A stretch of 64,000 nt of DNA from Mycobacterium sp. Root265. GTDB lineage: Bacteria > Actinomycetota > Actinomycetes > Mycobacteriales > Mycobacteriaceae. Positions 1 through 64,000 of this stretch are shown here, one piece after another. The stretch lies in the NCBI RefSeq assembly GCF_001428895.1, contig NZ_LMJA01000022.1:125369-189368 (forward strand), in the 5' to 3' direction. How positions within the stretch are numbered: the stretch's first letter is position 1; each line of letters starts with the position of its first letter. A model generated the notes under the pieces. That model was not told the DNA's origin. It did not search any database and saw nothing but the letters and a program-made list of their open reading frames with translations. Made by a program: the position numbers and the translations under genes.

Positions 1-1
1 C

Positions 2-1558
2 GACCGGGCCAAGAACCCCGAACTCGGCTACGCCAAGACGTTCCTGCGCCAGCTCGAAGACACCCTCGGACTCGCCCTGGACAAGGGCGTGAAGATCGTC
101 GCCAACGCCGGCGGCCTGAACCCGCGAGCACTCTCCACCGCGGTGCGCGACCTCGCCGACCGCCTCGGACTGACGGTGAACGTGGCCCATGTCGAGGGCG
201 ACGACCTCATCGCGCGGGCCGACGAGCTCGGGTTCCCAGGCGTGCTGGCCGCCAACGCCTACCTGGGCGCCTGGGGCATCGTCGAGTGCCTGACCGCCGG
301 CGCCGAAATCGTCGTCACCGGCAGGGTCACCGACGCCTCGGTGATCGTCGGACCGGCCGCCGCCCACTTCGGCTGGACCCGCACGGACTACGACGCGCTG
401 GCCGGCGCGGTCGCGGCCGGCCACATCATCGAGTGCGGCGCCCAGGCCACCGGCGGCAACTTCTCGTTCTTCAACGAGGTACCCGACCTGAACCATCCCG
501 GCTTCCCGATCGCCGAGATCGCCGCCGATGGCTCCTCGATCATCACCAAGCACCCCGGGACCGGCGGACTGGTCAGCACCGACACCGTCACCGCCCAGCT
601 GCTCTACGAGATCGCCGGTGCGCGCTACCCGAATCCGGACGTCACGCTGCGCATGGATTCGGTCTCGGTCACCGCAGCCGGTCCCGATCGGGTCCGGGTG
701 AGCGGGGTGCGCGGCGAGGCTCCGCCCCCGACGCTGAAGGTCTCGCTGAACAGCATCGGCGGATTCCGCAATGCCACCTCGTTCGTGCTGACCGGCCTGG
801 ACATCGAGGCCAAGGCCGCGCTGATCAGGTCCCAGCTGGAAAGCCACCTCACGGTCCGGCCCGCCGAGCTGCAGTGGACGCTGGCCCGCACCGATCATCC
901 CGACGCCGACACCGAGGAAGCCGCCAGCGCGCTGCTGCACTGCGTCGTCCGCGACCAGGACCCGAAGATCGTCGGGCGGCAGTTCTCCTCCGCCGCAGTG
1001 GAACTGGCCCTGGCCAGCTACCCGGGCTTCACCTCGACGGCGCCGCCCGGAGACGGCCAGGTGTACGGCGTGTTCACCCCGGGCTTCGTCGACGCCGCCG
1101 CGGTCCCGCACGTCGCCGTGCTCGCCGACGGCACCCGGGTGGACATCGCCCCGGCAGCCGAGACGCTGGCGGTCGAACCCGCCGAGGCACCCGCGCTCCC
1201 CGAGCCGGCAGAGTCGGGCCCCACCGTCCGGGCACCCCTGGGCCGCATCGCCGGCGCCCGCAGCGGCGACAAGGGCGGCTCCGCCAATGTCGGGGTGTGG
1301 GTGCGCAGCGATCCCGAATGGGATTGGCTGGCACATACTTTGACCGTAGAGAAGCTGCGCGAACTGCTCCCCGAGACGGCCGGTCTGCCGGTGACGCGGC
1401 ATCTGCTGCCCCGGCTGCGGGCGGTGAACTTCGTCATCGAGGACATCCTCGGACAGGGTGTCGCCTATCAGGCCCGATTCGATCCGCAGGCCAAAGGTCT
1501 CGGCGAATGGCTGAGATCTCGACATGTCGACATCCCGGAAAGGCTGTTGTCTTTGTGA
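2..1558 (+). CDS. AtuA family protein (acyclic terpene utilisation), 5' partial
   Basis: The reading frame is open from the first bases, so the N-terminus lies outside the window; 518 residues are visible. The main part matches the AtuA/DUF1446 family (AANAYLGAWGIVECL, VTGRVTDASVIVGPAA, GNFSFF). The last 110 residues form the ferredoxin-like AtuA C-terminal domain (IAGARSGDKGGSANVGVWVR). AtuA is required for acyclic terpene (citronellol/geraniol) use in Pseudomonas, but its reaction is unknown. The gene resembles Rv0976c by position and overlaps the next dehydrogenase by four bases (GTGA), so it heads or lies inside the acyl-CoA operon that follows. Family assignment is firm; substrate is inference. 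Confidence 0.85.
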   Translation, partial: DRAKNPELGYAKTFLRQLEDTLGLALDKGVKIVANAGGLNPRALSTAVRDLADRLGLTVNVAHVEGDDLIARADELGFPGVLAANAYLGAWGIVECLTAGAEIVVTGRVTDASVIVGPAAAHFGWTRTDYDALAGAVAAGHIIECGAQATGGNFSFFNEVPDLNHPGFPIAEIAADGSSIITKHPGTGGLVSTDTVTAQLLYEIAGARYPNPDVTLRMDSVSVTAAGPDRVRVSGVRGEAPPPTLKVSLNSIGGFRNATSFVLTGLDIEAKAALIRSQLESHLTVRPAELQWTLARTDHPDADTEEAASALLHCVVRDQDPKIVGRQFSSAAVELALASYPGFTSTAPPGDGQVYGVFTPGFVDAAAVPHVAVLADGTRVDIAPAAETLAVEPAEAPALPEPAESGPTVRAPLGRIAGARSGDKGGSANVGVWVRSDPEWDWLAHTLTVEKLRELLPETAGLPVTRHLLPRLRAVNFVIEDILGQGVAYQARFDPQAKGLGEWLRSRHVDIPERLLSL

Positions 1559-2703
1559 CCGATATCTGGCACGCCCCAGAACGTGACGATCTGCGAAAGA
1601 CGGTGCGGGCGTTCGCCGAACGCGAGATCCTGCCCTACGCGCAGGACTGGGAACGCACCGGTGAACTGCCCCGCGAACTGCACGTCAAGGCCGGCGCGGC
1701 CGGGCTGCTCGGCGCGCCCTACCCGGAATCGGTGGGCGGCGGAGGCGGCGACAGCGCCGACGCGGTGATCATCTGCGAGGAACTGCACCAGGCCGGCGTG
1801 CCCGGCGGCACCTTCGCCTCACTGTTCACCTGCGGCATCGCGGTGCCGCACATGATCGCCTCCGGCGATCAGCGCCTCATCGACACCTACGTGCGCCCCA
1901 CCTTGCGCGGCGATCTCATCGGGTCACTGGCCATCACCGAACCCGGCGGCGGCTCCGATGTCGGGCACCTGACCACCAAAGCGGTCCGGGACGGAGACGA
2001 TTTCATCGTCAACGGCGCCAAGACCTACATTACCTCCGGGGTGCGCGCCGATTACGTGGTGACCGCGGTGCGCACCGGCGGACCGGGCGCGGCCGGGGTG
2101 TCACTCCTGTTGGTGGACAAGAACACTCCGGGCTTCGAGGTCAGCCGTAAGCTGGAGAAGATGGGCTGGCGCTCCAGCGATACCGCGGAGCTGTCCTATA
2201 CCGATGTGCGGGTGCCGGCCGCCAACCTGGTGGGGGCGGAGAACACCGGCTTCGTGCAGATCGCCGGCGCCTTCGTCTCCGAACGCGTGGGACTGGCCGC
2301 GCAGGCCTATGCCAGCGCGCAGCGCTGCCTGGACCTGACCGTGCAGTGGTGCCGCGACCGCGAGACCTTCGGCCGTCCACTGATCTCCCGGCAGGCCGTG
2401 CAGAACACCCTGGCCGACATGGCGCGTCGCATCGATGTGGCGCGGGTGTACACCCACCGGCTGGTGGAGCGTGAAATGGCGGGTGAGACGAACCTGATCA
2501 CCGAGGTCTGCTTCGCCAAGAACACCGCCGTGGAGGCCGGCGAATGGGTGGCCAACCAGGCCGTCCAATTGTTCGGCGGGATGGGCTATATGGCCGAATC
2601 CGAGGTCGAGCGCCAGTACCGCGACATGCGCATCCTGGGCATCGGCGGCGGCACCACAGAGATCCTCACCGCGCTGGCAGCCAAGACGATGGGCCTGCAA
2701 TGA
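1555..2703 (+). CDS. fadE13: Acyl-CoA dehydrogenase, FadE13-like
   Basis: A 382-residue FAD-dependent acyl-CoA dehydrogenase that makes trans-2-enoyl-CoA. Visible landmarks are the FAD/substrate segment SLAITEPGGGSDV and the C-terminal GGMGYMAESEVERQYRDMRI. The MCAD-type catalytic Glu near the C-terminus is replaced in GIGGGTTEI, whereas a Glu is present in FVSERVGLA, the position used by isovaleryl-CoA dehydrogenase; this favours a branched substrate (inference). The GTG at 1555 overlaps the upstream stop and has a purine-rich GGAAAGG about 13-19 bases before it; the longer in-frame ORF upstream is a shadow of AtuA. The gene is followed by accD2-like with an ATGA overlap, the order of Rv0975c-Rv0974c. 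Confidence 0.85.
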   Translation: MTDIWHAPERDDLRKTVRAFAEREILPYAQDWERTGELPRELHVKAGAAGLLGAPYPESVGGGGGDSADAVIICEELHQAGVPGGTFASLFTCGIAVPHMIASGDQRLIDTYVRPTLRGDLIGSLAITEPGGGSDVGHLTTKAVRDGDDFIVNGAKTYITSGVRADYVVTAVRTGGPGAAGVSLLLVDKNTPGFEVSRKLEKMGWRSSDTAELSYTDVRVPAANLVGAENTGFVQIAGAFVSERVGLAAQAYASAQRCLDLTVQWCRDRETFGRPLISRQAVQNTLADMARRIDVARVYTHRLVEREMAGETNLITEVCFAKNTAVEAGEWVANQAVQLFGGMGYMAESEVERQYRDMRILGIGGGTTEILTALAAKTMGLQ

Positions 2704-4295
2704 CGAGACTCAAATCGACCCTGGATCCGCGCGCAGCCGGGTACGGCGAGGCCGCCGACGCCATGTCGGTCAAGCTCGCCGAGCTGGCAGGAGAACATGA
2801 GCGCAGCCTGGCCGGCGGCGGCACCAAATACGTCGACCGCCACCATGCCCGGGGCAAGCTGACGTCACGCGAACGCGTCGAACTGCTGCTGGACCCGGAC
2901 GCCCCGTTCCTGGAGCTGAGCCCGCTGGCCGCCTGGGGCAGCGATTTCACGGTGGGCGCCAGCGTCGTCACTGGCATCGGTGCCGTCGGGGGTGTCGAGT
3001 GCCTGATCGTGGCCAACGACCCCACCGTCAAGGGCGGCACCAGCAACCCATGGACGTTGAAGAAGATCCTGCGTGCCAACCAGATCGCCATGGAGAACCG
3101 GCTTCCGGTGATATCCCTGGTGGAATCCGGCGGCGCCGACCTGCCCACCCAGAAGGAGATCTTCATCCCGGGCGGGCAGATGTTCCGCGATCTGACCCGG
3201 CTGTCGGCGGCCGGGATCCCCACCATCGCACTGGTCTTCGGCAACTCCACCGCCGGCGGCGCCTATGTGCCCGGCATGTCCGATCACGTGGTGATGATCA
3301 GAGAACGCTCCAAGGTGTTCCTCGCCGGTCCCCCGCTGGTCAAGATGGCCACCGGCGAGGAATCCGACGACGAGTCCCTGGGTGGCGCCGAGATGCACGC
3401 CCGCACCTCCGGATTGGGTGACTACCTGGCCAACGACGAGCTCGACGCCATCCGCATCGGACGGCGCATCGTGGCGCGGCTCAACTGGCGCAAACAGGGC
3501 CCGGTGCCGGTCCCGGTCGTCGAACCCGCATACGACGCCGAGGAACTGCTCGGCATCGTCGGAGCCGACCTGCGCATCCCGTTCGACCCGCGCGACGTCA
3601 TCGCCCGCATCGTGGACGGTTCGGATTTCGACGAGTTCAAACCGCTCTACGGTTCGTCGCTGGTCACCGGCTGGGCCACGCTCTACGGCTATCCGGTCGG
3701 CATCCTCGCCAACGCCCGCGGCGTGCTGTTCTCCGAGGAGTCGCAGAAGGCCACCCAGTTCATCCAGCTGGCAAACCGGGCGAACACGCCATTGCTGTTC
3801 CTGCACAACACGACCGGCTACATGGTCGGCAAGGCGTACGAGGAGGGCGGCATGATCAAACACGGATCGATGATGATCAACGCCGTCTCCAACTCAGGAG
3901 TGCCGCACATCTCGCTGCTGATCGGGGCGTCCTACGGGGCCGGCCATTACGGCATGTGCGGGCGCGCCTACGATCCGCGTTTCCTGTTCGCCTGGCCCAG
4001 TTCGAAATCCGCGGTGATGGGCGGGACGCAGCTGGCCGGCGTGCTGTCCATCGTCAGCCGGGCCGCCGCGGAGGCGCGCGGCCAGCAGGTCGACGAGGCC
4101 GCCGACGCCGCGTTGCGCGCCGCGGTCGAGGCGCAGATCGAGGCCGAATCCCTGCCGATGTTCCTGTCCGGCCGGCTCTACGACGACGGTGTCATCGACC
4201 CGCGGGACACCCGCACCGTGCTCGGAATGTGCCTGTCCGCCATCGCGAGCGGACCGATCGAGGGGACGTCGAACTTCGGCGTCTTCCGGATGTGA
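2700..4295 (+). CDS. accD2: Acyl-CoA carboxylase carboxyltransferase (beta) subunit, AccD2-like
   Basis: A 531-residue carboxyltransferase subunit that moves the carboxyl group from biotin to an acyl-CoA. Crotonase-fold halves are visible: N-terminal GGTKYVDRHHARGKLTSRER, LVESGGADLPTQKE and FGNSTAGGAYVPGMSDHVV, then a C-terminal half with LLFLHNTTGYMVGKAYE, GASYGAGHYGMCGRAYDPRF and MGGTQLAGV. Length and order match Rv0974c. The ATG at 2700 overlaps the previous stop, and the biotin-carrying partner follows after 12 bases. In Liu/Atu pathways this subunit type carboxylates methylcrotonyl- or geranyl-CoA; which one applies here cannot be read from sequence. Confidence 0.9.
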   Translation: MTRLKSTLDPRAAGYGEAADAMSVKLAELAGEHERSLAGGGTKYVDRHHARGKLTSRERVELLLDPDAPFLELSPLAAWGSDFTVGASVVTGIGAVGGVECLIVANDPTVKGGTSNPWTLKKILRANQIAMENRLPVISLVESGGADLPTQKEIFIPGGQMFRDLTRLSAAGIPTIALVFGNSTAGGAYVPGMSDHVVMIRERSKVFLAGPPLVKMATGEESDDESLGGAEMHARTSGLGDYLANDELDAIRIGRRIVARLNWRKQGPVPVPVVEPAYDAEELLGIVGADLRIPFDPRDVIARIVDGSDFDEFKPLYGSSLVTGWATLYGYPVGILANARGVLFSEESQKATQFIQLANRANTPLLFLHNTTGYMVGKAYEEGGMIKHGSMMINAVSNSGVPHISLLIGASYGAGHYGMCGRAYDPRFLFAWPSSKSAVMGGTQLAGVLSIVSRAAAEARGQQVDEAADAALRAAVEAQIEAESLPMFLSGRLYDDGVIDPRDTRTVLGMCLSAIASGPIEGTSNFGVFRM

Positions 4296-4307
4296 GGGCG
4301 TAAACGC

Positions 4308-6284
4308 ATGATCACACGAGTCCTCGTCGCCAACCGCGGCGAGATCGCCCGCCGGGTGTTCACCACCTGCCGTCGCCTCGGCATCGGCACCGTCGCGGTG
4401 TACACCGATCCCGACGCCGCGTCCCCGCACGTCGCCGAGGCCGATGTGCGGGTACGCCTGGAGGGCCGCAACGGCTATCTGGACACCGGTCAGCTCATCG
4501 CCGCCGCGCACAAGGCCGGTGCCGACGCCATCCATCCGGGTTACGGATTCCTCTCCGAGAACGCGGATTTCGCCGAGTCCGTGCAGCGCGCCGGGCTGAT
4601 CTGGATCGGCCCGCCGGTGGCAGCGGTGCGGTCGATGGGATCCAAGATCGAGGCCAAGAAGCTGATGGCCGCCGCCGGCGTTCCGGTGCTGGCCGAACTG
4701 GATCCCGATACTGTCACCGCCGCGCAGCTGCCGGTGCTGATCAAGGCATCCGCCGGTGGCGGCGGCCGCGGTATGCGGGTGGTGCACGATCTGGCATCGC
4801 TGCCCACCGAAGTCGCGGCGGCACAGCGGGAAAGCCAGTCCGCCTTCGGCGATCCGACGGTGTTCTGTGAACGTTATCTGGCCGCCGGTCACCATATCGA
4901 GGTCCAGGTGATGGCCGATCAGCACGGCACCGTGTGGGCCGTCGGCGAGCGCGAATGCTCCATCCAGCGCCGGCACCAGAAGGTCATCGAGGAGGCGCCC
5001 TCACCCCTGGTGGAACGCACACCGGGGATGCGCGCCAAGCTCTTCGAGGCCGCCCGGCTCGCCGCCGACGCGATCGGGTACACCGGCGCGGGCACCGTCG
5101 AATTCATGGCCAGCTCCGATCCGGGGTCCCAGGGTGACTTCTTCTTCCTGGAGATGAACACCCGACTGCAGGTGGAGCATCCGGTCACCGAGGAGACCAC
5201 CGGTCTCGATCTCGTCGAGTTGCAGATCGAGGTGGCCGACGGTGTGGCGCTGCCCGCGCAACCACCTGCCGCGCAGGGACATTCGATCGAGGCCCGGCTC
5301 TATGCGGAAGATCCGGCCAGGGGCTGGCAGCCGCAGGCCGGTGCCGTGCACCATTTCGAGGTACCCGCCGCGCGCACCGAGTTCGGCACGCTCGGCCGGG
5401 TCGGGGTGCGGCTGGATTCGGGCATCGTGGACGGGTCCCAGGTGTCGGTGTTCTACGACCCGATGCTGGCCAAGGTGATCTCCTTCGCGCCGACCCGCCA
5501 GCGAGCCGCAGTCACCCTCGCCGACGCGCTGTCGCGCGCCCGGATCCACGGGGTGGGCACCAACCGTCACCTGCTGGTCAACGTGCTGCGGCACCCGGCG
5601 TTCCTGTCCGGTGCCACCGACACCGCGTTCTTCGACACCCACGGGCTGGCCGACCTGGCCGCCGGACCGGCGGACACCGCCGCGCTGTCGGCGCTGGCCG
5701 CCGCACTCGCCGATGCCGCACACAACCGCGGCACCGCAACGGCTTTCGGCCCCGCACCCAGCGGGTGGCGCAACCTCATCTCGGGCTACCAGACCCGGGC
5801 ATTCCGCGATGCCGCCGATGAAGAACAGCTCATCCGGTACCGCTTCGGCCGCAACGGAATCGGGCTGCCCGACTTCCCGGGCGTCACCGTGGTGTCGACC
5901 AGCCCCTCCCGCGTGGTGCTGTCGGTGGATGGCGCTGAGCAGGCCTTCGACGTGGCCCGCTACGGCGACGACGTCTTCGTCGATTCGCCGATCGGGCCGG
6001 CCCGGCTGACCAGCCTTCCGCGTTTCCCGGACCCGGACTCCGCGGTGGCGCACGGTTCGCTGCTCGCCCCGATGCCCGGCTCGGTGGTGCGGGTGGGCGC
6101 CGCGGCAGGAGACACCGTCACCTCCGGGCAGCCGTTGATCTGGCTGGAGGCCATGAAGATGGAGCACACCATCACCGCACCGGGCGACGGTGTGCTCGCC
6201 GAACTGAATGTGCAACCCGGACAACAGGTCGAGGTCGGAGCCGTCCTGGCCCGGATCGAGAACCCCGAAGGAGATCAATCATGA
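4308..6284 (+). CDS. accA2: Acyl-CoA carboxylase biotin carboxylase/BCCP (alpha) subunit, AccA2-like
   Basis: A 658-residue alpha subunit. It begins with the biotin carboxylase fold (ANRGEIARRV; glycine-rich ATP-grasp loop starting at Lys146, KASAGGGGRGMRVV; HIEVQVMAD; EMNTRLQVEHPVTE). It ends with a biotinyl domain carrying EAMKME, Lys617 being the expected biotin attachment site. It carboxylates biotin with ATP and bicarbonate and works with the AccD2-like subunit encoded just upstream. Its stop overlaps the next start (ATGA at 6281-6284), so translation is probably coupled. Equivalent of Rv0973c by position and size. Confidence 0.92.
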   Translation: MITRVLVANRGEIARRVFTTCRRLGIGTVAVYTDPDAASPHVAEADVRVRLEGRNGYLDTGQLIAAAHKAGADAIHPGYGFLSENADFAESVQRAGLIWIGPPVAAVRSMGSKIEAKKLMAAAGVPVLAELDPDTVTAAQLPVLIKASAGGGGRGMRVVHDLASLPTEVAAAQRESQSAFGDPTVFCERYLAAGHHIEVQVMADQHGTVWAVGERECSIQRRHQKVIEEAPSPLVERTPGMRAKLFEAARLAADAIGYTGAGTVEFMASSDPGSQGDFFFLEMNTRLQVEHPVTEETTGLDLVELQIEVADGVALPAQPPAAQGHSIEARLYAEDPARGWQPQAGAVHHFEVPAARTEFGTLGRVGVRLDSGIVDGSQVSVFYDPMLAKVISFAPTRQRAAVTLADALSRARIHGVGTNRHLLVNVLRHPAFLSGATDTAFFDTHGLADLAAGPADTAALSALAAALADAAHNRGTATAFGPAPSGWRNLISGYQTRAFRDAADEEQLIRYRFGRNGIGLPDFPGVTVVSTSPSRVVLSVDGAEQAFDVARYGDDVFVDSPIGPARLTSLPRFPDPDSAVAHGSLLAPMPGSVVRVGAAAGDTVTSGQPLIWLEAMKMEHTITAPGDGVLAELNVQPGQQVEVGAVLARIENPEGDQS

Positions 6285-7441
6285 CCAGCTTCATCGAAAC
6301 CGAGGAACAGCAGGCACTGCGCAAGGCCGTCTCCGCGATGGCCGCCAACTACGGCCAGGACTACTATCTGGAGAAGGCGCGCGCCGGCGCACACATCGAC
6401 GAACTATGGTCGGAGGCAGGCAAACTCGGCTTCATCGGGGTCAACCTGCCCGAGGAGTACGGCGGCGGCGGTGCGGGCATGTACGAGCTGTCGATGGTGA
6501 TGGAGGAGATGTCGGCGGGCGGCTGTCCGCTGCTGATGATGGTGGTCTCCCCCGCCATTAACGGCACCATCATCAGCAAGTTCGGCACCGACGAGCAGAA
6601 GAAGCGCTGGATCCCGGGGATCGCCGACGGCTCGATCACGATGGCCTTCGCCATCACCGAACCCGACGCCGGCTCCAACTCGCACCGCATCACCACCACC
6701 GCGCGCCGCGACGGCAGCGACTGGATCCTGTCCGGCCAGAAGGTCTACATCTCCGGTGTCGACCAGGCCCAGGCGGTGCTCGTCGTCGGCCGCACCGAGG
6801 ATCACAAGACCGGCAATCTGAAGCCGGCGTTGTTCGTGGTGCCCACCGACACCCCCGGGTTGTCCTGGACGAAGATCGAGATGGAGATCCTCAGTCCCGA
6901 GTACCAGTTCCAGGTGTTCCTCGACGACGTGCGGTTGCCCTCCGACGCGCTGGTCGGCTCCGAGGACGCAGCGATCGCGCAGCTGTTCGCCGGGCTGAAC
7001 CCCGAGCGCATCATGGGTGCGGCCAGCGCCGTCGGCATGGGACGCTTCGCCATCGGCAAGGCCACCGACTACGTCAAGACCCGGCAGGTGTGGAAGACAC
7101 CCATCGGTGCGCACCAGGGCATCTCGCATCCGTTGGCGCAGAACCACATCGAGATCGAGCTCGCCAAGCTGATGATGCAGAAGGCCGCCGCACTCTATGA
7201 CAGCGGTGACGACTTCGGTGCCGCCGAGTCCGCGAACATGGCCAAGTACGCCGCGGGTGAGGCCTCGGTGCGGGCCGTCGACCAGGCCGTGCAGTCCCTC
7301 GGCGGCAACGGGCTGACCAAGGAGTACGGCATCGCCTCGGTGCTCACCGCGTCCCGGTTGGCACGCATCGCGCCGGTGAGCCGGGAGATGATCCTCAACT
7401 TCGTCGCGCAGACCTCGCTGGGCCTGCCTCGGTCGTACTGA
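6281..7441 (+). CDS. fadE12: Acyl-CoA dehydrogenase, FadE12-like
   Basis: A 386-residue flavin acyl-CoA dehydrogenase. The motifs MAFAITEPDAGSNSH, YISGVDQAQAVLVVG and the dimer/FAD region VQSLGGNGLTKEYGI are clear. The probable catalytic base is the Glu of GLNPERIMGA, the isovaleryl-CoA-dehydrogenase-type position; the C-terminal MCAD Glu is absent (RIAPVSREMI). It is the second dehydrogenase of the operon, after the carboxylase genes, and ends one base into the enoyl-CoA hydratase gene (TGATG). Two oxidation steps around one carboxylation fit a branched-acyl or isoprenoid-like breakdown route, which is inference from gene order. Confidence 0.88.
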   Translation: MTSFIETEEQQALRKAVSAMAANYGQDYYLEKARAGAHIDELWSEAGKLGFIGVNLPEEYGGGGAGMYELSMVMEEMSAGGCPLLMMVVSPAINGTIISKFGTDEQKKRWIPGIADGSITMAFAITEPDAGSNSHRITTTARRDGSDWILSGQKVYISGVDQAQAVLVVGRTEDHKTGNLKPALFVVPTDTPGLSWTKIEMEILSPEYQFQVFLDDVRLPSDALVGSEDAAIAQLFAGLNPERIMGAASAVGMGRFAIGKATDYVKTRQVWKTPIGAHQGISHPLAQNHIEIELAKLMMQKAAALYDSGDDFGAAESANMAKYAAGEASVRAVDQAVQSLGGNGLTKEYGIASVLTASRLARIAPVSREMILNFVAQTSLGLPRSY

Positions 7442-8196
7442 TGCTCGTCCACTACGCCCTGGAAGGCCGGGTGGCCCGGCTGACGCTGGACTCGCCGCAC
7501 AACCACAATGCGCTGTCCACCGCGCTCGTCGAGCAACTGCACAGAGGTTTCGACGACGCCATCGCGGCCGGCGCACGCGTGGTGGTGCTCGGCCACACCG
7601 GCCGGACCTTCTGTGCGGGCGCGGACCTCAGTGAGGCCGCAGGCCGCGACCCGGGGGATATCGCGGTGGACCGCGCCCAGGAGATGACCCGGCTGCTGCG
7701 GGCGATCCTGGCGGCGCCGGTGCCCGTGATCGCCGCCGTGGACGGGCACGTCCGCGCCGGCGGGATGGGACTGGTCGGGGCGTGCGATATCGCGGTGGCC
7801 GGACCGCAGAGCACCTTCGCGCTCACCGAGGCCCGCATCGGTGTCGCCCCGTCGATCATCTCGCTGACGCTGCTGCCGAAGCTGACTGCGCGGGCGGCCG
7901 GGCGGTACTTCCTGACCGGGGAGAAGTTCGGTCCGCAGGAGGCAGCGGACATCGGGTTGATCACCGTGGCCGCCGACGACGTGGCCGGCGCAGTGGACGC
8001 CCTCACCGCCGATATCGCCAAGGCCTCCCCCCAGGGACTGGCGGCGTCCAAGGCGCTGACGACGGCCGGCATCCTCGCTGGGTTCGACGCGCACGCCGAC
8101 GCGTTGACTGCGCAGTCCGCCGAACTGTTCACCTCCGCCGAGGCCCGCGAGGGCATGCTGGCGTTCCTGCAGAAACGCCAGCCCGACTGGGCGTGA
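7441..8196 (+). CDS. echA7: Enoyl-CoA hydratase/isomerase family, EchA7-like
   Basis: A 251-residue crotonase. The oxyanion-hole segments are GRTFCAGADLSEAAG and DGHVRAGGMGLVGACDIAVA, followed by FALTEARIGVAPSIISL. In the EchA/LiuC context it would hydrate the unsaturated CoA product of the upstream dehydrogenase/carboxylase steps, as methylglutaconyl-CoA hydratase does in leucine breakdown. Its ATG overlaps the fadE12 stop by one base. It is the last gene of the operon: 72 bases follow before an independent promoter. Corresponds to Rv0971c in order. Confidence 0.88.
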   Translation: MLVHYALEGRVARLTLDSPHNHNALSTALVEQLHRGFDDAIAAGARVVVLGHTGRTFCAGADLSEAAGRDPGDIAVDRAQEMTRLLRAILAAPVPVIAAVDGHVRAGGMGLVGACDIAVAGPQSTFALTEARIGVAPSIISLTLLPKLTARAAGRYFLTGEKFGPQEAADIGLITVAADDVAGAVDALTADIAKASPQGLAASKALTTAGILAGFDAHADALTAQSAELFTSAEAREGMLAFLQKRQPDWA

Positions 8197-8232
8197 GCGA
8201 ACTCCTCGCGTTTGCCAGTTTCGACGACGAGC

Positions 8233-8260
8233 TTGCGTTTATCGGCGTGAGTCGTAGGCT
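8233..8260 (+). promoter_or_regulatory. Candidate leaderless promoter of the DUF1707 gene
   Basis: TTGCGT at 8233-8238 and TAGGCT at 8255-8260, spaced by 16 bases, form a plausible SigA-type promoter. The ATG at 8269 lies 8 bases after the -10, about where transcription would begin, so no room is left for a Shine-Dalgarno and the mRNA is probably leaderless. Confidence 0.45.
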
Positions 8261-8268
8261 CAGTAACA

Positions 8269-8847
8269 ATGAGCACTTCGTCGTGGCAGAACGGCTCGAC
8301 CCGCGCCGGCGACGCCGAGCGCATTCAGGTAGCCCAGTTGCTGACCGACGCCGCCTCCCAGGGCAGGCTGTCGATGGACGAATACGAGCAGCGGTTGGCC
8401 AAGGCCTACGCCGCCACCACGCACGGCGAACTGGCCCGGCTGTCCGCCGATCTGCCGGACTTCGCCACCACCGCCAATTGCGGTGGCACCCGCAAGCCCG
8501 CACCGTCGACGCTGCTGCTGGCCATCCTGAGCGGCTTCGAGCGGCGCGGTCGCTGGAATGTCCCGAAACGGTTGACGTCGTTCGCGCTGTTCGGCGGCGG
8601 TGTGATCGACCTTCGGTACGCCGATTTCACCTCGCCCGAGGTGGACATCCACTCGATCTCGATCTTCGGCGGACAGACCATTCTGCTGCCGCCGGAGGTC
8701 AACGTCGCCGTCCGCGGCCACGGCGTGATGGGTTCCTTCGATCACGTCGGCGAGCAGGGCACACCCGGCGCGCCGTGCATCACCATCCGCGGCTTCTCGT
8801 TGTGGGGCAGCGTCGGCATCAAGCGCAAAAAACGCAAGAACAGCTGA
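8269..8847 (+). CDS. DUF1707 (SHOCT-like) domain protein
   Basis: A 192-residue protein. Residues about 10-65 are a DUF1707 domain (RAGDAERIQVAQLLTDAASQGRLSMDEYEQRL), a small helical domain common at actinobacterial N-termini. The rest is beta-rich and resembles the cell-wall-active-antibiotics-response/YvqF-type C-terminal domain (AVRGHGVMGSFDH, GFSLWGSVGIKRK). No signal peptide or clear membrane helix is present. It resembles Rv0966c in position and architecture; the function of this family is not established. It is separated from the acyl-CoA operon by its own promoter-like sequence and converges on the VWA gene. Confidence 0.75.
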   Translation: MSTSSWQNGSTRAGDAERIQVAQLLTDAASQGRLSMDEYEQRLAKAYAATTHGELARLSADLPDFATTANCGGTRKPAPSTLLLAILSGFERRGRWNVPKRLTSFALFGGGVIDLRYADFTSPEVDIHSISIFGGQTILLPPEVNVAVRGHGVMGSFDHVGEQGTPGAPCITIRGFSLWGSVGIKRKKRKNS

Positions 8848-8891
8848 GACGTTTTCTTTGCTCGAATTGCACGCGCAAGCCTGAGAGCAGA

Positions 8892-10856
8892 TCAGCGGCG
8901 GCGTGCCCGCAGGTAGTCCCCGACCACCGCCGCGCCCAGCCCGTCCAGGTCCGGCACCACCACCCGGCCACCGACGCGTCGCGCCACCTGATCGATGAAC
9001 CGAGCCAATCCGGGATCGCTGCCGAGGCGGAAGATCGTCAACTGCGCACCGAGTGCGGCCAGCTCGTCGAAGCCCTTCACCGTCAGCGCGATGGTGCGCG
9101 GATGCGGCGGGTAGTAGAAGAACGCCTCGGCCCCGTCGCCGAAATCCTCCAGGTGCGCGGTCGGCTCGCCGTCGGTCACGATCATCACCACCGGCTGCGC
9201 GTTGGGGTGGCGCCGCAGATGCCGGGCGGCCAGCGCCAGCGCGTGGTGCAGGTTGGTGCCCTGGTCGCGCACGCCCTCCAGCGCGGTCAGTTCGGCGGCG
9301 CTGACGGTGCGCGCGTGCCTGCCGAACGCGATGATCTCCAGGTCGTCGGAACGGAAACGGGTGCTCACCAGATGGTTGAGGGCCAGCGCGGTGCGCTTCA
9401 TCGGCAGCCACCGGTTCTCCATCACCATGGAGAAGCTGGTGTCCACCAGCAGCGCCACGGCCGACTGGGTGCGGGTCTCGGTCTCGGAGATCTCGACGTC
9501 CTCGACGCTGAATCGCACCGGCCCGTCGATGGTCCCCGAACCGGCTTGGCGCAGCACCGCATTGGTGATCGTGCGGGTGACGTTCCATGGTTCGGTGTCC
9601 CCGAAGGCCCACGGCCGGGTGGCACCGGTCAACTCTCCCGCGGCGCCGGCACGGCGGGTATCGCGTTCACCGTGGCGGCCGGAAAGCTGTTGCGCCACAT
9701 CACGTAGCGCGGTCTGCCCGAGCTGCCGCATCGCCTTGGGCGACAGCCGGAACTGGCCGTCGGAACCGCGGTCCAGGAATCCCTGATCGGTCAGCGCCCG
9801 CTCCAGATCGGCGAGGGTGCGCGCGTTGACCGCGGCCTCGTCACCGAGCTGGCGGGCCAGCATGTCCAGGTCCACGTCCTCCATGGACGCGCCGGCGTAG
9901 CTCTGCGACAGCTGTTCGGCCAGCTGCTCCAGCTCGCTGATATCGGCCAGCGCCTGGGTGCCCTGGCCCATGCCCATCGGGTCGTCGCCGCTGAACTCCT
10001 CGGAGCCCGACCAGTCCTCGCCCGGCCGGGCCGCCTGCAGGTTGGCGTCCAGCCGGTTCAGTGCGTTCATCAGCGACGGGGACCCGAAAGCCTGCTGCGC
10101 CAGCGCATCCAGCTCGGCACGCTGGGATTCGGACAGGCTGTTGCGGAAACGTTGGGCGGCGGCGGACCGCTTGGCCAGCGAGTCCATCAACTCGTCGACA
10201 TTGCGCGGGTTCTCCGGGAAATGCTGGCCGTGTTCGGCCATGAACTTCTCGAAGTCCTCCTCGGTGTCCTCGCCCGCTGCGTGCTTCTCCAGCAGCTCGT
10301 TGAGATCGTCGAGCATCTTGTTGATCGCCTGCCGGTCCTCATCGGTGGCGTTCTGCATCGCCTCCTTCATGCCGGCGAAGCGCTGATCGAGCATCTCCCT
10401 GCCGAGCAGATCCTTGATCTGGTCGTACTTCTCCCGGGCTTCCGGTGAGCGCCAGTCATATTCGGCGAGTTCCTGGACTGCTTTGGCCGGCGACGGGGAC
10501 AGTGCCTCCATCTGCATCTCGTCGAAGCGGGCGTCATCGTCCAGCGCCCGGGCCAGTTCCTTGCGCTCGGCCAGCACGGCCTCGTCGAGTAGCTTCTTGA
10601 CCTCGGCCAGGGTGCCGTCGAGGTTGTTGCGCTGCAACAGTTCCCGGCGCCGGCGGTTGACCTCGGCGGCCAGCCGGTCGGCCCCGGTCATGTTCTCGGT
10701 GCCGCGGCGCATCAGCTCCTGCAGCGCCCGGCGCGGCGAGGCGCCGGACATGACGTCCTCGCCGATCGCGTCGAGCGCCTCCCGCAGATCGACCGGCGGC
10801 GCCAGCGGATCGGGGCCGCCGGAGTACCGCGAATACCTGGAAAGGCGTTTAGCCAT
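8892..10856 (-). CDS. VWA domain-containing protein (Rv0959-like)
   Basis: A 654-residue protein starting MAKRLSRYSRYSGG. The first 400 residues are charged and helical with coiled-coil character. The C-terminal ~200 residues are a von Willebrand factor A domain with the metal-binding MIDAS signature (LLVDTSFSMVMENRW) and MIVTDGEPTAH. Such proteins act with MoxR AAA+ ATPases as chelatase- or chaperone-like pairs; the ATPase is encoded immediately upstream with an 8-base overlap. Longer upstream frame is a shadow; the ATG at 10856 gives the expected size (H37Rv homologue about 670). Substrate unknown. Confidence 0.85.
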   Translation of the reverse strand: MAKRLSRYSRYSGGPDPLAPPVDLREALDAIGEDVMSGASPRRALQELMRRGTENMTGADRLAAEVNRRRRELLQRNNLDGTLAEVKKLLDEAVLAERKELARALDDDARFDEMQMEALSPSPAKAVQELAEYDWRSPEAREKYDQIKDLLGREMLDQRFAGMKEAMQNATDEDRQAINKMLDDLNELLEKHAAGEDTEEDFEKFMAEHGQHFPENPRNVDELMDSLAKRSAAAQRFRNSLSESQRAELDALAQQAFGSPSLMNALNRLDANLQAARPGEDWSGSEEFSGDDPMGMGQGTQALADISELEQLAEQLSQSYAGASMEDVDLDMLARQLGDEAAVNARTLADLERALTDQGFLDRGSDGQFRLSPKAMRQLGQTALRDVAQQLSGRHGERDTRRAGAAGELTGATRPWAFGDTEPWNVTRTITNAVLRQAGSGTIDGPVRFSVEDVEISETETRTQSAVALLVDTSFSMVMENRWLPMKRTALALNHLVSTRFRSDDLEIIAFGRHARTVSAAELTALEGVRDQGTNLHHALALAARHLRRHPNAQPVVMIVTDGEPTAHLEDFGDGAEAFFYYPPHPRTIALTVKGFDELAALGAQLTIFRLGSDPGLARFIDQVARRVGGRVVVPDLDGLGAAVVGDYLRARRR

Positions 10857-12231
10857 AGACGGTTTCACCCTCATCGGATTGCTTGTCGATGCGCTTGGCC
10901 AGGTACAGGCCCTCCAGCACGAGCTCCACCGCGGCCGCGCGCTGGCCCTCGGTCTGCGCGCCGAGGCGCTCGGCGATCTCGTCGAGCACCGGCAGTTCGG
11001 GCAGCGCGGCCAGCACATCCTTGGCCGACACCCGCTCCCCCGTCGTCACCGGTGACCCGGCCTCCACGGCGGCCACCAGCGGCCCGACGTCGATACCGCC
11101 GAGCGCACGGGACGCGGTGTCGGCGGTGGCGCGGCGCAGCAGGTGCTCCATCACCGCCTGCTCGCGGCCTTCTTCACCGGATTCGAACTCCAGCTTGCCG
11201 CGCAGCACGTCGATCACGGTGCCGAGGTCGACCACCCTGGCCACCGGGTCCTGCTCACCGAGGATGGCGCCACGGTGGCGGGCCGAGGCCGCCACCGTCT
11301 CGGCCGCGGCGATGGCGAAGCGCGCCGAGACACCTGAGCGCTGATCGACGGCGGTGGACTCACGAAGTGCGCGCGCGAACCGGGCGATGACGGCCAGCAG
11401 ATATTCGGGGACCTCGGCCGACAGGTGCGCCTCCTGGGAGATGACACCGACCTCGGCGTCGAGTTCCAGCGGGTAGTGGGTGCGGATCTCGGCGCCGAAG
11501 CGGTCCTTGAGCGGGGTGATGATGCGGCCGCGGTTGGTGTAGTCCTCGGGGTTGGCGCTGGCCACCACGAGCACATCCAGTGGCAGCCGCAGCGTGTAGC
11601 CGCGCACCTGGATGTCGCGCTCCTCCATCACGTTGAGCATCGCGACCTGGATGCGCTCGGCGAGGTCGGGCAGCTCGTTGACCGCGACGATGCCGCGGTG
11701 CGAGCGCGGGATGAGGCCGTAGGCGATGGTTTCCGGGTCACCGAGGCTGCGGCCTTCGGCGACCTTGATGGGGTCGATGTCGCCGACCAGGTCGGCCACG
11801 CTGGTGTCCGGAGTGGCCAGCTTCTCGGTGTAGCGCTCGCTGCGGTGGATCCACACGATCGGCAGGCCGTCGCCCGAGGCGGCGGCCCGGCGGGTCGATT
11901 CCGGCGTGATCGGGGAATAGGGGTGCTCGCGCAGTTCGGAGCCTTCGATCACCGGCGTCCACTCGTCGAGCAGCCCGACCAGCGAGCGCAGCAGCCGGGT
12001 CTTGCCCTGGCCGCGCTCACCGAGCAGGACGAAATCGTGACCGGCGATCAGGGCGCGCTCCACCTGCGGCAGGACGGTGTCCTCAAAACCGAAGAGACCG
12101 GTCCAGATCTCCTCGCCGTTCGACAGTCGAGCCAGCAGGTTCTCCCGGAGTTCCTGCTTGATGCCGCGCTCCTGATGGCCGGAGGCGCGCAGCTCGCCGA
12201 GGGTACGGGGCAGGTCGTTAGGTGACGTCAC
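10849..12231 (-). CDS. MoxR-type/magnesium-chelatase-like AAA+ ATPase (Rv0958-like)
   Basis: A 460-residue AAA+ ATPase with Walker A GERGQGKT, Walker B-like VAVNELPDL, and VVASANPEDYTNRGRIITPLKDRFGAEIRTHYPL, typical of the MoxR/BchI clade. It is partner to the VWA protein encoded next. The start is chosen at GTG 12231 (VTSPNDLPRTLGEL), giving a length almost equal to the H37Rv homologue; an in-frame GTG at 12285 would add 18 residues. It diverges from the hydrolase gene, so its promoter region includes the 18-bp palindrome at 12305-12322. Confidence 0.85.
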   Translation of the reverse strand: MTSPNDLPRTLGELRASGHQERGIKQELRENLLARLSNGEEIWTGLFGFEDTVLPQVERALIAGHDFVLLGERGQGKTRLLRSLVGLLDEWTPVIEGSELREHPYSPITPESTRRAAASGDGLPIVWIHRSERYTEKLATPDTSVADLVGDIDPIKVAEGRSLGDPETIAYGLIPRSHRGIVAVNELPDLAERIQVAMLNVMEERDIQVRGYTLRLPLDVLVVASANPEDYTNRGRIITPLKDRFGAEIRTHYPLELDAEVGVISQEAHLSAEVPEYLLAVIARFARALRESTAVDQRSGVSARFAIAAAETVAASARHRGAILGEQDPVARVVDLGTVIDVLRGKLEFESGEEGREQAVMEHLLRRATADTASRALGGIDVGPLVAAVEAGSPVTTGERVSAKDVLAALPELPVLDEIAERLGAQTEGQRAAAVELVLEGLYLAKRIDKQSDEGETVYG

Positions 12232-12304
12232 AAGCTCCACGCTACGACTGCTCTCGGCTGCGGGCTTGCCCACCTGACTGATCACCGGTTCGCTGTGAGA
12301 AAAC

Positions 12305-12322
12305 TACCCAGTACCATGGGTA
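12305..12322. promoter_or_regulatory. 18-bp palindromic operator candidate (copy 1)
   Basis: TACCCAGTACCATGGGTA has arms TACCC/GGGTA around an 8-bp core and differs from the sequence at 49850-49867 at only two core positions. It lies between the divergent MoxR-type and hydrolase genes and covers the ATG at 12316, so a bound TetR-like repressor would block the hydrolase start. The regulator is not known. Confidence 0.5.
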
Positions 12323-13338
12323 CCGTGAACTTGCATGAGTGGCGTGATCGGCCCAGCACAGTGAGCTTCGGCCCGGCATCGTGGCAGTCCCGGGCGCTGG
12401 GTGTGTCGACCGCACTGACGCTGCGTCCGGTGCTGGGATTACTCACCCTCATCGGCCTGCTCATCAACCGGATCTGGCCGGCCGGACTGCAGCGCGCGCA
12501 CCTCGACACCATCGACCGTCCGCTGCGTCTGATCAGGCCGCTGCCCGGCACCGTCGTCACCCCCGAACGGCTGCCGCACTGCCCCGCCGAGTGGGTGGCG
12601 GCACCCGTTGCCACGGATTCCGATCAGGTGATCATCTATTTCCACGGATCGGCGTTGGTGACGCTCGGCCTGAACTCACACCGCCGGTTCGTCTCGAAGC
12701 TGTCGGCCGCCACGGGTGCCCGGGTGCTCAACGTCGGCTACCGGCTGGCACCGCAGGCCAGCATCGACGAGGCCGTCGAGGACGGGCTGGACGCCTACCG
12801 GCACGCGCTGGCGCTGGGTTTCCAGCCCGGCCGCATCGTGCTCGCCGGTGACTCGGCGGGCGGGCTGATCGCCGCCGACACCGCACTGGCCATCCGCGAC
12901 GCCGGTCTGACGGTGCCCGCCGGGCAGGTGCTGTTGTCGGCGTTGACGTCCGCCGACATGGATCTCAAGTACCGCGCCCTGCGGGATCACAAAGATGTGC
13001 TGTTCCCGTTCATGACGGTCAAGTTCATCTACGACGTGTTCGCCACCGTGAACGGGACCCGGCCGGTGCCGATCATGCCCGCCGAGTCCAACGCGGCCGG
13101 GCTGGGCCCGTTCCTGCTGCAGATCGGCACCAACGAGATGCTGCGCAATGACACCTTCGTGCTGGCCGACCAGCTCACCGCCGCGGGCGTCGATGTGTGG
13201 GTCCAGGTGTGGGACAAGGCGATGCACATGTTCCAGCTGTCCTTCGACGTCAACCCCGATGCCCGGCGCGCGGTCGAGGAGATCGCGTCCTTCATCGGGC
13301 ATGTGACCGCCGCCGAGAGCCACGAGGCCACCGCTTGA
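12316..13338 (+). CDS. Alpha/beta hydrolase, HSL/esterase-like
   Basis: About 340 residues of alpha/beta hydrolase fold-3 (hormone-sensitive-lipase-like). Nucleophile motif is GDSAGG with Ser180, and the probable catalytic His is His304 (AMHMFQL). Two positions are unusual: the oxyanion motif normally HGGG is HGSA (110-113), and the segment that normally supplies the acid reads GTNEML, with Asn273 where Asp is usual. An N-terminal hydrophobic stretch (VLGLLTLIGLLI, residues about 38-50) may anchor it. Possible starts are GTG 12295, ATG 12316 and GTG 12325; the last two flank or sit inside the palindrome. It converges on purH. Substrate unknown. Confidence 0.75.
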   Translation: MGTVNLHEWRDRPSTVSFGPASWQSRALGVSTALTLRPVLGLLTLIGLLINRIWPAGLQRAHLDTIDRPLRLIRPLPGTVVTPERLPHCPAEWVAAPVATDSDQVIIYFHGSALVTLGLNSHRRFVSKLSAATGARVLNVGYRLAPQASIDEAVEDGLDAYRHALALGFQPGRIVLAGDSAGGLIAADTALAIRDAGLTVPAGQVLLSALTSADMDLKYRALRDHKDVLFPFMTVKFIYDVFATVNGTRPVPIMPAESNAAGLGPFLLQIGTNEMLRNDTFVLADQLTAAGVDVWVQVWDKAMHMFQLSFDVNPDARRAVEEIASFIGHVTAAESHEATA

Positions 13339-13417
13339 CTCCCCTATTGGCCGAATGGCCACTCATCACACAGATTCTGCGAGATCCCGTGCAATAAGTG
13401 GCCACTCGGCGTAGGCG

Positions 13418-14980
13418 CTAGTGCGCGAAATGCCGTGCGCCGGTGAGGTACAGCGTGATCCCCGCCGCCGTTGCCGCCGCGGTCACCTCGTCGTCGCGCA
13501 CCGATCCACCCGGATGCACGACCGCCTTCACCCCGGCGTCGATCAGCGTCTGCAGACCGTCCGGGAACGGGAAGAACGCATCCGAGGACGCCACCGCGCC
13601 CTGGGTGCGCTCACCGGCCCGCTCCACCGCCAGCCGCGCGGCGTCCACCCGGTTGACCTGTCCCATGCCGACGCCGACGGTGGCGCCGTCCTTGGCGACC
13701 ACGATGGCGTTGGATTTCACCGCGCGGCCCGCACGCCAGGCGAAGACCAGATCGGCCAGCGTCGCCGGGTCGGCCGGGTCCCCGGTGGCCAGCGTCCAGT
13801 TGTTCGGATCGTCGCCCTCGGCGTCGAGTGCGTCGCGCTCCTGCACCAGCAGCCCGCCGCTGATCGGCCGCAAATCGACAGCAGCACCCTCCGGCTCGGC
13901 GGCCACCAGGATGCGGATGTTCTTCTTCTTGGTCAGCGCCTCCACCGCACCGGGCGCATAGGCCGGCGCGACGATCACCTCGGTGAAGATGTCGGCCACC
14001 GTCTCGGCCATCTCCACGCTGACGGTGGTGTTGGTGGCGATCACTCCACCGAAGGCGGACAACGGATCACACGCGTGCGCCTTGGCGTGCGCATCGGCGA
14101 CCGACTCCGAGGACACCGCGATACCGCACGGGTTGGCGTGTTTGATGATCGCCACACAGGTCTGCTCGTGGTCGAACGCGGCCCGCCAGGCGGCGTCGGC
14201 GTCGGTGTAGTTGTTGTAGGACATCTCCTTGCCGTGCAACTGCTCGGCCTGCGCCAGGCCCGGCCAGCCTGAGTCGTCGCGGTACAGCGCGGCCTTCTGG
14301 TGCGGGTTCTCGCCGTAGCGCAGCACCGCACTCCGGCGCGAGGTCGACCCCACCCAGCGCGGCAGCTCTGCGTCGCCCTCCTCGGGGGCGAGCACCGAGA
14401 CCATCCAGCCCGCCACCGCCACGTCGTACTCGGCGGTGTGCTGGAAGGCCAACGCCGCCAGCTTCTTCCGCTCGGCCAGGGTGAATCCGCCGGCACGCAC
14501 CGCGGCCAGCACACCGTCATACCCGAGCGGGTCGACGACCACTGCGACGCTGGGATGGTTCTTCGCGGCCGCCCGCACCATCGACGGGCCGCCGATGTCG
14601 ATCTGCTCGACGCACTCGTCGGGCCCGGCGCCCGAGGCCACCGTCTCGCTGAACGGGTACAGGTTCACCACCACGAGTTCGAAAGGCGCGATACCCAGTT
14701 CGGTCAGCGCCGCCTCGTGCTCGGGCTTGCGCAGGTCGGCGAGCACACCGGCGTGCACCTTCGGGTGCAGCGTCTTCACCCGGCCGTCGAGCACCTCGGG
14801 GAAACCGGTGACATCCTCCACCGGAGTCACCGGGACACCGGCTCCGGCAATGGTTTTCGCGGTCGAGCCGGTGGAGACGATGCTCACGCCCGCCTCGTGC
14901 AGTCCGCGGGCCAGGTCCACCAACCCCGTCTTGTCGTACACACTGATCAACGCACGCCGGATCGGCCGCTTGTCACTCAT
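13418..14980 (-). CDS. purH: Bifunctional AICAR transformylase/IMP cyclohydrolase PurH
   Basis: A 520-residue bifunctional enzyme for the last two steps of IMP synthesis. The N-terminal MGS-like cyclohydrolase domain shows [15 protein letters not shown] and [13 protein letters not shown]; the transformylase domain shows [13 protein letters not shown], the catalytic KHANPCG, and [10 protein letters not shown] and [14 protein letters not shown] near the end. The start ATG overlaps the purN stop by four bases, so the two purine genes are translationally coupled. The order purN-purH is the mycobacterial one (Rv0956-Rv0957). Confidence 0.97.
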
Positions 14981-15609
14981 CCCAGAATCGCCTTTCGTCC
15001 GGTCCAGGTCACACCGCGCGTCGCCAGCGCGGCCAGCACGTCCACCAACAGTCGTCGTTCGACGTCCTTGATGCGTTCGTGCAATGTCTCTGCGGTGTCA
15101 TCCTCGTACACCGCCACGGCCTCCTGCGCCAGGATCGGCCCGGTATCCACCCCGCTGTCGACCAGGTGCACGGTGCACCCGGTCACGCGCACGCCGTAGT
15201 CGATGGCATCGGGTACCGCATGCGCACCGGGGAAGGCGGGCAGCAGCGCCGGATGGGTGTTCACGATCCGGCCTTCGAAGCGCGAAAGGAATTCCTGCCC
15301 AAAAATTTTCATGAAACCCGCGCTGACCACCAGGTCCGGTGTGTGCTGCGCGACGGCCTCGGTCAGCGCGGTATCCCAGGCGGCGCGATCCGGATGATCG
15401 CCCAGGCGCACCTGAAACGACGGGATCGACGCCTCGGCCGCGACCTCGAGCGCCGGGCAGGCCCGATCGGCCCCGACGGCCACCACCCGCCCCGGGTAGT
15501 CCCCGGCGGCGGCCTCCAGCAACGAAGCCAGCAGCGATCCGGTACCCGAGGCCAGGACCACCAGCCGGGCCGGCGCGGTCGCCGGTACGCGGAGTGGTCG
15601 CTGCTGCAC
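14977..15609 (-). CDS. purN: Phosphoribosylglycinamide formyltransferase PurN
   Basis: A 210-residue folate-dependent GAR transformylase. The 10-formyl-THF binding and catalytic segments are present: [26 protein letters not shown] and [15 protein letters not shown], containing the conserved Asn, His and Asp. GTG at 15609 is chosen because it gives the family length and lies 10 bases after the stop of the upstream membrane-protein gene; the longer in-frame ORF extends into that gene. It probably belongs to one operon with the membrane protein and purH. Confidence 0.95.
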
Positions 15610-15619
15610 CCGCAGCAGC

Positions 15620-17011
15620 CTAGTCGTCCTGATCGCGCGGCTTTTCAGCGGTCGCGCCGGGAAGATCGCCGTCGACCATGAAGTGCTCCTCGGGGTCCAG
15701 CAGCGGGTCGTCATGCACCTCGGCGGGCGGCGGCGGTGTGCCCAGTTCGAAGGACTCGGCGTGCTCGGGCAACTCGGCCTGCGCATCGAACAGCACGATA
15801 TCGGTGATCGCGTCCTCCTCCCCGAAATCGTCCTCGTACTCGGGTTCTGGTTCGGGGGTCGGAGCCGGGACCGGTTTCACCCGCTTCGGCCTGCGCACCA
15901 GGCCGCCGGCCATCACGACCGTCAGCCCACCGATGGACAGGAACCACAGGAACACCGCGGGCCCGAAGGTGACCTGATCGACGCCGACGTCGCCGAAGTT
16001 ACCGAGCCGCCCGCCACCGGCGTATCCGAGCAGTGCCATGGTCAGCCCGGCCACCATGGCGGCCACCGCGAGCTTCGCGGCGGCGGTCGGCCAGGGCACC
16101 GCCCGGCGCGCACACTGCTGGCCCAGCGCCACCGCCGAGACCGCGGCCACGATCAGCAAGGCCACCCAGATCGGGCCCAGCGGCGGTGTGGGCACCGCGG
16201 CGAGCACCGGCACGGCCGGGATGTCGCCGCCCAGCACGGTGAAGGAACTGAAGTTGGCCAGCCCGATGTGGGCGCTGGAACCCACCGCGACGGCGGCCGT
16301 CCCGACCAGCACGTTGGGGATGTAGAGCGCCGAGAGCAGGGCCAGGCTGAACTGGCCGAACATCGAGTCGGTGATACCGAACAGGTCGTGCATGGTTCCC
16401 CAGTGCACGACGATCGAGCCGGCGGCCACCACACCGGACAGGCCGAGCAACGCCAGCACCCCGGCCGCGGCGGCCCGCAGCGACTCGGGCAGCCAGTGCG
16501 GCACCCACGACAAGGTGAGCAGACGGCCCGCCATCGCGACGCCGATCAGCGCGCCGATGGCGTGCACCGCGAGCACCCCGGCGAACGCCCGCGAGGCGTC
16601 GGGGGTCTGCAGTTCGGTGATCACCGAGGCCGCGTCGTGGATGACGGCCAGCGCCAGCGCCGCGATGAGCAGCGGTCCGCCCAGCGCCGAGGCCACCACC
16701 CAGCGGATGACGAACCAGGAGGACCGTGACGCCGCGGCCGCGGTGGTGCGCGCGGTGCCCCACACCATCAGCAGCACCGGCAGCAGCGGCATCACACCGA
16801 GTTCGCGGCCGCCGATGGAGACCGGAACCTGGTGCACGCCCAGCCACATGCTGGCGATGGCGCCGAACGCGCCGGTCATGTCGCTGTTGGCGATGAGCAG
16901 CTGGATCAGCGTCACCGCCGCGATCACGCCGAGCGCGACGACCGACGGCCCGAACGCGACCCTGAGCAGGTCGCGAGCCTGTCGGGTACCGACTGACCGG
17001 TTGTCCACCAC
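15620..17011 (-). CDS. Polytopic membrane protein, DUF6350/Rv0955-like
   Basis: A 463-residue integral membrane protein with about ten hydrophobic helices in the first 370 residues (for example [18 protein letters not shown] and [16 protein letters not shown]), then an acidic proline-rich cytoplasmic tail ([20 protein letters not shown]). The start is taken as GTG 17011 ([16 protein letters not shown]) because GAGGAGCG lies upstream; an in-frame ATG at 17044 would add 11 residues. Homologues occupy the same place upstream of purN in other mycobacteria. Function unknown; no transporter signature is visible. Confidence 0.8.
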
Positions 17012-17071
17012 TAGCTGGGTCGCTCCTCGCGCGCGTCGGCGCATCCGACGTCCGGGTGCGCGACGCCCAGA

Positions 17072-17953
17072 CTACGACGAGGGCGTGCCGGACTGCGGTG
17101 AGGACTCGGGGTGGCTCGGCGGTGTCGCGGCCGACTGCGACGGAACCGCGGCGGTCGGCGCCGAGGAACCCTGCGGCTCATATCCCGTCGCTTCGCTCGC
17201 CCTGGACGGCTGACCGAACGCCGGGAAACCGGTGGGCGGCGTCGGCGGCCCGTTGTGCGAACCGGGGGCACCGGCGGCGGACTGGAATCCACCGGTGTTC
17301 GGGGCGCCCTGGTAGCCGTACTGCGACGGGTAACCGGGACGCTGCTGCTGCGGCTGATGGGTCGGGGCGCCGTACTGCTGCTGCCCGCCGGGCTGGCCGT
17401 AGTACGGCGCGCCGTACTGGCCGTAGGGCTGCTGCTGCTCGTAGCGGGGCTTGGGCGCCGGCGGCGAGAGCACACCCGCGTCGAACAGCAGTGCGGCGAT
17501 GGAGGCACCGGTCTGCAGCAGGGTGGTGGCGATGACCAGGTACAGCCCCCAGCCGATGGACAGCCCGGCCGGGGCGTTGATGACCTCGGCCAGCACCAGC
17601 AGGAAGGACAGCGTGGACGCGACGGCGACCAGACCGGTACGGGCCTTCTGCTTGGGCAGCAGACCGACACCGGCCAGCAGCGCGGCGAGCACCGAGGCCG
17701 CGACCGCCAGGCCGAGGCCCGGGGTGCTGCCGCTGGCGCTGCCGAACTGCGGGAAGTCCGAGTTGCTGATGGTCAGCAACGGACCGAAATTGAACGCGTA
17801 GGTCGCCAGACCGAACACTGCGACGGCGGCGGTCAGGTAGACAGGCAGCTTGCTGGGGCCTACCTCTGCGGGCTCGCCGTACTGCTGGGTGGGCGCGTAC
17901 TGGTTGCCCTGCTGGGCAGGCGGATATCCGGGGTTACCGGGCGGGTAAGTCAT
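17072..17953 (-). CDS. 34-kDa-antigen-like membrane protein (DUF5336/Rv0954-like)
   Basis: A 293-residue protein. A short Pro/Gln/Tyr-rich N-terminus (MTYPPGNPGYPPAQQ) is followed by four hydrophobic helices between residues about 37 and 165, then a long Gly/Pro/Gln/Tyr-rich low-complexity tail (YGQYGAPYYGQPGGQQQY). The layout matches the mycobacterial 34-kDa antigen family, which Rv0954 represents in H37Rv. It is encoded just upstream of the DUF6350 gene on the same strand. Its molecular role is unclear; the tail is likely disordered. Confidence 0.82.
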   Translation of the reverse strand: MTYPPGNPGYPPAQQGNQYAPTQQYGEPAEVGPSKLPVYLTAAVAVFGLATYAFNFGPLLTISNSDFPQFGSASGSTPGLGLAVAASVLAALLAGVGLLPKQKARTGLVAVASTLSFLLVLAEVINAPAGLSIGWGLYLVIATTLLQTGASIAALLFDAGVLSPPAPKPRYEQQQPYGQYGAPYYGQPGGQQQYGAPTHQPQQQRPGYPSQYGYQGAPNTGGFQSAAGAPGSHNGPPTPPTGFPAFGQPSRASEATGYEPQGSSAPTAAVPSQSAATPPSHPESSPQSGTPSS

Positions 17954-18010
17954 GACTCTCCTGTGTGAGCGATTTCGAACCCACGCTAGCGCACCCTGCT
18001 GGGCGGCGGC

Positions 18011-19150
18011 TCAGGCCGATACGAGCACCGGAGCGTCCGGAGCCGTCTGATCGGCTGCCTCGATTTCCCGGACCAGCGGCAGCACTTTTTGCCCGAAGTA
18101 CTCGATTTCCTCCTGGAAGTGGAGGAAGCCGCCCAGGATGAGGTCCACGCCGCGTTTGCGGTACGCCGCGATCCGCTCGGCGATCTGTTCCGGGGTCCCG
18201 ATGAGTTGGGTGCGGAATCCGTCGTTGTATTGGACGAGATCCTCGAAGGACGAGTCCGCCCACATTCCCTTCTTGTCCCCGGTGGAACTGCCGGCCTGCT
18301 GCACGGCGCCGCGGAAGCCCTCGACGGCCGGCTTGTTGGCCTTCTCGATGATCTCGCGCAGGGTGTCGCGGGCTTCCTTCTCGGTGTCGCGGGCAATGAT
18401 GAACCCGTTCAGCCCCACCTTGACCTCGCGCCCCACGGTGCGGGCATGGTCGCGCACCTCCACCACCTGCTCGGTGATGCCGGCGAAGTCCTTGCCGTTG
18501 GAGAAGTACCAGTCCGAGTACAGGCCGCCGTTGCGGCGCGCGGCGGTGGAGTTGCCGCCCTGGAACAGTTCCGGGTTGGGACGGTCGGCGGTGTTCAGCG
18601 GCTTGGGCTTCAGCGTGAAGTCGTGGATGCGGTAGAAGTCGCCGCGGAAATCCACGTCATCCTCGGTCCAGATTTTGCGCAGCACCTGCAGGAACTCCGC
18701 GCTGCGCCGGTAGCGCTCGTCGTGTTCCAGCCATGGCTCGCCCAGATGGGTGAACTCGTCCTTGAACCATCCGGACACCACGTTGACGGCGAACCGGCCG
18801 TTGCTCAGATGGTCGGCCGTGGCCCCCAGCTTGGCCAGCACCGCGGGCTGCCACAGGCCCGGATGCACCGCGGCGATCACCTTGAGGCGTTCGGTGGCCA
18901 GCAGCAGCGCCAGGCTGAAGCTGGTCGACTCGTGCTGGTACTCGGCGCCGTAGCTGGCCTCGTAGCGCACCTGGGACAGCGCGTACTCGAACCCGTTGTT
19001 CTCCGCGGTCTGCGCCAGCTTCTTGTTGTACTCGTAGTTCCAGTCGGTGCGCTGCTCGATATCGCTGGTCACCAGGCCGCCGCTGACGTTGGGCACCCAG
19101 TAGGCGAACGTGGTGTGGTCGGCGATGCGTTCGGTCGTCATGGGTGCCAT
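18011..19150 (-). CDS. sfnG: LLM-class flavin monooxygenase, SfnG-like (dimethylsulfone monooxygenase)
   Basis: A 379-residue luciferase-like monooxygenase. FAYWVPNVSGGLV, EQRTDWNYEYNKKLAQ, YGAEYQHESTSFSLALL and VNVVSGWFKDEF with EPWLEHDERYRRSAEFL match SfnG, the FMNH2-dependent enzyme that converts dimethylsulfone to methanesulfinate during sulfur scavenging. Residues at both ends exceed the core family slightly. An alternative ATG at 19141 would shorten it by three residues. No sulfur-assimilation genes are adjacent, so the family assignment is stronger than the substrate. It diverges from an F420 oxidoreductase across 106 bases holding a KstR-type box. Confidence 0.8.
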   Translation of the reverse strand: MAPMTTERIADHTTFAYWVPNVSGGLVTSDIEQRTDWNYEYNKKLAQTAENNGFEYALSQVRYEASYGAEYQHESTSFSLALLLATERLKVIAAVHPGLWQPAVLAKLGATADHLSNGRFAVNVVSGWFKDEFTHLGEPWLEHDERYRRSAEFLQVLRKIWTEDDVDFRGDFYRIHDFTLKPKPLNTADRPNPELFQGGNSTAARRNGGLYSDWYFSNGKDFAGITEQVVEVRDHARTVGREVKVGLNGFIIARDTEKEARDTLREIIEKANKPAVEGFRGAVQQAGSSTGDKKGMWADSSFEDLVQYNDGFRTQLIGTPEQIAERIAAYRKRGVDLILGGFLHFQEEIEYFGQKVLPLVREIEAADQTAPDAPVLVSA

Positions 19151-19233
19151 GGCAGCAGCCCGGGCGCCCCTTCGTCACCAGTAACGATCGGGCTGAACGG
19201 AACGGCTTGCGGCCCGGCCTTGCGCTGGCGGAC

Positions 19234-19247
19234 TAGAACACGTTCTA
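19234..19247. promoter_or_regulatory. KstR-type operator
   Basis: TAGAACACGTTCTA fits the published KstR consensus TnnAACnnGTTnnA and is a perfect 6-bp inverted repeat with a 2-bp centre. It ends 9 bases before the ATG of the F420 oxidoreductase, where it would overlap the -10 region and block transcription until the ligand (a cholesterol-derived CoA ester) releases the repressor. Confidence 0.75.
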
Positions 19248-19256
19248 ATTCTGGGC

Positions 19257-20105
19257 ATGGACTACGGGCTCGTACTTTTCACCAGTGACCGCGGCATCGC
19301 CCCGGCGCCGGCGGCCAAACTGGCCGATGACCACGGTTTCACCACCTTCTACGTGCCCGAGCACACGCACATCCCGATCAAGCGGGAGGCGGCGCACCCG
19401 ACGACCGGCGACGAGTCCCTGCCCGACGACCGTTACATGCGCACCCTCGATCCCTGGGTCAGCCTGGGCACCGCGGCCGCCGTGACCAGCCGGGTCCGGC
19501 TGTCCACCGCGGTGGCCCTGCCCGTGGAGCACGACCCGATCACGCTGGCCAAGTCGATCGCGACGCTGGATCACCTGTCCGGGGGGCGCGTCAGCCTGGG
19601 CGTCGGATTCGGCTGGAACACCGACGAATTGGCCGACCACAAGGTCCCGCCGGGCCGCCGCCGCACCATGCTGCGCGAATACCTGGAGGCCATGCGCTCG
19701 CTGTGGACCGAGGAAGAAGCCTCCTACGACGGTGAATTCGTGAACTTCGGCCCTAGCTGGGCGTGGCCCAAGCCGGTGCAGTCACACATCCCGGTACTGG
19801 TCGGCGCGGCGGGCACCGAGAAGAACTTCAAGTGGATCGCGAAGTCGGCCGACGGCTGGATCACCACCCCGCGGGACTTCAACATCGATGAGCCGGTGAA
19901 GCTGCTGCAGGACACCTGGGCCGCCGCCGGCCGCGAGGGCGCCCCGCAGATTGTGGCGCTGGACTTCAAGCCGGATCCCGAGAAGCTGGCCCACTGGCGC
20001 GATCTCGGCGTCACCGAGGTGCTGTTCGGGCTGCCCGACAAGCCCGAGGCCGAAGTCGGCGCCTACGTGGAGCGGCTGGCGGGCAAGCTCGCCCAACTGG
20101 TCTGA
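19257..20105 (+). CDS. LLM-class F420-dependent oxidoreductase (Rv0953c-like)
   Basis: A 282-residue TIM-barrel oxidoreductase of the F420-dependent luciferase-like family: FYVPEHTHIPI, the core LSGGRVSLGVGFGWNTDE, HIPVLVGAAG and VTEVLFGLPD. Length equals Rv0953c as I recall it, and it has the same neighbours (membrane proteins/purines on one side, sucCD on the other). A KstR-type box right before the start suggests control by sterol catabolism, so a role in oxidising sterol or related lipid intermediates is plausible but unproven. It converges on the thiolase-like gene with a 1-base gap. Confidence 0.85.
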   Translation: MDYGLVLFTSDRGIAPAPAAKLADDHGFTTFYVPEHTHIPIKREAAHPTTGDESLPDDRYMRTLDPWVSLGTAAAVTSRVRLSTAVALPVEHDPITLAKSIATLDHLSGGRVSLGVGFGWNTDELADHKVPPGRRRTMLREYLEAMRSLWTEEEASYDGEFVNFGPSWAWPKPVQSHIPVLVGAAGTEKNFKWIAKSADGWITTPRDFNIDEPVKLLQDTWAAAGREGAPQIVALDFKPDPEKLAHWRDLGVTEVLFGLPDKPEAEVGAYVERLAGKLAQLV

Positions 20106-20106
20106 G

Positions 20107-21639
20107 CTAGGCCAGGGACGCCTGGTTGATGCCGTCCTCGGTGGACTTCACCTCGATGCGCGCCCCCAGCGGATCACCGTCGGACATCAGCGCCACCAGC
20201 GCTTCGTCGGTGCTCAGCGCCATGAACCGGGAGTTGTCGGCCTCCAGCCGGCCGATGATGACGCCGGTGGTCTCGGGCCAGTCGTAGCGCACCGAGTACG
20301 TCTCGATGACGCCTGTGCCGTCGGCGTCGCGCGTGACGGGCACCGTGGGCAGCGCGGCAATCTCGGCCTGCCGCGCCTTGCTGTCGTCGGCTTTCCACTC
20401 GGCGGGTGTGGTCGAGTACACCCCGACCGAATACTTGCTCATCACACCACCGTTGGCGCCGACGAGGCCGAATGCGCCCGGCTGGGCCCGCATGTGGGCG
20501 ACCGTCTCGGCGATGCCATGGACGGAGTAGCTGTTGCCCGGGCCGCCGAAGTACGGAAGCCCGCCGGTCAGGGTGAGGCCGCGCGGATCATCGGTCGCCA
20601 GCCCGGTCGAATCGCAGACGGAGAACACCGGGAACGGGAAGCAGCTGTACAGGTCGAAGGTGGACACCTCGGCCAGGCCTATTCCGGCCACCCGAAGCGC
20701 CTCTGCCACAGCTTTTTCCGCAGAGAAGCTGGCGCTGAGGTCCTCCCGGTCGAGCAGCTGCTGCTCCACCATGTCGGCGTGGCCGTGCAGGTACACCCAT
20801 TTGTCCTCGGGCACCGATAGTCTGCGGGCCGCGGCCACCGACATGATCAGCACGGCGGCACCCTGGTTCACCTGATCGCGGGCCACCATCAACCGCGGGT
20901 AGGGATCGCAGATCATCCGGTTCTCGGCGGTCACGGTGAGCAGTTCGTCGACGGAGCGTTGCACCGGAGACGACGACAGCGGGTTCCGGGCGGCAACTTC
21001 GGAGAACGGCGCGAACAACTCGGCCATGTCTCGGCGGTAGTCGTCCACCGTCGCGCCGAGGCGGGCCCGGCGCGCATTGTCCAGCAGACCGTATTGCACC
21101 GGCGCACCGGTCAATCCGTGCTTGGCGGTGTACTCGTTCATGTACTGATCGAAGCCGTACCCGCGGTCCTCGAGTTGACCGCCAACCTGTTCGGAGTGAT
21201 CGGGTAAGGCATCACGGCCGGCGAAATAGCGCAGCGTGGAACCGTTCTCGGAGCCGAGCACCAGCACCACCTCGGCATCCCCGGCCGCGATGGCACCGGA
21301 GAACTCGGTCACCACCTTCTGCGATCCGTGCCCGCCCAGCGGTTCGAGCACCGCGCGGGCCGGGTCGGCGCCGATGCGGGCGGCGACCGAACGCGGGTAG
21401 TTGTCCGAGCACCCCAGCGGCGCTTCGGAGAACGGTGTGCAGATCTCGAACTGCCGGAGCGCGACGAAGACCTCGATCGCCTCGGCCACCGCGGATACGT
21501 CGGCGCCGGTGTCGGCCAGCGCGGCCCGCACCGCCTCGGTGGCCAGCTCGACCGACGACATCCCTCGATAGTCCGGCGCGTCGACGCGCTCGGTGAACTG
21601 TCCGACACCGACGATCACCGGCGTACGCGGATCCACCAT
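20107..21639 (-). CDS. Thiolase-superfamily protein annotated as acetyl-CoA acetyltransferase, atypical active site
   Basis: A 510-residue thiolase-fold protein of the SCP-x/Rv1867-like type. Recognisable parts are PVIVGVGQFTERV, NRMICDPYPRLMVARDQVNQGAAV, FDLYSCFPFPVF and GGLPYFGGPGNSYSVHGIA. Where true thiolases carry the nucleophilic Cys in an SGCSSG-like turn, this one reads GGHGSQ (102-107) with no Cys, so ordinary Claisen thiolysis is doubtful. The start is well supported: AGGAGG at 21646-21651 sits six bases before the ATG. It is transcribed divergently from the ATPase module. Biological role unknown. Confidence 0.75.
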   Translation of the reverse strand: MVDPRTPVIVGVGQFTERVDAPDYRGMSSVELATEAVRAALADTGADVSAVAEAIEVFVALRQFEICTPFSEAPLGCSDNYPRSVAARIGADPARAVLEPLGGHGSQKVVTEFSGAIAAGDAEVVLVLGSENGSTLRYFAGRDALPDHSEQVGGQLEDRGYGFDQYMNEYTAKHGLTGAPVQYGLLDNARRARLGATVDDYRRDMAELFAPFSEVAARNPLSSSPVQRSVDELLTVTAENRMICDPYPRLMVARDQVNQGAAVLIMSVAAARRLSVPEDKWVYLHGHADMVEQQLLDREDLSASFSAEKAVAEALRVAGIGLAEVSTFDLYSCFPFPVFSVCDSTGLATDDPRGLTLTGGLPYFGGPGNSYSVHGIAETVAHMRAQPGAFGLVGANGGVMSKYSVGVYSTTPAEWKADDSKARQAEIAALPTVPVTRDADGTGVIETYSVRYDWPETTGVIIGRLEADNSRFMALSTDEALVALMSDGDPLGARIEVKSTEDGINQASLA

Positions 21640-21712
21640 TACAGGCCTCCTGACACGTGTTAGTTCGTCAGGCTAACCGATTGACCTCCAGTAGCAAAAA
21701 TACACCATCCTT

Positions 21713-21722
21713 GTTGTACAAC
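21713..21722. promoter_or_regulatory. 10-bp palindrome upstream of ATPase promoter
   Basis: GTTGTACAAC is a perfect palindrome ending four bases before the -35 hexamer of the ATPase promoter, followed at once by the imperfect repeat TTGATTGACGTACATCAA (21723-21740), which covers that hexamer. The position suits a regulator of the ATPase genes or of the divergent thiolase-like gene. Confidence 0.4.
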
Positions 21723-21726
21723 TTGA

Positions 21727-21754
21727 TTGACGTACATCAACACGAGCGTATGAT
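21727..21754 (+). promoter_or_regulatory. Leaderless promoter of the ATPase module
   Basis: TTGACG (21727-21732), a 16-base spacer, then TATGAT (21749-21754): a near-consensus SigA promoter. The ATG begins at 21761, six bases after the -10, so transcription most likely starts at or next to the A of the ATG and the mRNA is leaderless. Confidence 0.7.
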
Positions 21755-21760
21755 TGTCTG

Positions 21761-22897
21761 ATGAATTGGACCGCCCGGCCGATGTCCCTGGTGGTCGGAG
21801 GCGTGGTGCCGCCGGAGAACGTGGTCGGCCGCGTCCGCGAAGAGCAGGAGATCCTGTCCAGCCTGGCCCACGGCGGTGCGGCCCTGGTCGGCGACCGCCG
21901 CCACGGTAAGACCTCCCTGGCCCGCCTGGTCGCCCACACGGCGCGGCAGCGCGGGCTCACCGTGGTCTCGGTCAGCGCCGAACGCCAGACCTACGCCGAA
22001 TTCGTCACCGCCCTGGCCGGCGAACTCGGCCGGATCGACAGCGCCTTGCGCCAGGAGGTCGAGCGCTGGAAGGTCGCGTTCGGCACCGGGCCGGTGCGTT
22101 TCGAACGCGCCCAGGCCGGGGCCGCCCTCGACGATCTGCTGCAGCGCGCGGTCGCCCGGGCCCGCAGCGGGCCCCTGGTGCTGTTCATCGACGAGGTGAC
22201 CGTGCTGGCCCGGAATCTGGAGCGGGAAGGCGCCAGCGGTGGTGATGCCTTCCTGCACCTGCTGCGGCGATTCCGGCAGGACAACACCGGGCGGCTGGCC
22301 ACCGTGCTGTCCGGGTCCATCGGCTTTCATCACGTCTCCGGCGACGCCCTGAGTTCGGTCAACGACATCCGCAAGGTCACCGTCGGCCCCATCCGCCATG
22401 ACCACGCCACCTACCTGGCCGAGTGCCTCATGCTGGGCGCCCGGGTCGACGGCACCGATGCGCACCTGGTCGCCGAGTCCATCGCCGCCACCGCCGAGAA
22501 CGTGCCGTACTACATCCAGCATCTGGTCGCGGCGTCCGCGCGCACCGACGGCCCCGTCCGCCCCGGCGACATCCCGGCGCTGCTGCGGGCCGCGGTGACC
22601 GACCCCCACGATCCGTGGGATCTGCGCCATTACCGCGACCGCTTGCGCAACTACTACGGCGACGACGCCGCGGCCATCGCCAACCTGCTGGACATCTACG
22701 CGCACGCGGCGGGACCCGTCAGTGTCGACACCGTGGCACACCTCCTGCGTTCAGAGGGGTCCACCATCGGCGATCGCGACCAGTTGGTGTCGTTCATCGA
22801 ACGCCTGGAGCAGGACCACTATCTGCGCCGGGCCGGCGACGAGGACTGCTTCGCATCGGGATTGGTGCAGTCCGCCTGGCTGGCCATGCGGAGGTGA
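21761..22897 (+). CDS. P-loop (AAA/STAND-like) ATPase A of a two-ATPase module
   Basis: A 378-residue soluble protein. VVGRVREEQEILSSL introduces a P-loop domain with Walker A GDRRHGKT (Gly44-Thr51) and Walker B VLFIDEV (Asp144-Glu145); VLSGSIGFHHV is a sensor-like strand. This is the layout of archaeal-type/STAND and Cdc6/Orc-like ATPases. The C-terminal third (from about residue 270) is helical and may be a winged-helix or helical bundle (HAAGPVSVDTVAHLLRSEG, IERLEQDHYLRRAG). There is no toxin or transmembrane domain. It overlaps ATPase B by four bases (GTGA), so the two are made together. I do not recognise a characterised homologue; regulatory or signal-sensing function is inference. Confidence 0.7.
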   Translation: MNWTARPMSLVVGGVVPPENVVGRVREEQEILSSLAHGGAALVGDRRHGKTSLARLVAHTARQRGLTVVSVSAERQTYAEFVTALAGELGRIDSALRQEVERWKVAFGTGPVRFERAQAGAALDDLLQRAVARARSGPLVLFIDEVTVLARNLEREGASGGDAFLHLLRRFRQDNTGRLATVLSGSIGFHHVSGDALSSVNDIRKVTVGPIRHDHATYLAECLMLGARVDGTDAHLVAESIAATAENVPYYIQHLVAASARTDGPVRPGDIPALLRAAVTDPHDPWDLRHYRDRLRNYYGDDAAAIANLLDIYAHAAGPVSVDTVAHLLRSEGSTIGDRDQLVSFIERLEQDHYLRRAGDEDCFASGLVQSAWLAMRR

Positions 22898-23964
22898 CGG
22901 TGAGCATCCTCTTCTCCCCCGGCACCGTGGACCCCGGTGAACTGGATGCCCGCACCGTCGGGCGCCGGCCCCTGCTCGAGCGACTCACCGACCGGATCGT
23001 CTCGGCCGCCCGCGACGGCTCGCGGCCGCACACCTTGCTGATCGGTCCGCGCGGCAGCGGTAAGACGCACACCGTCGCGGTGGCGGTGCACCGTGCACTG
23101 TCCGACACCGCCACCGCCGAAAGCGTGCTGCCCCTGCGTCTTCCCGAGGACGCACTGGCGATCGGTCACTACGGCGACCTGCTCGTCGAGCTCATCCGGC
23201 CCTATCGACCGCAGGCCGGCGCGCTGCGCACCGAGGTGATCGAACTGGAGCGGGTGATCCTCGACATCGCCGACGGCAGGATGGTGCTGCTGGTCATCGA
23301 GAACCTGGACCGGGTGTTCGACGCGATCGGCGAATCCGGCGCGGGCAGCCTGCGCGCCTGGATCGAAACCTCCACGGCGGTATCGATTCTCGGCACCGCT
23401 CCGGCACTGTTCCCCGGCGTCGCGTCCCGCGCCCACCCCTGGTACGGCTCGTTCATCATCGAGGAACTCGACGATCTCACCGCCGCCGAGGGCGCCCAGA
23501 TCATCGCCCGCAACCCCGCGCTGGCCGACTACGTCGGCACCCCCGAGGGACTGGCCCGGCTGGAGTCCATCTACGAATTCGCCGGGGGTTCGCCGCGGTT
23601 GTGGCAGACCGTCGCCGAGACCGCGGATGTCGCCGACCTGTCGGCGCTGGAGCCCGCCAAGGCCGTACTGCTGGACCGGTTGTCACCGGCATACCAGCAG
23701 CAACTCTGGCTCCTGCCCGCCGGCGAGCAGCGCCTGGTGGTGGAGCTGGCCCGCGGGCCCGGAGCCCGCACGGTCACCGATCTCGCTGCCGCGGTGGGTG
23801 TTTCGAACCAGTCGGCGGCCGCGGCGCTGGGGCGGCTGGCCGCGGCACGCTGGGTGGACTCCGCCAAATCCGCTATCGGCGACCGGCGCGCCACCTGGTA
23901 TGACCTCACCGATCCCCTGGTCCGTCACATCATCCGGTACCGCGAGGGCACCCATCTCACTTGA
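22894..23964 (+). CDS. P-loop ATPase B with C-terminal MarR-like winged helix
   Basis: A 356-residue protein. TVGRRPLLERLTDRI precedes Walker A GPRGSGKT (Gly51-Thr58). The Walker B strand is LLVIENLD with Glu136-Asn137 in place of the usual Asp-Glu, and SILGTAP resembles sensor 1. Residues about 285-345 form a probable winged helix (ELARGPGARTVTDLAAAVGVSNQSAAAALGRLAAARWV), so DNA binding is likely. GTG 22894 (coupled) or GTG 22900 can be the start. Two identical palindromes lie 6-45 bases past its stop, before the peptidase gene; the winged helix is a candidate reader of them, which is inference. Confidence 0.7.
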   Translation: MTVSILFSPGTVDPGELDARTVGRRPLLERLTDRIVSAARDGSRPHTLLIGPRGSGKTHTVAVAVHRALSDTATAESVLPLRLPEDALAIGHYGDLLVELIRPYRPQAGALRTEVIELERVILDIADGRMVLLVIENLDRVFDAIGESGAGSLRAWIETSTAVSILGTAPALFPGVASRAHPWYGSFIIEELDDLTAAEGAQIIARNPALADYVGTPEGLARLESIYEFAGGSPRLWQTVAETADVADLSALEPAKAVLLDRLSPAYQQQLWLLPAGEQRLVVELARGPGARTVTDLAAAVGVSNQSAAAALGRLAAARWVDSAKSAIGDRRATWYDLTDPLVRHIIRYREGTHLT

Positions 23965-23970
23965 CGGTCT

Positions 23971-24009
23971 TGTCACTTAGTGACACTGTGGAGATGTCAC
24001 TTAGTGACA
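23971..24009. promoter_or_regulatory. Two identical 15-bp palindromes upstream of the S9 peptidase
   Basis: TGTCACTTAGTGACA occurs at 23971-23985 and 23995-24009 (7-bp perfect arms, one central base; the following CT is also shared), 24 bases centre to centre. They fill the gap between the ATPase B stop and the peptidase start at 24030, as expected of a double operator. Confidence 0.7.
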
Positions 24010-24029
24010 CTCCATCGAGAAAGGACCTC

Positions 24030-25898
24030 GTGACCGACACGACGCACACCCCCGCGATCATTTCCGTCGAGGACTTCTTCAGCCCGCCCGAACGCGCCGG
24101 GGCCACGATCTCCCCGGACGGCACCCGCATCGCCTACCTCGCCCCGTGGCGGAACCGCCTCAACGTGTGGGTGCAGGACGTGGACGGTGAGCAGGAGCCC
24201 CGCTGCGTCACCGCCGACGAGACCCGCAGCGTGTACTTCTACAGCTGGACCCACGATTCGCGGTGGCTGCTGTACATGCAGGACAGCGGCGGCGACGAGC
24301 ACTGGCACGTGTACCGGGTGGACCCGGACGCGCCGGGCACCCCGGCCGTGGACCTCACCCCGTTCCCCCGGGTGCGCGCCTCCTACGAACTGCTCAAGGC
24401 CCGTCCCGGCAAGGCACTCGTCCAGCACAACGCGCGGAACGCCGAACTGGTCGACGCCTTCGAACTCGACATCGCCACCGGTGAGCTCACCCTGCTCGCC
24501 GAGAATCCCGGCACCGTCGTCAGCTGGATCGGCGGGCCCGGCGGTGACCTGTTCACCAATACCCTGACCGCCGAAGGCGATGTCGAGATATCGCAATGGG
24601 ATTCGGCCACCCAGACGTTGCGGCCCATCCGGGTGTACGAGGGCAGGGACTATCCGCTGGGCATCCACCCCGTCGCCGTCTCCCCCGATGGCACCGGCAT
24701 CTGGCTGGGCTCCTATCAGGGCAGCGACCGGCTCCGGCTGGCCCGCGTCGACGTGGCCACCGGGGAGGAGACCGAGGTGCACAGTCACCCGACGCTCGAC
24801 CTCGGCGCGCAGTTGGTGCTGCCCTCACCGTTCATCATCAGCGAGCGGACCGGGGAGTTGATCGGCGCTCGCTATTACGGTGAGCGACAGGTGATCCACG
24901 CCCTCGACGACGAATTCGCGGAGGTATTGCAGGCACTCACGAAGCTGTCCGACGGTGACCTGGCCGGCATGTCCTGCGATGACAGCGGGCAACGCTGGGT
25001 GGTCAATTTCAGCCATGACCGCGATCCGAACGTCACGTATTTCTACGATCATGGGACCGGTGCGAGCCGACTGTTGTTCCGGCCCTACCCGCATCTGGAT
25101 CCCGCCGCGCTGGCCGAGATGAAACCGGTCACCGTCACCGCACGCGATGGGCTGGAGCTGCATTCGTATCTGACGCTGCCCGTGGGCGTGCCGCCGGAGA
25201 ACCTGCCGCTGGTGCTGCTGGTGCACGGCGGCCCGTGGTCGCGGGACTGTTGGGGCTATCAGCCGGACGTGCAGCTGCTGGCCAACCGCGGATATGCGGT
25301 GCTGCAGGTCAACTTTCGCGGATCCACCGGCTACGGGAAGTCGTTCACCCAGGCCGCGATCGGCGAGTTCGCCGGCAAGATGCACGACGATCTGATCGAT
25401 GCGGTGGACTGGGCGGTCAAGCAGGGCTTCGCCGACCGGGACCGGGTGGCCATCTTCGGCGGCTCCTACGGCGGATACGCCACCCTGGTCGGTGTCACGT
25501 TCACCCCGGACGTCTTCGCCGCGGCCATCGATTACGTCGGGATCTCCAGCCTGCCCAACTTCATGCGCACGCTGCCCGACGTCGGCCGCCGGTTCCTGGC
25601 CAACAACTGGAACCTCTACGTCGGCGACCCGAAGGATCCCGCACAGGAGGCCGATATGTTGGCCCGCTCGCCGATCACCCGGGTCGATCAGATCCGCACC
25701 CCGCTGCTGGTGGTGCAGGGCGCCAACGACTCTCGCGTGGTGCAGGCCGAGTCCGACAACATGGTTGCGGCCCTGCGCGATCGTGGCGTCGAGGTCGAGT
25801 ACATGGTCAAGGAGGACGAGGGACACGGATTCCTCAACCCGGACAACAACATCGACATGTACCACGCCGTGGAGAAGTTCCTGGCCAAGCACCTGTAG
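24030..25898 (+). CDS. S9 family prolyl-oligopeptidase-like serine peptidase
   Basis: A 622-residue enzyme with an N-terminal seven-bladed beta-propeller (residues about 20-360, opening ATISPDGTRIAYLAPW) and a C-terminal alpha/beta-hydrolase domain. The triad is visible: Ser479 in GGSYGGYAT, Asp567 in GANDSRVV and His599 in EGHGFLN. Such enzymes (acylaminoacyl-/dipeptidyl-peptidase-like) cleave short peptides. No signal peptide, so cytoplasmic. The start is GTG 24030 with GAAAGGA just upstream; an in-frame TTG at 23961 would place the palindromes inside the coding region. The double palindrome suggests its own regulation. A strong terminator follows. Confidence 0.88.
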   Translation: MTDTTHTPAIISVEDFFSPPERAGATISPDGTRIAYLAPWRNRLNVWVQDVDGEQEPRCVTADETRSVYFYSWTHDSRWLLYMQDSGGDEHWHVYRVDPDAPGTPAVDLTPFPRVRASYELLKARPGKALVQHNARNAELVDAFELDIATGELTLLAENPGTVVSWIGGPGGDLFTNTLTAEGDVEISQWDSATQTLRPIRVYEGRDYPLGIHPVAVSPDGTGIWLGSYQGSDRLRLARVDVATGEETEVHSHPTLDLGAQLVLPSPFIISERTGELIGARYYGERQVIHALDDEFAEVLQALTKLSDGDLAGMSCDDSGQRWVVNFSHDRDPNVTYFYDHGTGASRLLFRPYPHLDPAALAEMKPVTVTARDGLELHSYLTLPVGVPPENLPLVLLVHGGPWSRDCWGYQPDVQLLANRGYAVLQVNFRGSTGYGKSFTQAAIGEFAGKMHDDLIDAVDWAVKQGFADRDRVAIFGGSYGGYATLVGVTFTPDVFAAAIDYVGISSLPNFMRTLPDVGRRFLANNWNLYVGDPKDPAQEADMLARSPITRVDQIRTPLLVVQGANDSRVVQAESDNMVAALRDRGVEVEYMVKEDEGHGFLNPDNNIDMYHAVEKFLAKHL

Positions 25899-25911
25899 AC
25901 CCGGAACACGT

Positions 25912-25948
25912 AAAAGCCCCTGGAATCGCAGTGATTCCAGGGGCTTTT
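25912..25948. terminator. Bidirectional rho-independent terminator
   Basis: A perfect 16-bp stem (AAAAGCCCCTGGAATC and its complement) closes a 5-base loop, with A-tract and T-tract at the ends so that it works in both directions between the convergent peptidase and sucD genes. Confidence 0.93.
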
Positions 25949-25962
25949 CGCGTGCTCGGTGC

Positions 25963-26865
25963 CTACAGGCCTGCCAGCAGCTCGCGCGCCTTGGCGGCGG
26001 TCTCCGACGGGGTCTTGCCGACCTTCACGCCGGCGGCCTCCAGAGCCTCCTGCTTACCGGCCGCGGTGCCCGCACCGTCGGACACGATGGCGCCGGCGTG
26101 GCCCATCGTCTTGCCCTCGGGAGCGGTGAAGCCCGCGACGTAGCCGACGACCGGCTTGGTGACGTTGGCCTGGATGTAGGCGGCGGCCTTCTCCTCGGCG
26201 TCGCCACCGATCTCGCCGATCATCACGATCAGCTTGGTCTCGGGATCCTTCTCGAACGCCTCGATGGCGTCGATGTGGGTGGTGCCGATGACCGGGTCGC
26301 CGCCGATGCCGATGGCGGTGGAGAAGCCCAGATCGCGCAGTTCGTACATCATCTGGTAGGTGAGGGTGCCGGACTTGGAGACCAGTCCGATCGGGCCCTT
26401 GCCGGTGATGTTGTTCGGCGTGATGCCGACCAGCGACTCGCCGGGGGTGATGATGCCGGGGCAGTTCGGCCCGATGATGCGGGTCTTCTCGCCCTTCTCG
26501 ACGTTGTAGGCCCACGCATAGGCGCTGTCCTGCACCGGGATGCCCTCGGTGATGACGACCAGCAGCGGGATCTCGGCGTCGATGGCCTCGATGATGGCGT
26601 CCTTCGAGAAGGCCGGCGGCACAAAGGCAATCGACACGTCGGCGCCGGTCTCCTTGATGGCCTCGGCCACCGAACCGAACACCGGCAACTCGATCTCGTT
26701 GCCGTCTTTGTCTTCGTGCTTGACCGTGGTGCCGGCCTTGCGGGCGTTGACGCCACCGACGATCTGGGTGCCGGCCTTGAGCATCAGCTTGGTGTGCTTG
26801 GTGCCTTCACCGCCGGTGATGCCCTGGACGATGACCTTGGAATCCTTGTTCAGGAAGATAGACAT
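25963..26865 (-). CDS. sucD: Succinyl-CoA synthetase alpha subunit SucD
   Basis: A 300-residue TCA-cycle subunit that binds CoA and carries the phosphohistidine. [13 protein letters not shown] is the CoA-binding start; [14 protein letters not shown] and the catalytic [10 protein letters not shown] (His256) are present. It is 14 bases downstream of sucC and shares its operon, as in Rv0951-Rv0952. The strong terminator beyond its stop ends the transcript. Confidence 0.97.
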
Positions 26866-26879
26866 CTTTGTTGGCTCCC

Positions 26880-28043
<1,164 letters not shown>

Positions 28044-28196
28044 GAGCTTCCTAAGTTGCGTCGGTGCGAATGACTTATGAAGTGGGCCGCCGGACCGGCC
28101 GGAAGGCCGCGACAGGCTCGCTGGCACTGTATCCATCCCGGTGTCGACCGCCGTCATCGCCTACCGCTCATGTGGTACATCTCACCGGGGCCGCTT

Positions 28197-28212
28197 GGTG
28201 ATACAAGTCACA
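28197..28212. promoter_or_regulatory. Crp (cAMP receptor protein)-like site
   Basis: GGTGATACAAGTCACA fits the mycobacterial Crp consensus TGTGA-N6-TCACA with one mismatch in the first half. It lies between divergent sucC and the M23 peptidase gene and could serve either. The rest of the 274-base gap (28044-28317) holds no gene I can support. Confidence 0.5.
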
Positions 28213-28317
28213 TTCACGGTGGGAATGCTCACTTAAGTTGCCACCAACATTGGGATTTGGTTAACGTGCCTACTGGTCTTGATAACGGACAGGTCACGAC
28301 GCTAAGGACATTCCAGG

Positions 28318-29406
28318 TTGGCTGAGCACAGTTCGTCCCGAACCCTCAGGGGGACAGCGACGAAAGGGCTCTCCACCCAAAGTCCCGCGGAAGTCACCGA
28401 CATCATCCCGTTCAATGAGTTCGGCGACCTCCATGACCTGGACTTTCGCGACAGCTCCGCGTTCGATAAAGAACAGCGTGTGATCGCCGCGCCCGAGCTC
28501 GACGACCTCCACGACACCGACGATCTGGTGCCGCTGCGGCTGGTCGTGCCCACCGAATTCCGGTCACAGACGACGCCGACCGGCGATGTCGGCAAGGATC
28601 TCGGTTCCTCGCACGCCTATCGCGATAGTCACACCGACCTCAGTGACGGCAACGCCCTGACCGACGTGATCGACATGCGCGGCACCCATCAGCGCAGCGG
28701 CGGCGCCCACCGCAAGCAGACCGTCGGCGCGGTCAAGAGCCGCCTGATGATCGCGGCCATGGCCGCCGGCGCGACCGCCTCCGGCGCGTACTCACTGAGC
28801 AACCCGGACACCACCCCGACCACCGACACGGTGCTGGCCGCGGACAACGCCCTCATCAACGGTGCGGCCATCAGCGGCTCCCCGGACGGTATGCAGATCG
28901 TCGCGGTGCAGCCGGTCGCTTCGGGCGCCATCCACGCCGAGGAGATCAACAAGGCCGCCGCATTCGCCCAGGAGCGCGCCGAGCGCGAGGCACGCCTGGC
29001 GCGTCCGCTGTTCGCGATGCCCACCAAGGGCGTGTGGACGTCCGGTTTCGGTTACCGCTGGGGTGTGCTGCACGGCGGTATCGACATCGCCGGTCCGATC
29101 GGCACCCCGATCATGGCGGCCAGCGACGGCGTCGTCGTCGAGGTCGGCCCGACGGCCGGTTACGGCGCGCTGGTGAAGCTGCGCCACTCGGACGGCACCG
29201 TGACGCTCTACGGCCACATCAACACCTGGTTGGTCAGCAAGGGCCAGCGCGTCATGGCCGGCGACCAGATCGCGACCATGGGCAACCGCGGCAACTCCAC
29301 CGGCCCGCATCTGCACTTCGAGGTGCTGATGAACGGCTCCAACCGGATCGACCCGGTGCCGTGGCTGGCGCAGCGGGGGCTCAGCCCCGGCAACTACGTC
29401 GGCTAG
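28318..29406 (+). CDS. M23 (LytM-type) peptidoglycan endopeptidase (Rv0950c-like)
   Basis: A 362-residue membrane-anchored protein. About 140 acidic residues precede one transmembrane helix (LMIAAMAAGATASGAYSL), then a short linker and a C-terminal M23 domain. Zinc ligands are visible as His252/Asp256 (HGGIDIAG) and HLHFEV (His331, His333), so the domain looks active. It should cleave peptide cross-links or act as an amidase activator in the periplasm. Start is TTG 28318, with AAGGA upstream. The gene diverges from sucC and is followed closely by a small membrane-protein gene. Confidence 0.85.
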   Translation: MAEHSSSRTLRGTATKGLSTQSPAEVTDIIPFNEFGDLHDLDFRDSSAFDKEQRVIAAPELDDLHDTDDLVPLRLVVPTEFRSQTTPTGDVGKDLGSSHAYRDSHTDLSDGNALTDVIDMRGTHQRSGGAHRKQTVGAVKSRLMIAAMAAGATASGAYSLSNPDTTPTTDTVLAADNALINGAAISGSPDGMQIVAVQPVASGAIHAEEINKAAAFAQERAEREARLARPLFAMPTKGVWTSGFGYRWGVLHGGIDIAGPIGTPIMAASDGVVVEVGPTAGYGALVKLRHSDGTVTLYGHINTWLVSKGQRVMAGDQIATMGNRGNSTGPHLHFEVLMNGSNRIDPVPWLAQRGLSPGNYVG

Positions 29407-29425
29407 AAAACGTACGTTGGGTGAT

Positions 29426-29989
29426 GTGACCCCGGATCCACCCGCCGAACCGTCGGCTGAACACCCTCGCATCATCCGCCGGACCCCCACCGGTTCCTTT
29501 CCCGCGCTCACCCCTCCCTCGCTGAGTGACGACCGCACGTCGTTTGTGCGTACCCCTGCCGAGACGGGACAAACCACCTACATCCCGCGCCCCATCCCGG
29601 TCGCGGTGCCCCCGCTTCGCACGCCGGGACCGGCCACCGCCATCGCGGCCGCTGTGCTGAGCATTCTGAGCGGGTGGGCCACCGCCGTCATCGCCACCGA
29701 TCTGATCGCCGGGTGGTGGAACACCGATCTGTTGTTCTGCGTCGCCATCGGTTTCCTCACCGCCATCTCGGCGGCCGCCGGTATCGGTGGGTTGATCGCG
29801 CTGCTGCTGCAGCGCCGGATGGGTCGGCTGTTGATCGCCGTCGGTGCCGCCATCGCATTGCTCATCTTCGGCAGCCTGTTCCTCGCGGGCGCCAAACTGC
29901 ATCCCGTGGTGTACGCGATGCCACTGCTGCCGGTCTCGGCCATCGTGCTCGCGCTGTTGCCGAGTACCCGGGACTGGACCCGGATCTAG
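29426..29989 (+). CDS. Small polytopic membrane protein, function unknown
   Basis: About 187 residues: a 60-residue Pro/Thr-rich cytoplasmic N-terminus (RRTPTGSFPALTPPSLSDD), then four hydrophobic segments (AIAAAVLSILSGWATAVIA, FCVAIGFLTAISAAAGIGGLIALLL, LLIAVGAAIALLIFGSLFLAG, MPLLPVSAIVLALL). No family recognised. GTG 29426 is used as start; an in-frame TTG at 29417 is possible. It follows the M23 gene by about 20 bases and abuts the uvrD1 stop from the other strand. Confidence 0.65.
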   Translation: MTPDPPAEPSAEHPRIIRRTPTGSFPALTPPSLSDDRTSFVRTPAETGQTTYIPRPIPVAVPPLRTPGPATAIAAAVLSILSGWATAVIATDLIAGWWNTDLLFCVAIGFLTAISAAAGIGGLIALLLQRRMGRLLIAVGAAIALLIFGSLFLAGAKLHPVVYAMPLLPVSAIVLALLPSTRDWTRI

Positions 29990-32329
29990 TTAGAGCTTCT
30001 GCACCGGCGCGTGGTTGTGCATCAGCTTGACGCGTCCGGCGCTGCCGAAGTCGATCAGCGACATCGCCGACTCCCCCATCCCGGAGACCTCTTCGACGCG
30101 CCCGAGCCCGTACTTGTCGTGGGTGACCCGGTCTCCCGGTTCCAGCGTGATGATGGCCCGGTTGCGGGCCTTGGCCGGAACCGGCGCGGGCCGGGCACTG
30201 TCGGCGAACCGTCCCACCCGTGGAGCGCTCAACGCCGCCGACGGCGCCTCGACGCGGCGCCAGTTGATCAGGTCCTCCGGGATCTCGCGCAGGAACCGCG
30301 ATTCCGGGTTGAGCATCGGCTGACCCCAGGAGGAGCGCACCTTGGCCCGGCTCAGGTACAGCCGCTGCCGGGCGCGGGTGATCCCGACGTAGGCCAGCCG
30401 GCGTTCCTCGGACAGCTCGGTGGGATCTCCCAGTGCCCGCATGTGCGGGAACATGCCGTCCTCCCAGCCGGTCACGAAAACGACCGGGAACTCCAGGCCC
30501 TTGGCGGTGTGCAGCGTCATCATGGTGACCACACCGGATTCGTGTTCGGGGATACCGTCGGCGTCGGCGACCAGCGACACCCGCTCCAGGAACTGGGCCA
30601 GCACGCTGGTGTCGGGAACGTCCTCGTCCTCGGGTATGCCCTCTTCGTCGCGTAACGCCTGCGCATTGGCCAGGTCGATGCTGAATTCGTGTGCGACGCT
30701 GACGAGTTCGTTCAGGTTGTCCAGCCGCGCCAGGTCCTGTGGGTCGCTGGAGGCTTCGAGTTCGCGCCGGTACCCGGTGCGGTCCAGCACGGCCTCGACC
30801 AGATCGCCGAGCTCACCGTCCAGGCCGCCGCGCAGACTGTCGAGCAGCTGGGTGAACGAGGCGATCGCCTTCTCCGACCGGGTGTTCAGCATCGGCACCC
30901 GGCCCTCGGCGGCGGCCTGCAGGGCATCGTTGAAGCTGCCGCCGGTGTTCTCTGCGTACACCGCCACGCAGGCCTCGGCCCGGTCGCCGATACCGCGGCG
31001 CGGGGTGTTCAGGATGCGCCGCATGCTCACCGCATCGCCGGGGTTGTCGAGCACCCGCAGATAGGCCACGATGTCGCGGATCTCTTTGCGCTCGTAGAAC
31101 CGCACTCCGCCGACGACCTTGTACGGGATGCCGGCGCGGATGAAGACCTCTTCCAGCGCACGCGAAGAGTTGTTGGTCCGGTAGAAGACCGCCACGTCGG
31201 AGTACTTCACCTGGTGGCCGTCGGCCAGCGCGTCGATCTCCTCGGCGACGAACCGCGCCTCGTCGTGTTCGTTGTCGGCGACATAGCCGACGATCAGTTC
31301 GCCCTCACCGGAATCTGTCCACAGGCGCTTCTCGCGGCGCCCGGCGTTGCGGGAGATGACGGCGTTGGCGGCGTTCAGGATGGTCTGCGTGGAACGGTAA
31401 TTCTGTTCCAGCAGAATCGTTGTCGCGTTCGGGTAGTCGCGCTCGAAATCCTCGATGTTGCGGATCGTCGCGCCGCGGAACGCGTAAATCGACTGATCCG
31501 CGTCGCCTACCACGCACAGCTCACCCGGTGTCACCCCGTCCTGGGTGGTCTCCACGCCGACGAGTTCGCGCACCAGCATGTACTGGGCATGGTTGGTGTC
31601 CTGGTACTCGTCGACCAGGATGTGCCGGAAGCGCCGCCGGTAGTACTGGGCGATCTGCGGAAAGGCTTGCAGCACAGCGACCGTCTCACCGATGAGGTCG
31701 TCGAAGTCCAGCGCGTTGGCCGCCCGCAGCCGGCGCTGGTACTCACCGAACACCGAGGCCACCGTCTTGGACATGACGTCGGCGGTCTCGGTGAGATCGG
31801 CGAGGGCCTGATCGGGGTCGATCAGTTCGTTCTTCAGGTTGGAGATGCCGTTGGCCAGCAGCCGCGGCGAGTACCGCTTGGTGTCCAGGCCCATGTCCTT
31901 GGCGATCATCATGAGCAGCCGCCGCGAATCGTCGGCGTCATAGATGGAGAAGTTGGAGTTCAGCCCGGGCAGCAGCGAGGCCTGGTTACGCAGGATGCGC
32001 ACGCAGGTGGCGTGGAACGTGGACACCCACATGCTGCGGGCGCGCGGCCCGATCAGGGCCACGACGCGCTCCCGCATCTCCGCGGCTGCCTTGTTGGTGA
32101 ACGTGATGGCCAGCACCTGGCCGACGCCCACCTCGCGGGCGGCCAGCAGGTAGGCGATGCGCCGGGTCAGCACCGCGGTCTTGCCCGACCCGGCGCCGGC
32201 CACGATGAGCAGCGGGGACCCTTCGTGCAGTACCGCCTGGCGCTGCTGCGGGTTGAGCCCGTCCAGCAGCTGGTCGGTTTCGGAGGCCCCACCGGACGCG
32301 TGAGCTGGTGCGTGAGAAAGCGATGTCAT
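29990..32329 (-). CDS. uvrD1: ATP-dependent DNA helicase UvrD1 (PcrA-type)
   Basis: A 779-residue SF1A helicase. Motif I GAGSGKTAVLTRRIAYLL, Ia TFTNKAAAEMRERV, II VDEYQDTNHAQY, III GDADQSIYAFRGA, IV EQNYRSTQ, V TAKGLEFPVVFV and VI EERRLAYVGITRARQRLY are all intact. The C-terminal segment (GDRVTHDKYGLGRVEEVSG) is the Tudor-like domain that binds RNA polymerase in PcrA/UvrD. In mycobacteria UvrD1 acts in nucleotide excision repair and with Ku. ATG 32329 gives the family length. Divergent from aroQ. Confidence 0.96.
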   Translation of the reverse strand: MTSLSHAPAHASGGASETDQLLDGLNPQQRQAVLHEGSPLLIVAGAGSGKTAVLTRRIAYLLAAREVGVGQVLAITFTNKAAAEMRERVVALIGPRARSMWVSTFHATCVRILRNQASLLPGLNSNFSIYDADDSRRLLMMIAKDMGLDTKRYSPRLLANGISNLKNELIDPDQALADLTETADVMSKTVASVFGEYQRRLRAANALDFDDLIGETVAVLQAFPQIAQYYRRRFRHILVDEYQDTNHAQYMLVRELVGVETTQDGVTPGELCVVGDADQSIYAFRGATIRNIEDFERDYPNATTILLEQNYRSTQTILNAANAVISRNAGRREKRLWTDSGEGELIVGYVADNEHDEARFVAEEIDALADGHQVKYSDVAVFYRTNNSSRALEEVFIRAGIPYKVVGGVRFYERKEIRDIVAYLRVLDNPGDAVSMRRILNTPRRGIGDRAEACVAVYAENTGGSFNDALQAAAEGRVPMLNTRSEKAIASFTQLLDSLRGGLDGELGDLVEAVLDRTGYRRELEASSDPQDLARLDNLNELVSVAHEFSIDLANAQALRDEEGIPEDEDVPDTSVLAQFLERVSLVADADGIPEHESGVVTMMTLHTAKGLEFPVVFVTGWEDGMFPHMRALGDPTELSEERRLAYVGITRARQRLYLSRAKVRSSWGQPMLNPESRFLREIPEDLINWRRVEAPSAALSAPRVGRFADSARPAPVPAKARNRAIITLEPGDRVTHDKYGLGRVEEVSGMGESAMSLIDFGSAGRVKLMHNHAPVQKL

Positions 32330-32413
32330 TTCGGTCTCGAATCTACCGCTGAACGGTGACATCCCCGTGACCCGGCTTTGCACCGAATCTGCGCCGGGTG
32401 GCACACTCGGTTC

Positions 32414-32671
32414 GTGCTACCCGAGCCCACCGCCGACATCGACGATCTCCGTCTGGAGATCGACGAACTGGACGCCGCGATCCTGGCCGCGGTGAAGCGC
32501 CGGACCGAGGTTTCCCGGATCATCGGCAAGGCCCGGATGGCCTCCGGTGGCACCAGGCTGGTGCACAGCCGGGAGATGAAGGTCATCGAGCGCTACAGCG
32601 AGCTCGGCCCGGAGGGCAAAGACCTGGCCATGCTGCTGTTACGCCTGGGCCGTGGGCGGCTTGGGCACTGA
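32414..32671 (+). CDS. aroQ: Chorismate mutase, AroQ-delta (Rv0948c-like)
   Basis: An 85-residue all-helical intracellular chorismate mutase that converts chorismate to prephenate for Phe/Tyr synthesis. IDDLRLEIDELDAAIL, VKRRTEVSRIIGKARM and the very conserved GTRLVHSREMKVIERYSELG and LLRLGRGRLGH tail match MtCM, which is weak alone and activated by binding AroG; that C-terminal tail is the activation-linked element. GTG 32414 gives the family length. It is the last collinear gene before the glycan island. Confidence 0.93.
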   Translation: MLPEPTADIDDLRLEIDELDAAILAAVKRRTEVSRIIGKARMASGGTRLVHSREMKVIERYSELGPEGKDLAMLLLRLGRGRLGH

Positions 32672-33098
32672 CCCACCTTTTTCCATCGGCGCAAGACTGC
32701 ATGTGCCGGCGCCAGTCCCTGTCGCGCCCGGCTTCAGGATTGGTGTCGACCTTGGTTGAACTCGCAACTAGCCGATCTTGGATCCCGCGGGGTCGAAGCG
32801 AATGCGAATCCTCGAAGTCGTACGTGTCAGCTACTCGATTTGCCTAGCTAGGTGAATCTACTTCCACGCATCTTGCGCATGTTACCGCTAGACGGCTAAT
32901 CGCCTTAGTTGACTTCGCAACGTTATTCACATGAGGCGACAACGGCGAGGACTGATGGACACATACGGTAATTAACCGTTCACGTTCAAAGCCTGCGCCC
33001 TACCCGCTGGCATACGGTACTGTCCCGACAACGGTGTCAGACTGACCACCTCAGTGGACTCGCAGACCATTGGGCAACGGTCGGGGACTTGGGGATTC
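32672..33098. other. Long non-coding junction at the start of the glycan island
   Basis: More than 380 bases with no supportable gene, clearly richer in A/T than the flanking core (for example TTAGTTGACTTCGCAACG, GGTAATTAACCG). The 9-mer CATACGGTA is repeated directly at 32962-32970 and 33011-33019, 49 bases apart; either copy could contribute a -10-like TACGGT to the downstream methyltransferase gene. No terminator with a clean T-tract was seen after aroQ. Confidence 0.5.
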
Positions 33099-33869
33099 AT
33101 GGGTTTTAGCTTTAATGCGAAGGCGTCGACGAAGAGAATCGACCCGTACGGTTACTTTCGTTATGAGCGCTGGCGCTTTCCAATCAACAAGGCCTACAGG
33201 CCAGTCGTCGAACGTAGACGTGGAATCGAAGTCGGCGGACCAAGCAACGTCTTCAGGACAACGCTCCCCCTGTACCATTTCGTGGGCGCGCTCGACGGTG
33301 TCAACTTCTCCTGCGACACCGTCTGGGAGGGTCATATCGAAGCTGGCGACACCTTCGCCTACGCGGACTCTAGGACCGGACATCAATTCGTTGCCGACGC
33401 CACGGATCTAGGCGAAATTCCTACGTCTACATATGATTTCCTGTTGTCCTCGAATTGCCTCGAGCACGTTGCCAACCCCATCCGGGCGCTCACCGAGTGG
33501 CGGCGGGTAATCAAACCGGGCGGGGCGCTCGTTCTGGTACTGCCGAACAAGAAGAGCAATTTCGATCACCGCCGCCCGGTGACGCACTTTGAGCATCTGC
33601 TTGACGACTTCTCGCGAGATGTCGCCGAAGACGACCTCACCCATCTAGACGAAATCCTGGAACTCCACGATTTGTCCAGGGATCCCCTTGCCGGTGACAA
33701 GTCTAATTTCCGAGAGCGCAGCCTCAAGAATTATTATAATCGCACCCTCCATCATCATGTCTTCGACGCCGCGCTCATCAGACGACTGTTGGATCACACG
33801 GGTTTCGAGATCGAACATGCCGCAAAAGTGCACACTGACTTCTTCGCACTGGCAAAGAAACGAGCGTGA
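33099..33869 (+). CDS. Class I SAM-dependent methyltransferase, glycan-type
   Basis: About 256 residues (ATG 33099; an in-frame GTG at 33054 would add 15). The Rossmann-like core is recognisable late in the protein: YDFLLSSNCLEHVANPIRALTEWRRVIKPGGALVLVLPNKKSNFDHRR is a Methyltransf_11-type motif IV-post I-VI region, while GIEVGGPSNVF near residue 50 stands for the SAM-binding loop. Proteins of this type occur in surface-polysaccharide clusters. It is three bases upstream of the RgpF-like gene, on the + strand of the island, so probably one operon. Base composition is less GC-rich than the neighbours. Exact substrate unknown. Confidence 0.72.
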   Translation: MGFSFNAKASTKRIDPYGYFRYERWRFPINKAYRPVVERRRGIEVGGPSNVFRTTLPLYHFVGALDGVNFSCDTVWEGHIEAGDTFAYADSRTGHQFVADATDLGEIPTSTYDFLLSSNCLEHVANPIRALTEWRRVIKPGGALVLVLPNKKSNFDHRRPVTHFEHLLDDFSRDVAEDDLTHLDEILELHDLSRDPLAGDKSNFRERSLKNYYNRTLHHHVFDAALIRRLLDHTGFEIEHAAKVHTDFFALAKKRA

Positions 33870-33872
33870 CCA

Positions 33873-34940
33873 ATGTCAGGCGTCGACAAAGATTCCAGAG
33901 TTGAAATGCCCGGAATTCTCGCGCCCGGACAGGCCGGTGTTGTCTTTGAGCAGTACGGGTGGTTTGCCCGGCACCTGAATTCCGTCCGCCACCACGTGGA
34001 CCACGATGCGCATCGCTTCATCTGCCAGACCCACCAGGACATACCGCCTCAGCCACCTCGGAGACGTGGTGCTCTCGTCCTGTTCGCCCACTATGACCCG
34101 CACGGCATAGTCGATCCCTACGTCGTTTATTACCTGCAGGCGCTGCATCGCCTTGGCACCACGATCGTGTTCATCTCCGGGTCACCCAGTCTCACCCCAG
34201 AATCGGTCGCACCCCTTCGTTCGATATGCGCCGGTATCTACACCCGTCGCACACTTTCTCTCGACTTCGGCTCATGGCACCTCGGCTGGAATATCCTGCG
34301 TGCGCATGGCTGGTCGCTCGACCAGTTCGACCGCCTGGTCCTGGCCAACGACAGTGTTTACGGGCCCCTTTTTCCGCTGGAGGAGATGTGGGACTCGTTC
34401 CAGGATGCCGACATGTACGGCTCTATAGAGAGCCTGGAGCAAGGCCCACACCTGCAATCTTTCTTCCTCGCGTGGGACCTTAATTCGCGCACTCGACCGT
34501 TCTTGAACGATTTTTGGGAGAATTTCCGCTACACCGTCAATAAGAACAGGCTGATTCAGAGATGTGAGATCGGACTGTCCCGGCGTGCGCACAAGGCGAG
34601 ACTCCGCATCAAACCATTCGTTTCGGCGGATGCCATCAGGGACGCCCAAAAACGGGTGCCGGACCATCAATGGTCGCAAAAGTTCGCCGAACCTCAGGTC
34701 AATAACTCGCTGTACTTCTACGACGGGCTCATCAAACATCTCCGGTACCCGTTCATCAAAACCGTTCTGCCCCGCACCGGGTCTCCGCAGCACGACTCGC
34801 TGAAGCATCTGCGGGCGTTCATCGAAGAGAACACGACTTATCCCTACGCCCTTGTGCAGTTCAACCTGAATCGGCTGGGTTGCGATGCGACGACGGAGTC
34901 TCCGCGCCTGGTCAACGCGCCTCCGTCGCCGGGCTTTTGA
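33873..34940 (+). CDS. RgpF-like rhamnan/polysaccharide synthesis protein
   Basis: A 355-residue protein matching the rhamnan-synthesis F (RgpF) family: LVLFAHYDPHGIVDPYVVYY, TLSLDFGSWHLGWNIL, FDRLVLANDSVYGPLFPLEEMWDSF and SIESLEQGPHLQSFFLAWDL, then FWENFRY and CEIGLSR. The family acts on rhamnose-containing cell-envelope glycans in other bacteria. It is three bases downstream of the methyltransferase gene, suggesting the two act on one glycan. The 128 bases after its stop (34941-35068) show no gene. Lower GC and the surrounding island suggest acquisition by transfer. Confidence 0.8.
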   Translation: MSGVDKDSRVEMPGILAPGQAGVVFEQYGWFARHLNSVRHHVDHDAHRFICQTHQDIPPQPPRRRGALVLFAHYDPHGIVDPYVVYYLQALHRLGTTIVFISGSPSLTPESVAPLRSICAGIYTRRTLSLDFGSWHLGWNILRAHGWSLDQFDRLVLANDSVYGPLFPLEEMWDSFQDADMYGSIESLEQGPHLQSFFLAWDLNSRTRPFLNDFWENFRYTVNKNRLIQRCEIGLSRRAHKARLRIKPFVSADAIRDAQKRVPDHQWSQKFAEPQVNNSLYFYDGLIKHLRYPFIKTVLPRTGSPQHDSLKHLRAFIEENTTYPYALVQFNLNRLGCDATTESPRLVNAPPSPGF

Positions 34941-35068
34941 GTTCATCTGCATACCCACCTTGCCTCCTGAACTCACGCGGGCAGAATTTCGTTGCGTCGT
35001 GTGTGGCCCGGTAGGGACGCGCCGCGTGCCCGGCGCCGATCGTTCGCAGAACCGCCGGCACGCATTGC

Positions 35069-35780
35069 TCAACTCGCCTGCCGTGTCCTGATCGTTGGGT
35101 CCTCGATGATCAACAGGTGGGTTTCGGCCGCGATCTGGATGCCGCAGTTGACCCGCCCCTCCTGCGCCGCACACCTAGGCCTCAGGCGATCACATGTTGC
35201 GGCAGCGACGTTGGGATTCCAGGTTCTGTAGAATCTCTGCTCCGCGGTCGCTATCGGTATCAATCCACCGTCGGCCACTGCCTCGCACGCTGCCGCAGCA
35301 ACTTCTGGGGTGCGGATCGCACGGAAGTCGTCCATAACGACCACGCCGTGGTCCTTCATTAGTCCCCTGACATCGCAGCGATAGGGGATCGATATGTTCG
35401 GTGATGCCCAGCGAGAGTTTCAGCAATGACAATCGGCGGCCGGGACACCCACTGCCGGTAGTTACCCTCGAACTTGCTGCGGGTAAGGCCGGCGTACGAA
35501 TGCACGTTCTCTCCCGAGATGTCGATGTCACCTTCATCGGCGTTGAAGACGTCGCAGATGATGACTTTGTCGTCAGCCCCTGCGTGGCACCCCAGGACGA
35601 TCGAGCTCTCTCCGAAGGGTGCGCCAGTCTCGAGAAGGTCACCGCGAGTCTCAGATTCCGTTTGCGCGCGGAGAATGAGGCCAAACAGCAGGACGGTCCC
35701 AGAAGGCCCCAGCGAGGGAACTGCGTCTCTTTCAGCCTTGCGGTCGCCACCCTGGATACATTGGTGAGCGCCACGCCCAC
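35069..35780 (-). pseudogene. Frameshifted class I SAM-dependent methyltransferase
   Basis: No single frame is open, but three minus-strand frames read in turn as one Methyltransf_24-like protein. Frame 1, from GTG 35780, gives ATARLKETQFPRWGLLG. After a shift near 35700, frame 2 gives TVLLFGLILRAQTES, GDLLETG, SSIVLG and DDKVIICDVFNADEGDIDIS (the SAM-binding region), until a stop near 35363. Frame 3 then gives LMKDHGVVVMDDFRAIRTPE, ATAEQRFYRTWNP and LLIIEDPTIRT to the stop at 35069. The junction near 35380 also seems to have lost some 15-20 codons. At least two lesions make a sequencing error unlikely. It lies 14 bases after the intact methyltransferase gene and was presumably its partner. 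Confidence 0.8.
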
Positions 35781-35794
35781 CCTGCGTGCCGCAC

Positions 35795-36547
35795 CTACCG
35801 ATAAACCGAGCGCGGTAAGTCGCGTGGTGTTTTCGCTCGGTGGACGGCCGCTACGGAGTCGTAGAATTCGATCTTGTCGATCAGCTTTGCAGCACGCGGA
35901 ACTCGCACCTCTTTCAACCGATTAGCCCCTCCCGATCGGAAGTCCGTTTCTGTACGCGCCGCTTGGTACGGCGCGTGCATCGCGTCCACCAGCGACTTGG
36001 TGAAGTCGACGAACGTCGTCGGAGTGTCACGCCAGCCGACCCAGTAGTTCGTATGAATGTCCTCGACCACGTACACACCGCCGTCAGCTAAGGCGTTCGG
36101 AAACAGGTATCGAAACGAGCCCTTCAAGTGAGAAGCAACATGGCTGCCGTCGTCAAGGATTACGTCAAACGGCCCGAACTCCGCGTTGACCGACTTCAGA
36201 AACGATATGTCCTGCTGTCCACCTATGCGGACGTGCTGTGCTGTCGACGGATCGTCGAATTGCGCGGTGCTCGGATCGATATCGATCCCGACAATGACAG
36301 AGTCCGGGTGCAGATAACGCCGCCACATCTGCAACGATCCGCCACGGGCCACCCCGATCTCGAGCATTCGCACTGGTCGCGACTTGCACGGTGCCAATAC
36401 CAAGTCATAGCTGGGCAGGTAGTGAGCCCACTTGTGAACATTGTCCGTCTGGGAGAAGATCTCGGAAAGTTCACCGCCCGGTAGCGGCGGGTCGGAAGCA
36501 CTCCAGGTTTCCCCTGCGCCGAGGTCAGTACCTAGTGTGCGAAGCAT
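35795..36547 (-). CDS. Sugar O-methyltransferase-like SAM enzyme (MycE/TylF-type core)
   Basis: A 250-residue methyltransferase. The core reads MLEIGVARGGSLQMWRRYL (SAM loop), VIVGIDIDPSTAQF, FGPFDVILDDGSH and LADGGVYVVEDIHTNYW, close to metal-dependent sugar O-methyltransferases of the MycE/TylF type; the Asp-rich IDDGSH and VEDIHT segments supply metal ligands there. In mycobacteria related enzymes methylate rhamnose or fucose of surface glycolipids (family knowledge), which would fit the glycosyltransferase encoded upstream. The 260 bases between that gene and this start (36548-36807) show no gene. Specific sugar unknown. Confidence 0.75.
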   Translation of the reverse strand: MLRTLGTDLGAGETWSASDPPLPGGELSEIFSQTDNVHKWAHYLPSYDLVLAPCKSRPVRMLEIGVARGGSLQMWRRYLHPDSVIVGIDIDPSTAQFDDPSTAQHVRIGGQQDISFLKSVNAEFGPFDVILDDGSHVASHLKGSFRYLFPNALADGGVYVVEDIHTNYWVGWRDTPTTFVDFTKSLVDAMHAPYQAARTETDFRSGGANRLKEVRVPRAAKLIDKIEFYDSVAAVHRAKTPRDLPRSVYR

Positions 36548-36807
36548 CCACCGGCGACCGAAATATGGGTACCGCCCGTTTTCGACAAGACGCCGCGTAT
36601 ATCGCCGTACTCAGTTCAACACGATTCTGCTCCTGCCCCACTCCAGACGGATGCGCACAGCCTTTGCGTCGCAACCAGAAAACGCACATCACAGTTGGGC
36701 TCGTCACAATAAGCGGCAGTCACGGCACCCCCGGTCGGCTGAGACATGACTCTACCGACCATTCGTCCGACGTGTGGATCTTCGGCCGCAGTCGGCTTTC
36801 AGGTACG

Positions 36808-37788
36808 TCAGGCTCCAACTCGGGTTTTGTCCAAAAGCCGCTTGGCGCGCCCAAACTCGCGAAACGGCGCTGACAGAGCCTCCTTGAACCGCGCCCAACG
36901 TTGCGGCCCCAGTACCGCACCCTCCACCACCAGGCGCGGCCAGATCAGAACCCACCACAGCGCATTGACGATGCGGATGCGCGTCGGCGCCGCTGGGTCC
37001 ACAACCATCCACGTGATGACACGCAGCTGATCCAGCCAATCCTTGGAAAGAGCTTTGTTACGAATCGTTTCCGTCGCCGCCGTGTGGCTGCGCACCGAGA
37101 GCTCCGCCGGAACAAAGCAGACCGTTGTCCGAACCATGAGCCGCAGCCAGTAATCCAGATCCAGCAGTTGGTAGATGTCGTCGCGGAATGGTCCGGCGTC
37201 GAGCGCCAGATCGCGGCGAAACATCACACAGGTGGGCTCGCCCACCCAGTTGTGGTGCGTCCCGCGGAGCGCGATTTGCATTGCCAGTCGGCGTCCGTCG
37301 TTGCACGCGGCGAGATCTCTGAAATGCGTGTGCAATTGGCCGTACCGCTGGACCCATCCGTCGTCCTCGGTGTCGATTCTCCGCGGCGCGAAGGCCATTC
37401 CGGCATCCGCATCCTGCAGGACGCCGACCAACCTATCGAGGGCCCCCGGAAGTAACCAATCGTCGCCATGGACGAATTGCACGTATGTGCCACGCGCCAA
37501 CTCGAGACACCTGTTGTGGTTCCCGACGAGTCCGAGGCGGGAGTCGTTGACCACCAGTCGATCTCCCGGCCGCAACAATTCCTTGACCACATCGGTGGTG
37601 CCGTCTGAGGACGCGTCGTCCACCACGAGGATCTCGAAATCGACGCCGGCCTGCGCGAGGGCACTGTCGAGGCACCGTGCGATCGTTGCCGCGTTGCGGT
37701 ACGTGGGGACGCAGATCGATACCGTGGGTACACGGACTGACCCCGTCGGTACTGCGACGATCGTCGCGTCAGTATCGAGAAGAGACAA
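36808..37788 (-). CDS. Family 2 glycosyltransferase
   Basis: A 326-residue GT-A glycosyltransferase. VSICVPTYRNAATIARCLDS, EILVVDDASSDGTTDVVKEL and YVQFVHGDDWLLPGALDRL give the nucleotide-sugar and DXD-like metal sites; LDLDYWLRLMVR is the acceptor-side/base region. A hydrophobic stretch near residue 275 (IVNALWWVLIWPRLVVEG) may associate with the membrane. Start is a TTG at 37788 with AAGAGG just before it. First gene of the minus-strand arm of the island; the 202 bases to the SSADH gene (37789-37990) show no gene. Confidence 0.85.
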   Translation of the reverse strand: MSLLDTDATIVAVPTGSVRVPTVSICVPTYRNAATIARCLDSALAQAGVDFEILVVDDASSDGTTDVVKELLRPGDRLVVNDSRLGLVGNHNRCLELARGTYVQFVHGDDWLLPGALDRLVGVLQDADAGMAFAPRRIDTEDDGWVQRYGQLHTHFRDLAACNDGRRLAMQIALRGTHHNWVGEPTCVMFRRDLALDAGPFRDDIYQLLDLDYWLRLMVRTTVCFVPAELSVRSHTAATETIRNKALSKDWLDQLRVITWMVVDPAAPTRIRIVNALWWVLIWPRLVVEGAVLGPQRWARFKEALSAPFREFGRAKRLLDKTRVGA

Positions 37789-37990
37789 CCTCTTATACCC
37801 CCCCGGCTCGTCGACGCGTTCTCTTGGCGTCGAACTCGACTGCGGCTAGCTTTCGCTCTGCAGCCAGGGAGATTGTAAGCATGAATGACCGACAACGTGT
37901 CAGTTCCTGCCACTGTAATTAGCCCACACGCAAATTGTTCGTTATTCGACCGGACATGGTAGCCCCGCCAACTGACTTGGTCAGGTCTTA

Positions 37991-39439
37991 TCAGCTTGTG
38001 AAGGCGATGTACTTGGTCTCCAAGTACTCCTCGATACCTTCCGAACCACCCTCGCGCCCGAACCCGGATTCCTTGATACCGCCGAACGGGGCGGCCGCAT
38101 CCGAGATCACACCGCGGTTCACCCCGACCATGCCGGCCTCCACGGACTCCGCGACCCGCAGCGCCCGGTCCAGGGACTGCGTGAAGATGTAGGACGCCAG
38201 GCCGTATTCGGTGGCGTTCGCCGCGGCGATGCCCTCCTCCTCGGTGTCGAACCCGGTGATCGGCGCGACGGGCCCGAAGACCTCCTCCTTGAGGATGCGG
38301 GCATCGGCGGGCACGTCGGCCAGCACGGTGGCCGGGTAGAAGTGCCCGGGTCCGCCCGGAGCCACCCCGCCGACCGCCACCTCGGCGCCGCGCGACACCG
38401 CGTCGGAAACCAGGTCGGCCACGATGCCGAGCTGCTTGGCCGAGATCAGCGGGCCCAGTGTCGAGGAATCCTCCAGGCCGTTGCCCAGGGTGTACTCGCT
38501 CATCCGCTTGACCAGCTTGTCGGTGAACTCCTCGCGCACCGCGTTGGCCACGTGGAAGCGGTTGGCCGCGGTGCACGCCTCGCCGCCGTTGCGCATCTTG
38601 GCCAGCAGGGCGCCCTCGACCGCGGCGTCGACATCGGCGTCGTCGAAGACCACGAACGGGGCGTTGCCGCCGAGTTCCATCGAGGTGCGCAGCAGTTTGT
38701 CGCTGGACTGTTTCACCAGGGCCTTGCCCACCCCGGTTGACCCGGTGAAGGTCAGCTTGCGCAGTCGGCCGTCGTCGATGAGGGCGCCGGTCAGGTCGCC
38801 GGGCTTGGTGGTCGGCAGCACCGACAGCACGCCCTTGGGCAGGCCGGCCTCGTCGATCAGCTTGGCCAGCAGCAGCATGGTCAGCGGCGTCTCCTGGGCG
38901 GGCTTGACCAGCATGGTGCAGCCGGCGGCCAGGGCCGGGCCGATCTTGCGGGTGCCCATCGCGAGCGGGAAGTTCCACGGGGTGATGGCGTAGCAGGGGC
39001 CGACGGGCATCTTGGTGACCAGGATGCGGCCGTTGCCCGCCGGCGCCGGGGTGTAGCGGCCGGCGATGCGCACCGCCTCCTCGGCGAACCAGCGGAAGAA
39101 CTCGGCGCCGTACTTGACCTCGCCGCGGCTCTCGGCGATCACCTTGCCCATCTCCAGGGTCATCAAGGTGGCGAGGTCTTCGCTTCGCGCGGTGAGGGTT
39201 TCGAAGACCGACCGCAGGATCTCGCCGCGTTCGCGGGCCGGGGTGGCGGCCCAGTCGCCCTGCGCGGCCGCGGCGGCGTCCAGTGCGGCGATGCCGTCTT
39301 CGGCGGTCGCGTCGGCCACCGAGGTGATCACCTCGTCGGTCGCGGGATTGAGCACGTCGAAGGTGGACGAGCCTGCCCGCTCCTCACCGCCGATCCACAG
39401 TCCGGTGGGCACGGATGAAATCAAGTCTTCAATGCGCAT
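37991..39439 (-). CDS. gabD: NAD(P)-dependent succinate-semialdehyde dehydrogenase
   Basis: A 482-residue aldehyde dehydrogenase of the SSADH clade: [24 protein letters not shown] (cofactor/active-site Asn), [31 protein letters not shown] (catalytic Glu) and [12 protein letters not shown] with nucleophile Cys289; [20 protein letters not shown] closes the fold. It oxidises succinic semialdehyde to succinate, feeding the TCA cycle in GABA or glutamate catabolism. TACAT-CCATC-ATGTA (39439-39453) begins at its start codon and may be an operator. It diverges from pgi. Confidence 0.88.
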
Positions 39440-39453
39440 ACATCCATCATGTA
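39439..39453. promoter_or_regulatory. Short inverted repeat at the SSADH start
   Basis: TACAT-N5-ATGTA, a perfect 5-bp inverted repeat, abuts the gabD initiation codon on the minus strand and could overlap its -10 region (CATGAT, six bases before ATG). Weak on its own. Confidence 0.3.
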
Positions 39454-39489
39454 CACCCTCGATCCGGGCGCCGCACTAAGGTCAGAAGA

Positions 39490-41139
39490 ATGAGTGCTGA
39501 CATCACCGAAACGGCCGCATGGCATTCGCTGCAACGCCACCATGACGCGGTTGCGTCGAAGAATCTTCGGGAGCTCTTCGCCGAGGATCCGGCCCGTGGC
39601 ACCGAACTCACCCTCACCGTCGGCGACCTCTACATCGACTACAGCAAGCACCGGGTGACGCGCGAAACCCTGGGCCTGCTGGCCGATCTGGCCAGGGCCG
39701 CCGACCTGGAGGGACGCCGCGACGCGATGTTCTCCGGCACCCACATCAACACCTCCGAGGACCGCGCGGTACTGCACACCGCGCTGCGGCTGCCCAAGGG
39801 CGCCGAGCTGGAGGTCGACGGACAGAACATCGTCGCCGACGTGCACGAGGTGCTCGACGCGATGGGCACCTTCACCGACCGGCTGCGGTCCGGCGAGTGG
39901 ACGGGCGCCACCGGCGAACGCATCGCCACCGTCGTGAACATCGGGATCGGCGGCTCGGATCTGGGCCCGGTGATGGTGTACGACGCGCTGCGCCATTACG
40001 CCGACGTCGGCATCTCGGCCCGGTTCGTCTCCAATGTCGACCCCGCCGACCTGGTCGCCACACTCGACGGTCTCGACCCGGCGACAACGCTTTTCGTGAT
40101 CGCCTCGAAGACGTTCACCACGTTGGAAACGCTGACCAACGCCACCGCGGCGCGGCGCTGGCTCACCGCGACGCTCGGCGATGATGCCGTGTCCAAGCAT
40201 TTCGTGGCGGTGTCCACCAACAAGAAGCTGGTCGACGAGTTCGGCATCGACACCGACAACATGTTCGGCTTCTGGGACTGGGTCGGCGGCCGGTACTCGG
40301 TGGACTCGGCGATCGGCCTGAGTGTGATGGCGGTCATCGGCAAGGAACGGTTCGCGGAGTTCCTGGCCGGGTTCCATCTGGTCGACGAGCACTTCCGCAC
40401 CGCACCGCTGGCCGAGAACGCGCCGGTGCTGCTCGGCCTGATCGGGCTCTGGTACAACAACTTCTTCGGCGCGCAGTCCCGCGCGGTGCTGCCCTACTCG
40501 AACGACCTGTCCCGGTTCGCGGCCTACCTGCAGCAGCTGACGATGGAGTCCAACGGCAAGTCGGTGCGCGCCGACGGCACCCCCGTCACCACCGACACCG
40601 GTGAGATCTATTGGGGCGAACCGGGAACCAACGGCCAGCACGCGTTCTACCAGTTGCTGCATCAGGGCACCCGGCTGATTCCCGCCGATTTCATCGGGTT
40701 CTCCCAGCCCACCGACGACCTGCCGACCGCCGACGGTACCGGCAGCATGCACGACCTGTTGATGAGCAACTTCTTCGCCCAGACCCAGGTGCTGGCGTTC
40801 GGCAAGACCGCCGAGGAGATCGCGGGTGAAGGGACCCCGGCCGATGTGGTGCCACACAAGGTGATGCCGGGCAACCGCCCGACGACATCGATCCTGGCGA
40901 CCAAACTGACGCCCTCGGTGGTGGGCCAGCTGATTGCGCTCTACGAGCACCAGGTCTTCACCGAGGGTGTGATCTGGGGCATCGACTCGTTCGACCAATG
41001 GGGTGTGGAACTGGGCAAGACCCAGGCCAAGGCGCTGCTGCCGGTGCTCACCGACGACGCGGCACCGGCCGAGCAGAGCGACAGCTCCACCGATGCCCTG
41101 GTGCGGCACTACCGGAGCGAGCGCGGCCGCAGCGCGTAA
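39490..41139 (+). CDS. pgi: Glucose-6-phosphate isomerase
   Basis: A 549-residue phosphoglucose isomerase (glucose-6-P to fructose-6-P). Diagnostic motifs are intact: [56 protein letters not shown] (signature 1, with the catalytic Glu in [22 protein letters not shown]) and [18 protein letters not shown] (signature 2). ATG 39490 gives the mycobacterial length; the longer ORF upstream runs into the intergenic region. It ends 3 bases from the converging membrane-protein gene. Equivalent of Rv0946c. Confidence 0.97.
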
Positions 41140-41142
41140 CGG

Positions 41143-41682
41143 CTACTCCCGCTCCGGATCCGGGCGCGTCCAGCCGAGGATCATCGCGGGCGTCGTTCCG
41201 CCGATGAGCAGGACGGTCAACGCCATGAGGCCGCCGGCGTAGGCCATGTCCGGGTCTGCGCCGTCAGTGATGACGGCGCCGAAGATCAGATAGAAGATCG
41301 GCACCAGCATCAGCAGTTGCGTCACCGCCAGGCCTGCCGAACGCGCGCTGTTGCGTTGCGCGATCTCGAACTCGTCGAGCTCGGATGCGGCGGCATCGCC
41401 ACGCCGTCCCGACACCAGCTGCAGCACCCACAGCAGCGGGAAGTACACCACGCACGCGGGCAGCCACAGCAGCGGCGCCCAGTCGACCCCGAGGGCGCAC
41501 AGCAGGCTGACCACAGCCATGAACGCGAACGTCGCCATGAGGAGCGTGACCAGGAGCCGGCGTCGGCGCTGGGTGCGCCACCCGGGCAGCCCTTCGGCAT
41601 AGGCACGTTCGGCCTTGAGCACCCGGCGGGAGCGGTAGTTCTGGTATCGCTCGAGAATGCCCTGCTCAGTGGGAGTCGTCAT
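41143..41682 (-). CDS. Membrane protein, partner of the XRE regulator
   Basis: A 179-residue protein with four hydrophobic helices in two pairs (LLVTLLMATFAFMAVVSLLCALG and APLLWLPACVVYFPLLWVLQLV; then LAVTQLLMLVPIFYLIFGAVI and GGLMALTVLLIGGTTPAMILGW) separated by a charged cytoplasmic loop. ATG 41682 overlaps the end of the HTH gene by 17 bases and has GGAAGG upstream. Such XRE/membrane pairs recur in actinobacteria and Firmicutes, where the regulator controls the membrane protein; function otherwise unknown. Confidence 0.7.
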   Translation of the reverse strand: MTTPTEQGILERYQNYRSRRVLKAERAYAEGLPGWRTQRRRRLLVTLLMATFAFMAVVSLLCALGVDWAPLLWLPACVVYFPLLWVLQLVSGRRGDAAASELDEFEIAQRNSARSAGLAVTQLLMLVPIFYLIFGAVITDGADPDMAYAGGLMALTVLLIGGTTPAMILGWTRPDPERE

Positions 41683-41968
41683 GCGCGCCACTTCCTTCCG
41701 CTCGGTGTCTGGTGCCGTAGAGCTCGGCTGACAGGGGGGTGAATGCGGTGCGCGAGAAGACGGCCTCCACCGGCAGGTCGAAGACATCACAGATCCGGAA
41801 CGCCAGATCGAGGCTGGGATAGTGATCGCCCCGCTCCAGCGCCCCCACGGTCTGCGGGTTGACCTCGATGAGTTCCGCGAGTTGGGCTCGCGTCATCCGC
41901 CGCTCGGCGCGCAGCACACCGATGCGGTTGTGGATGGGAAGTTGCTCTCCCCGACGCACCGGACTCAT
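41666..41968 (-). CDS. XRE-family helix-turn-helix regulator
   Basis: A 100-residue protein with a single Cro/CI-type HTH (IGVLRAERRMTRAQLAELIEVNPQTVGALERGDHYPSLDLAFRICDVF), of the short YozG-like class. The start is ATG 41968 (MSPVRRGEQLP). Its promoter has a TTGTTG-N8-CAACAA repeat lying between the -35 and -10 elements, consistent with autorepression. The 3' end overlaps the membrane-protein gene, so both are co-translated. Confidence 0.85.
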   Translation of the reverse strand: MSPVRRGEQLPIHNRIGVLRAERRMTRAQLAELIEVNPQTVGALERGDHYPSLDLAFRICDVFDLPVEAVFSRTAFTPLSAELYGTRHRAEGSGAHDDSH

Positions 41969-41975
41969 GCAATCA

Positions 41976-42004
41976 ATTGTTGGGAAAACACAACAACTTG
42001 TCAA
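41976..42004 (-). promoter_or_regulatory. Promoter with built-in operator for the XRE/membrane pair
   Basis: On the minus strand TTGACA (42004-41999), a 17-base spacer and AACAAT (41981-41976) form a promoter. The inverted repeat TTGTTG-N8-CAACAA (41977-41996) fills the spacer and -10. The ATG at 41968 starts 7 bases after the -10, so the mRNA is probably leaderless. Confidence 0.6.
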
Positions 42005-42056
42005 GCAAACGCCACGGTCTGATCACCGGCCGCCGAAGGACCTGGCCCGAAATGCG

Positions 42057-42096
42057 CGAAATGGCTGTCCCCGGGGCACCGGGAACAGCCATTTCG
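42057..42096. terminator. Long hairpin, probable terminator of the collagen-like gene
   Basis: An 18-bp stem with one mismatch (CGAAATGGCTGTCCCCGG paired with CCGGGAACAGCCATTTCG) around a GGCA loop. It extends outward to 42046-42107 through CCCGAAAT/ATTTCGGG with a small internal loop. There is no T-tract, so it may terminate imperfectly or stabilise an RNA end. Confidence 0.6.
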
Positions 42097-42121
42097 TGAA
42101 TTTCGGGAGCGTATTTACGTG

Positions 42122-42589
42122 TTACGGGGCGGGGATGGTGGCGCACCCGACACCGGGGATGCAGCCACTGGCTCCACCGGGGCCTGCACTACCGACCGGA
42201 CCGCCGGGAATCCCACCGCTCGCTCCGCCGGGACCGGCCGTACCTGCCGGGCCACCGGGAATCGAGCCGGTTGCACCCTCAGGCCCTGCCGAACCACCGG
42301 GGCCACCGGGGATCACGCCGCTGGCGCCACCGGGACCGGCTTCGCCACCGGGACCACCCGGAATCACACCGCTGGCGCCACCGGCGCCGGCCTCACCGAC
42401 CGGGCCACCGGGGATCGCCACATTGGCGCCACCCGGGCCTGCCGTGCCGATGCTGGCACACGGCGTGCCATCGGGGTTCCAGCACGGCGGCGGAGCGGGC
42501 TCTGCTCCGGCGATCGGCGAGAACGCGATGGCCGCTCCCGCGGCACCGGCGAACACAAATGTCGTCATCTTCGTCAGTTTCACCATCAT
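42122..42589 (-). CDS. Secreted collagen-like Gly/Pro-repeat protein
   Basis: 155 residues. The N-terminus is a signal peptide (LTKMTTFVFAGAAGAAIAFS, predicted cleavage after AGA at residue 29), so the protein is exported. A Cys-containing stretch (PCWNPDGTPCASIG) precedes six tandem 17-residue units of the form AGPGGASGVIPGGPGGE, and the end carries another Cys pair (CIPGVGC). The four cysteines could lock both ends by disulfides. Start may be ATG 42589 or 42586. It resembles short Gly-rich secreted mycobacterial proteins but is not PE/PGRS, having no PE domain. Function unknown. Confidence 0.75.
   Translation of the reverse strand: MMVKLTKMTTFVFAGAAGAAIAFSPIAGAEPAPPPCWNPDGTPCASIGTAGPGGANVAIPGGPVGEAGAGGASGVIPGGPGGEAGPGGASGVIPGGPGGSAGPEGATGSIPGGPAGTAGPGGASGGIPGGPVGSAGPGGASGCIPGVGCATIPAP
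42155..42442 (-). repeat. 51-bp coding tandem repeat, about 5.7 units
   Basis: Residues 50-145 of the collagen-like protein consist of six 17-residue units (the last degenerate), hence a 51-bp period in DNA. Units differ mainly at the residues before Ile and after the second Gly-Pro. Repeat number could vary between strains. Confidence 0.85.
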
Positions 42590-42653
42590 GAAAGAACGGT
42601 TACCACGGGCATAGATGAGCTAAACATCTTGAAAACGGAAATTGTTTACGGCG

Positions 42654-43403
42654 TCAGGCGAAGCGCTTGGTGTACTTCGGCGGCAGCAGTCGCATGATCT
42701 GCGTGATCGGCGCCCACGGCCAGGACGGCACGACGGCGCGGCCTTTTTCCTTCTCGATGGCCTCGACCATCTTGCGCACACCGGTCTCGTTGTCGACCAT
42801 CAACAGAGTGGTCGCCGACTTCGCGGTCATCTCGGATTCGATGTAGCCGGGCTCGATCACGGTGATCCGGATGGGCCCCTTGTCGTACTCGGCGCGCAGG
42901 GATTCGCCCAGCGAGGTCATGCCGGCCTTGCTCGCGCAGTAGGCGGCCTTCCCCCCGGGCACCCCGGTGTTACCGAGCACCGACGAGATGAGCACCAGGT
43001 GCCCGGCGCCGGATTTCTTGAACATCTCCAGCGCGGTCTCGATCTGCGCCAGGCCCGAGATCAGGTTGGTGTTGATGGTGGCCTTGTTGGCCCACGGCTT
43101 TCCCTCGCCCAGCGGCCAGCCCTTACCGATACCGGCGTTGACGATGACCCGGTCGATACCGCCGAGTTCGTCGGACAGTTCACCGAAGACCCGCGGGATG
43201 GCCTCGTGGTCGTCGACGTCGAGCGCGGCGATGGCGACCTTGGCGTACGGGTGCTTGTCGAGGATCTCGGCGCGGAGTTCTTCGAGGCGCTCCACACGGC
43301 GGGCGCACAGTGCCAGGTCACGGCCCTTGGCCGCGAAGGCACGCGCCATGCCGGCGCCCAGGCCGGAGCTTGCACCGGTGATGAGGATCTTCTGGCGGGT
43401 CAT
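42654..43403 (-). CDS. Short-chain dehydrogenase/reductase (Rv0945-like)
   Basis: A 249-residue classical SDR. The cofactor site is ITGASSGLGAGMARAFA, the NNAG-equivalent is VNAGIGKG, the catalytic Ser sits in LVLISSVLGNTG and the YCASKAG motif supplies Tyr and Lys. ALCARRVERLEEL after strand 2 (Arg-rich) points to NADP(H). Start is ATG 43403. It lies 46 bases after the exporter gene on the same strand, at the distal part of the fpg-MFS-exporter operon. Substrate unknown. Confidence 0.85.
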   Translation of the reverse strand: MTRQKILITGASSGLGAGMARAFAAKGRDLALCARRVERLEELRAEILDKHPYAKVAIAALDVDDHEAIPRVFGELSDELGGIDRVIVNAGIGKGWPLGEGKPWANKATINTNLISGLAQIETALEMFKKSGAGHLVLISSVLGNTGVPGGKAAYCASKAGMTSLGESLRAEYDKGPIRITVIEPGYIESEMTAKSATTLLMVDNETGVRKMVEAIEKEKGRAVVPSWPWAPITQIMRLLPPKYTKRFA

Positions 43404-43449
43404 GCGCAGAAGAATAACCGAGTTATACATCTGCCCGAAATGCGCGGGC

Positions 43450-44670
43450 TCAGTCGACGAAGTCCTTCGCGCCGCCCCGGCGGCCGAACATGTTCCACAG
43501 CGCGAAACCGGTGGTGAAGCCCAGCCCGATGGACATCATCGACACCAGCATCACGGTGATGGCGGTGCCGCCCTGCCCGGACGCCAGCTCGGCGACCCCG
43601 ATCATGCCGACCGAGCTGGGCACCAGCAGCCAGAAGCCCGGCGCCAGCACCACCTGGGCGGCCGGTGTCATGGACAGCCGGCTCAGCGCGATCGCGCAGA
43701 GCATCAGGATCAGGCCGCCGCCGAATCCGCTTGCGTAGCCGCCGAAGAATGCGGCGGTCAGCGCCTGGGCGCCATAGGCGATGAACAGGACCAGCGTCAG
43801 CCACGGCATGAAGCCCAGCGGCGGTCCCAGATGCAGCAGGATGCCGACGGCGTAGACCGCGACGCCCAGCCACGGCGCCCACCCACCGAGCGTGTTGGCC
43901 TGGGTGTCGACCAGCTCCGACCACGACAGGCCCAGCAGCTGGACCGCGATCAGGATGCCCAGCGCCAGCTGGGCCAACCGGGTGAACCCGGCCATCAGTC
44001 GCGCCGACCCGGACACCACTTCCCCGGTGAAGGATTCGATGACTGCCAGCGTGATCGCCACCCCGGGCAGGAACAGCGTCAGCGGCGCGATCAGCACGCG
44101 CAGGCTGTCATGCCCCATGTGCAGCAGCCGCCCCAGACTGAACGCGACGTAGGTGACCAGGAAGGCACTCAGCGCGGGCAACAGATGCCGCAGCGACGCG
44201 TTGCCCCGGGTGATCAGTTCCAGCAGTCCGACGATCAACCCGAAAACGGTCGCCGCGACCAGCGACACCACCGTGGGTTGCAGGATCAGCGCGTACGCCG
44301 CGCTCTGCAGCCCGTAGCCGATCACCCCGACCCAGCCGGGGTAGCGCCGCGGCAGCGCGTGGATGCGGTCGAGCTCGGCCAGCCCGTCCGCGGGCTCGAG
44401 CTGCCCGTGCTCGGCGCGGTTGACCAGATCGCCCAACGGGAAGGTCTGGTCGTAGCGCAGCGGGCTGTCCCGGCGGACGACCGTGGTCTGGTGCCGGTCC
44501 CCGGCCTGGATGAAGTTCGGCAGCACCAGCATCGGGCATTCGATACCGCGCCGGTCGGCATAGGCCTCCAGCGTGGAGCGCACGACGTTGACCGAGTAGT
44601 CCGCGCTGAGCATGGCCGAGCCGAGTTTGGCGATGAACTCGATGACGGTGGGATCGTCGACCTCAGGCAC
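43450..44670 (-). CDS. Threonine/serine exporter family (ThrE/DUF1212) membrane protein
   Basis: A 406-residue protein with a soluble N-terminal DUF1212 domain (IEFIAKLGSAMLSADYSVNVVRSTLEAYADRRGIECPM; DRIHALPRRYPGWVGVIGYGLQSAAYAL) and about ten transmembrane helices, the fused ThrE layout. ThrE of Corynebacterium exports threonine and serine by proton antiport. The typical periplasmic amidase-like N-terminal extension features cannot be judged. It overlaps the MFS stop by 8 bases, so translation is coupled. Confidence 0.78.
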   Translation of the reverse strand: MPEVDDPTVIEFIAKLGSAMLSADYSVNVVRSTLEAYADRRGIECPMLVLPNFIQAGDRHQTTVVRRDSPLRYDQTFPLGDLVNRAEHGQLEPADGLAELDRIHALPRRYPGWVGVIGYGLQSAAYALILQPTVVSLVAATVFGLIVGLLELITRGNASLRHLLPALSAFLVTYVAFSLGRLLHMGHDSLRVLIAPLTLFLPGVAITLAVIESFTGEVVSGSARLMAGFTRLAQLALGILIAVQLLGLSWSELVDTQANTLGGWAPWLGVAVYAVGILLHLGPPLGFMPWLTLVLFIAYGAQALTAAFFGGYASGFGGGLILMLCAIALSRLSMTPAAQVVLAPGFWLLVPSSVGMIGVAELASGQGGTAITVMLVSMMSIGLGFTTGFALWNMFGRRGGAKDFVD

Positions 44671-46177
44671 GGGCGGGCCTTATCAGGATCAGCGCCGCCA
44701 CGATGGCCGCCAGCGGCACCGCGGTCAGCGTCCAGCCCAGGGTGTGGATGGCCTCGATCATGCCGGCGTGCGCGCCGTCCACCACCTCGCGGGCCCGCCG
44801 CGGGTCCAGCACATTGGTGCCCGCGGTCGAACCGGCGCCCCCGTGGGCCGCCCGCAACGCCTCCCGCGCCTGCCCTTCGCTGATCCCGCTGCCGGCGAGC
44901 CTGTCGGCGGCGGAATGCACGAAGACGGTGGTGCCGACGAGCGCGAACAGGGCCGGCCCCATCGAGTAGGCCGCCTGTCCGACAGCACTTTTCACCGCTG
45001 CGACCGCGCCGCTCAGCTCGACAGGGGCGGTCTGCAACATGACCGTCGCCTCGATGGTCTCGACGACGGCAGCGCCGACGGCATTGAAGGCCACCGCCGC
45101 GAACAGCACCCACAGTGAGCTCTGCTCGCCGAGCCGGGTGAGCACCAGCAGTCCTGCGACCAGCAACCCCAACCCGCTGACGAGCACGGCCCGCTGCCCG
45201 AGCCGTACCGCGGCCCGGCCCGCCGCCGCGGCCGCAACGGCCGACAGCAGCGCGGCGGGCGCCATCAGGAGACCCAGCGCGGTGGGTGCTTCACCGCGCA
45301 CCGCGACCAGGTAGAAGGCCAGCAGCACGGTCACGCCGCCGCTGAGGAAGTTGAACGCGATTCCGGCGACGACGGCGGCGTTGAACGGACCGGAGGCGAA
45401 GATCCGCAGATCCAGGGCGGGGCTGGGGGTGCGTCGTTCGACGATCACGAACGCCACCGCGGCGAGGAGCCCGATGGCAAGCGCCCCCACCACCTCGGCG
45501 GTCAGTCCGCTTTGGAGCCGGGAGAGCCCGAAGACGGTTCCCGACAGGGCGACGGCGACCAGCAGCAGCCCGACGACGTCGAGTCGCCGCTCGGCGCGCG
45601 GTGTCTCCGGCACGTACGTGCGCACCATGGCCAGTGCGACCAGCGCCAGCGCCGGGGCCACCAGAAAGCAGGTGCGCCAACCGATGTGCTCGGCCAGCAG
45701 GGAGCCGATGGCAGGCATCGGCACGGCCGCGACGAACCCCGCGCCCAGGTGCAGTGAGATGGCGGTCGCCCGGCGCTCGGGCGGGAAGACGACGTTGACG
45801 ATGGCCAGCGCCAGCCCGAGTTGCAGGGCGAACGCCAGCCCCACCCCGGCGCGGGCCACGATCAGCACTCCCGCGTTCGGCGCCAGCGCGGCCAGCACAC
45901 CGAAGACGACCGTGCCCGTCAGGCCGAGCGAGAACATCCGCTTCATGCCGTACTTGTCGCCGAGGGCGCCGGCGCCGAGCACACCGGCCGCCAGGGACAG
46001 GGTGGCCACGCTGGCGACGAAACTGGCGGTGCCCGACGACAGGTGCAGGCCTTCCCGGACCGCCGAGATGTTCGCCGACAGGATCACCGGATCGGCAGCG
46101 GTGATGCTGGCACCCAGACCGGTCGCGACAATCGTCATCGTCGCGGCGGTGCCGGACACCCACTGCGGTTGGGTCAC
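44663..46177 (-). CDS. MFS multidrug-type transporter (DHA2, 14 TM)
   Basis: A 504-residue major facilitator with about 14 hydrophobic segments. The DHA2 features are VASVATLSLAAGVLGAGALGDKYGMKRMF (motif A), ARAGVGLAFALQLGLALAIVNVVFPPERRATAI (motif B/C region) and a large loop near residues 425-470 (HSAADRLAGSGISEGQAREALRAAH), common in EmrB/QacA relatives. Probably a proton-driven exporter of drugs or metabolites. Starts 9 bases after the Fpg-like stop and overlaps the ThrE-like gene. Confidence 0.85.
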   Translation of the reverse strand: MTQPQWVSGTAATMTIVATGLGASITAADPVILSANISAVREGLHLSSGTASFVASVATLSLAAGVLGAGALGDKYGMKRMFSLGLTGTVVFGVLAALAPNAGVLIVARAGVGLAFALQLGLALAIVNVVFPPERRATAISLHLGAGFVAAVPMPAIGSLLAEHIGWRTCFLVAPALALVALAMVRTYVPETPRAERRLDVVGLLLVAVALSGTVFGLSRLQSGLTAEVVGALAIGLLAAVAFVIVERRTPSPALDLRIFASGPFNAAVVAGIAFNFLSGGVTVLLAFYLVAVRGEAPTALGLLMAPAALLSAVAAAAAGRAAVRLGQRAVLVSGLGLLVAGLLVLTRLGEQSSLWVLFAAVAFNAVGAAVVETIEATVMLQTAPVELSGAVAAVKSAVGQAAYSMGPALFALVGTTVFVHSAADRLAGSGISEGQAREALRAAHGGAGSTAGTNVLDPRRAREVVDGAHAGMIEAIHTLGWTLTAVPLAAIVAALILIRPARA

Positions 46178-46186
46178 AGCAGCAAA

Positions 46187-47041
46187 CTACTTGAGCAGAC
46201 GCGACATCCGCCGGTCGGCCAGCTTTTTGCCCGCGGTCTGGCAGGTCGGGCAGTACTGGAACGACTTGTCCGCAAACGACACCTCGGCCACGGTGTCTCC
46301 GCAGACGGGGCACGGCAGCCCGGTGCGGGCGTGCACCCGCAGCCCGGAACGCTTCTCCCCTTTCAGCGTTGCGGCCTGCTGCCCCACCGAACGCGACACC
46401 GCATCGGTGAGCACCGAGGACATCGCGTCGTGCAGGTCGGCCAGTTGCGCGGCCGAGAGTTTGTTGGCGGTCGCGAACGGCGACAGCCTGGCCACGTGCA
46501 GGATCTCGTCGCTGTAGGCGTTGCCGATACCGGCGATCACCTTCTGGTCGGTGATGACGGTCTTGATGCGGCCGCCCTGAGCCGAGAGCACCTGCGCGAG
46601 GTCCTCGGGGCCCAGTGCCAGCGCGTCGGGCCCCAGGCCGGCGATCTGCGGGACGTCCATCGGGTCCCGGACGACCCAGACGGCCAGCCGTTTCTGGGTG
46701 CCGGCCTCGGTCAGGTCGAAGCCCTGGGCCTCGCCCAGGTGGACGCGCAGCGCGATCGGGCCCTTGCCGGGTTTCAGTGGGGTCGGTGCCAGCTTGTCCG
46801 ACCAGCGCAGCCAACCGGCCCGGGACAGATGCGTGATCAGGTAGAGCTCGCCGACCTGCAGACCGAGGTACTTACCCCACCGGGCCGCGCCGGTGACCTC
46901 GTTGCCGTGCAGCGCGCTGACCGGCGGATCGAAGGTCTTGAGCACCGACAGCGCAGAGATGTCGACCCTGCTGACGACCTTGCCGAGGGCGTGCCGACGC
47001 AGATGATCGGCGAGCGCCTCCACTTCGGGCAGTTCGGGCAT
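46187..47041 (-). CDS. Fpg/Nei-family DNA glycosylase/AP lyase
   Basis: A 284-residue enzyme starting MPELPEVEAL, in which Pro2 (nucleophile) and Glu3 are the catalytic pair. The helix-two-turn-helix has the conserved Asn (KVIAGIGNAYSDEIL), and the C-terminal zinc finger is complete (CPVCGDTVAEVSFADKSFQYCPTC). It removes oxidised bases and nicks the strand. H37Rv Rv0944 in the same place is, as I recall, much shorter, so this may be the full-length ancestral form. First gene of the four-gene operon running to the SDR; divergent from the FUSC gene. Confidence 0.88.
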   Translation of the reverse strand: MPELPEVEALADHLRRHALGKVVSRVDISALSVLKTFDPPVSALHGNEVTGAARWGKYLGLQVGELYLITHLSRAGWLRWSDKLAPTPLKPGKGPIALRVHLGEAQGFDLTEAGTQKRLAVWVVRDPMDVPQIAGLGPDALALGPEDLAQVLSAQGGRIKTVITDQKVIAGIGNAYSDEILHVARLSPFATANKLSAAQLADLHDAMSSVLTDAVSRSVGQQAATLKGEKRSGLRVHARTGLPCPVCGDTVAEVSFADKSFQYCPTCQTAGKKLADRRMSRLLK

Positions 47042-47094
47042 GTCACCAGTGTGACTCGAGTGGCTCCGGCGCGAGCACCTATATCGTCTCCCGT

Positions 47095-48660
47095 GTGTTC
47101 ACCGCGATCCGCCGCTTCCTGGTGATCAACCCCGCACCGGGACGGTGGAAGTTCGCGCTGCGGGCCGGGCTCTGTATGGCGGTGCCGGTCCTGGTGGGCT
47201 GGATGCTCGGGGACACCACCGCCGGGCTGATCGCCATCATCGGCGGTTTCACCTCGCTCTACGGCAGCGGCCGGCCGTACCGGAATCGGGCCGGCTATCT
47301 GGCGGGGATCGCGCTGTCCTTCAGCGCGGCTGTGGCCCTTGGCGATTGGGCGGCCGCGATTCCGTGGCTGGGCCTGCTGACCATCACCTTCATCGCCATG
47401 GCGGCGGTGCTGGTCTGCCACGCCCTCACCATCGGCCCGCCCGGGGCGTTCATGTTCGTGCTCGGCTGCGCGGCGGGGACGGCGACGGTCGCCACCCATC
47501 TGCCGCCGTGGCATATCGGTCTGCTGGTGCTGGCCGGTGGCGCGTTCTCCTGGTTGGTGCACATGGTCGGGGTGCTGTGGGAGCCGCGCGGACCGGAGAC
47601 CCGGGCCGTCGCTGCCGCCCGCACTGCGGTCAGTCGCTACCTGGAATCCCACGACGACACCGACCGCCACCAGGCCGCCAGAGCCCTGCACCAGGCGTGG
47701 AACACGCTGGTCAACTTTCAGCCCGCCCGGTTGCGGCCCGATGCCACCCTGGACCGGTTGCGGGCGGAGACCCTGCACCTGCACCGGGTATTCGGCGCCG
47801 CGGTCGCGGACAGCGAGATTCCTGATCTCGATGCCGGCCGGCACGCCGAGTTGGCGCAGGGGGTTCGGCTGCCGCTGGGCCGGCCGAGCAACACCGCCCT
47901 GCTGCGCCGGGCCCTGACGCCGGGTTCGGATTCGATGCGGCTGGCGGTGCGGGTGGGTGTCGCGGTGGCACTGTCCGGACTGGCCGCACTGGCGTTCGTC
48001 GCCGATCATTCCTACTGGGCGATGGCCGCCGCGGTGCTGGTGCTCTACCAGGGTTTCGACTGGACCCGGACGGTGCAGCGTGGCTTCGAGCGCATGGTCG
48101 GCACCTTGATCGGGCTGGGTCTGGCGGCGGCGATCCTCACCTGGCAACCACACGGCTGGTGGCTGGTCGGCGTGATTGCCGCGCTGCAGTTCGTCATCGA
48201 GATGTTCGTGGTGCGCAACTACACGATCGCGGTCATCTTCATCACGCCACTGGCACTGACCATCGCCGCCGGCGGGCGTCCGGTCCCCGATCTGCAGCAT
48301 TTCCTGCTGACCCGCGGCCTGGACACCGTGATCGGTTGCCTCGTCGCGCTTTTGGTCTACCGGGTGGCGCTACACCGGCACGGTCCGGCACCGCTGACCG
48401 CGGCGGTCCGGGCGACGGACGCGGCGATCGCGCTCACCGACGTGCATCTGCGCGCGGGTGCGGTGACCAGTGCGCCGGCCCGTGCCGCGCGCCGCGATCT
48501 GCAGCTGAGCGCGATGAACCTGCTCGAGGTCTACCAGGGTGCGATCGGGGGTTCGGCCGAGCAGCGCGCGGAGGCCGAGAGGTTGTGGCCGACGATCGCG
48601 GCCACCGAACAACTCGCCTACCGGACACTCGCGGCCTGCTGGGAGTTCGAGCACCGCTGA
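47095..48660 (+). CDS. FUSC-family membrane protein
   Basis: A 521-residue protein with two membrane blocks of about six helices each (residues 25-155: LCMAVPVLVGWMLGDTTAGLIAIIGGFTSLYG; 290-430: VADHSYWAMAAAVLVLYQGFDWTRTVQRGFERMVGTLIGLGLA) and helical cytoplasmic parts after each. SYWAMAAAVLV...RTVQRGFERMVGTLIG is the FUSC (fusaric acid/aromatic acid exporter-like) signature. GTG 47095 is the start; TATATC ends 9 bases earlier, so it may be leaderless. Substrate unknown. Confidence 0.78.
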   Translation: MFTAIRRFLVINPAPGRWKFALRAGLCMAVPVLVGWMLGDTTAGLIAIIGGFTSLYGSGRPYRNRAGYLAGIALSFSAAVALGDWAAAIPWLGLLTITFIAMAAVLVCHALTIGPPGAFMFVLGCAAGTATVATHLPPWHIGLLVLAGGAFSWLVHMVGVLWEPRGPETRAVAAARTAVSRYLESHDDTDRHQAARALHQAWNTLVNFQPARLRPDATLDRLRAETLHLHRVFGAAVADSEIPDLDAGRHAELAQGVRLPLGRPSNTALLRRALTPGSDSMRLAVRVGVAVALSGLAALAFVADHSYWAMAAAVLVLYQGFDWTRTVQRGFERMVGTLIGLGLAAAILTWQPHGWWLVGVIAALQFVIEMFVVRNYTIAVIFITPLALTIAAGGRPVPDLQHFLLTRGLDTVIGCLVALLVYRVALHRHGPAPLTAAVRATDAAIALTDVHLRAGAVTSAPARAARRDLQLSAMNLLEVYQGAIGGSAEQRAEAERLWPTIAATEQLAYRTLAACWEFEHR

Positions 48661-48664
48661 ACCC

Positions 48665-49060
48665 TTAGTGCACAGCCCTTTTCGCGTCACCGGTGACAAT
48701 CGACAGCAACCAGCTGACGATGGACAGCACGATCGCGGCCCAGATCGCGGTCCACCAGAAGTCCTCGATGAACAAGCCCCAGTGGGTGGTGTGTTCGGTG
48801 ATCCACGAGGTGATCCAGAGCATCAGCGCATTGATGACGATGTGGATCAGGCCGAGGGTCAGAATGTAGAGCGGTATCGAAATGAACTGCACGATGGGCT
48901 TGATCACCGCGTTGACGAGTCCGAAGATCACCGCGACGACGAAGATGATGCCCGCCCGCTCGAGGGTGGAGTCGCCGCCGAGGATGCTGACGCCGGGCAC
49001 CAGGAGCGTCACCACCCACAACGCGACTCCGGTCAGTGCGGCGCGCAGCAGAAAATTCAT
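48665..49060 (-). CDS. Phage-holin-family (DUF/PF04020-like) small membrane protein
   Basis: A 131-residue protein with four transmembrane segments: LLRAALTGVALWVVTLLVPG, IIFVVAVIFGLVNAVIKPIVQFISIPLYILTLGLIHIVINALMLWI and TAIWAAIVLSIVSWLLSIV. The NAVIKPIVQFISIPLYILTLGL core is typical of the widespread YvlD-like membrane family; despite the name it is a chromosomal housekeeping family, not a lysis protein. ATG 49060 is the start; the longer ORF runs into cobF. It follows cobF by four bases. Confidence 0.85.
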   Translation of the reverse strand: MNFLLRAALTGVALWVVTLLVPGVSILGGDSTLERAGIIFVVAVIFGLVNAVIKPIVQFISIPLYILTLGLIHIVINALMLWITSWITEHTTHWGLFIEDFWWTAIWAAIVLSIVSWLLSIVTGDAKRAVH

Positions 49061-49064
49061 GACC

Positions 49065-49814
49065 TCAGTCTGCCGTGCGCAGCAGGTAGATGTCCATGAT
49101 CCAGCCGTGCCGTTCCCTTGCCGCGGCGCGGATTTCGGCGATGTGTTCGCCCACCTCCCCGACGGTGCCGTGCACGAGCAACTCGTCGGGCGTGCCGAGG
49201 TAGGCGCCCCACCAGATCTGGGTGTCGGGCGGGGTTCGCAGGAACGAACATTCACCGTCGAGCATCACCACGGCCGCCCCGCGGACTCCCTCGTCCCGCA
49301 GCCGGCGGCCGGTGGTGATGAGGACGGCCTCGCCAATATCGTTGAGCGGGATGCGATGCCGCGCGGTGAGCGCCTGGATGGCGGTGATCCCGGGGATCAC
49401 GTCGAACTCGAATTCCACGTGTTCGGCGACCCGGTCCAGGATGCGCAGCGTGCTGTCGTACAGCGACGGGTCTCCCCAGGCCAGAAATGCCCCGACCCCG
49501 TCGGGCCCGAGTTCGGTCTCGATGGCCCGCGCCCACAGTTCGGCGCGCGCGGCATGCCAGTCGGCGACGGCCTGCTCATAGGCCGGCCCGTCCGTCGCCG
49601 GGGCTCGCTTGGGGTCGGGCAGCGCGACGAACCGGTAGCCGGGTTCGGTGATGAATCGCTCGCAGATGAGCCGCCGCAACGCGACCAGATCGTCCTTGGC
49701 GTCGCCCTTGTCCATGGCGAAGAAGACCTGCGTGTCGTTGAGCGCCGAGATGGCCTGCGCCGTCACGTAGTCCGGATCGCCCGCGCCGATACCGATGACA
49801 TGAATTGTGCGCAC
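49065..49814 (-). CDS. cobF: Precorrin-6A synthase (deacetylating) CobF
   Basis: A 249-residue SAM methyltransferase of aerobic cobalamin synthesis that methylates precorrin-5 at C-1 and removes acetate. The tetrapyrrole-methylase start (IHVIGIGAGDPDYVTAQAI), FLAWGDPSLYDSTLRIL and VIPGITAIQALTARHRIPLN are present. GTG 49814 is the start. It stands alone here, away from other cob genes. The M. tuberculosis complex is known to lack cobF, so its presence marks a complete cobalamin pathway in a non-tuberculous lineage. Confidence 0.93.
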   Translation of the reverse strand: MRTIHVIGIGAGDPDYVTAQAISALNDTQVFFAMDKGDAKDDLVALRRLICERFITEPGYRFVALPDPKRAPATDGPAYEQAVADWHAARAELWARAIETELGPDGVGAFLAWGDPSLYDSTLRILDRVAEHVEFEFDVIPGITAIQALTARHRIPLNDIGEAVLITTGRRLRDEGVRGAAVVMLDGECSFLRTPPDTQIWWGAYLGTPDELLVHGTVGEVGEHIAEIRAAARERHGWIMDIYLLRTAD

Positions 49815-49849
49815 CCGCGAAGGCTAGCCGGGCCACCAGCCCGATCGAT

Positions 49850-49883
49850 TACCCAGTACCGCGGGTATTGACTACCGCTGGTA
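49850..49883. promoter_or_regulatory. 18-bp palindromic operator candidate (copy 2) plus adjacent half-like copy
   Basis: TACCCAGTACCGCGGGTA at 49850-49867 matches the 12305 copy at 16 of 18 positions. TACCGCTGGTA (49873-49883), with TACC/GGTA arms, follows 16 bases later. The pair lies 45-80 bases before the AurF-type gene and just upstream of divergent cobF, a typical TetR-operator setting. Confidence 0.55.
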
Positions 49884-49928
49884 ACGAACGTAGCTTCAAA
49901 GCTCACGCAGCATTCGAGGGAGTCGACG

Positions 49929-51122
49929 ATGACAGCTTCGGTGAAGGCACAGACCACTCGCGCGGAATTCGCCGAGCGCCTGCTCAAGGGGTCGGTGCGC
50001 AAGTCCTATGAACCCGTGGTGGATATCGACTGGGACGCGCCGCTGGACCCGGACAAGTTCTACCTGCCGCCCAAGGTGGTGTCGCTGTACGGCACCCCCA
50101 TCTGGGAGGCGATGAGCCGGGCCGAGCAGATCGAACTGTCCCGCCAGGAACTGGTGAACACCCTGTCGGCCGGTATCTGGTTCGAGAACATCCTGAACCA
50201 GGCGTTGCTGCGCAAGATGATGCACCAGGACCCGACCGCGGCCACCACCCATTACGAACTCACCGAACTCGGCGACGAGACCCGGCACATGGTGATGTTC
50301 GGGAAGGCCATCGCCAGGGTCGGCGCCGATCCGGTGCGCCCGAAGCTCTACCAGCGCATCGCCATCAACGCCCTGCCGTTCGCGTTCCGCGGCTCGGTGC
50401 TGTGGGTGGCCGCGCTGATCGGCGAGGAGATCTTCGACTCGCTGCAACGCCAGATGATGGACGATGACGAACTGCAGCCGGTGGTGCAGCGGCTGATGCG
50501 CATCCATGTCACCGAAGAGGCCCGGCACATCCAGTTCGCCCGCGACGGCCTGCGCAAGCGGATGCCGACGATGTCGCGCGCCAAGCGGATGTGGGTCGGC
50601 AATCTCAACGGGCTCGGCGGTCCGTTCTTCCGATTCCTGTTCACCAACAAGGTGCAGTACTACCGGGTCGGACTGGACGGCCGCGTGGCGCGGCGGATGG
50701 CGCGCCGGTCCCCGCACCGTCACGAGGTGCAGATCGCCGGCTTCGCCCCGCTGGCCTCCTTCCTGGAAGAGGTGGGGCTGATGGGGCCGATCGCGCGGCG
50801 GATGTGGCGACGCAGCGGCTTCCTGCCCGGCGGCGCGGTACAGCCGGCGGGACGCGCCGAGATCGAGGACAACGAAGACCTCTACGACGGGCCCGCGACC
50901 ATCGAGGGCCGGGTGTCCCGGGTCCGGCTGACCGGGCACCTGGATCCGATCGACGGTCAGTACCACTGGCAGGGCACGGTTTTCGCGGCGCTGCCCGATG
51001 ACGCACGCAATCCACTGTCGATCACGATCGACAAGCAGTCCGCGTCGGCCCGGTTCACCGAACGCAGCCAGCAGGGCGGCTACTCGATCGCCGGGGTCGG
51101 CGTCCCGCCCTTCCCCCGGTAG
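49929..51122 (+). CDS. AurF-type diiron oxygenase with C-terminal DUF4873 domain
   Basis: A 397-residue protein. The N-terminal 290 residues are a helical AurF-like domain with carboxylate/His diiron ligands visible in LGDETRHMVMFGK, LIGEEIFDSLQRQ and RIHVTEEARHIQFARDG. Residues about 310-397 (YDGPATIEGRVSRVRLTGHLDPIDGQYHWQGTVFA) are a beta-rich DUF4873 domain. AurF converts p-aminobenzoate to p-nitrobenzoate; mycobacterial members' substrates are unknown. Two TACC/GGTA palindromes precede it, so it is likely inducible. An F420 oxidoreductase follows with its own KstR-type box. Confidence 0.82.
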   Translation: MTASVKAQTTRAEFAERLLKGSVRKSYEPVVDIDWDAPLDPDKFYLPPKVVSLYGTPIWEAMSRAEQIELSRQELVNTLSAGIWFENILNQALLRKMMHQDPTAATTHYELTELGDETRHMVMFGKAIARVGADPVRPKLYQRIAINALPFAFRGSVLWVAALIGEEIFDSLQRQMMDDDELQPVVQRLMRIHVTEEARHIQFARDGLRKRMPTMSRAKRMWVGNLNGLGGPFFRFLFTNKVQYYRVGLDGRVARRMARRSPHRHEVQIAGFAPLASFLEEVGLMGPIARRMWRRSGFLPGGAVQPAGRAEIEDNEDLYDGPATIEGRVSRVRLTGHLDPIDGQYHWQGTVFAALPDDARNPLSITIDKQSASARFTERSQQGGYSIAGVGVPPFPR

Positions 51123-51145
51123 CTCGGGCGATTCCGTTCCGCATA

Positions 51146-51163
51146 ACTAGAACGTGTTCTAGT
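51146..51163. promoter_or_regulatory. KstR-type operator with leaderless -10
   Basis: ACTAGAACGTGTTCTAGT is a perfect 8-bp-arm palindrome containing TAGAACGTGTTCTA, which fits KstR TnnAACnnGTTnnA. TAGTAT (51160-51165) overlaps it and lies 7 bases before the ATG at 51173, so repressor binding would cover the -10. Confidence 0.78.
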
Positions 51164-51172
51164 ATCGGCGTC

Positions 51173-52054
51173 ATGCGGTTCACCTATGCGGAAGCCATGA
51201 CCGATCCCAAGTACTACATCCCGTTGGCGAAAGCCGCTGACGAGGCCGGATACCACGGGATGACCATCGCGGACAGCGTCGCCTACCCCGAGGTCTCGGA
51301 CTCGACGTATCCCTACACCGAGGACGGTAACCGCGAGTTCCTCGACGGGAAGTCGTTCATCGAGACCTTCGCGCTCATCGGGGCACTGTCCGCGGTGACG
51401 ACCAGGTTGCAGTTCAACGTCTTCGTGCTGAAGCTGCCGATCCGGCCGCCCGCGCTGGTCGCCAAGCAGGCCGGTTCGCTGGCGGCGATGTTCGACAATC
51501 GCCTCAATCTCGGCGTCGGCACCAGCCCGTGGCCGGAGGACTACGAGATCATGGGCGTGCCGTACGCGCGGCGCGGCAAGCGGATGGACGAATGCATCGA
51601 CGTCATCCGCGGGCTCACCTCCGGTGACTACTTCGAGTACCACGGTGAGTTCTACGACTTCCCGACCTTCAAGATGACCCCGGCGCCGACCAAGCCCATC
51701 CCGATCCTGATCGGTGGGCACGCGGACGCCGCGCTCAAGCGTGCCGCCCGCAACGACGGCTGGATGCACGGCGGCGGGGATCCCGCCGAGCTCGATCCGC
51801 TGCTCGCGAAGCTGAAGAAGTACCGGGAGGAAGAGGAGCGCATCGGCCTCGCCGACGAATTCCAGATCCACGTCATCTCGATCGACGGTTTCACCCTGGA
51901 CGGCGTCAAGCGTCTCGAGGACAAGGGCGTCACCGATGTCATCGTCGGCTTCCGGATTCCCTACATCACGGGCCAGGACACCGAACCGCTCGATGACAAG
52001 ATCCGCAACCTGGAGTGGTTCGCGGAGAACGTGATCGCCAAAACGAACGGTTAG
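51173..52054 (+). CDS. LLM-class F420-dependent oxidoreductase, KstR-box controlled
   Basis: A 293-residue luciferase-like TIM barrel: MRFTYAEAMTDPKYYIPLAKAADEAGYHGMTIADS, LPIRPPALVAKQAGSLAAMF, LNLGVGTSPWPEDYEIMG (typical F420/flavin-binding strand) and KPIPILIGGHADAALKRAARNDGWMHGG. It is preceded by a KstR-type palindrome overlapping the -10, implying induction during sterol catabolism. Same regulatory layout as the oxidoreductase at 19257. The DUF4440-type gene follows after three bases and may be cotranscribed. Substrate unknown. Confidence 0.85.
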   Translation: MRFTYAEAMTDPKYYIPLAKAADEAGYHGMTIADSVAYPEVSDSTYPYTEDGNREFLDGKSFIETFALIGALSAVTTRLQFNVFVLKLPIRPPALVAKQAGSLAAMFDNRLNLGVGTSPWPEDYEIMGVPYARRGKRMDECIDVIRGLTSGDYFEYHGEFYDFPTFKMTPAPTKPIPILIGGHADAALKRAARNDGWMHGGGDPAELDPLLAKLKKYREEEERIGLADEFQIHVISIDGFTLDGVKRLEDKGVTDVIVGFRIPYITGQDTEPLDDKIRNLEWFAENVIAKTNG

Positions 52055-52057
52055 CTC

Positions 52058-52465
52058 ATGTGTGGGTACCCGGTACCCATGATGGACAATGTGGTCGACA
52101 CCCTGCTGGAACTGGAACGCGCGGGCTGGGACTCCCTGTGCGACTCCACCGGATCGGAGTTCTACGGCGCAACCATGCTCGCGGAGGCGGTCATGGTGCT
52201 GGCCAACGGCATGGTGATGGACCGCCAGACCGTGGTGAACGCGCTGTCCGAATCACCGCCGTGGCGCACCTACGAGATCAGCGACGTCCGGTGCATCCGG
52301 ATAGACGAGGACAACGCGGCGCTGGTCTACACCGGCACCGGGTACCGCGACGGCACGGAACCCGCGTTCCGGGGCGCCATGTCGAGCGTGTATCACCGCA
52401 CCGGTGACAGTTGGCGGCTCGCGCTCTATCAACAGACGTCGATGGCGGCCACGCTGAGCACCTGA
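52058..52465 (+). CDS. NTF2-like (DUF4440) small protein
   Basis: About 135 residues of the cone-shaped NTF2-like fold: DTLLELERAGWDSL, EFYGATMLAEAVMV, DRQTVVNAL, YEISDVRCIRIDEDNAALVYTGTGY and VYHRTGDSWRLALYQQT. DUF4440 proteins include small isomerase- or dehydratase-like enzymes and binding proteins; no catalytic role can be assigned. Starts possible at ATG 52058, 52079 or 52082, the later two right after the palindrome. The 3' end overlaps the converging ROK gene by 37 bases. Confidence 0.72.
   Translation: MCGYPVPMMDNVVDTLLELERAGWDSLCDSTGSEFYGATMLAEAVMVLANGMVMDRQTVVNALSESPPWRTYEISDVRCIRIDEDNAALVYTGTGYRDGTEPAFRGAMSSVYHRTGDSWRLALYQQTSMAATLST
52064..52078. promoter_or_regulatory. 15-bp palindrome at the NTF2-like gene start
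   Basis: GGGTACCCGGTACCC has perfect 7-bp arms and ends directly before an ATG at 52079. It shares the TACCC/GGTACC half-sites of the 12305 and 49850 copies, so the same regulator is possible. It lies inside the coding region if ATG 52058 is used. Confidence 0.45.
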
Positions 52466-53565
52466 TCGAGCACCATCCTGGCGGTGCCGACGGTGGCCGA
52501 CCGGTCACCGTGGGTCGCCGGACGCACCCGCAGCGCCCCGGTGGCCTGCGCAGTCGCGTTGCCGTACAACGTCTCCCGTAGTCCGGCGACGAAGATCTCG
52601 TGCACGCCGGCCATATCGCCGGCCACCACGATCAGCGCCGGATTGAGCAGGTTCACCGCTGGGGCGATGCCCTCCCCCACGTAGCGGCCGCTGTCGCGGA
52701 CCATCCGGCGGGCCTCCGGGTCACCGTCGTTGGCGAGCTCGGCGACGTCGCGCAGATGCCGCACCGGGCGCCCCTGCTGCTGCAGTGCGCGCACGATGGC
52801 CCAGCCGCCGGCGATCGCCTCCAGACAGCCGGTGTCCCCGCAGCGACACGGAACATCCTGTGCGGCAGGTATTTTGTTATGTCCGAACTCACCGGCGGCC
52901 TGACTGGCGCCACGCAGCAGCACGCCGCCGGCGATGATGCCCGCGCCCATACCGCTGGAGGCCTTGAGCACCAGCACATCGTCCTCATCGCCGCGTTCGG
53001 CGAGCGCGATGGCGTTGGCATCGTTGTCGAGAACCACCGGGACGCCCACCAATGAGGGCAGCGCCTCGAAATACGGTCGCAGTGCCACGCCGTCCCAGCC
53101 CCGCAGGATCGCCGATCCGCAGCTGCAGCCGCGCGCGGGGTCCACCGTGCCGGGCAGGCTCAGGCCCACCCCGTACACCGGGTCCCCCGGGAACTGTTCG
53201 AGCAGCACGTCGAGACCCTTGACCACATCGGGCATCAGGTCGTCGGGGCCGAGCGCGACCTCCTGGTCGATATCGGCCAGCGCCAGCACGGTGCCGGCGA
53301 GGTTGCACACCGCGAGCCGGGTGCGGCTGATGCCGACCGCCACCGACAGCACCACACCGGCGTCGGCGTTGAAACTCAGTTGGGTCGCCGGGCGGCCGCC
53401 GGTCGAGGCCGCCGGTTGGCATTCGACCACCAGCCCGGTGTCGAGCAGCACCGCCAACCGGGCGCCGACGGCGGTGCGGGACAGTCCGGTGCGGGCGGCG
53501 ATTTCCGCGCGGGTGATCTCCCCCTGCCCCCTGATCAGGGCAAATGTCTCACCGACGCTGGCCAT
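52429..53565 (-). CDS. ROK-family transcriptional regulator
   Basis: A 378-residue repressor. Residues 1-65 are a winged HTH (EITRAEIAARTGLSRTAVGARLAVLLDTGLVV); the rest is a ROK sugar-kinase-like fold with VVLDNDANAIALAERG and the zinc site GEFGH...CRCGDTGCLEAIAGGWA. Such regulators bind sugars or derivatives and control adjacent transport genes. It is divergent from an MFS pump, with repeated GACGTAAGT and AACTAAGTT elements in the gap, so it probably represses that pump and itself. Confidence 0.87.
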   Translation of the reverse strand: MASVGETFALIRGQGEITRAEIAARTGLSRTAVGARLAVLLDTGLVVECQPAASTGGRPATQLSFNADAGVVLSVAVGISRTRLAVCNLAGTVLALADIDQEVALGPDDLMPDVVKGLDVLLEQFPGDPVYGVGLSLPGTVDPARGCSCGSAILRGWDGVALRPYFEALPSLVGVPVVLDNDANAIALAERGDEDDVLVLKASSGMGAGIIAGGVLLRGASQAAGEFGHNKIPAAQDVPCRCGDTGCLEAIAGGWAIVRALQQQGRPVRHLRDVAELANDGDPEARRMVRDSGRYVGEGIAPAVNLLNPALIVVAGDMAGVHEIFVAGLRETLYGNATAQATGALRVRPATHGDRSATVGTARMVLDQVLSVAAIDVC

Positions 53566-53585
53566 GCCTTCGATTTCACCATGAA

Positions 53586-53658
53586 GACGTAAGTTTCGCC
53601 ACTTTCGCCTGAAAAAAACAAAACTAAGTTGATGTCACGACGTAAGTCGCCTTAGTCT
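53586..53658. promoter_or_regulatory. Repeated operator-like elements and leaderless promoter for the MFS gene
   Basis: GACGTAAGT occurs at 53586-53594 and 53639-53647, and AACTAAGTT (4-bp arms) at 53622-53630. TTGATG (53629-53634), an 18-base spacer and TAGTCT (53653-53658) precede GTG 53665 by 6 bases. The arrangement suits control by the ROK protein of a leaderless transcript. Confidence 0.5.
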
Positions 53659-53664
53659 TGACCC

Positions 53665-54891
53665 GTGACACCCAGCCTCGAACGTCCCACCCGCCCGCAG
53701 TCCGTCATCGCCACCGATCCCACGGTCCGATGGCTGGCCGTGTTCGCGCTGGCGTTGGGCGGTTTCGGTATCGGCACCACCGAGTTCGTCGCGATGGGCC
53801 TGTTGCCCGACATCGCGGCCGGTTTCGGCATCACCGAACCGACCGCGGGCCACGTCATCTCCGCCTACGCGCTGGGCGTGGTGGTGGGTGCACCGACGAT
53901 CGCCGCGCTGACGGCCCGGGTCCCGCGCCGCGCCCTGCTGCTCGGACTGATGGTGGTGTTCACCCTCGGCAACCTGGCCAGCATGGTCGCCCCGACCTAC
54001 GCCACGCTGGTGATCGCGCGGTTCGTCGCCGGCCTGCCGCACGGCGCGTTCTTCGGGATCGCCGCACTGGCGGCGGCGCATCTGATGGGGCCGCAGAACC
54101 GGGCCAAGGCCGTCGCGCACGTGCTGTCCGGTCTGACGATCGCCACCGTGCTCGGGGTGCCGATCGCCTCCTGGCTGGGCCAGGCCCTCGGCTGGCGCAG
54201 CGCCTTCGGGCTCGTCGTGCTCATCGGCGTGCTCACCATCGTTGCCCTCTGGTTCTGGCTGCCCGAGCAGCTGCGCACCATGCACGTCACCAGCCCGCTG
54301 ACCGAACTCGGTGCGCTACGCCGGCCGCAGGTGCTGCTGGCCGTGCTGGTCGGCATGATCGGCTTCGGCGGCATGTTCGCGGTGTACACCTACATCAGCA
54401 CCACCATGACCGATGTGTCCGGGCTGTCCCGGACACTGGTTCCGGTGGCGCTCATGGTCTTCGGCCTCGGCATGGTCGTCGGCAACCTGGTCGGCGGACG
54501 GCTGGCGGACGTCTCGGTGATCCGCGCCCTCTACCTGTCGCTGGGCCTGCTCGGCGTGCTGCTCGCGGTCTTCGTGGCCGCGGCGCACAACCCGTGGACC
54601 GCACTGCTGGTGCTGTTCGGCATCGGCGCCGCCGGTTCGGCCGTCGGCCCTGCCCTGCAGACCCGGCTGATGGATGTCGCCCAGGACGCGCAGACGCTGG
54701 CCGCCGCACTGAATCATTCCGCGCTCAACATCGGCAACGCGACCGGTGCGTGGGTCGGCGGTCTGGTGATCGCCGCCGGATTCGGCTACACCGCCCCGGC
54801 CGCTGCCGGCGCCGTGCTGGCCGTGGCGGGCCTGCTGGTGCTCACCGTCTCGGTGCTGCTGGGCAAGCGGGGAGCCGCTACTCCTCGATGA
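53665..54891 (+). CDS. MFS transporter, AraJ/DHA1-like (12 TM)
   Basis: A 408-residue major facilitator with 12 predicted helices. FGIGTTEFVAMGLLPDIAAGFGITEPTAGHVISAYALGVVVGAPTIAAL is typical of the AraJ/YdhP sugar-efflux/drug-efflux group. LVIARFVAGLPHGAFFGIAALAAAHLMG follows. GTG 53665 is the start. Its divergent ROK regulator suggests a sugar or sugar-like substrate, but multidrug export is also possible. The 3' end overlaps the converging DUF5709 gene by 14 bases. Confidence 0.87.
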   Translation: MTPSLERPTRPQSVIATDPTVRWLAVFALALGGFGIGTTEFVAMGLLPDIAAGFGITEPTAGHVISAYALGVVVGAPTIAALTARVPRRALLLGLMVVFTLGNLASMVAPTYATLVIARFVAGLPHGAFFGIAALAAAHLMGPQNRAKAVAHVLSGLTIATVLGVPIASWLGQALGWRSAFGLVVLIGVLTIVALWFWLPEQLRTMHVTSPLTELGALRRPQVLLAVLVGMIGFGGMFAVYTYISTTMTDVSGLSRTLVPVALMVFGLGMVVGNLVGGRLADVSVIRALYLSLGLLGVLLAVFVAAAHNPWTALLVLFGIGAAGSAVGPALQTRLMDVAQDAQTLAAALNHSALNIGNATGAWVGGLVIAAGFGYTAPAAAGAVLAVAGLLVLTVSVLLGKRGAATPR

Positions 54892-55270
54892 CGTGGACGG
54901 CGGCCTCCTCTGCCGAGGCCGCGCCACCATCGATACCGACCTCGCTGCCCAACAGCTCGGACTCGCGGTCCTCGCCGAAACCGGCGTCCGGCGCGACCAG
55001 CCGGCCCGAACGGCGAGCGCCGACCTCGTCATCGCCGGACTGCTCGTCGGGATTGTCGTCACTGTCCAGCAGCGCCGGGTCCGGTTGCTCGTCTGCCAGA
55101 CGCTCGTCGAGCGATTCGTGCTCGCGCGGCTCCTGCCAGCGGTCGGGCGGTGAGTAGCCCTCGTCCAGCAGATCGTCGACACCGCGGTCGACGAGCGTGT
55201 CTTCCTGGGTCAGCTGGTCCTCGTCGTCATTGCTGTAGCCCTCGGACTCTTCCGGCGTCTCTGCACTCAT
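54878..55270 (-). CDS. Acidic DUF5709 protein
   Basis: A 130-residue very acidic, probably disordered protein (SEGYSNDDEDQLTQEDTLVDRGVDDLLDEGYSPPDRW, SLDERLADEQPDP, GRLVAPDAGFGEDRESELLG). The DRGVDDLLDEGYSPPDRWQ...DERL pattern is the DUF5709 signature, restricted to actinobacteria. No function known. Diverges from the Ddn-like gene. Confidence 0.78.
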   Translation of the reverse strand: MSAETPEESEGYSNDDEDQLTQEDTLVDRGVDDLLDEGYSPPDRWQEPREHESLDERLADEQPDPALLDSDDNPDEQSGDDEVGARRSGRLVAPDAGFGEDRESELLGSEVGIDGGAASAEEAAVHVIEE

Positions 55271-55322
55271 GCCACCACGATGTCACTGCATCGCGCTGAC
55301 GGCCACCCGTTACGGTGAGCAG

Positions 55323-55784
55323 ATGAGCGACTGGGCCGACGAACATCTGGCGATGTACCTCGAATCCGGTGGGGCCAAGGGCCACATCCTGGACCTGAGC
55401 GAAGGGGGCGGGCGCGCCTTCACCACCAACTGCCTGATCCGGTACCGGGGCCGCACCTCGGGCAAGACCTACGTGAAACCACTCATCTATGGGAACTTCG
55501 GCGGTGAACTCGTCGTGGTGGCCTCCAAGGGTGGCGCCGATGTTCATCCACAGTGGTACAACAACATTCGCGCGAGTTCGACGCTGGACGTGCAGGTCGG
55601 CACCCAGGCTTTCGAAGCGAGCTGGCGGGAGCTCGAAGACGAGGAACGCCACGAAGCCTGGGCGTACATGACCCATCTGTACCCGCCGTACATCACCTAC
55701 CAGCAGTCGACGAGCCGCCGAATCCCCCTACTGGCGCTGGCCGTCGGCCGCCCGATCGAGGTCTTCACGCAGCACAGCGCTTGA
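55323..55784 (+). CDS. Nitroreductase-family deazaflavin (F420)-dependent oxidoreductase, Ddn-like
   Basis: A 153-residue split-barrel protein of the DUF385/Ddn family: LIRYRGRTSGKTYVKPLIYG, ELVVVASKGGADVHPQWYNNI and LDVQVGTQAFEA, the Gly-Gly-...-HPxWYxNI motif binding F420. Ddn relatives reduce quinones and activate nitroimidazoles in M. tuberculosis. ATG 55323 starts at MSDWADEH. It overlaps the converging glycosyltransferase by 20 bases. Confidence 0.88.
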   Translation: MSDWADEHLAMYLESGGAKGHILDLSEGGGRAFTTNCLIRYRGRTSGKTYVKPLIYGNFGGELVVVASKGGADVHPQWYNNIRASSTLDVQVGTQAFEASWRELEDEERHEAWAYMTHLYPPYITYQQSTSRRIPLLALAVGRPIEVFTQHSA

Positions 55785-57042
55785 GCGCGTTGGCGATGGC
55801 ATCGACAGGGGTCGTCGCCTCGATCGCCCGCTGGATCCGCAGTCCCGCCGCCCGGTACCGGTCATCGCGCAGCACGCGGTCCACGGCCTCGCCGATCGCG
55901 GCGGCCGTCGGCGTTGAGGTGCCCAGATCCACACCGACGCCGGTGTGGTCGACGCGGGCGGCCACTTCCGCCTTGTCGGACGTCTCCCCGGCGACCACCA
56001 ACGGCACACCGTGACTCAGTGCGTAGTGCACACCGCCGTAACCGCCGTTGGTGACCATCACGTCGACGTGGGGCATGAGTGCCGAGTAGGGTAACCAGTC
56101 CGTCACCCGCGTGTTCGCCGGTATCGGGCCGGCCAGGGGTGCGTCGGCGCGCGCGGTGGTGACCACCACCAGCAGATCGTCCCGGTCGCCCAGTGCCGCC
56201 AGGGTAGGTGAGATCAGCTGGTCCAGGTCGGTGTTGTCGAAGGTGCCCTGAGTGACGTGCACGACCGCGGGGGCCTGCTGCACATCCGGCCACCAGCCCG
56301 GCAATCCCCTGTCTCCCTTGTCCTTCGACGCCAGCACCGGGCCGACGAACTCCACCGTCGGTGGCAGATCTGAGCGCCGGTACTCGAACTCCTCGACCGA
56401 CAACTGCACCACCGCGTCGGCCAGACGCGGCCAGTCGCTGATGAACACCGGGGACCGACGGGAACCGGCTGCGCGCAGAGCGCGGTCGAACCGGCGCTGA
56501 CTACCACGCATGATGACGCGATGCGCGACGGCGGTCATCGGCCGGTAATCGACTCCGTCCTCGGGTTGCCACGCCATGCCGAAGGGCGGGATATCGGCGC
56601 TGGACAGCGTCAGCGGTCCCACATTGCACACCACCACCGGAGGTCGCGGGCCGTCCTGCAGTAGCAGCGGCGCCGCTCCGGTGAAGGTGACGTCGACCAG
56701 GACGGCATCGAACGGGGTGCCCTGCAACGCGGCACGCAGGGAACGATCCTCGGCGACAAGCGGTCTGGCGAACACGGTGTCCAGTTCGGCGCGGCCCAGC
56801 CAGAACCGCCGCAGTTGAACCGGAAGTCGGCGCAGCACGGCGGGCGCCTTCGACGGCGGATCGATCTGGACGTCCTCGGGCAGGACGATGACCGGGAGCC
56901 CGGCTTTGCGCGCCAGGTCGGCGAAACCCGAGCCGGTCAGCAGGGTGACATCGTGCCCGAGCTCTCCCAGCCCCACCCCGATCTCGATCATCGGCAACAC
57001 ATGACCCCGAATCGGGCTGACGGCAAGCAGGTATCGGGCCAA
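55765..57042 (-). CDS. UDP-glycosyltransferase (GT1-like)
   Basis: A 425-residue GT-B enzyme. VSPIRGHVLPMIEIGVGLGELGHDVTLLTG is the acceptor-domain start; HVTQGTFDN and VMVTNGGYGGVHYALSHGVPLVVAGETSDKAEVAARV form the C-terminal nucleotide-sugar motif. Members glycosylate small lipophilic acceptors. It neighbours the carotenoid genes but on the opposite strand, so a CrtX-like role on a carotenoid is conceivable; the intervening membrane gene and lack of operon linkage leave this open. Confidence 0.8.
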   Translation of the reverse strand: MARYLLAVSPIRGHVLPMIEIGVGLGELGHDVTLLTGSGFADLARKAGLPVIVLPEDVQIDPPSKAPAVLRRLPVQLRRFWLGRAELDTVFARPLVAEDRSLRAALQGTPFDAVLVDVTFTGAAPLLLQDGPRPPVVVCNVGPLTLSSADIPPFGMAWQPEDGVDYRPMTAVAHRVIMRGSQRRFDRALRAAGSRRSPVFISDWPRLADAVVQLSVEEFEYRRSDLPPTVEFVGPVLASKDKGDRGLPGWWPDVQQAPAVVHVTQGTFDNTDLDQLISPTLAALGDRDDLLVVVTTARADAPLAGPIPANTRVTDWLPYSALMPHVDVMVTNGGYGGVHYALSHGVPLVVAGETSDKAEVAARVDHTGVGVDLGTSTPTAAAIGEAVDRVLRDDRYRAAGLRIQRAIEATTPVDAIANALKRCAA

Positions 57043-57079
57043 TCCTCTTCCTTCGCTCGGTGTACCCCCTGTGCCCGGG

Positions 57080-57373
57080 TTAACCCTCGCTCAAACCGCC
57101 GATGACCATGGCGACCGCCACCGCCGCCTGAACCGCGGCATGCACCGCCAGCACACCGGTCAGAGTCAGCACCAGGTACAGCAGCCCACCCCACACCAGA
57201 TAACCGCGGGCCCCGCCGACGCTGCGCGACATCCACCAGCCGGCGGCACCGAGCAGCACATGCACCGCGCCACCCAGCCACAGCGCCGCCACCGCCGACG
57301 CGATCCCGACCACCGCGAACACCACGCTCAGGGCGACGACCACCCACTGAATAGCGTTGTCCCGGAGTCCCAC
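57080..57373 (-). CDS. Small membrane protein (DUF4383-like)
   Basis: About 97 residues with four short hydrophobic helices (WVVVALSVVFAVVGIASAVAALW, AVHVLLGAAGWWMS, YLVWGGLLYLVLTLTGVLA, AAVQAAVAVAMVIGG). GTG 57373 (VGLRDNAIQW) is chosen to match a short membrane protein; ATG 57427 or an upstream start at 57460 would add a polar N-terminus. It resembles DUF4383-type proteins. Function unknown. Confidence 0.55.
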   Translation of the reverse strand: MGLRDNAIQWVVVALSVVFAVVGIASAVAALWLGGAVHVLLGAAGWWMSRSVGGARGYLVWGGLLYLVLTLTGVLAVHAAVQAAVAVAMVIGGLSEG

Positions 57374-57510
57374 TGCACGCCCCTCACCGTCCGGCCATGG
57401 CGCGTTGTGCGGATGGTGGGTGGGCATGCGCAGCCGACTACCCGGCCACTGTCCCAACAAACGCCCTCCCGCGTGCTTAGAAACGCAAAAAGCGGGTACC
57501 TACTGCCTCG

Positions 57511-58626
57511 ATGGCAGCACGCACCGAGGCCGCGACCCAGCCACCCATCGTCGCCGGCTCGACGGACTCTCCGTGGCTCACTCCGTTGCGCGAACGCGTG
57601 CTCGCCGCCGTCACCGGGTTTCTGGACACCTGCTGCAGCGAGTCGCTGCACGGTGCCCACGTCGACATCGCCGAGGACGTGCTGCGCGGGATGCTCGCCG
57701 AGGGCAAGTGCGTGCGCTCCAGCTATCTCTACCTCGGCTGGCAGTGCGGCGCGCAGCCTTCGGAGGCGACCGTCCGGGCCGCCGCCAGCCTGGAACTGCT
57801 GCACGCCTTTGCGCTCGTCCAGGACGATGTGATGGACGAGTCCGATATGCGGCGCGGCCGCCCGAGTGCCCACCGCGCATTCGAACGCTGGCACCGCGAG
57901 CGTGGCCTGCCCGGATCGTCGACCAGATTCGGCGAGTCCGCCGCCGTCCTGCTCGGCGATCTGTGCCTGGTGTGGGCCGAGCAGATGCTGCGCGAGAGCG
58001 GCGCGGGTGCGACCGCGCTGTCGCGCGCCTGGCCGCGCTACGACGCGATGCGCACCGAGCTCGCCGTCGGGCAGTTCGCCGACCTGGTCAACGACAGCGC
58101 CGGATTCCCCAGCCTGCATGATGTGCTCGACGTCGCGCGCCGGAAGTCCGGCAACTACACGGTGCGCCGCCCGCTGGAGATCGGCGCGGCTCTCGCCGGC
58201 TGCGATGACACGGTGCTCGGCGTGCTCGGCCGCTACGGCGAGGCGATCGGCGAGGCCTTCCAGCTCCGCGACGACCTGCTGGGTGTCTTCGGCGCCCCGG
58301 CGACGACCGGTAAGCCGACGGGCACCGACCTCATCGCGCGGAAGGCCACCACCGTGGTGGTCGCCGGGTACGAACTGGCCTCTGGCGCCCAGCAGCGTCA
58401 GTTCAAGGAATTCATGACGGCGGACCAACTCGGCTCCGTGGACGTGACCCGTTGGCAGGCCCTGATCTCAGAAGTGGGAACCGTGGAGTGGATAGAGGAC
58501 ATGATCAGTAAGAGGTTCACCACGGCGGTCGAGGCGTTGAGCAGCCTCGGCACGACTCAACTCGATGCGGACGCGCGGTCGGCTCTCATCGCCATGGCCT
58601 CGGCCTGCACCGAGCGGGCCGCCTGA
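57511..58626 (+). CDS. crtE: Geranylgeranyl diphosphate synthase CrtE
   Basis: A 371-residue trans-prenyltransferase. The first aspartate-rich motif is DDVMDESD (Asp105-Asp112) followed by MRRGRPSAH; the second is RDDLLG. GKCVRSSYLYLGW and RRKSGNYTVRRPLEIG complete the substrate site. It makes the C20 precursor for phytoene. First gene of the operon, overlapping crtI by one base (TGATG). A GGGTA at 57494-57498 just upstream could belong to a SigF-type promoter, but no convincing -35 is visible. Confidence 0.92.
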   Translation: MAARTEAATQPPIVAGSTDSPWLTPLRERVLAAVTGFLDTCCSESLHGAHVDIAEDVLRGMLAEGKCVRSSYLYLGWQCGAQPSEATVRAAASLELLHAFALVQDDVMDESDMRRGRPSAHRAFERWHRERGLPGSSTRFGESAAVLLGDLCLVWAEQMLRESGAGATALSRAWPRYDAMRTELAVGQFADLVNDSAGFPSLHDVLDVARRKSGNYTVRRPLEIGAALAGCDDTVLGVLGRYGEAIGEAFQLRDDLLGVFGAPATTGKPTGTDLIARKATTVVVAGYELASGAQQRQFKEFMTADQLGSVDVTRWQALISEVGTVEWIEDMISKRFTTAVEALSSLGTTQLDADARSALIAMASACTERAA

Positions 58627-60137
58627 TGCGTACCGTTCCCGGGCGCACCGAGAATGTGGTCGTGGTCGGTGCCGGTCTGTCCGGCTTGTCGGCTGCCCTG
58701 CATCTGGCCGGGCGGGGACGACGGGTCACCGTCGTCGAGCGCGGATCCCACCCCGGTGGGCGGGTCGGGCGCGCCGACGTGTCCGGCTACCGCATCGACA
58801 CCGGGCCGACCGTCCTGACGATGCCCGACATCATCGACGAAACCTTCGCCGCTGTGGGGGAATCCACCGCTGACCGGCTCGAGCTGCTGACCGTCGATCC
58901 CGCCTACCGCGCGTCCTTCGCCGACGGCAGCCATCTGGACGTGCACAGCGATGCCACCGCGATGGCCGCCGAGATCGAGCGGTTCGCCGGTCGCGCCGAG
59001 GCCGAGGGCTACCTGCGGTTGCGGGAATGGCTGACCCGGCTCTATCAGCTCGAGTTCGACGGGTTCATCGGTTCGAACTTCGATTCGCCGCTGTCCCTGC
59101 TGACCCCGCAGTTGGCGAAGCTGGCGGCCATCGGCGGGTTCCGGCGCTGGGAGCCGATGGTGCGCCGCTTCATCACCGACGAACGACTGCTGCGGGTGTT
59201 CACCTTCCAGGCCCTCTACGTCGGTGTGCCGCCCAAGCGTGCGCTGGCCGCCTACGCCGTCATCGCCTACATGGACACCGTCTCGGGGGTGTACTTCCCG
59301 CGGGGCGGCATGCGGGCCCTGCCCGACGCGCTGGCTGCCGCCGCAAGCGACGCCGGCGTCGAGTTCCGTTACGATGCCAAGGTTTCCGAGCTGGAGCGGT
59401 CCGGATCGCGGGTGACCGCGGTGCGCACCGACACCGGCGAGCGCTTCCCCGCCGATGCGGTCATCCTGACCACCGAACTGCCCGACACCTACCGGCTGCT
59501 CGGGCGTACCCCGCGCAGGCCGGCCCGGCTGCGCCCGGCGCCGTCCGCGGTGGTGGCCCATATCGGTTGCCGCGCTGCGTCTGCCGCGGATGCCGCGTCG
59601 CATCACACCATCCTGTTCGGCAACGAATGGGACCGGACGTTCGACGAGATCATCGATCAGGGCCGCCCGATGGTGGACCCGTCGCTGCTCGTCACGCGCC
59701 CGACAGCCGGTGACCCGAGCCTGGCCCCGGATGGCCGGGATCTGCTCTATGTCCTCGCCCCGGCCCCCAATATCGATGTGGGCGGCAAGGATTGGGACAG
59801 CGACCGCAACGACTACACCGCGCAGATGCTCGACACGGTCACCTCGCGGTTACCTCAGCTCGGCGAGGACGCCGAGATTCTGCACGTCGTCACCCCGCAG
59901 GACTGGGCGCGGCAGGGAATGATCGCGGGCACTCCGTTCTCGTTGTCGCACACCTTCGGCCAGACCGGACCGTTCCGGCCGGGCAACACCGTGCGCGGTA
60001 TCGACAACGCGGTGCTGGCGGGCTCATCCACCGTGCCCGGCGTCGGCATCCCGACCGCCATCGTGTCCGGCCGCCTGGCCGCCGACAGAATCACCGGAGT
60101 CGTATCACCGACCCGTGTTCAGACCGTGACTCGATGA
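58626..60137 (+). CDS. crtI: Phytoene desaturase CrtI
   Basis: A 503-residue FAD-dependent desaturase/isomerase that converts phytoene to lycopene. The FAD fold is VVVVGAGLSGLSAALHLAGRG with GGRVGR; TGPTVLTMPDI, GVYFPRGGMRALPDAL and the C-terminal GSSTVPGVGIPTAIVSGRLAADRI are CrtI signatures. It is translationally linked to crtE and lies 13 bases before crtB. Confidence 0.95.
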   Translation: MRTVPGRTENVVVVGAGLSGLSAALHLAGRGRRVTVVERGSHPGGRVGRADVSGYRIDTGPTVLTMPDIIDETFAAVGESTADRLELLTVDPAYRASFADGSHLDVHSDATAMAAEIERFAGRAEAEGYLRLREWLTRLYQLEFDGFIGSNFDSPLSLLTPQLAKLAAIGGFRRWEPMVRRFITDERLLRVFTFQALYVGVPPKRALAAYAVIAYMDTVSGVYFPRGGMRALPDALAAAASDAGVEFRYDAKVSELERSGSRVTAVRTDTGERFPADAVILTTELPDTYRLLGRTPRRPARLRPAPSAVVAHIGCRAASAADAASHHTILFGNEWDRTFDEIIDQGRPMVDPSLLVTRPTAGDPSLAPDGRDLLYVLAPAPNIDVGGKDWDSDRNDYTAQMLDTVTSRLPQLGEDAEILHVVTPQDWARQGMIAGTPFSLSHTFGQTGPFRPGNTVRGIDNAVLAGSSTVPGVGIPTAIVSGRLAADRITGVVSPTRVQTVTR

Positions 60138-60150
60138 TGGGGGCCGTCAC

Positions 60151-61122
60151 ATGATCCACTCCGAACTGGACGCGGCAGGTGTGCAGGGCGCGCAGCTGCG
60201 GGCCGCCTACCAACGCTGCCGGGCGCTGAACGCGGCGCACGGCAAGACCTTCTTCCTGGCGACCCGGCTGCTGTCGCCGCGGCAACGCCCGGCGGTGCAC
60301 GCACTGTACGGTTTCGCCCGGCGGGCCGACGATGTCCTGGACGGGTTCGACAACCGATCGACCACCGAGCGCGCCGACGAGCTGCAGGGGCTGGCCGACG
60401 CGCTGCACAGCCGGTTGGTGCTCAACCGGGTGGAGGGCGACGATCCCGTGCTGGACGCGGTGGTCGACACCGCACGCAACTACGGTCTGGAGTGGCAGCT
60501 GTTCGACGACTTCCTGGCCTCCATGCGGATGGATCTCACGGTCACCGACTATCCCGACCGGGCCGCGCTGGACAGGTACATGTACGGGTCCGCCGAAGTC
60601 ATCGGGTTGCAATTGCTGCCCGTGCTGGGCACCGTGGTCCCCCGTGAAGAGGCGGCCCCGCACGCGGCGGCACTGGGAAAGGCATTCCAGCTCACCAACT
60701 TCCTGCGCGACATCGACGAGGATCTGACTCGCGGACGGGTGTACCTGCCCGCCGATGAGCTCGCCCACCACGGTGTGGACCGCGAGGTGCTGACCTGGTG
60801 CCAGCAGAACCGCCGCACCGATCCGCGACTGCGGGCCGCGCTGATCGAGCAGCACGCGCTGACCCGGGGCATCTACGATCACGCCGAACGTGGGATCGCG
60901 TTGCTGGCTCCGCAATCCCGGCCGTGTATCCGAGCTGCGCTGACGCTGTACTCGGAGATCCTGGACTGCATCGAGGAGATGAACTTCGAGGTGTTCAGCC
61001 GGCGCGCGACGGTGTCGAACGGCCGCCGCCTGCAGGTGGCGGGTCGCGGACTGTTCGACGCGTGGCGCGCCCGCGCACGCCACCGGGGGGTGGGCTCGGA
61101 AGGGACGGCCGAAGCCGCATGA
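60151..61122 (+). CDS. crtB: Phytoene synthase CrtB
   Basis: A 323-residue squalene/phytoene synthase. FFLATRLLSPRQRPAVHALYGFARRADDVLDGFD carries the first DxxxD motif; the second is in FQLTNFLRDIDEDLTRGRVYLP. It condenses two GGPP to phytoene. Its stop overlaps the crtT start (ATGA at 61119-61122). Confidence 0.95.
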   Translation: MIHSELDAAGVQGAQLRAAYQRCRALNAAHGKTFFLATRLLSPRQRPAVHALYGFARRADDVLDGFDNRSTTERADELQGLADALHSRLVLNRVEGDDPVLDAVVDTARNYGLEWQLFDDFLASMRMDLTVTDYPDRAALDRYMYGSAEVIGLQLLPVLGTVVPREEAAPHAAALGKAFQLTNFLRDIDEDLTRGRVYLPADELAHHGVDREVLTWCQQNRRTDPRLRAALIEQHALTRGIYDHAERGIALLAPQSRPCIRAALTLYSEILDCIEEMNFEVFSRRATVSNGRRLQVAGRGLFDAWRARARHRGVGSEGTAEAA

Positions 61123-61829
61123 GCACCGCGTCCTACAACGTTCCCGAGGCCTTCGACGCCGGCGCCGGCGCCTATGACGCGCTGGTCGGCGCCAACCCCG
61201 GCTACCACCAGCACCTGCGGCTGTCTGCCGAGCGCATGCAGCTGCCCGACGGCGGTCGGGGGTTGCGGCTGCTCGATATCGGTTGCGGCACCGGAGCTTC
61301 CACCGCGGCACTGCTGCGTGCGGCACCGCACGCCACCATCGTCGGTGTCGACGGTTCGGCCGGGATGCTCGCCCGCGCCCGCACCAAGACCTGGCCCGCC
61401 ACGGTGTCCTTCGTGCAGAGCCGGGCCGAAGACCTGGCGCAAGCCGGGGTGAGCGGGCCGTTCGACGGCATCCTGTCGGCGTACCTCGTCCGCAACCTGC
61501 CCGACCCCGACCCGGTGCTCCGCTCACTGCTGGCCCTGCTGAAGCCCGGAGGCGTGTTCGCCGCGCACGAATACTCGGTACGGGACTCCCGCCGCGCCAC
61601 CGCGATGTGGAATCTGGTGTCCTGCGCGGTCATCATCCCGGCCGGCAAGATCCGTACCGGGGACGCGGAGCTCTACACGTACCTGCGCCGCAGTGTCAAC
61701 CAGTTCGACGGCGCGGCACAGTTCCGGAAGCGGCTGCAAGACAACGGTTTCGTCGATGTACGCAGTGAGACCGTGCCCGGATGGCAGAACGGTATCGTGC
61801 ACACCTTCCTCGGCAGGGCGCCGTCATGA
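61119..61829 (+). CDS. crtT: SAM methyltransferase of the carotenoid operon, CrtT-like
   Basis: A 236-residue class I methyltransferase with LRLLDIGCGTGASTAALLRAAP, VGVDGSAGMLARA and GILSAYLVRNLPDPDPVLRSLLALLKPGGVFAAHEY. ATG 61119 is chosen from the overlap with crtB; the longer frame upstream is a shadow. Position between crtB and crtU matches CrtT of the Streptomyces griseus cluster. Its actual methyl acceptor is not known; a carotenoid or quinone-like compound is inference. Confidence 0.8.
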   Translation: MSTASYNVPEAFDAGAGAYDALVGANPGYHQHLRLSAERMQLPDGGRGLRLLDIGCGTGASTAALLRAAPHATIVGVDGSAGMLARARTKTWPATVSFVQSRAEDLAQAGVSGPFDGILSAYLVRNLPDPDPVLRSLLALLKPGGVFAAHEYSVRDSRRATAMWNLVSCAVIIPAGKIRTGDAELYTYLRRSVNQFDGAAQFRKRLQDNGFVDVRSETVPGWQNGIVHTFLGRAPS

Positions 61830-63361
61830 CCGACAACCGCCGGGTCCTGCACCCCGCGGCGACGGGCCTGCCGCACGCCGCATATCTACCCGACCGGCCC
61901 ACCGTGGCCGTGGTGGGCGGTGGCATCGCCGGCCTCAGTGCTGCGACGGCGCTGGCCGAACGTGGTGTCGCGGTGCACCTTTTCGAGCGCGAGTCCTATC
62001 TCGGCGGACGGGTGGGCGGCTGGAGCGAGAGCCTGCCGGACGGCTCGGCGGTGTCGATGAACCGTGGCTTCCACGCCTTCTTCCGCCAGTACTACAACCT
62101 GCGTAACCTCTTGCGGCGCATCGACGCCGACCTGTCCATGTTCAGCCCGCTGGACGACTACCCGTTGGTCGACGCCGACGGGCGACGCGACACCTTCCGG
62201 GGGCTTCCCCGGACTCCGCCGTTCAACGCCATGGCCTTCGCGCTGCGCAGCCCGACGTTCCGGCTGCGCGATCTGGTGCGCATCGACGCCAAGGCGGCGG
62301 CTCCGCTGGCCGCAGTGTCGGTGCCCGAAACCTATTGGCAACTCGATGACACCGACGCCGAGTCCTTCCTGCGCGACATCAACTTTCCCGTGGCGGCCCG
62401 GCATCTGGCTTTCGAGGTCTTCTCCCGCAGCTTCTTCACCCGGCCCGAGGCCCTGTCGGCCGCCGAGTTGGCGACGATGTTCCACATCTACTTCCTCGGT
62501 TCCAGCGAAGGACTCGTTTTCGATGTCGCCGCAGAGAATTTCGATGTCGCACTGTGGCAGCCGTTGGCGCGGTACCTGCGTAGCCACGACGCCCACATCC
62601 AGCTGGGCACCGCGGTCCGCAGCGTGACGGCGACCGGCGACGGGTCATTCGCGGTCACCGACGCTTCGGGCGCCACCCTCACCGCCGACGGCGTGGTGCT
62701 GGCGACCGAGGTGCGGGCCCTGCAGCACCTCGTCGCCGGCTCACCGGGTCTGGGCGACAGCGACTGGCGTGGTCAGATCGGCGATCTCGGTTCGGCGGCT
62801 CCGTTCGTCGTGCGCCGGCTCTGGCTGGACCGTCCGGTGAACGATGACCGACCGGCCTTCCTGGGGACCGGTGGGCTGCCACCACTGGACAACATCAGCG
62901 TGCTGAACCGCTATGAACAGGAAGCGACGTCCTGGGCGCAGCACACCGGCGGCTCCGTCGTGGAACTGCACGCGTACTCCGTCACCGAGGACACACCTGC
63001 GCTGCGCGCGGAACTCGATGCACGGTTGCACGAGTTGTATCCAGAGACCGCGGCTGCGGGCGTGGTGCACGAGAGCACGTTGTGCCGCAGTGATTGTCCG
63101 CGGCTGGGGCCGGGAGATTTCGCGAACCGTCCGACGGTGGCGACGACGCTGGAGGGGCTCGTGCTGGCCGGTGACGGGATCAGGATCGATCTTCCGGTCG
63201 CACTGATGGAACGCGCGGCGACGACGGGTCTCGCCGCGGCGAACACCCTGCTGGAGCGCTTCGGCGTGCGCGGCCACGATGTGTACACGGTGCCGGTACG
63301 CGGGCGCTCTGCTGTGCTGCGCCGCCTTGCCGACCGGGTGGAGGGACGGGTGCGGACATGA
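61826..63361 (+). CDS. crtU: CrtU-type carotene desaturase/methyltransferase (isorenieratene synthase)
   Basis: A 511-residue FAD enzyme. VAVVGGGIAGLSAATALAERG and ERESYLGGRVGGW bind FAD; SMNRGFHAFFRQYYNLRNLLRRID and FRGLPRTPPFNAMAFALRSPTFRLRDL are characteristic of CrtU, which desaturates the beta-ionone ring and shifts a methyl group to give the aromatic phi end. Expected product is isorenieratene (leprotene), a known mycobacterial pigment. Starts by ATGA overlap with crtT and ends by ATGA overlap with the Rieske gene. The lycopene cyclase needed in between is not in the window. Confidence 0.87.
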   Translation: MTDNRRVLHPAATGLPHAAYLPDRPTVAVVGGGIAGLSAATALAERGVAVHLFERESYLGGRVGGWSESLPDGSAVSMNRGFHAFFRQYYNLRNLLRRIDADLSMFSPLDDYPLVDADGRRDTFRGLPRTPPFNAMAFALRSPTFRLRDLVRIDAKAAAPLAAVSVPETYWQLDDTDAESFLRDINFPVAARHLAFEVFSRSFFTRPEALSAAELATMFHIYFLGSSEGLVFDVAAENFDVALWQPLARYLRSHDAHIQLGTAVRSVTATGDGSFAVTDASGATLTADGVVLATEVRALQHLVAGSPGLGDSDWRGQIGDLGSAAPFVVRRLWLDRPVNDDRPAFLGTGGLPPLDNISVLNRYEQEATSWAQHTGGSVVELHAYSVTEDTPALRAELDARLHELYPETAAAGVVHESTLCRSDCPRLGPGDFANRPTVATTLEGLVLAGDGIRIDLPVALMERAATTGLAAANTLLERFGVRGHDVYTVPVRGRSAVLRRLADRVEGRVRT

Positions 63362-64000
63362 AAGCCTGGCCTTTTCAACTGCTTCCACGCCTCGATTGGA
63401 GCCGGCAGCGACCGACGTTCGGTCAGGCCGCGCCGTCGCTGATCGCCGCCGCGCTGGAGCGGTCCCAGCGCCGGCCCAGCGGGAACTGGTACGTGGTGGG
63501 AGCCAGCACCGATGTCGCCGGGAAGCCGTTCGGCGCGACGGTCGCCGGGGCCGAGGTGGTGTGCTGGCGTGATGACGAGGGCGGACTGCATGCCGGCCCG
63601 GCGCGTTGTCCGCACCTGGGTGCCGACCTGTGCGGCGCGCCGATCGACCGCGGACATCTGGTCTGCCCGTGGCACGGGCTGAGGCTCACCGGTCGGGGCC
63701 GGCCCGACTGGCCGGTGCTGCCGGTGTTCGATGACGGTGTGCTGGTGTGGGTTCGGCTGGATCGCATCGGGGGTGAGCAGCCCACGGATGCGCCGGTGCT
63801 GCCGGCGCGCCCCGACGGTCCGCGTATCTCGGCGGTCGCCAGCCTGTCCGGTGCGTGCGAACCGGCCGACATCATCGCCAACCGGATGGATCCGTGGCAC
63901 GGCGCCTGGTTTCATCCGTACTCGTTCGCGCGGTTGGAGGTGTTGAGCGCACCGGCCGAAGATCCTGACCTCCCCGAGGAGGAGGACCGGTTCCTGGTGG
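63358..64000 (+). CDS. Rieske [2Fe-2S] protein (DUF5914-like), 3' partial
   Basis: 214 codons are visible before the window ends. A Rieske cluster site is complete: Cys84-x-His86 (CPHLGADLCG) and Cys103-x2-His106 (CPWHGLR). After it comes the DUF5914-type segment SGACEPADIIANRMDPWHGAWFHPYSFARL, which resembles the start of a non-haem-iron oxygenase domain. It begins inside the crtU stop, so it belongs to the carotenoid operon and may oxidise or desaturate a carotenoid, an inference from position only. Confidence 0.82.
   Translation, partial: MKAWPFQLLPRLDWSRQRPTFGQAAPSLIAAALERSQRRPSGNWYVVGASTDVAGKPFGATVAGAEVVCWRDDEGGLHAGPARCPHLGADLCGAPIDRGHLVCPWHGLRLTGRGRPDWPVLPVFDDGVLVWVRLDRIGGEQPTDAPVLPARPDGPRISAVASLSGACEPADIIANRMDPWHGAWFHPYSFARLEVLSAPAEDPDLPEEEDRFLV

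Follow-up and report, generated by a model that had tools for sequence, protein, structure and literature searches.

A portable pair of AAA+/STAND-type ATPases that probably represses its own promoter, and a separate S9 peptidase unit, in Mycobacterium sp. Root265

The window analysed here, 64,000 nucleotides of contig NZ_LMJA01000022.1 of Mycobacterium sp. Root265, carries a real, little-described and portable pair of AAA+/STAND-type ATPases, A and B. The promoter of A holds a 16-bp repeat array (GACGTAC...), which is new here and was absent from the original prediction; that prediction had joined the pair and a downstream S9-family peptidase into one three-gene module. The sequence features at the locus are real but the module is not, the locus consisting of two independent units. 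Judged from the sequence and a structure model, these are likely a self-operated A/B pair and a TetR-repressed peptidase, a reading whose direct basis is conservation, adjacency, co-occurrence, the geometry of array and promoter, and the predicted fold of B.

In the genome (6.67 Mb, 30 contigs), A, B and the peptidase, all on the plus strand, lie between a thiolase-like gene (20107–21639, minus strand) and a gene which we take to be sucD (25963–26865, minus strand). ATPase A (378 aa; 21761–22897) and ATPase B (356 aa; 22894–23964) share the predicted GTGA overlap, which is real and spans four bases with B read from GTG 22894; an alternative GTG lies at 22900. ATPase A matches Pfam AAA_16 (35.6 bits, cut-off 32.6) and AAA_22, its profile matches archaeal Walker-type ATPases, and the DE of its Walker B motif is invariant in 72 of 72 aligned relatives. 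B contains the motif GPRGSGKTH, and the Glu-Asn reported for its Walker B is found at that place as IENLD, with EN kept in 81/81 aligned relatives. Its AAA_16 match is slightly below the same cut-off (31.8 bits), nSTAND_NTPase5 reaches 21.0 bits against a cut-off of 34, and the window's B stops after a C-terminal winged helix, which had been foreseen and is matched by MarR_2 above its cut-off (28.5 against 27 bits). The predicted structure of B (pLDDT 94.1, pTM 0.85) finds Orc/Cdc6 proteins first among its structure matches, then archaeal ATPases and NLR/CED-4 proteins, and shows the Orc/Cdc6 arrangement of an AAA+ domain followed by a winged helix, so the predicted fold is Orc1/Cdc6-like. As in STAND proteins, this winged helix may have a structural role. 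In agreement with the original prediction, we consider that B probably contacts DNA.

Relatives of B were collected by a pattern-based scan of one genome per species (84,980 species), and the best 80 of 142 were kept. Among these 80 the A/B pair is present in nine phylum-level groups, and A, whole or partial, lies directly upstream of B in 78 loci: a match to the A profile stands just upstream in 71, and a weaker or partial A in 7 more. The profile finds nothing upstream of B in the remaining loci, L082 and L127; L082 is nearly identical to L081, which has A, indicating that A disappeared from it recently. Two plasmid copies of B also stand without A, and plasmid records gave B relatives in five cases and A in none. 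The distances of A and B are closely correlated (r 0.957, 45 pairs, Mantel p 0.0005), and a tree of 60 B proteins needs 10 label changes for the nine phylum-level groups where the minimum possible is 8, so that descent within groups dominates. B is rare, occurring in 2/396 genomes of the phylum, the window's own included (in the second, A adjoins two of three B pieces), and in 19 of the 198 genomes of a genus sample (E up to 1e-30). The closest named relatives of B belong to Mycolicibacterium sp. P9-22 (92%) and M. frederiksbergense (90%). In the former, ATPase A (L053:5078–6001) lacks its N-terminal part including Walker A, from which it appears that the pair can decay.

The form of B varies. 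In 54 loci (L078–L131) its frames, some of them cut by contig ends, extend 68 to 850 residues beyond the core, and TPR_12 is matched in 37 of these C-terminal parts; in the other 28 copies (26 mycobacterial, 2 plasmid) this extension does not exceed 58 residues. The short form is no rule of the genus, since L083 in Mycobacterium kyogaense carries the long TPR form. A planctomycete B (L121:5831–9523) has many near-identical TPR units, a sign of recent repeat duplication. As for a conserved third gene, no cluster of greedily called neighbours occurs in more than three of the 54 loci, one three-locus cluster being pieces of A, and the next gene downstream of the pair lies on either strand (21 plus, 22 minus). 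A solo B relative of the M. avium plasmid pP4-4a (L051:6971–9666) overlaps a serine/threonine kinase gene by four bases, which suggests that the kinase is another partner for B.

Candidate roles of the pair are a sensor switch, a defence system and a DNA-acting complex. We regard a STAND-type anti-phage defence pair as possible, if somewhat unlikely: PADLOC gave no strong match (partial matches only, with best E values of 0.0012 for A and 0.00036 for B), no effector domain was recognised and no relative of B was found in the viral-contig and phage collections, while the patchy, rare occurrence described above, the B relatives on mycobacterial plasmids and the TPR tails speak for such a role. 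The surroundings also argue against it, as few defence-type genes occur among 133 neighbours, counted without a formal control. These 133 remain of 150 neighbours of at least 100 aa after removal of 17 that were short, overlapping or derived from A, with long sequences trimmed to 600 aa; they matched 12 PADLOC families at E 1e-10, of which 7 are methyltransferases, and the matches include, given here without locus assignment, mad3 (3 members), AriA (2), mad8 and PycTIR.

The repeat array (21713–21754, plus strand), a candidate operator of the pair, comprises three units, GTTGTACAAC (21713–21722), GACGTACATC (21729–21738) and AGCGTATGAT (21745–21754), which cover the −35 (TTGACG) and −10 (TATGAT) boxes of the A/B promoter (21727–21754, plus strand; 16-bp spacer). 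The start codon of A follows the −10 box by 6 bases, suggesting a leaderless A/B transcript. YGTA cores near −46, −30 and −14 from the A start recur in 26/26 mycobacterial loci (L053, with its A start missing, is left aside), always spaced by exactly 16 bp; a fourth core lies near −62 in ten of them, and the GTAC of the two upstream units is invariant in all 26. Across 400 shuffled sets, the corresponding count had a mean of 0.005 and a maximum of 1.

In the window's own genome the YGTACANC form of the array, with up to two mismatches, is found solely before A. A looser form (R for A) allowing two mismatches occurs in 150 of the 198 genus genomes, about as often as its reversed control, and so the exact form alone discriminates: without mismatches it marks 20/198 genomes, namely the 19 with B plus G132, and its reversed control none of the 198. 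The exact array is thus present in 19/19 genus genomes with B and in 1/179 others; the pattern was derived from such loci, B being detected independently. In each of the 19, one array precedes the B match by 1148–1246 bp, a distance close to the length of A; this holds also for G019, where identity to the window's proteins is only 35% for A and 42% for B. The locus fetched from G132 (L171) shows a different recurring element of CGTACATCGTACGTAA type, found at similar places in G006, G007, G102, G110, G144 and G185; genomes with this element have no B at E up to 1e-30.

The array extends beyond the mycobacterial copies. A matrix built from 52 mycobacterial units was scanned over both strands of 42 loci of L078–L131 (of 45 with A, L078, L081 and L103 were set aside for starts too near a contig end; the sets of 42 to 54 loci called distant include L083 of M. 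kyogaense). The best triple of the whole locus falls within 200 bp upstream of A in 36/42, four of these matches (L087, L093, L096, L116) scoring below zero; the misses are L095, L099, L105, where the best array lies further upstream, L107, L125 and L130. By a slightly different count, 37/42 loci are hit at period 16, 1 at period 15, 5 at period 17, 23 at period 20, 22 at period 32 and 13 at periods 10 and 12; 30 column-permuted matrices average 8.1 of 42 with a maximum of 23. From 99 units of 33 loci, chosen from 44 for clear arrays, the unit consensus is about GACGTACG(T/A)(T/C) followed by six mostly A/T bases. Loci whose titles name Bacteroidales, Planctomycetia or Acidobacteria, among others, also show a CGTACG-like core. 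The array was not found in L050 and L051 (plasmids), L097 and L119; contig ends may remove it from L113, L115, L129 and L134. It precedes B in L082 and L127, which have no A, and this points to B as the binder, though the loss of A in L082 is recent.

Read in this light, A/B is probably an Orc/STAND-like ATPase pair that carries, and represses, its own promoter. Most likely B, alone or with A, would bind the 16-bp repeats, and since these fall on the −35 and −10 boxes, the bound protein should close the promoter, amounting to autorepression. Multimer binding would fit both the 16-bp period and the AAA+ fold. The nucleotide state would decide when the A/B complex releases or changes shape, a decision in which the TPR tail of B may also take part in relatives. 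Binding, repression and ATP switching, like the trans control of the peptidase treated below, are what we infer from these patterns.

It is unlikely that B acts in some other way and that the binder of the array is A or an unlinked regulator. In favour of this alternative, A adjoins B in 78/80 loci, so that linkage hardly separates the two proteins; L127 and L082, however, have B and the array without A, and an unlinked regulator would need co-inheritance in nine phylum-level groups. We are more doubtful of a stricter version of the autorepression reading, in which the pair is an Orc/Cdc6-like two-subunit ATPase that multimerises in an ordered way on the 16-bp repeats of its own promoter, cis-acting and cross-phylum, with its TPR sensor missing in most mycobacterial copies. 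Its output would be the assembled complex, not a regulon, given that the genome of the window yielded one array. Improbable, in turn, is the proposal that the periodicity is mere promoter conservation, with units resembling −35 and −10 boxes and RNA polymerase as the sole binder: the window's units do overlap TTGACG and TATGAT with their 16-bp spacer, but the invariant GTAC of the two upstream units (26/26), the extra core near −62 in 10/26, the recurrence of CGTACG-like cores in other phyla and the almost perfect marking of B genomes by the exact pattern all tell against it.

Autorepression by an Orc/STAND-like pair can be compared with several known systems. B shares with the Orc1/Cdc6 initiators (A. 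pernix ORC2, the S. solfataricus Cdc6/Orc1 heterodimer, ORC subunits) the modelled succession of AAA+ domain and winged helix; unlike them, A/B is bacterial, its top structure matches have 10–15% identity, Pfam ORC-CDC6-like (PF24389) gives B 14.8 bits against a cut-off of 27, and its array is the promoter of the pair's own genes. The archaeal Walker-type ATPases 2qen and 2fna belong to Pfam ATPase_2, for which A and B both fall below the cut-off; we know of no partner or array for these two. The STAND regulators MalT and AfsR have a P-loop domain, like the pair, and a TPR tail, like relatives of B. AfsR is reported to bind direct repeats overlapping a −35 element, with enhancement by ATP (PMC10936776). 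Its DNA-binding domain is a separate one of SARP type, and its repeats, with an 11-bp unit, lie at the promoter of another gene. A/B differs from both regulators in consisting of two ATPases, with a 16-bp spacing and an array at its own promoter.

The S9-family peptidase (622 aa; 24030–25898, plus strand) appears to form a transcription unit of its own. It matches Peptidase_S9 (PF00326; 167.5 bits, cut-off 22.6), the predicted triad is borne out by GGSYGG, GANDSR and GHGF at the usual places (read by eye), and its best start is GTG 24030, not TTG 23961. Assignment as dipeptidyl-peptidase Dpp5 was rejected (NCBIfam NF053518, 118.9 bits against a cut-off of 900). The putative promoter (23961–23989, plus strand) has TTGACG at 23961–23966, overlapping the stop codon of B, a 17-bp spacer and CACTGT at 23984–23989. 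Both palindromes noted after B, TGTCACTTAGTGACA, are confirmed at 23971–23985 and 23995–24009, 24 bp apart, and two such palindromes at up to two mismatches occur in 0/100 shuffles. As candidate TetR operators, the first fills the −35/−10 spacer and enters the −10 box by two bases and the second lies at the expected transcription start. With other spacings, lone operators and repeats removed, leaving 35 distinct loci at 24-bp spacing, the consensus reads TTGACg, operator 1 inside the 17-bp spacer, CACagT and operator 2, so that the layout of these putative elements is the geometry of a repressed promoter. The strong terminator reported at the end of the peptidase gene corresponds to a hairpin (25907–25954; −35.7 kcal/mol, z −8.7) between the converging peptidase and sucD, likely a terminator for both.

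A third exact palindrome in the genome lies on contig 26, 24 bp from a second one with one changed base, and this operator pair separates a TetR-family gene from a diverging phospholipase-D-like gene. At L019:3617–6225 the latter runs into a gene carrying HEPN/RES N-terminal and RES domains, a toxin-like neighbour that may answer to the same TetR. Among the 198 genus genomes the exact 15-mer palindrome occurs in 52 (reversed control 3), a TetR relative (E up to 1e-50) in 51 and the peptidase (E up to 1e-100) in 69; palindrome and TetR coincide in 50 genomes, leaving G011 with TetR only and G105 and G143 with the palindrome only. Both TetR and peptidase flank the operators in 23 of 30 fetched loci (L020–L049), TetR alone in L020, L023, L030 and L034, the peptidase alone in L036 and L049 (the window), and neither in L025. 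No TetR gene stands between operators and peptidase in the window, L036, L052, L053, L071 and L073, and by coordinates at least seven genomes (G000, G034, G080, G106, G120, G166, G220) have an operator-bearing peptidase with the TetR relative elsewhere; in G166 this distant TetR has its own operator pair. In a tree, the window genome's TetR falls in a group of 13, eight of them peptidase-linked (support 99/98). With the regulator elsewhere beside its own operators and grouped in this way, the peptidase is likely controlled in trans by the TetR-family protein of contig 26, which would repress the peptidase's own promoter at its two operators. The candidate operators in the spacer and at the start site, and the regulator gene beside operators and peptidase in those 23 loci, resemble TetR repressors with paired operators; the difference is that regulator gene and peptidase are unlinked here and in some related genomes.

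The original prediction held that A/B and the peptidase are an insertion, and they are indeed optional at this site: empty, A/B-only, peptidase-only and combined states all occur. In 26 mycobacterial chromosomal loci (L052–L077), all chosen for B, the peptidase is present in 13 and absent from the other 13, with sucD in the fetched stretch in 26/26 and the thiolase-like gene in 25/26. Sixteen genus genomes that carry neither B nor the peptidase were compared: the neighbour of sucD is the thiolase-like gene in ten and an LLM gene in three, and neither lies within the fetched 1.5 kb in the other three. The peptidase adjoins A/B in 8 of the 19 B genomes, lies elsewhere in 8 and is missing in 3 (E 1e-100), and ATPases without peptidase or palindromes are found, the very result that the original prediction had named as its refutation. 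B co-occurs above chance with the peptidase (16/19 against 53/179) and the palindrome (15/19 against 37/179), an excess that may come from shared kinship. Control of the peptidase by B through binding to the palindromes is almost certainly wrong, for all this co-occurrence, adjacency and the MarR-like winged helix of B: palindromes track TetR (50/51 TetR genomes), 37/52 palindrome genomes are without B, and G027 has A/B beside sucD without palindromes, with palindromes, TetR and peptidase on another contig. B as peptidase regulator was rejected on the grounds of co-occurrence and location.

In the open-access literature, among the matches listed, neither the A/B pair nor the two motifs are described in titles and abstract openings; the novelty of the pair rests on this and on Pfam, NCBIfam and PADLOC, where it is matched weakly or not at all. 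Operators usually drift fast. The CGTACG-like core and its 16-bp spacing are kept in groups as far apart as Bacteroidota and Actinomycetota, and the pair thus seems to move together with its own DNA site. The array thereby offers a sequence tag for finding the pair, and the binding, stoichiometry and purpose of an Orc-like bacterial pair become directly testable. In the peptidase unit, a regulator gene has become separated from its target with both operator pairs retained, a situation that helps to assign orphan regulators.
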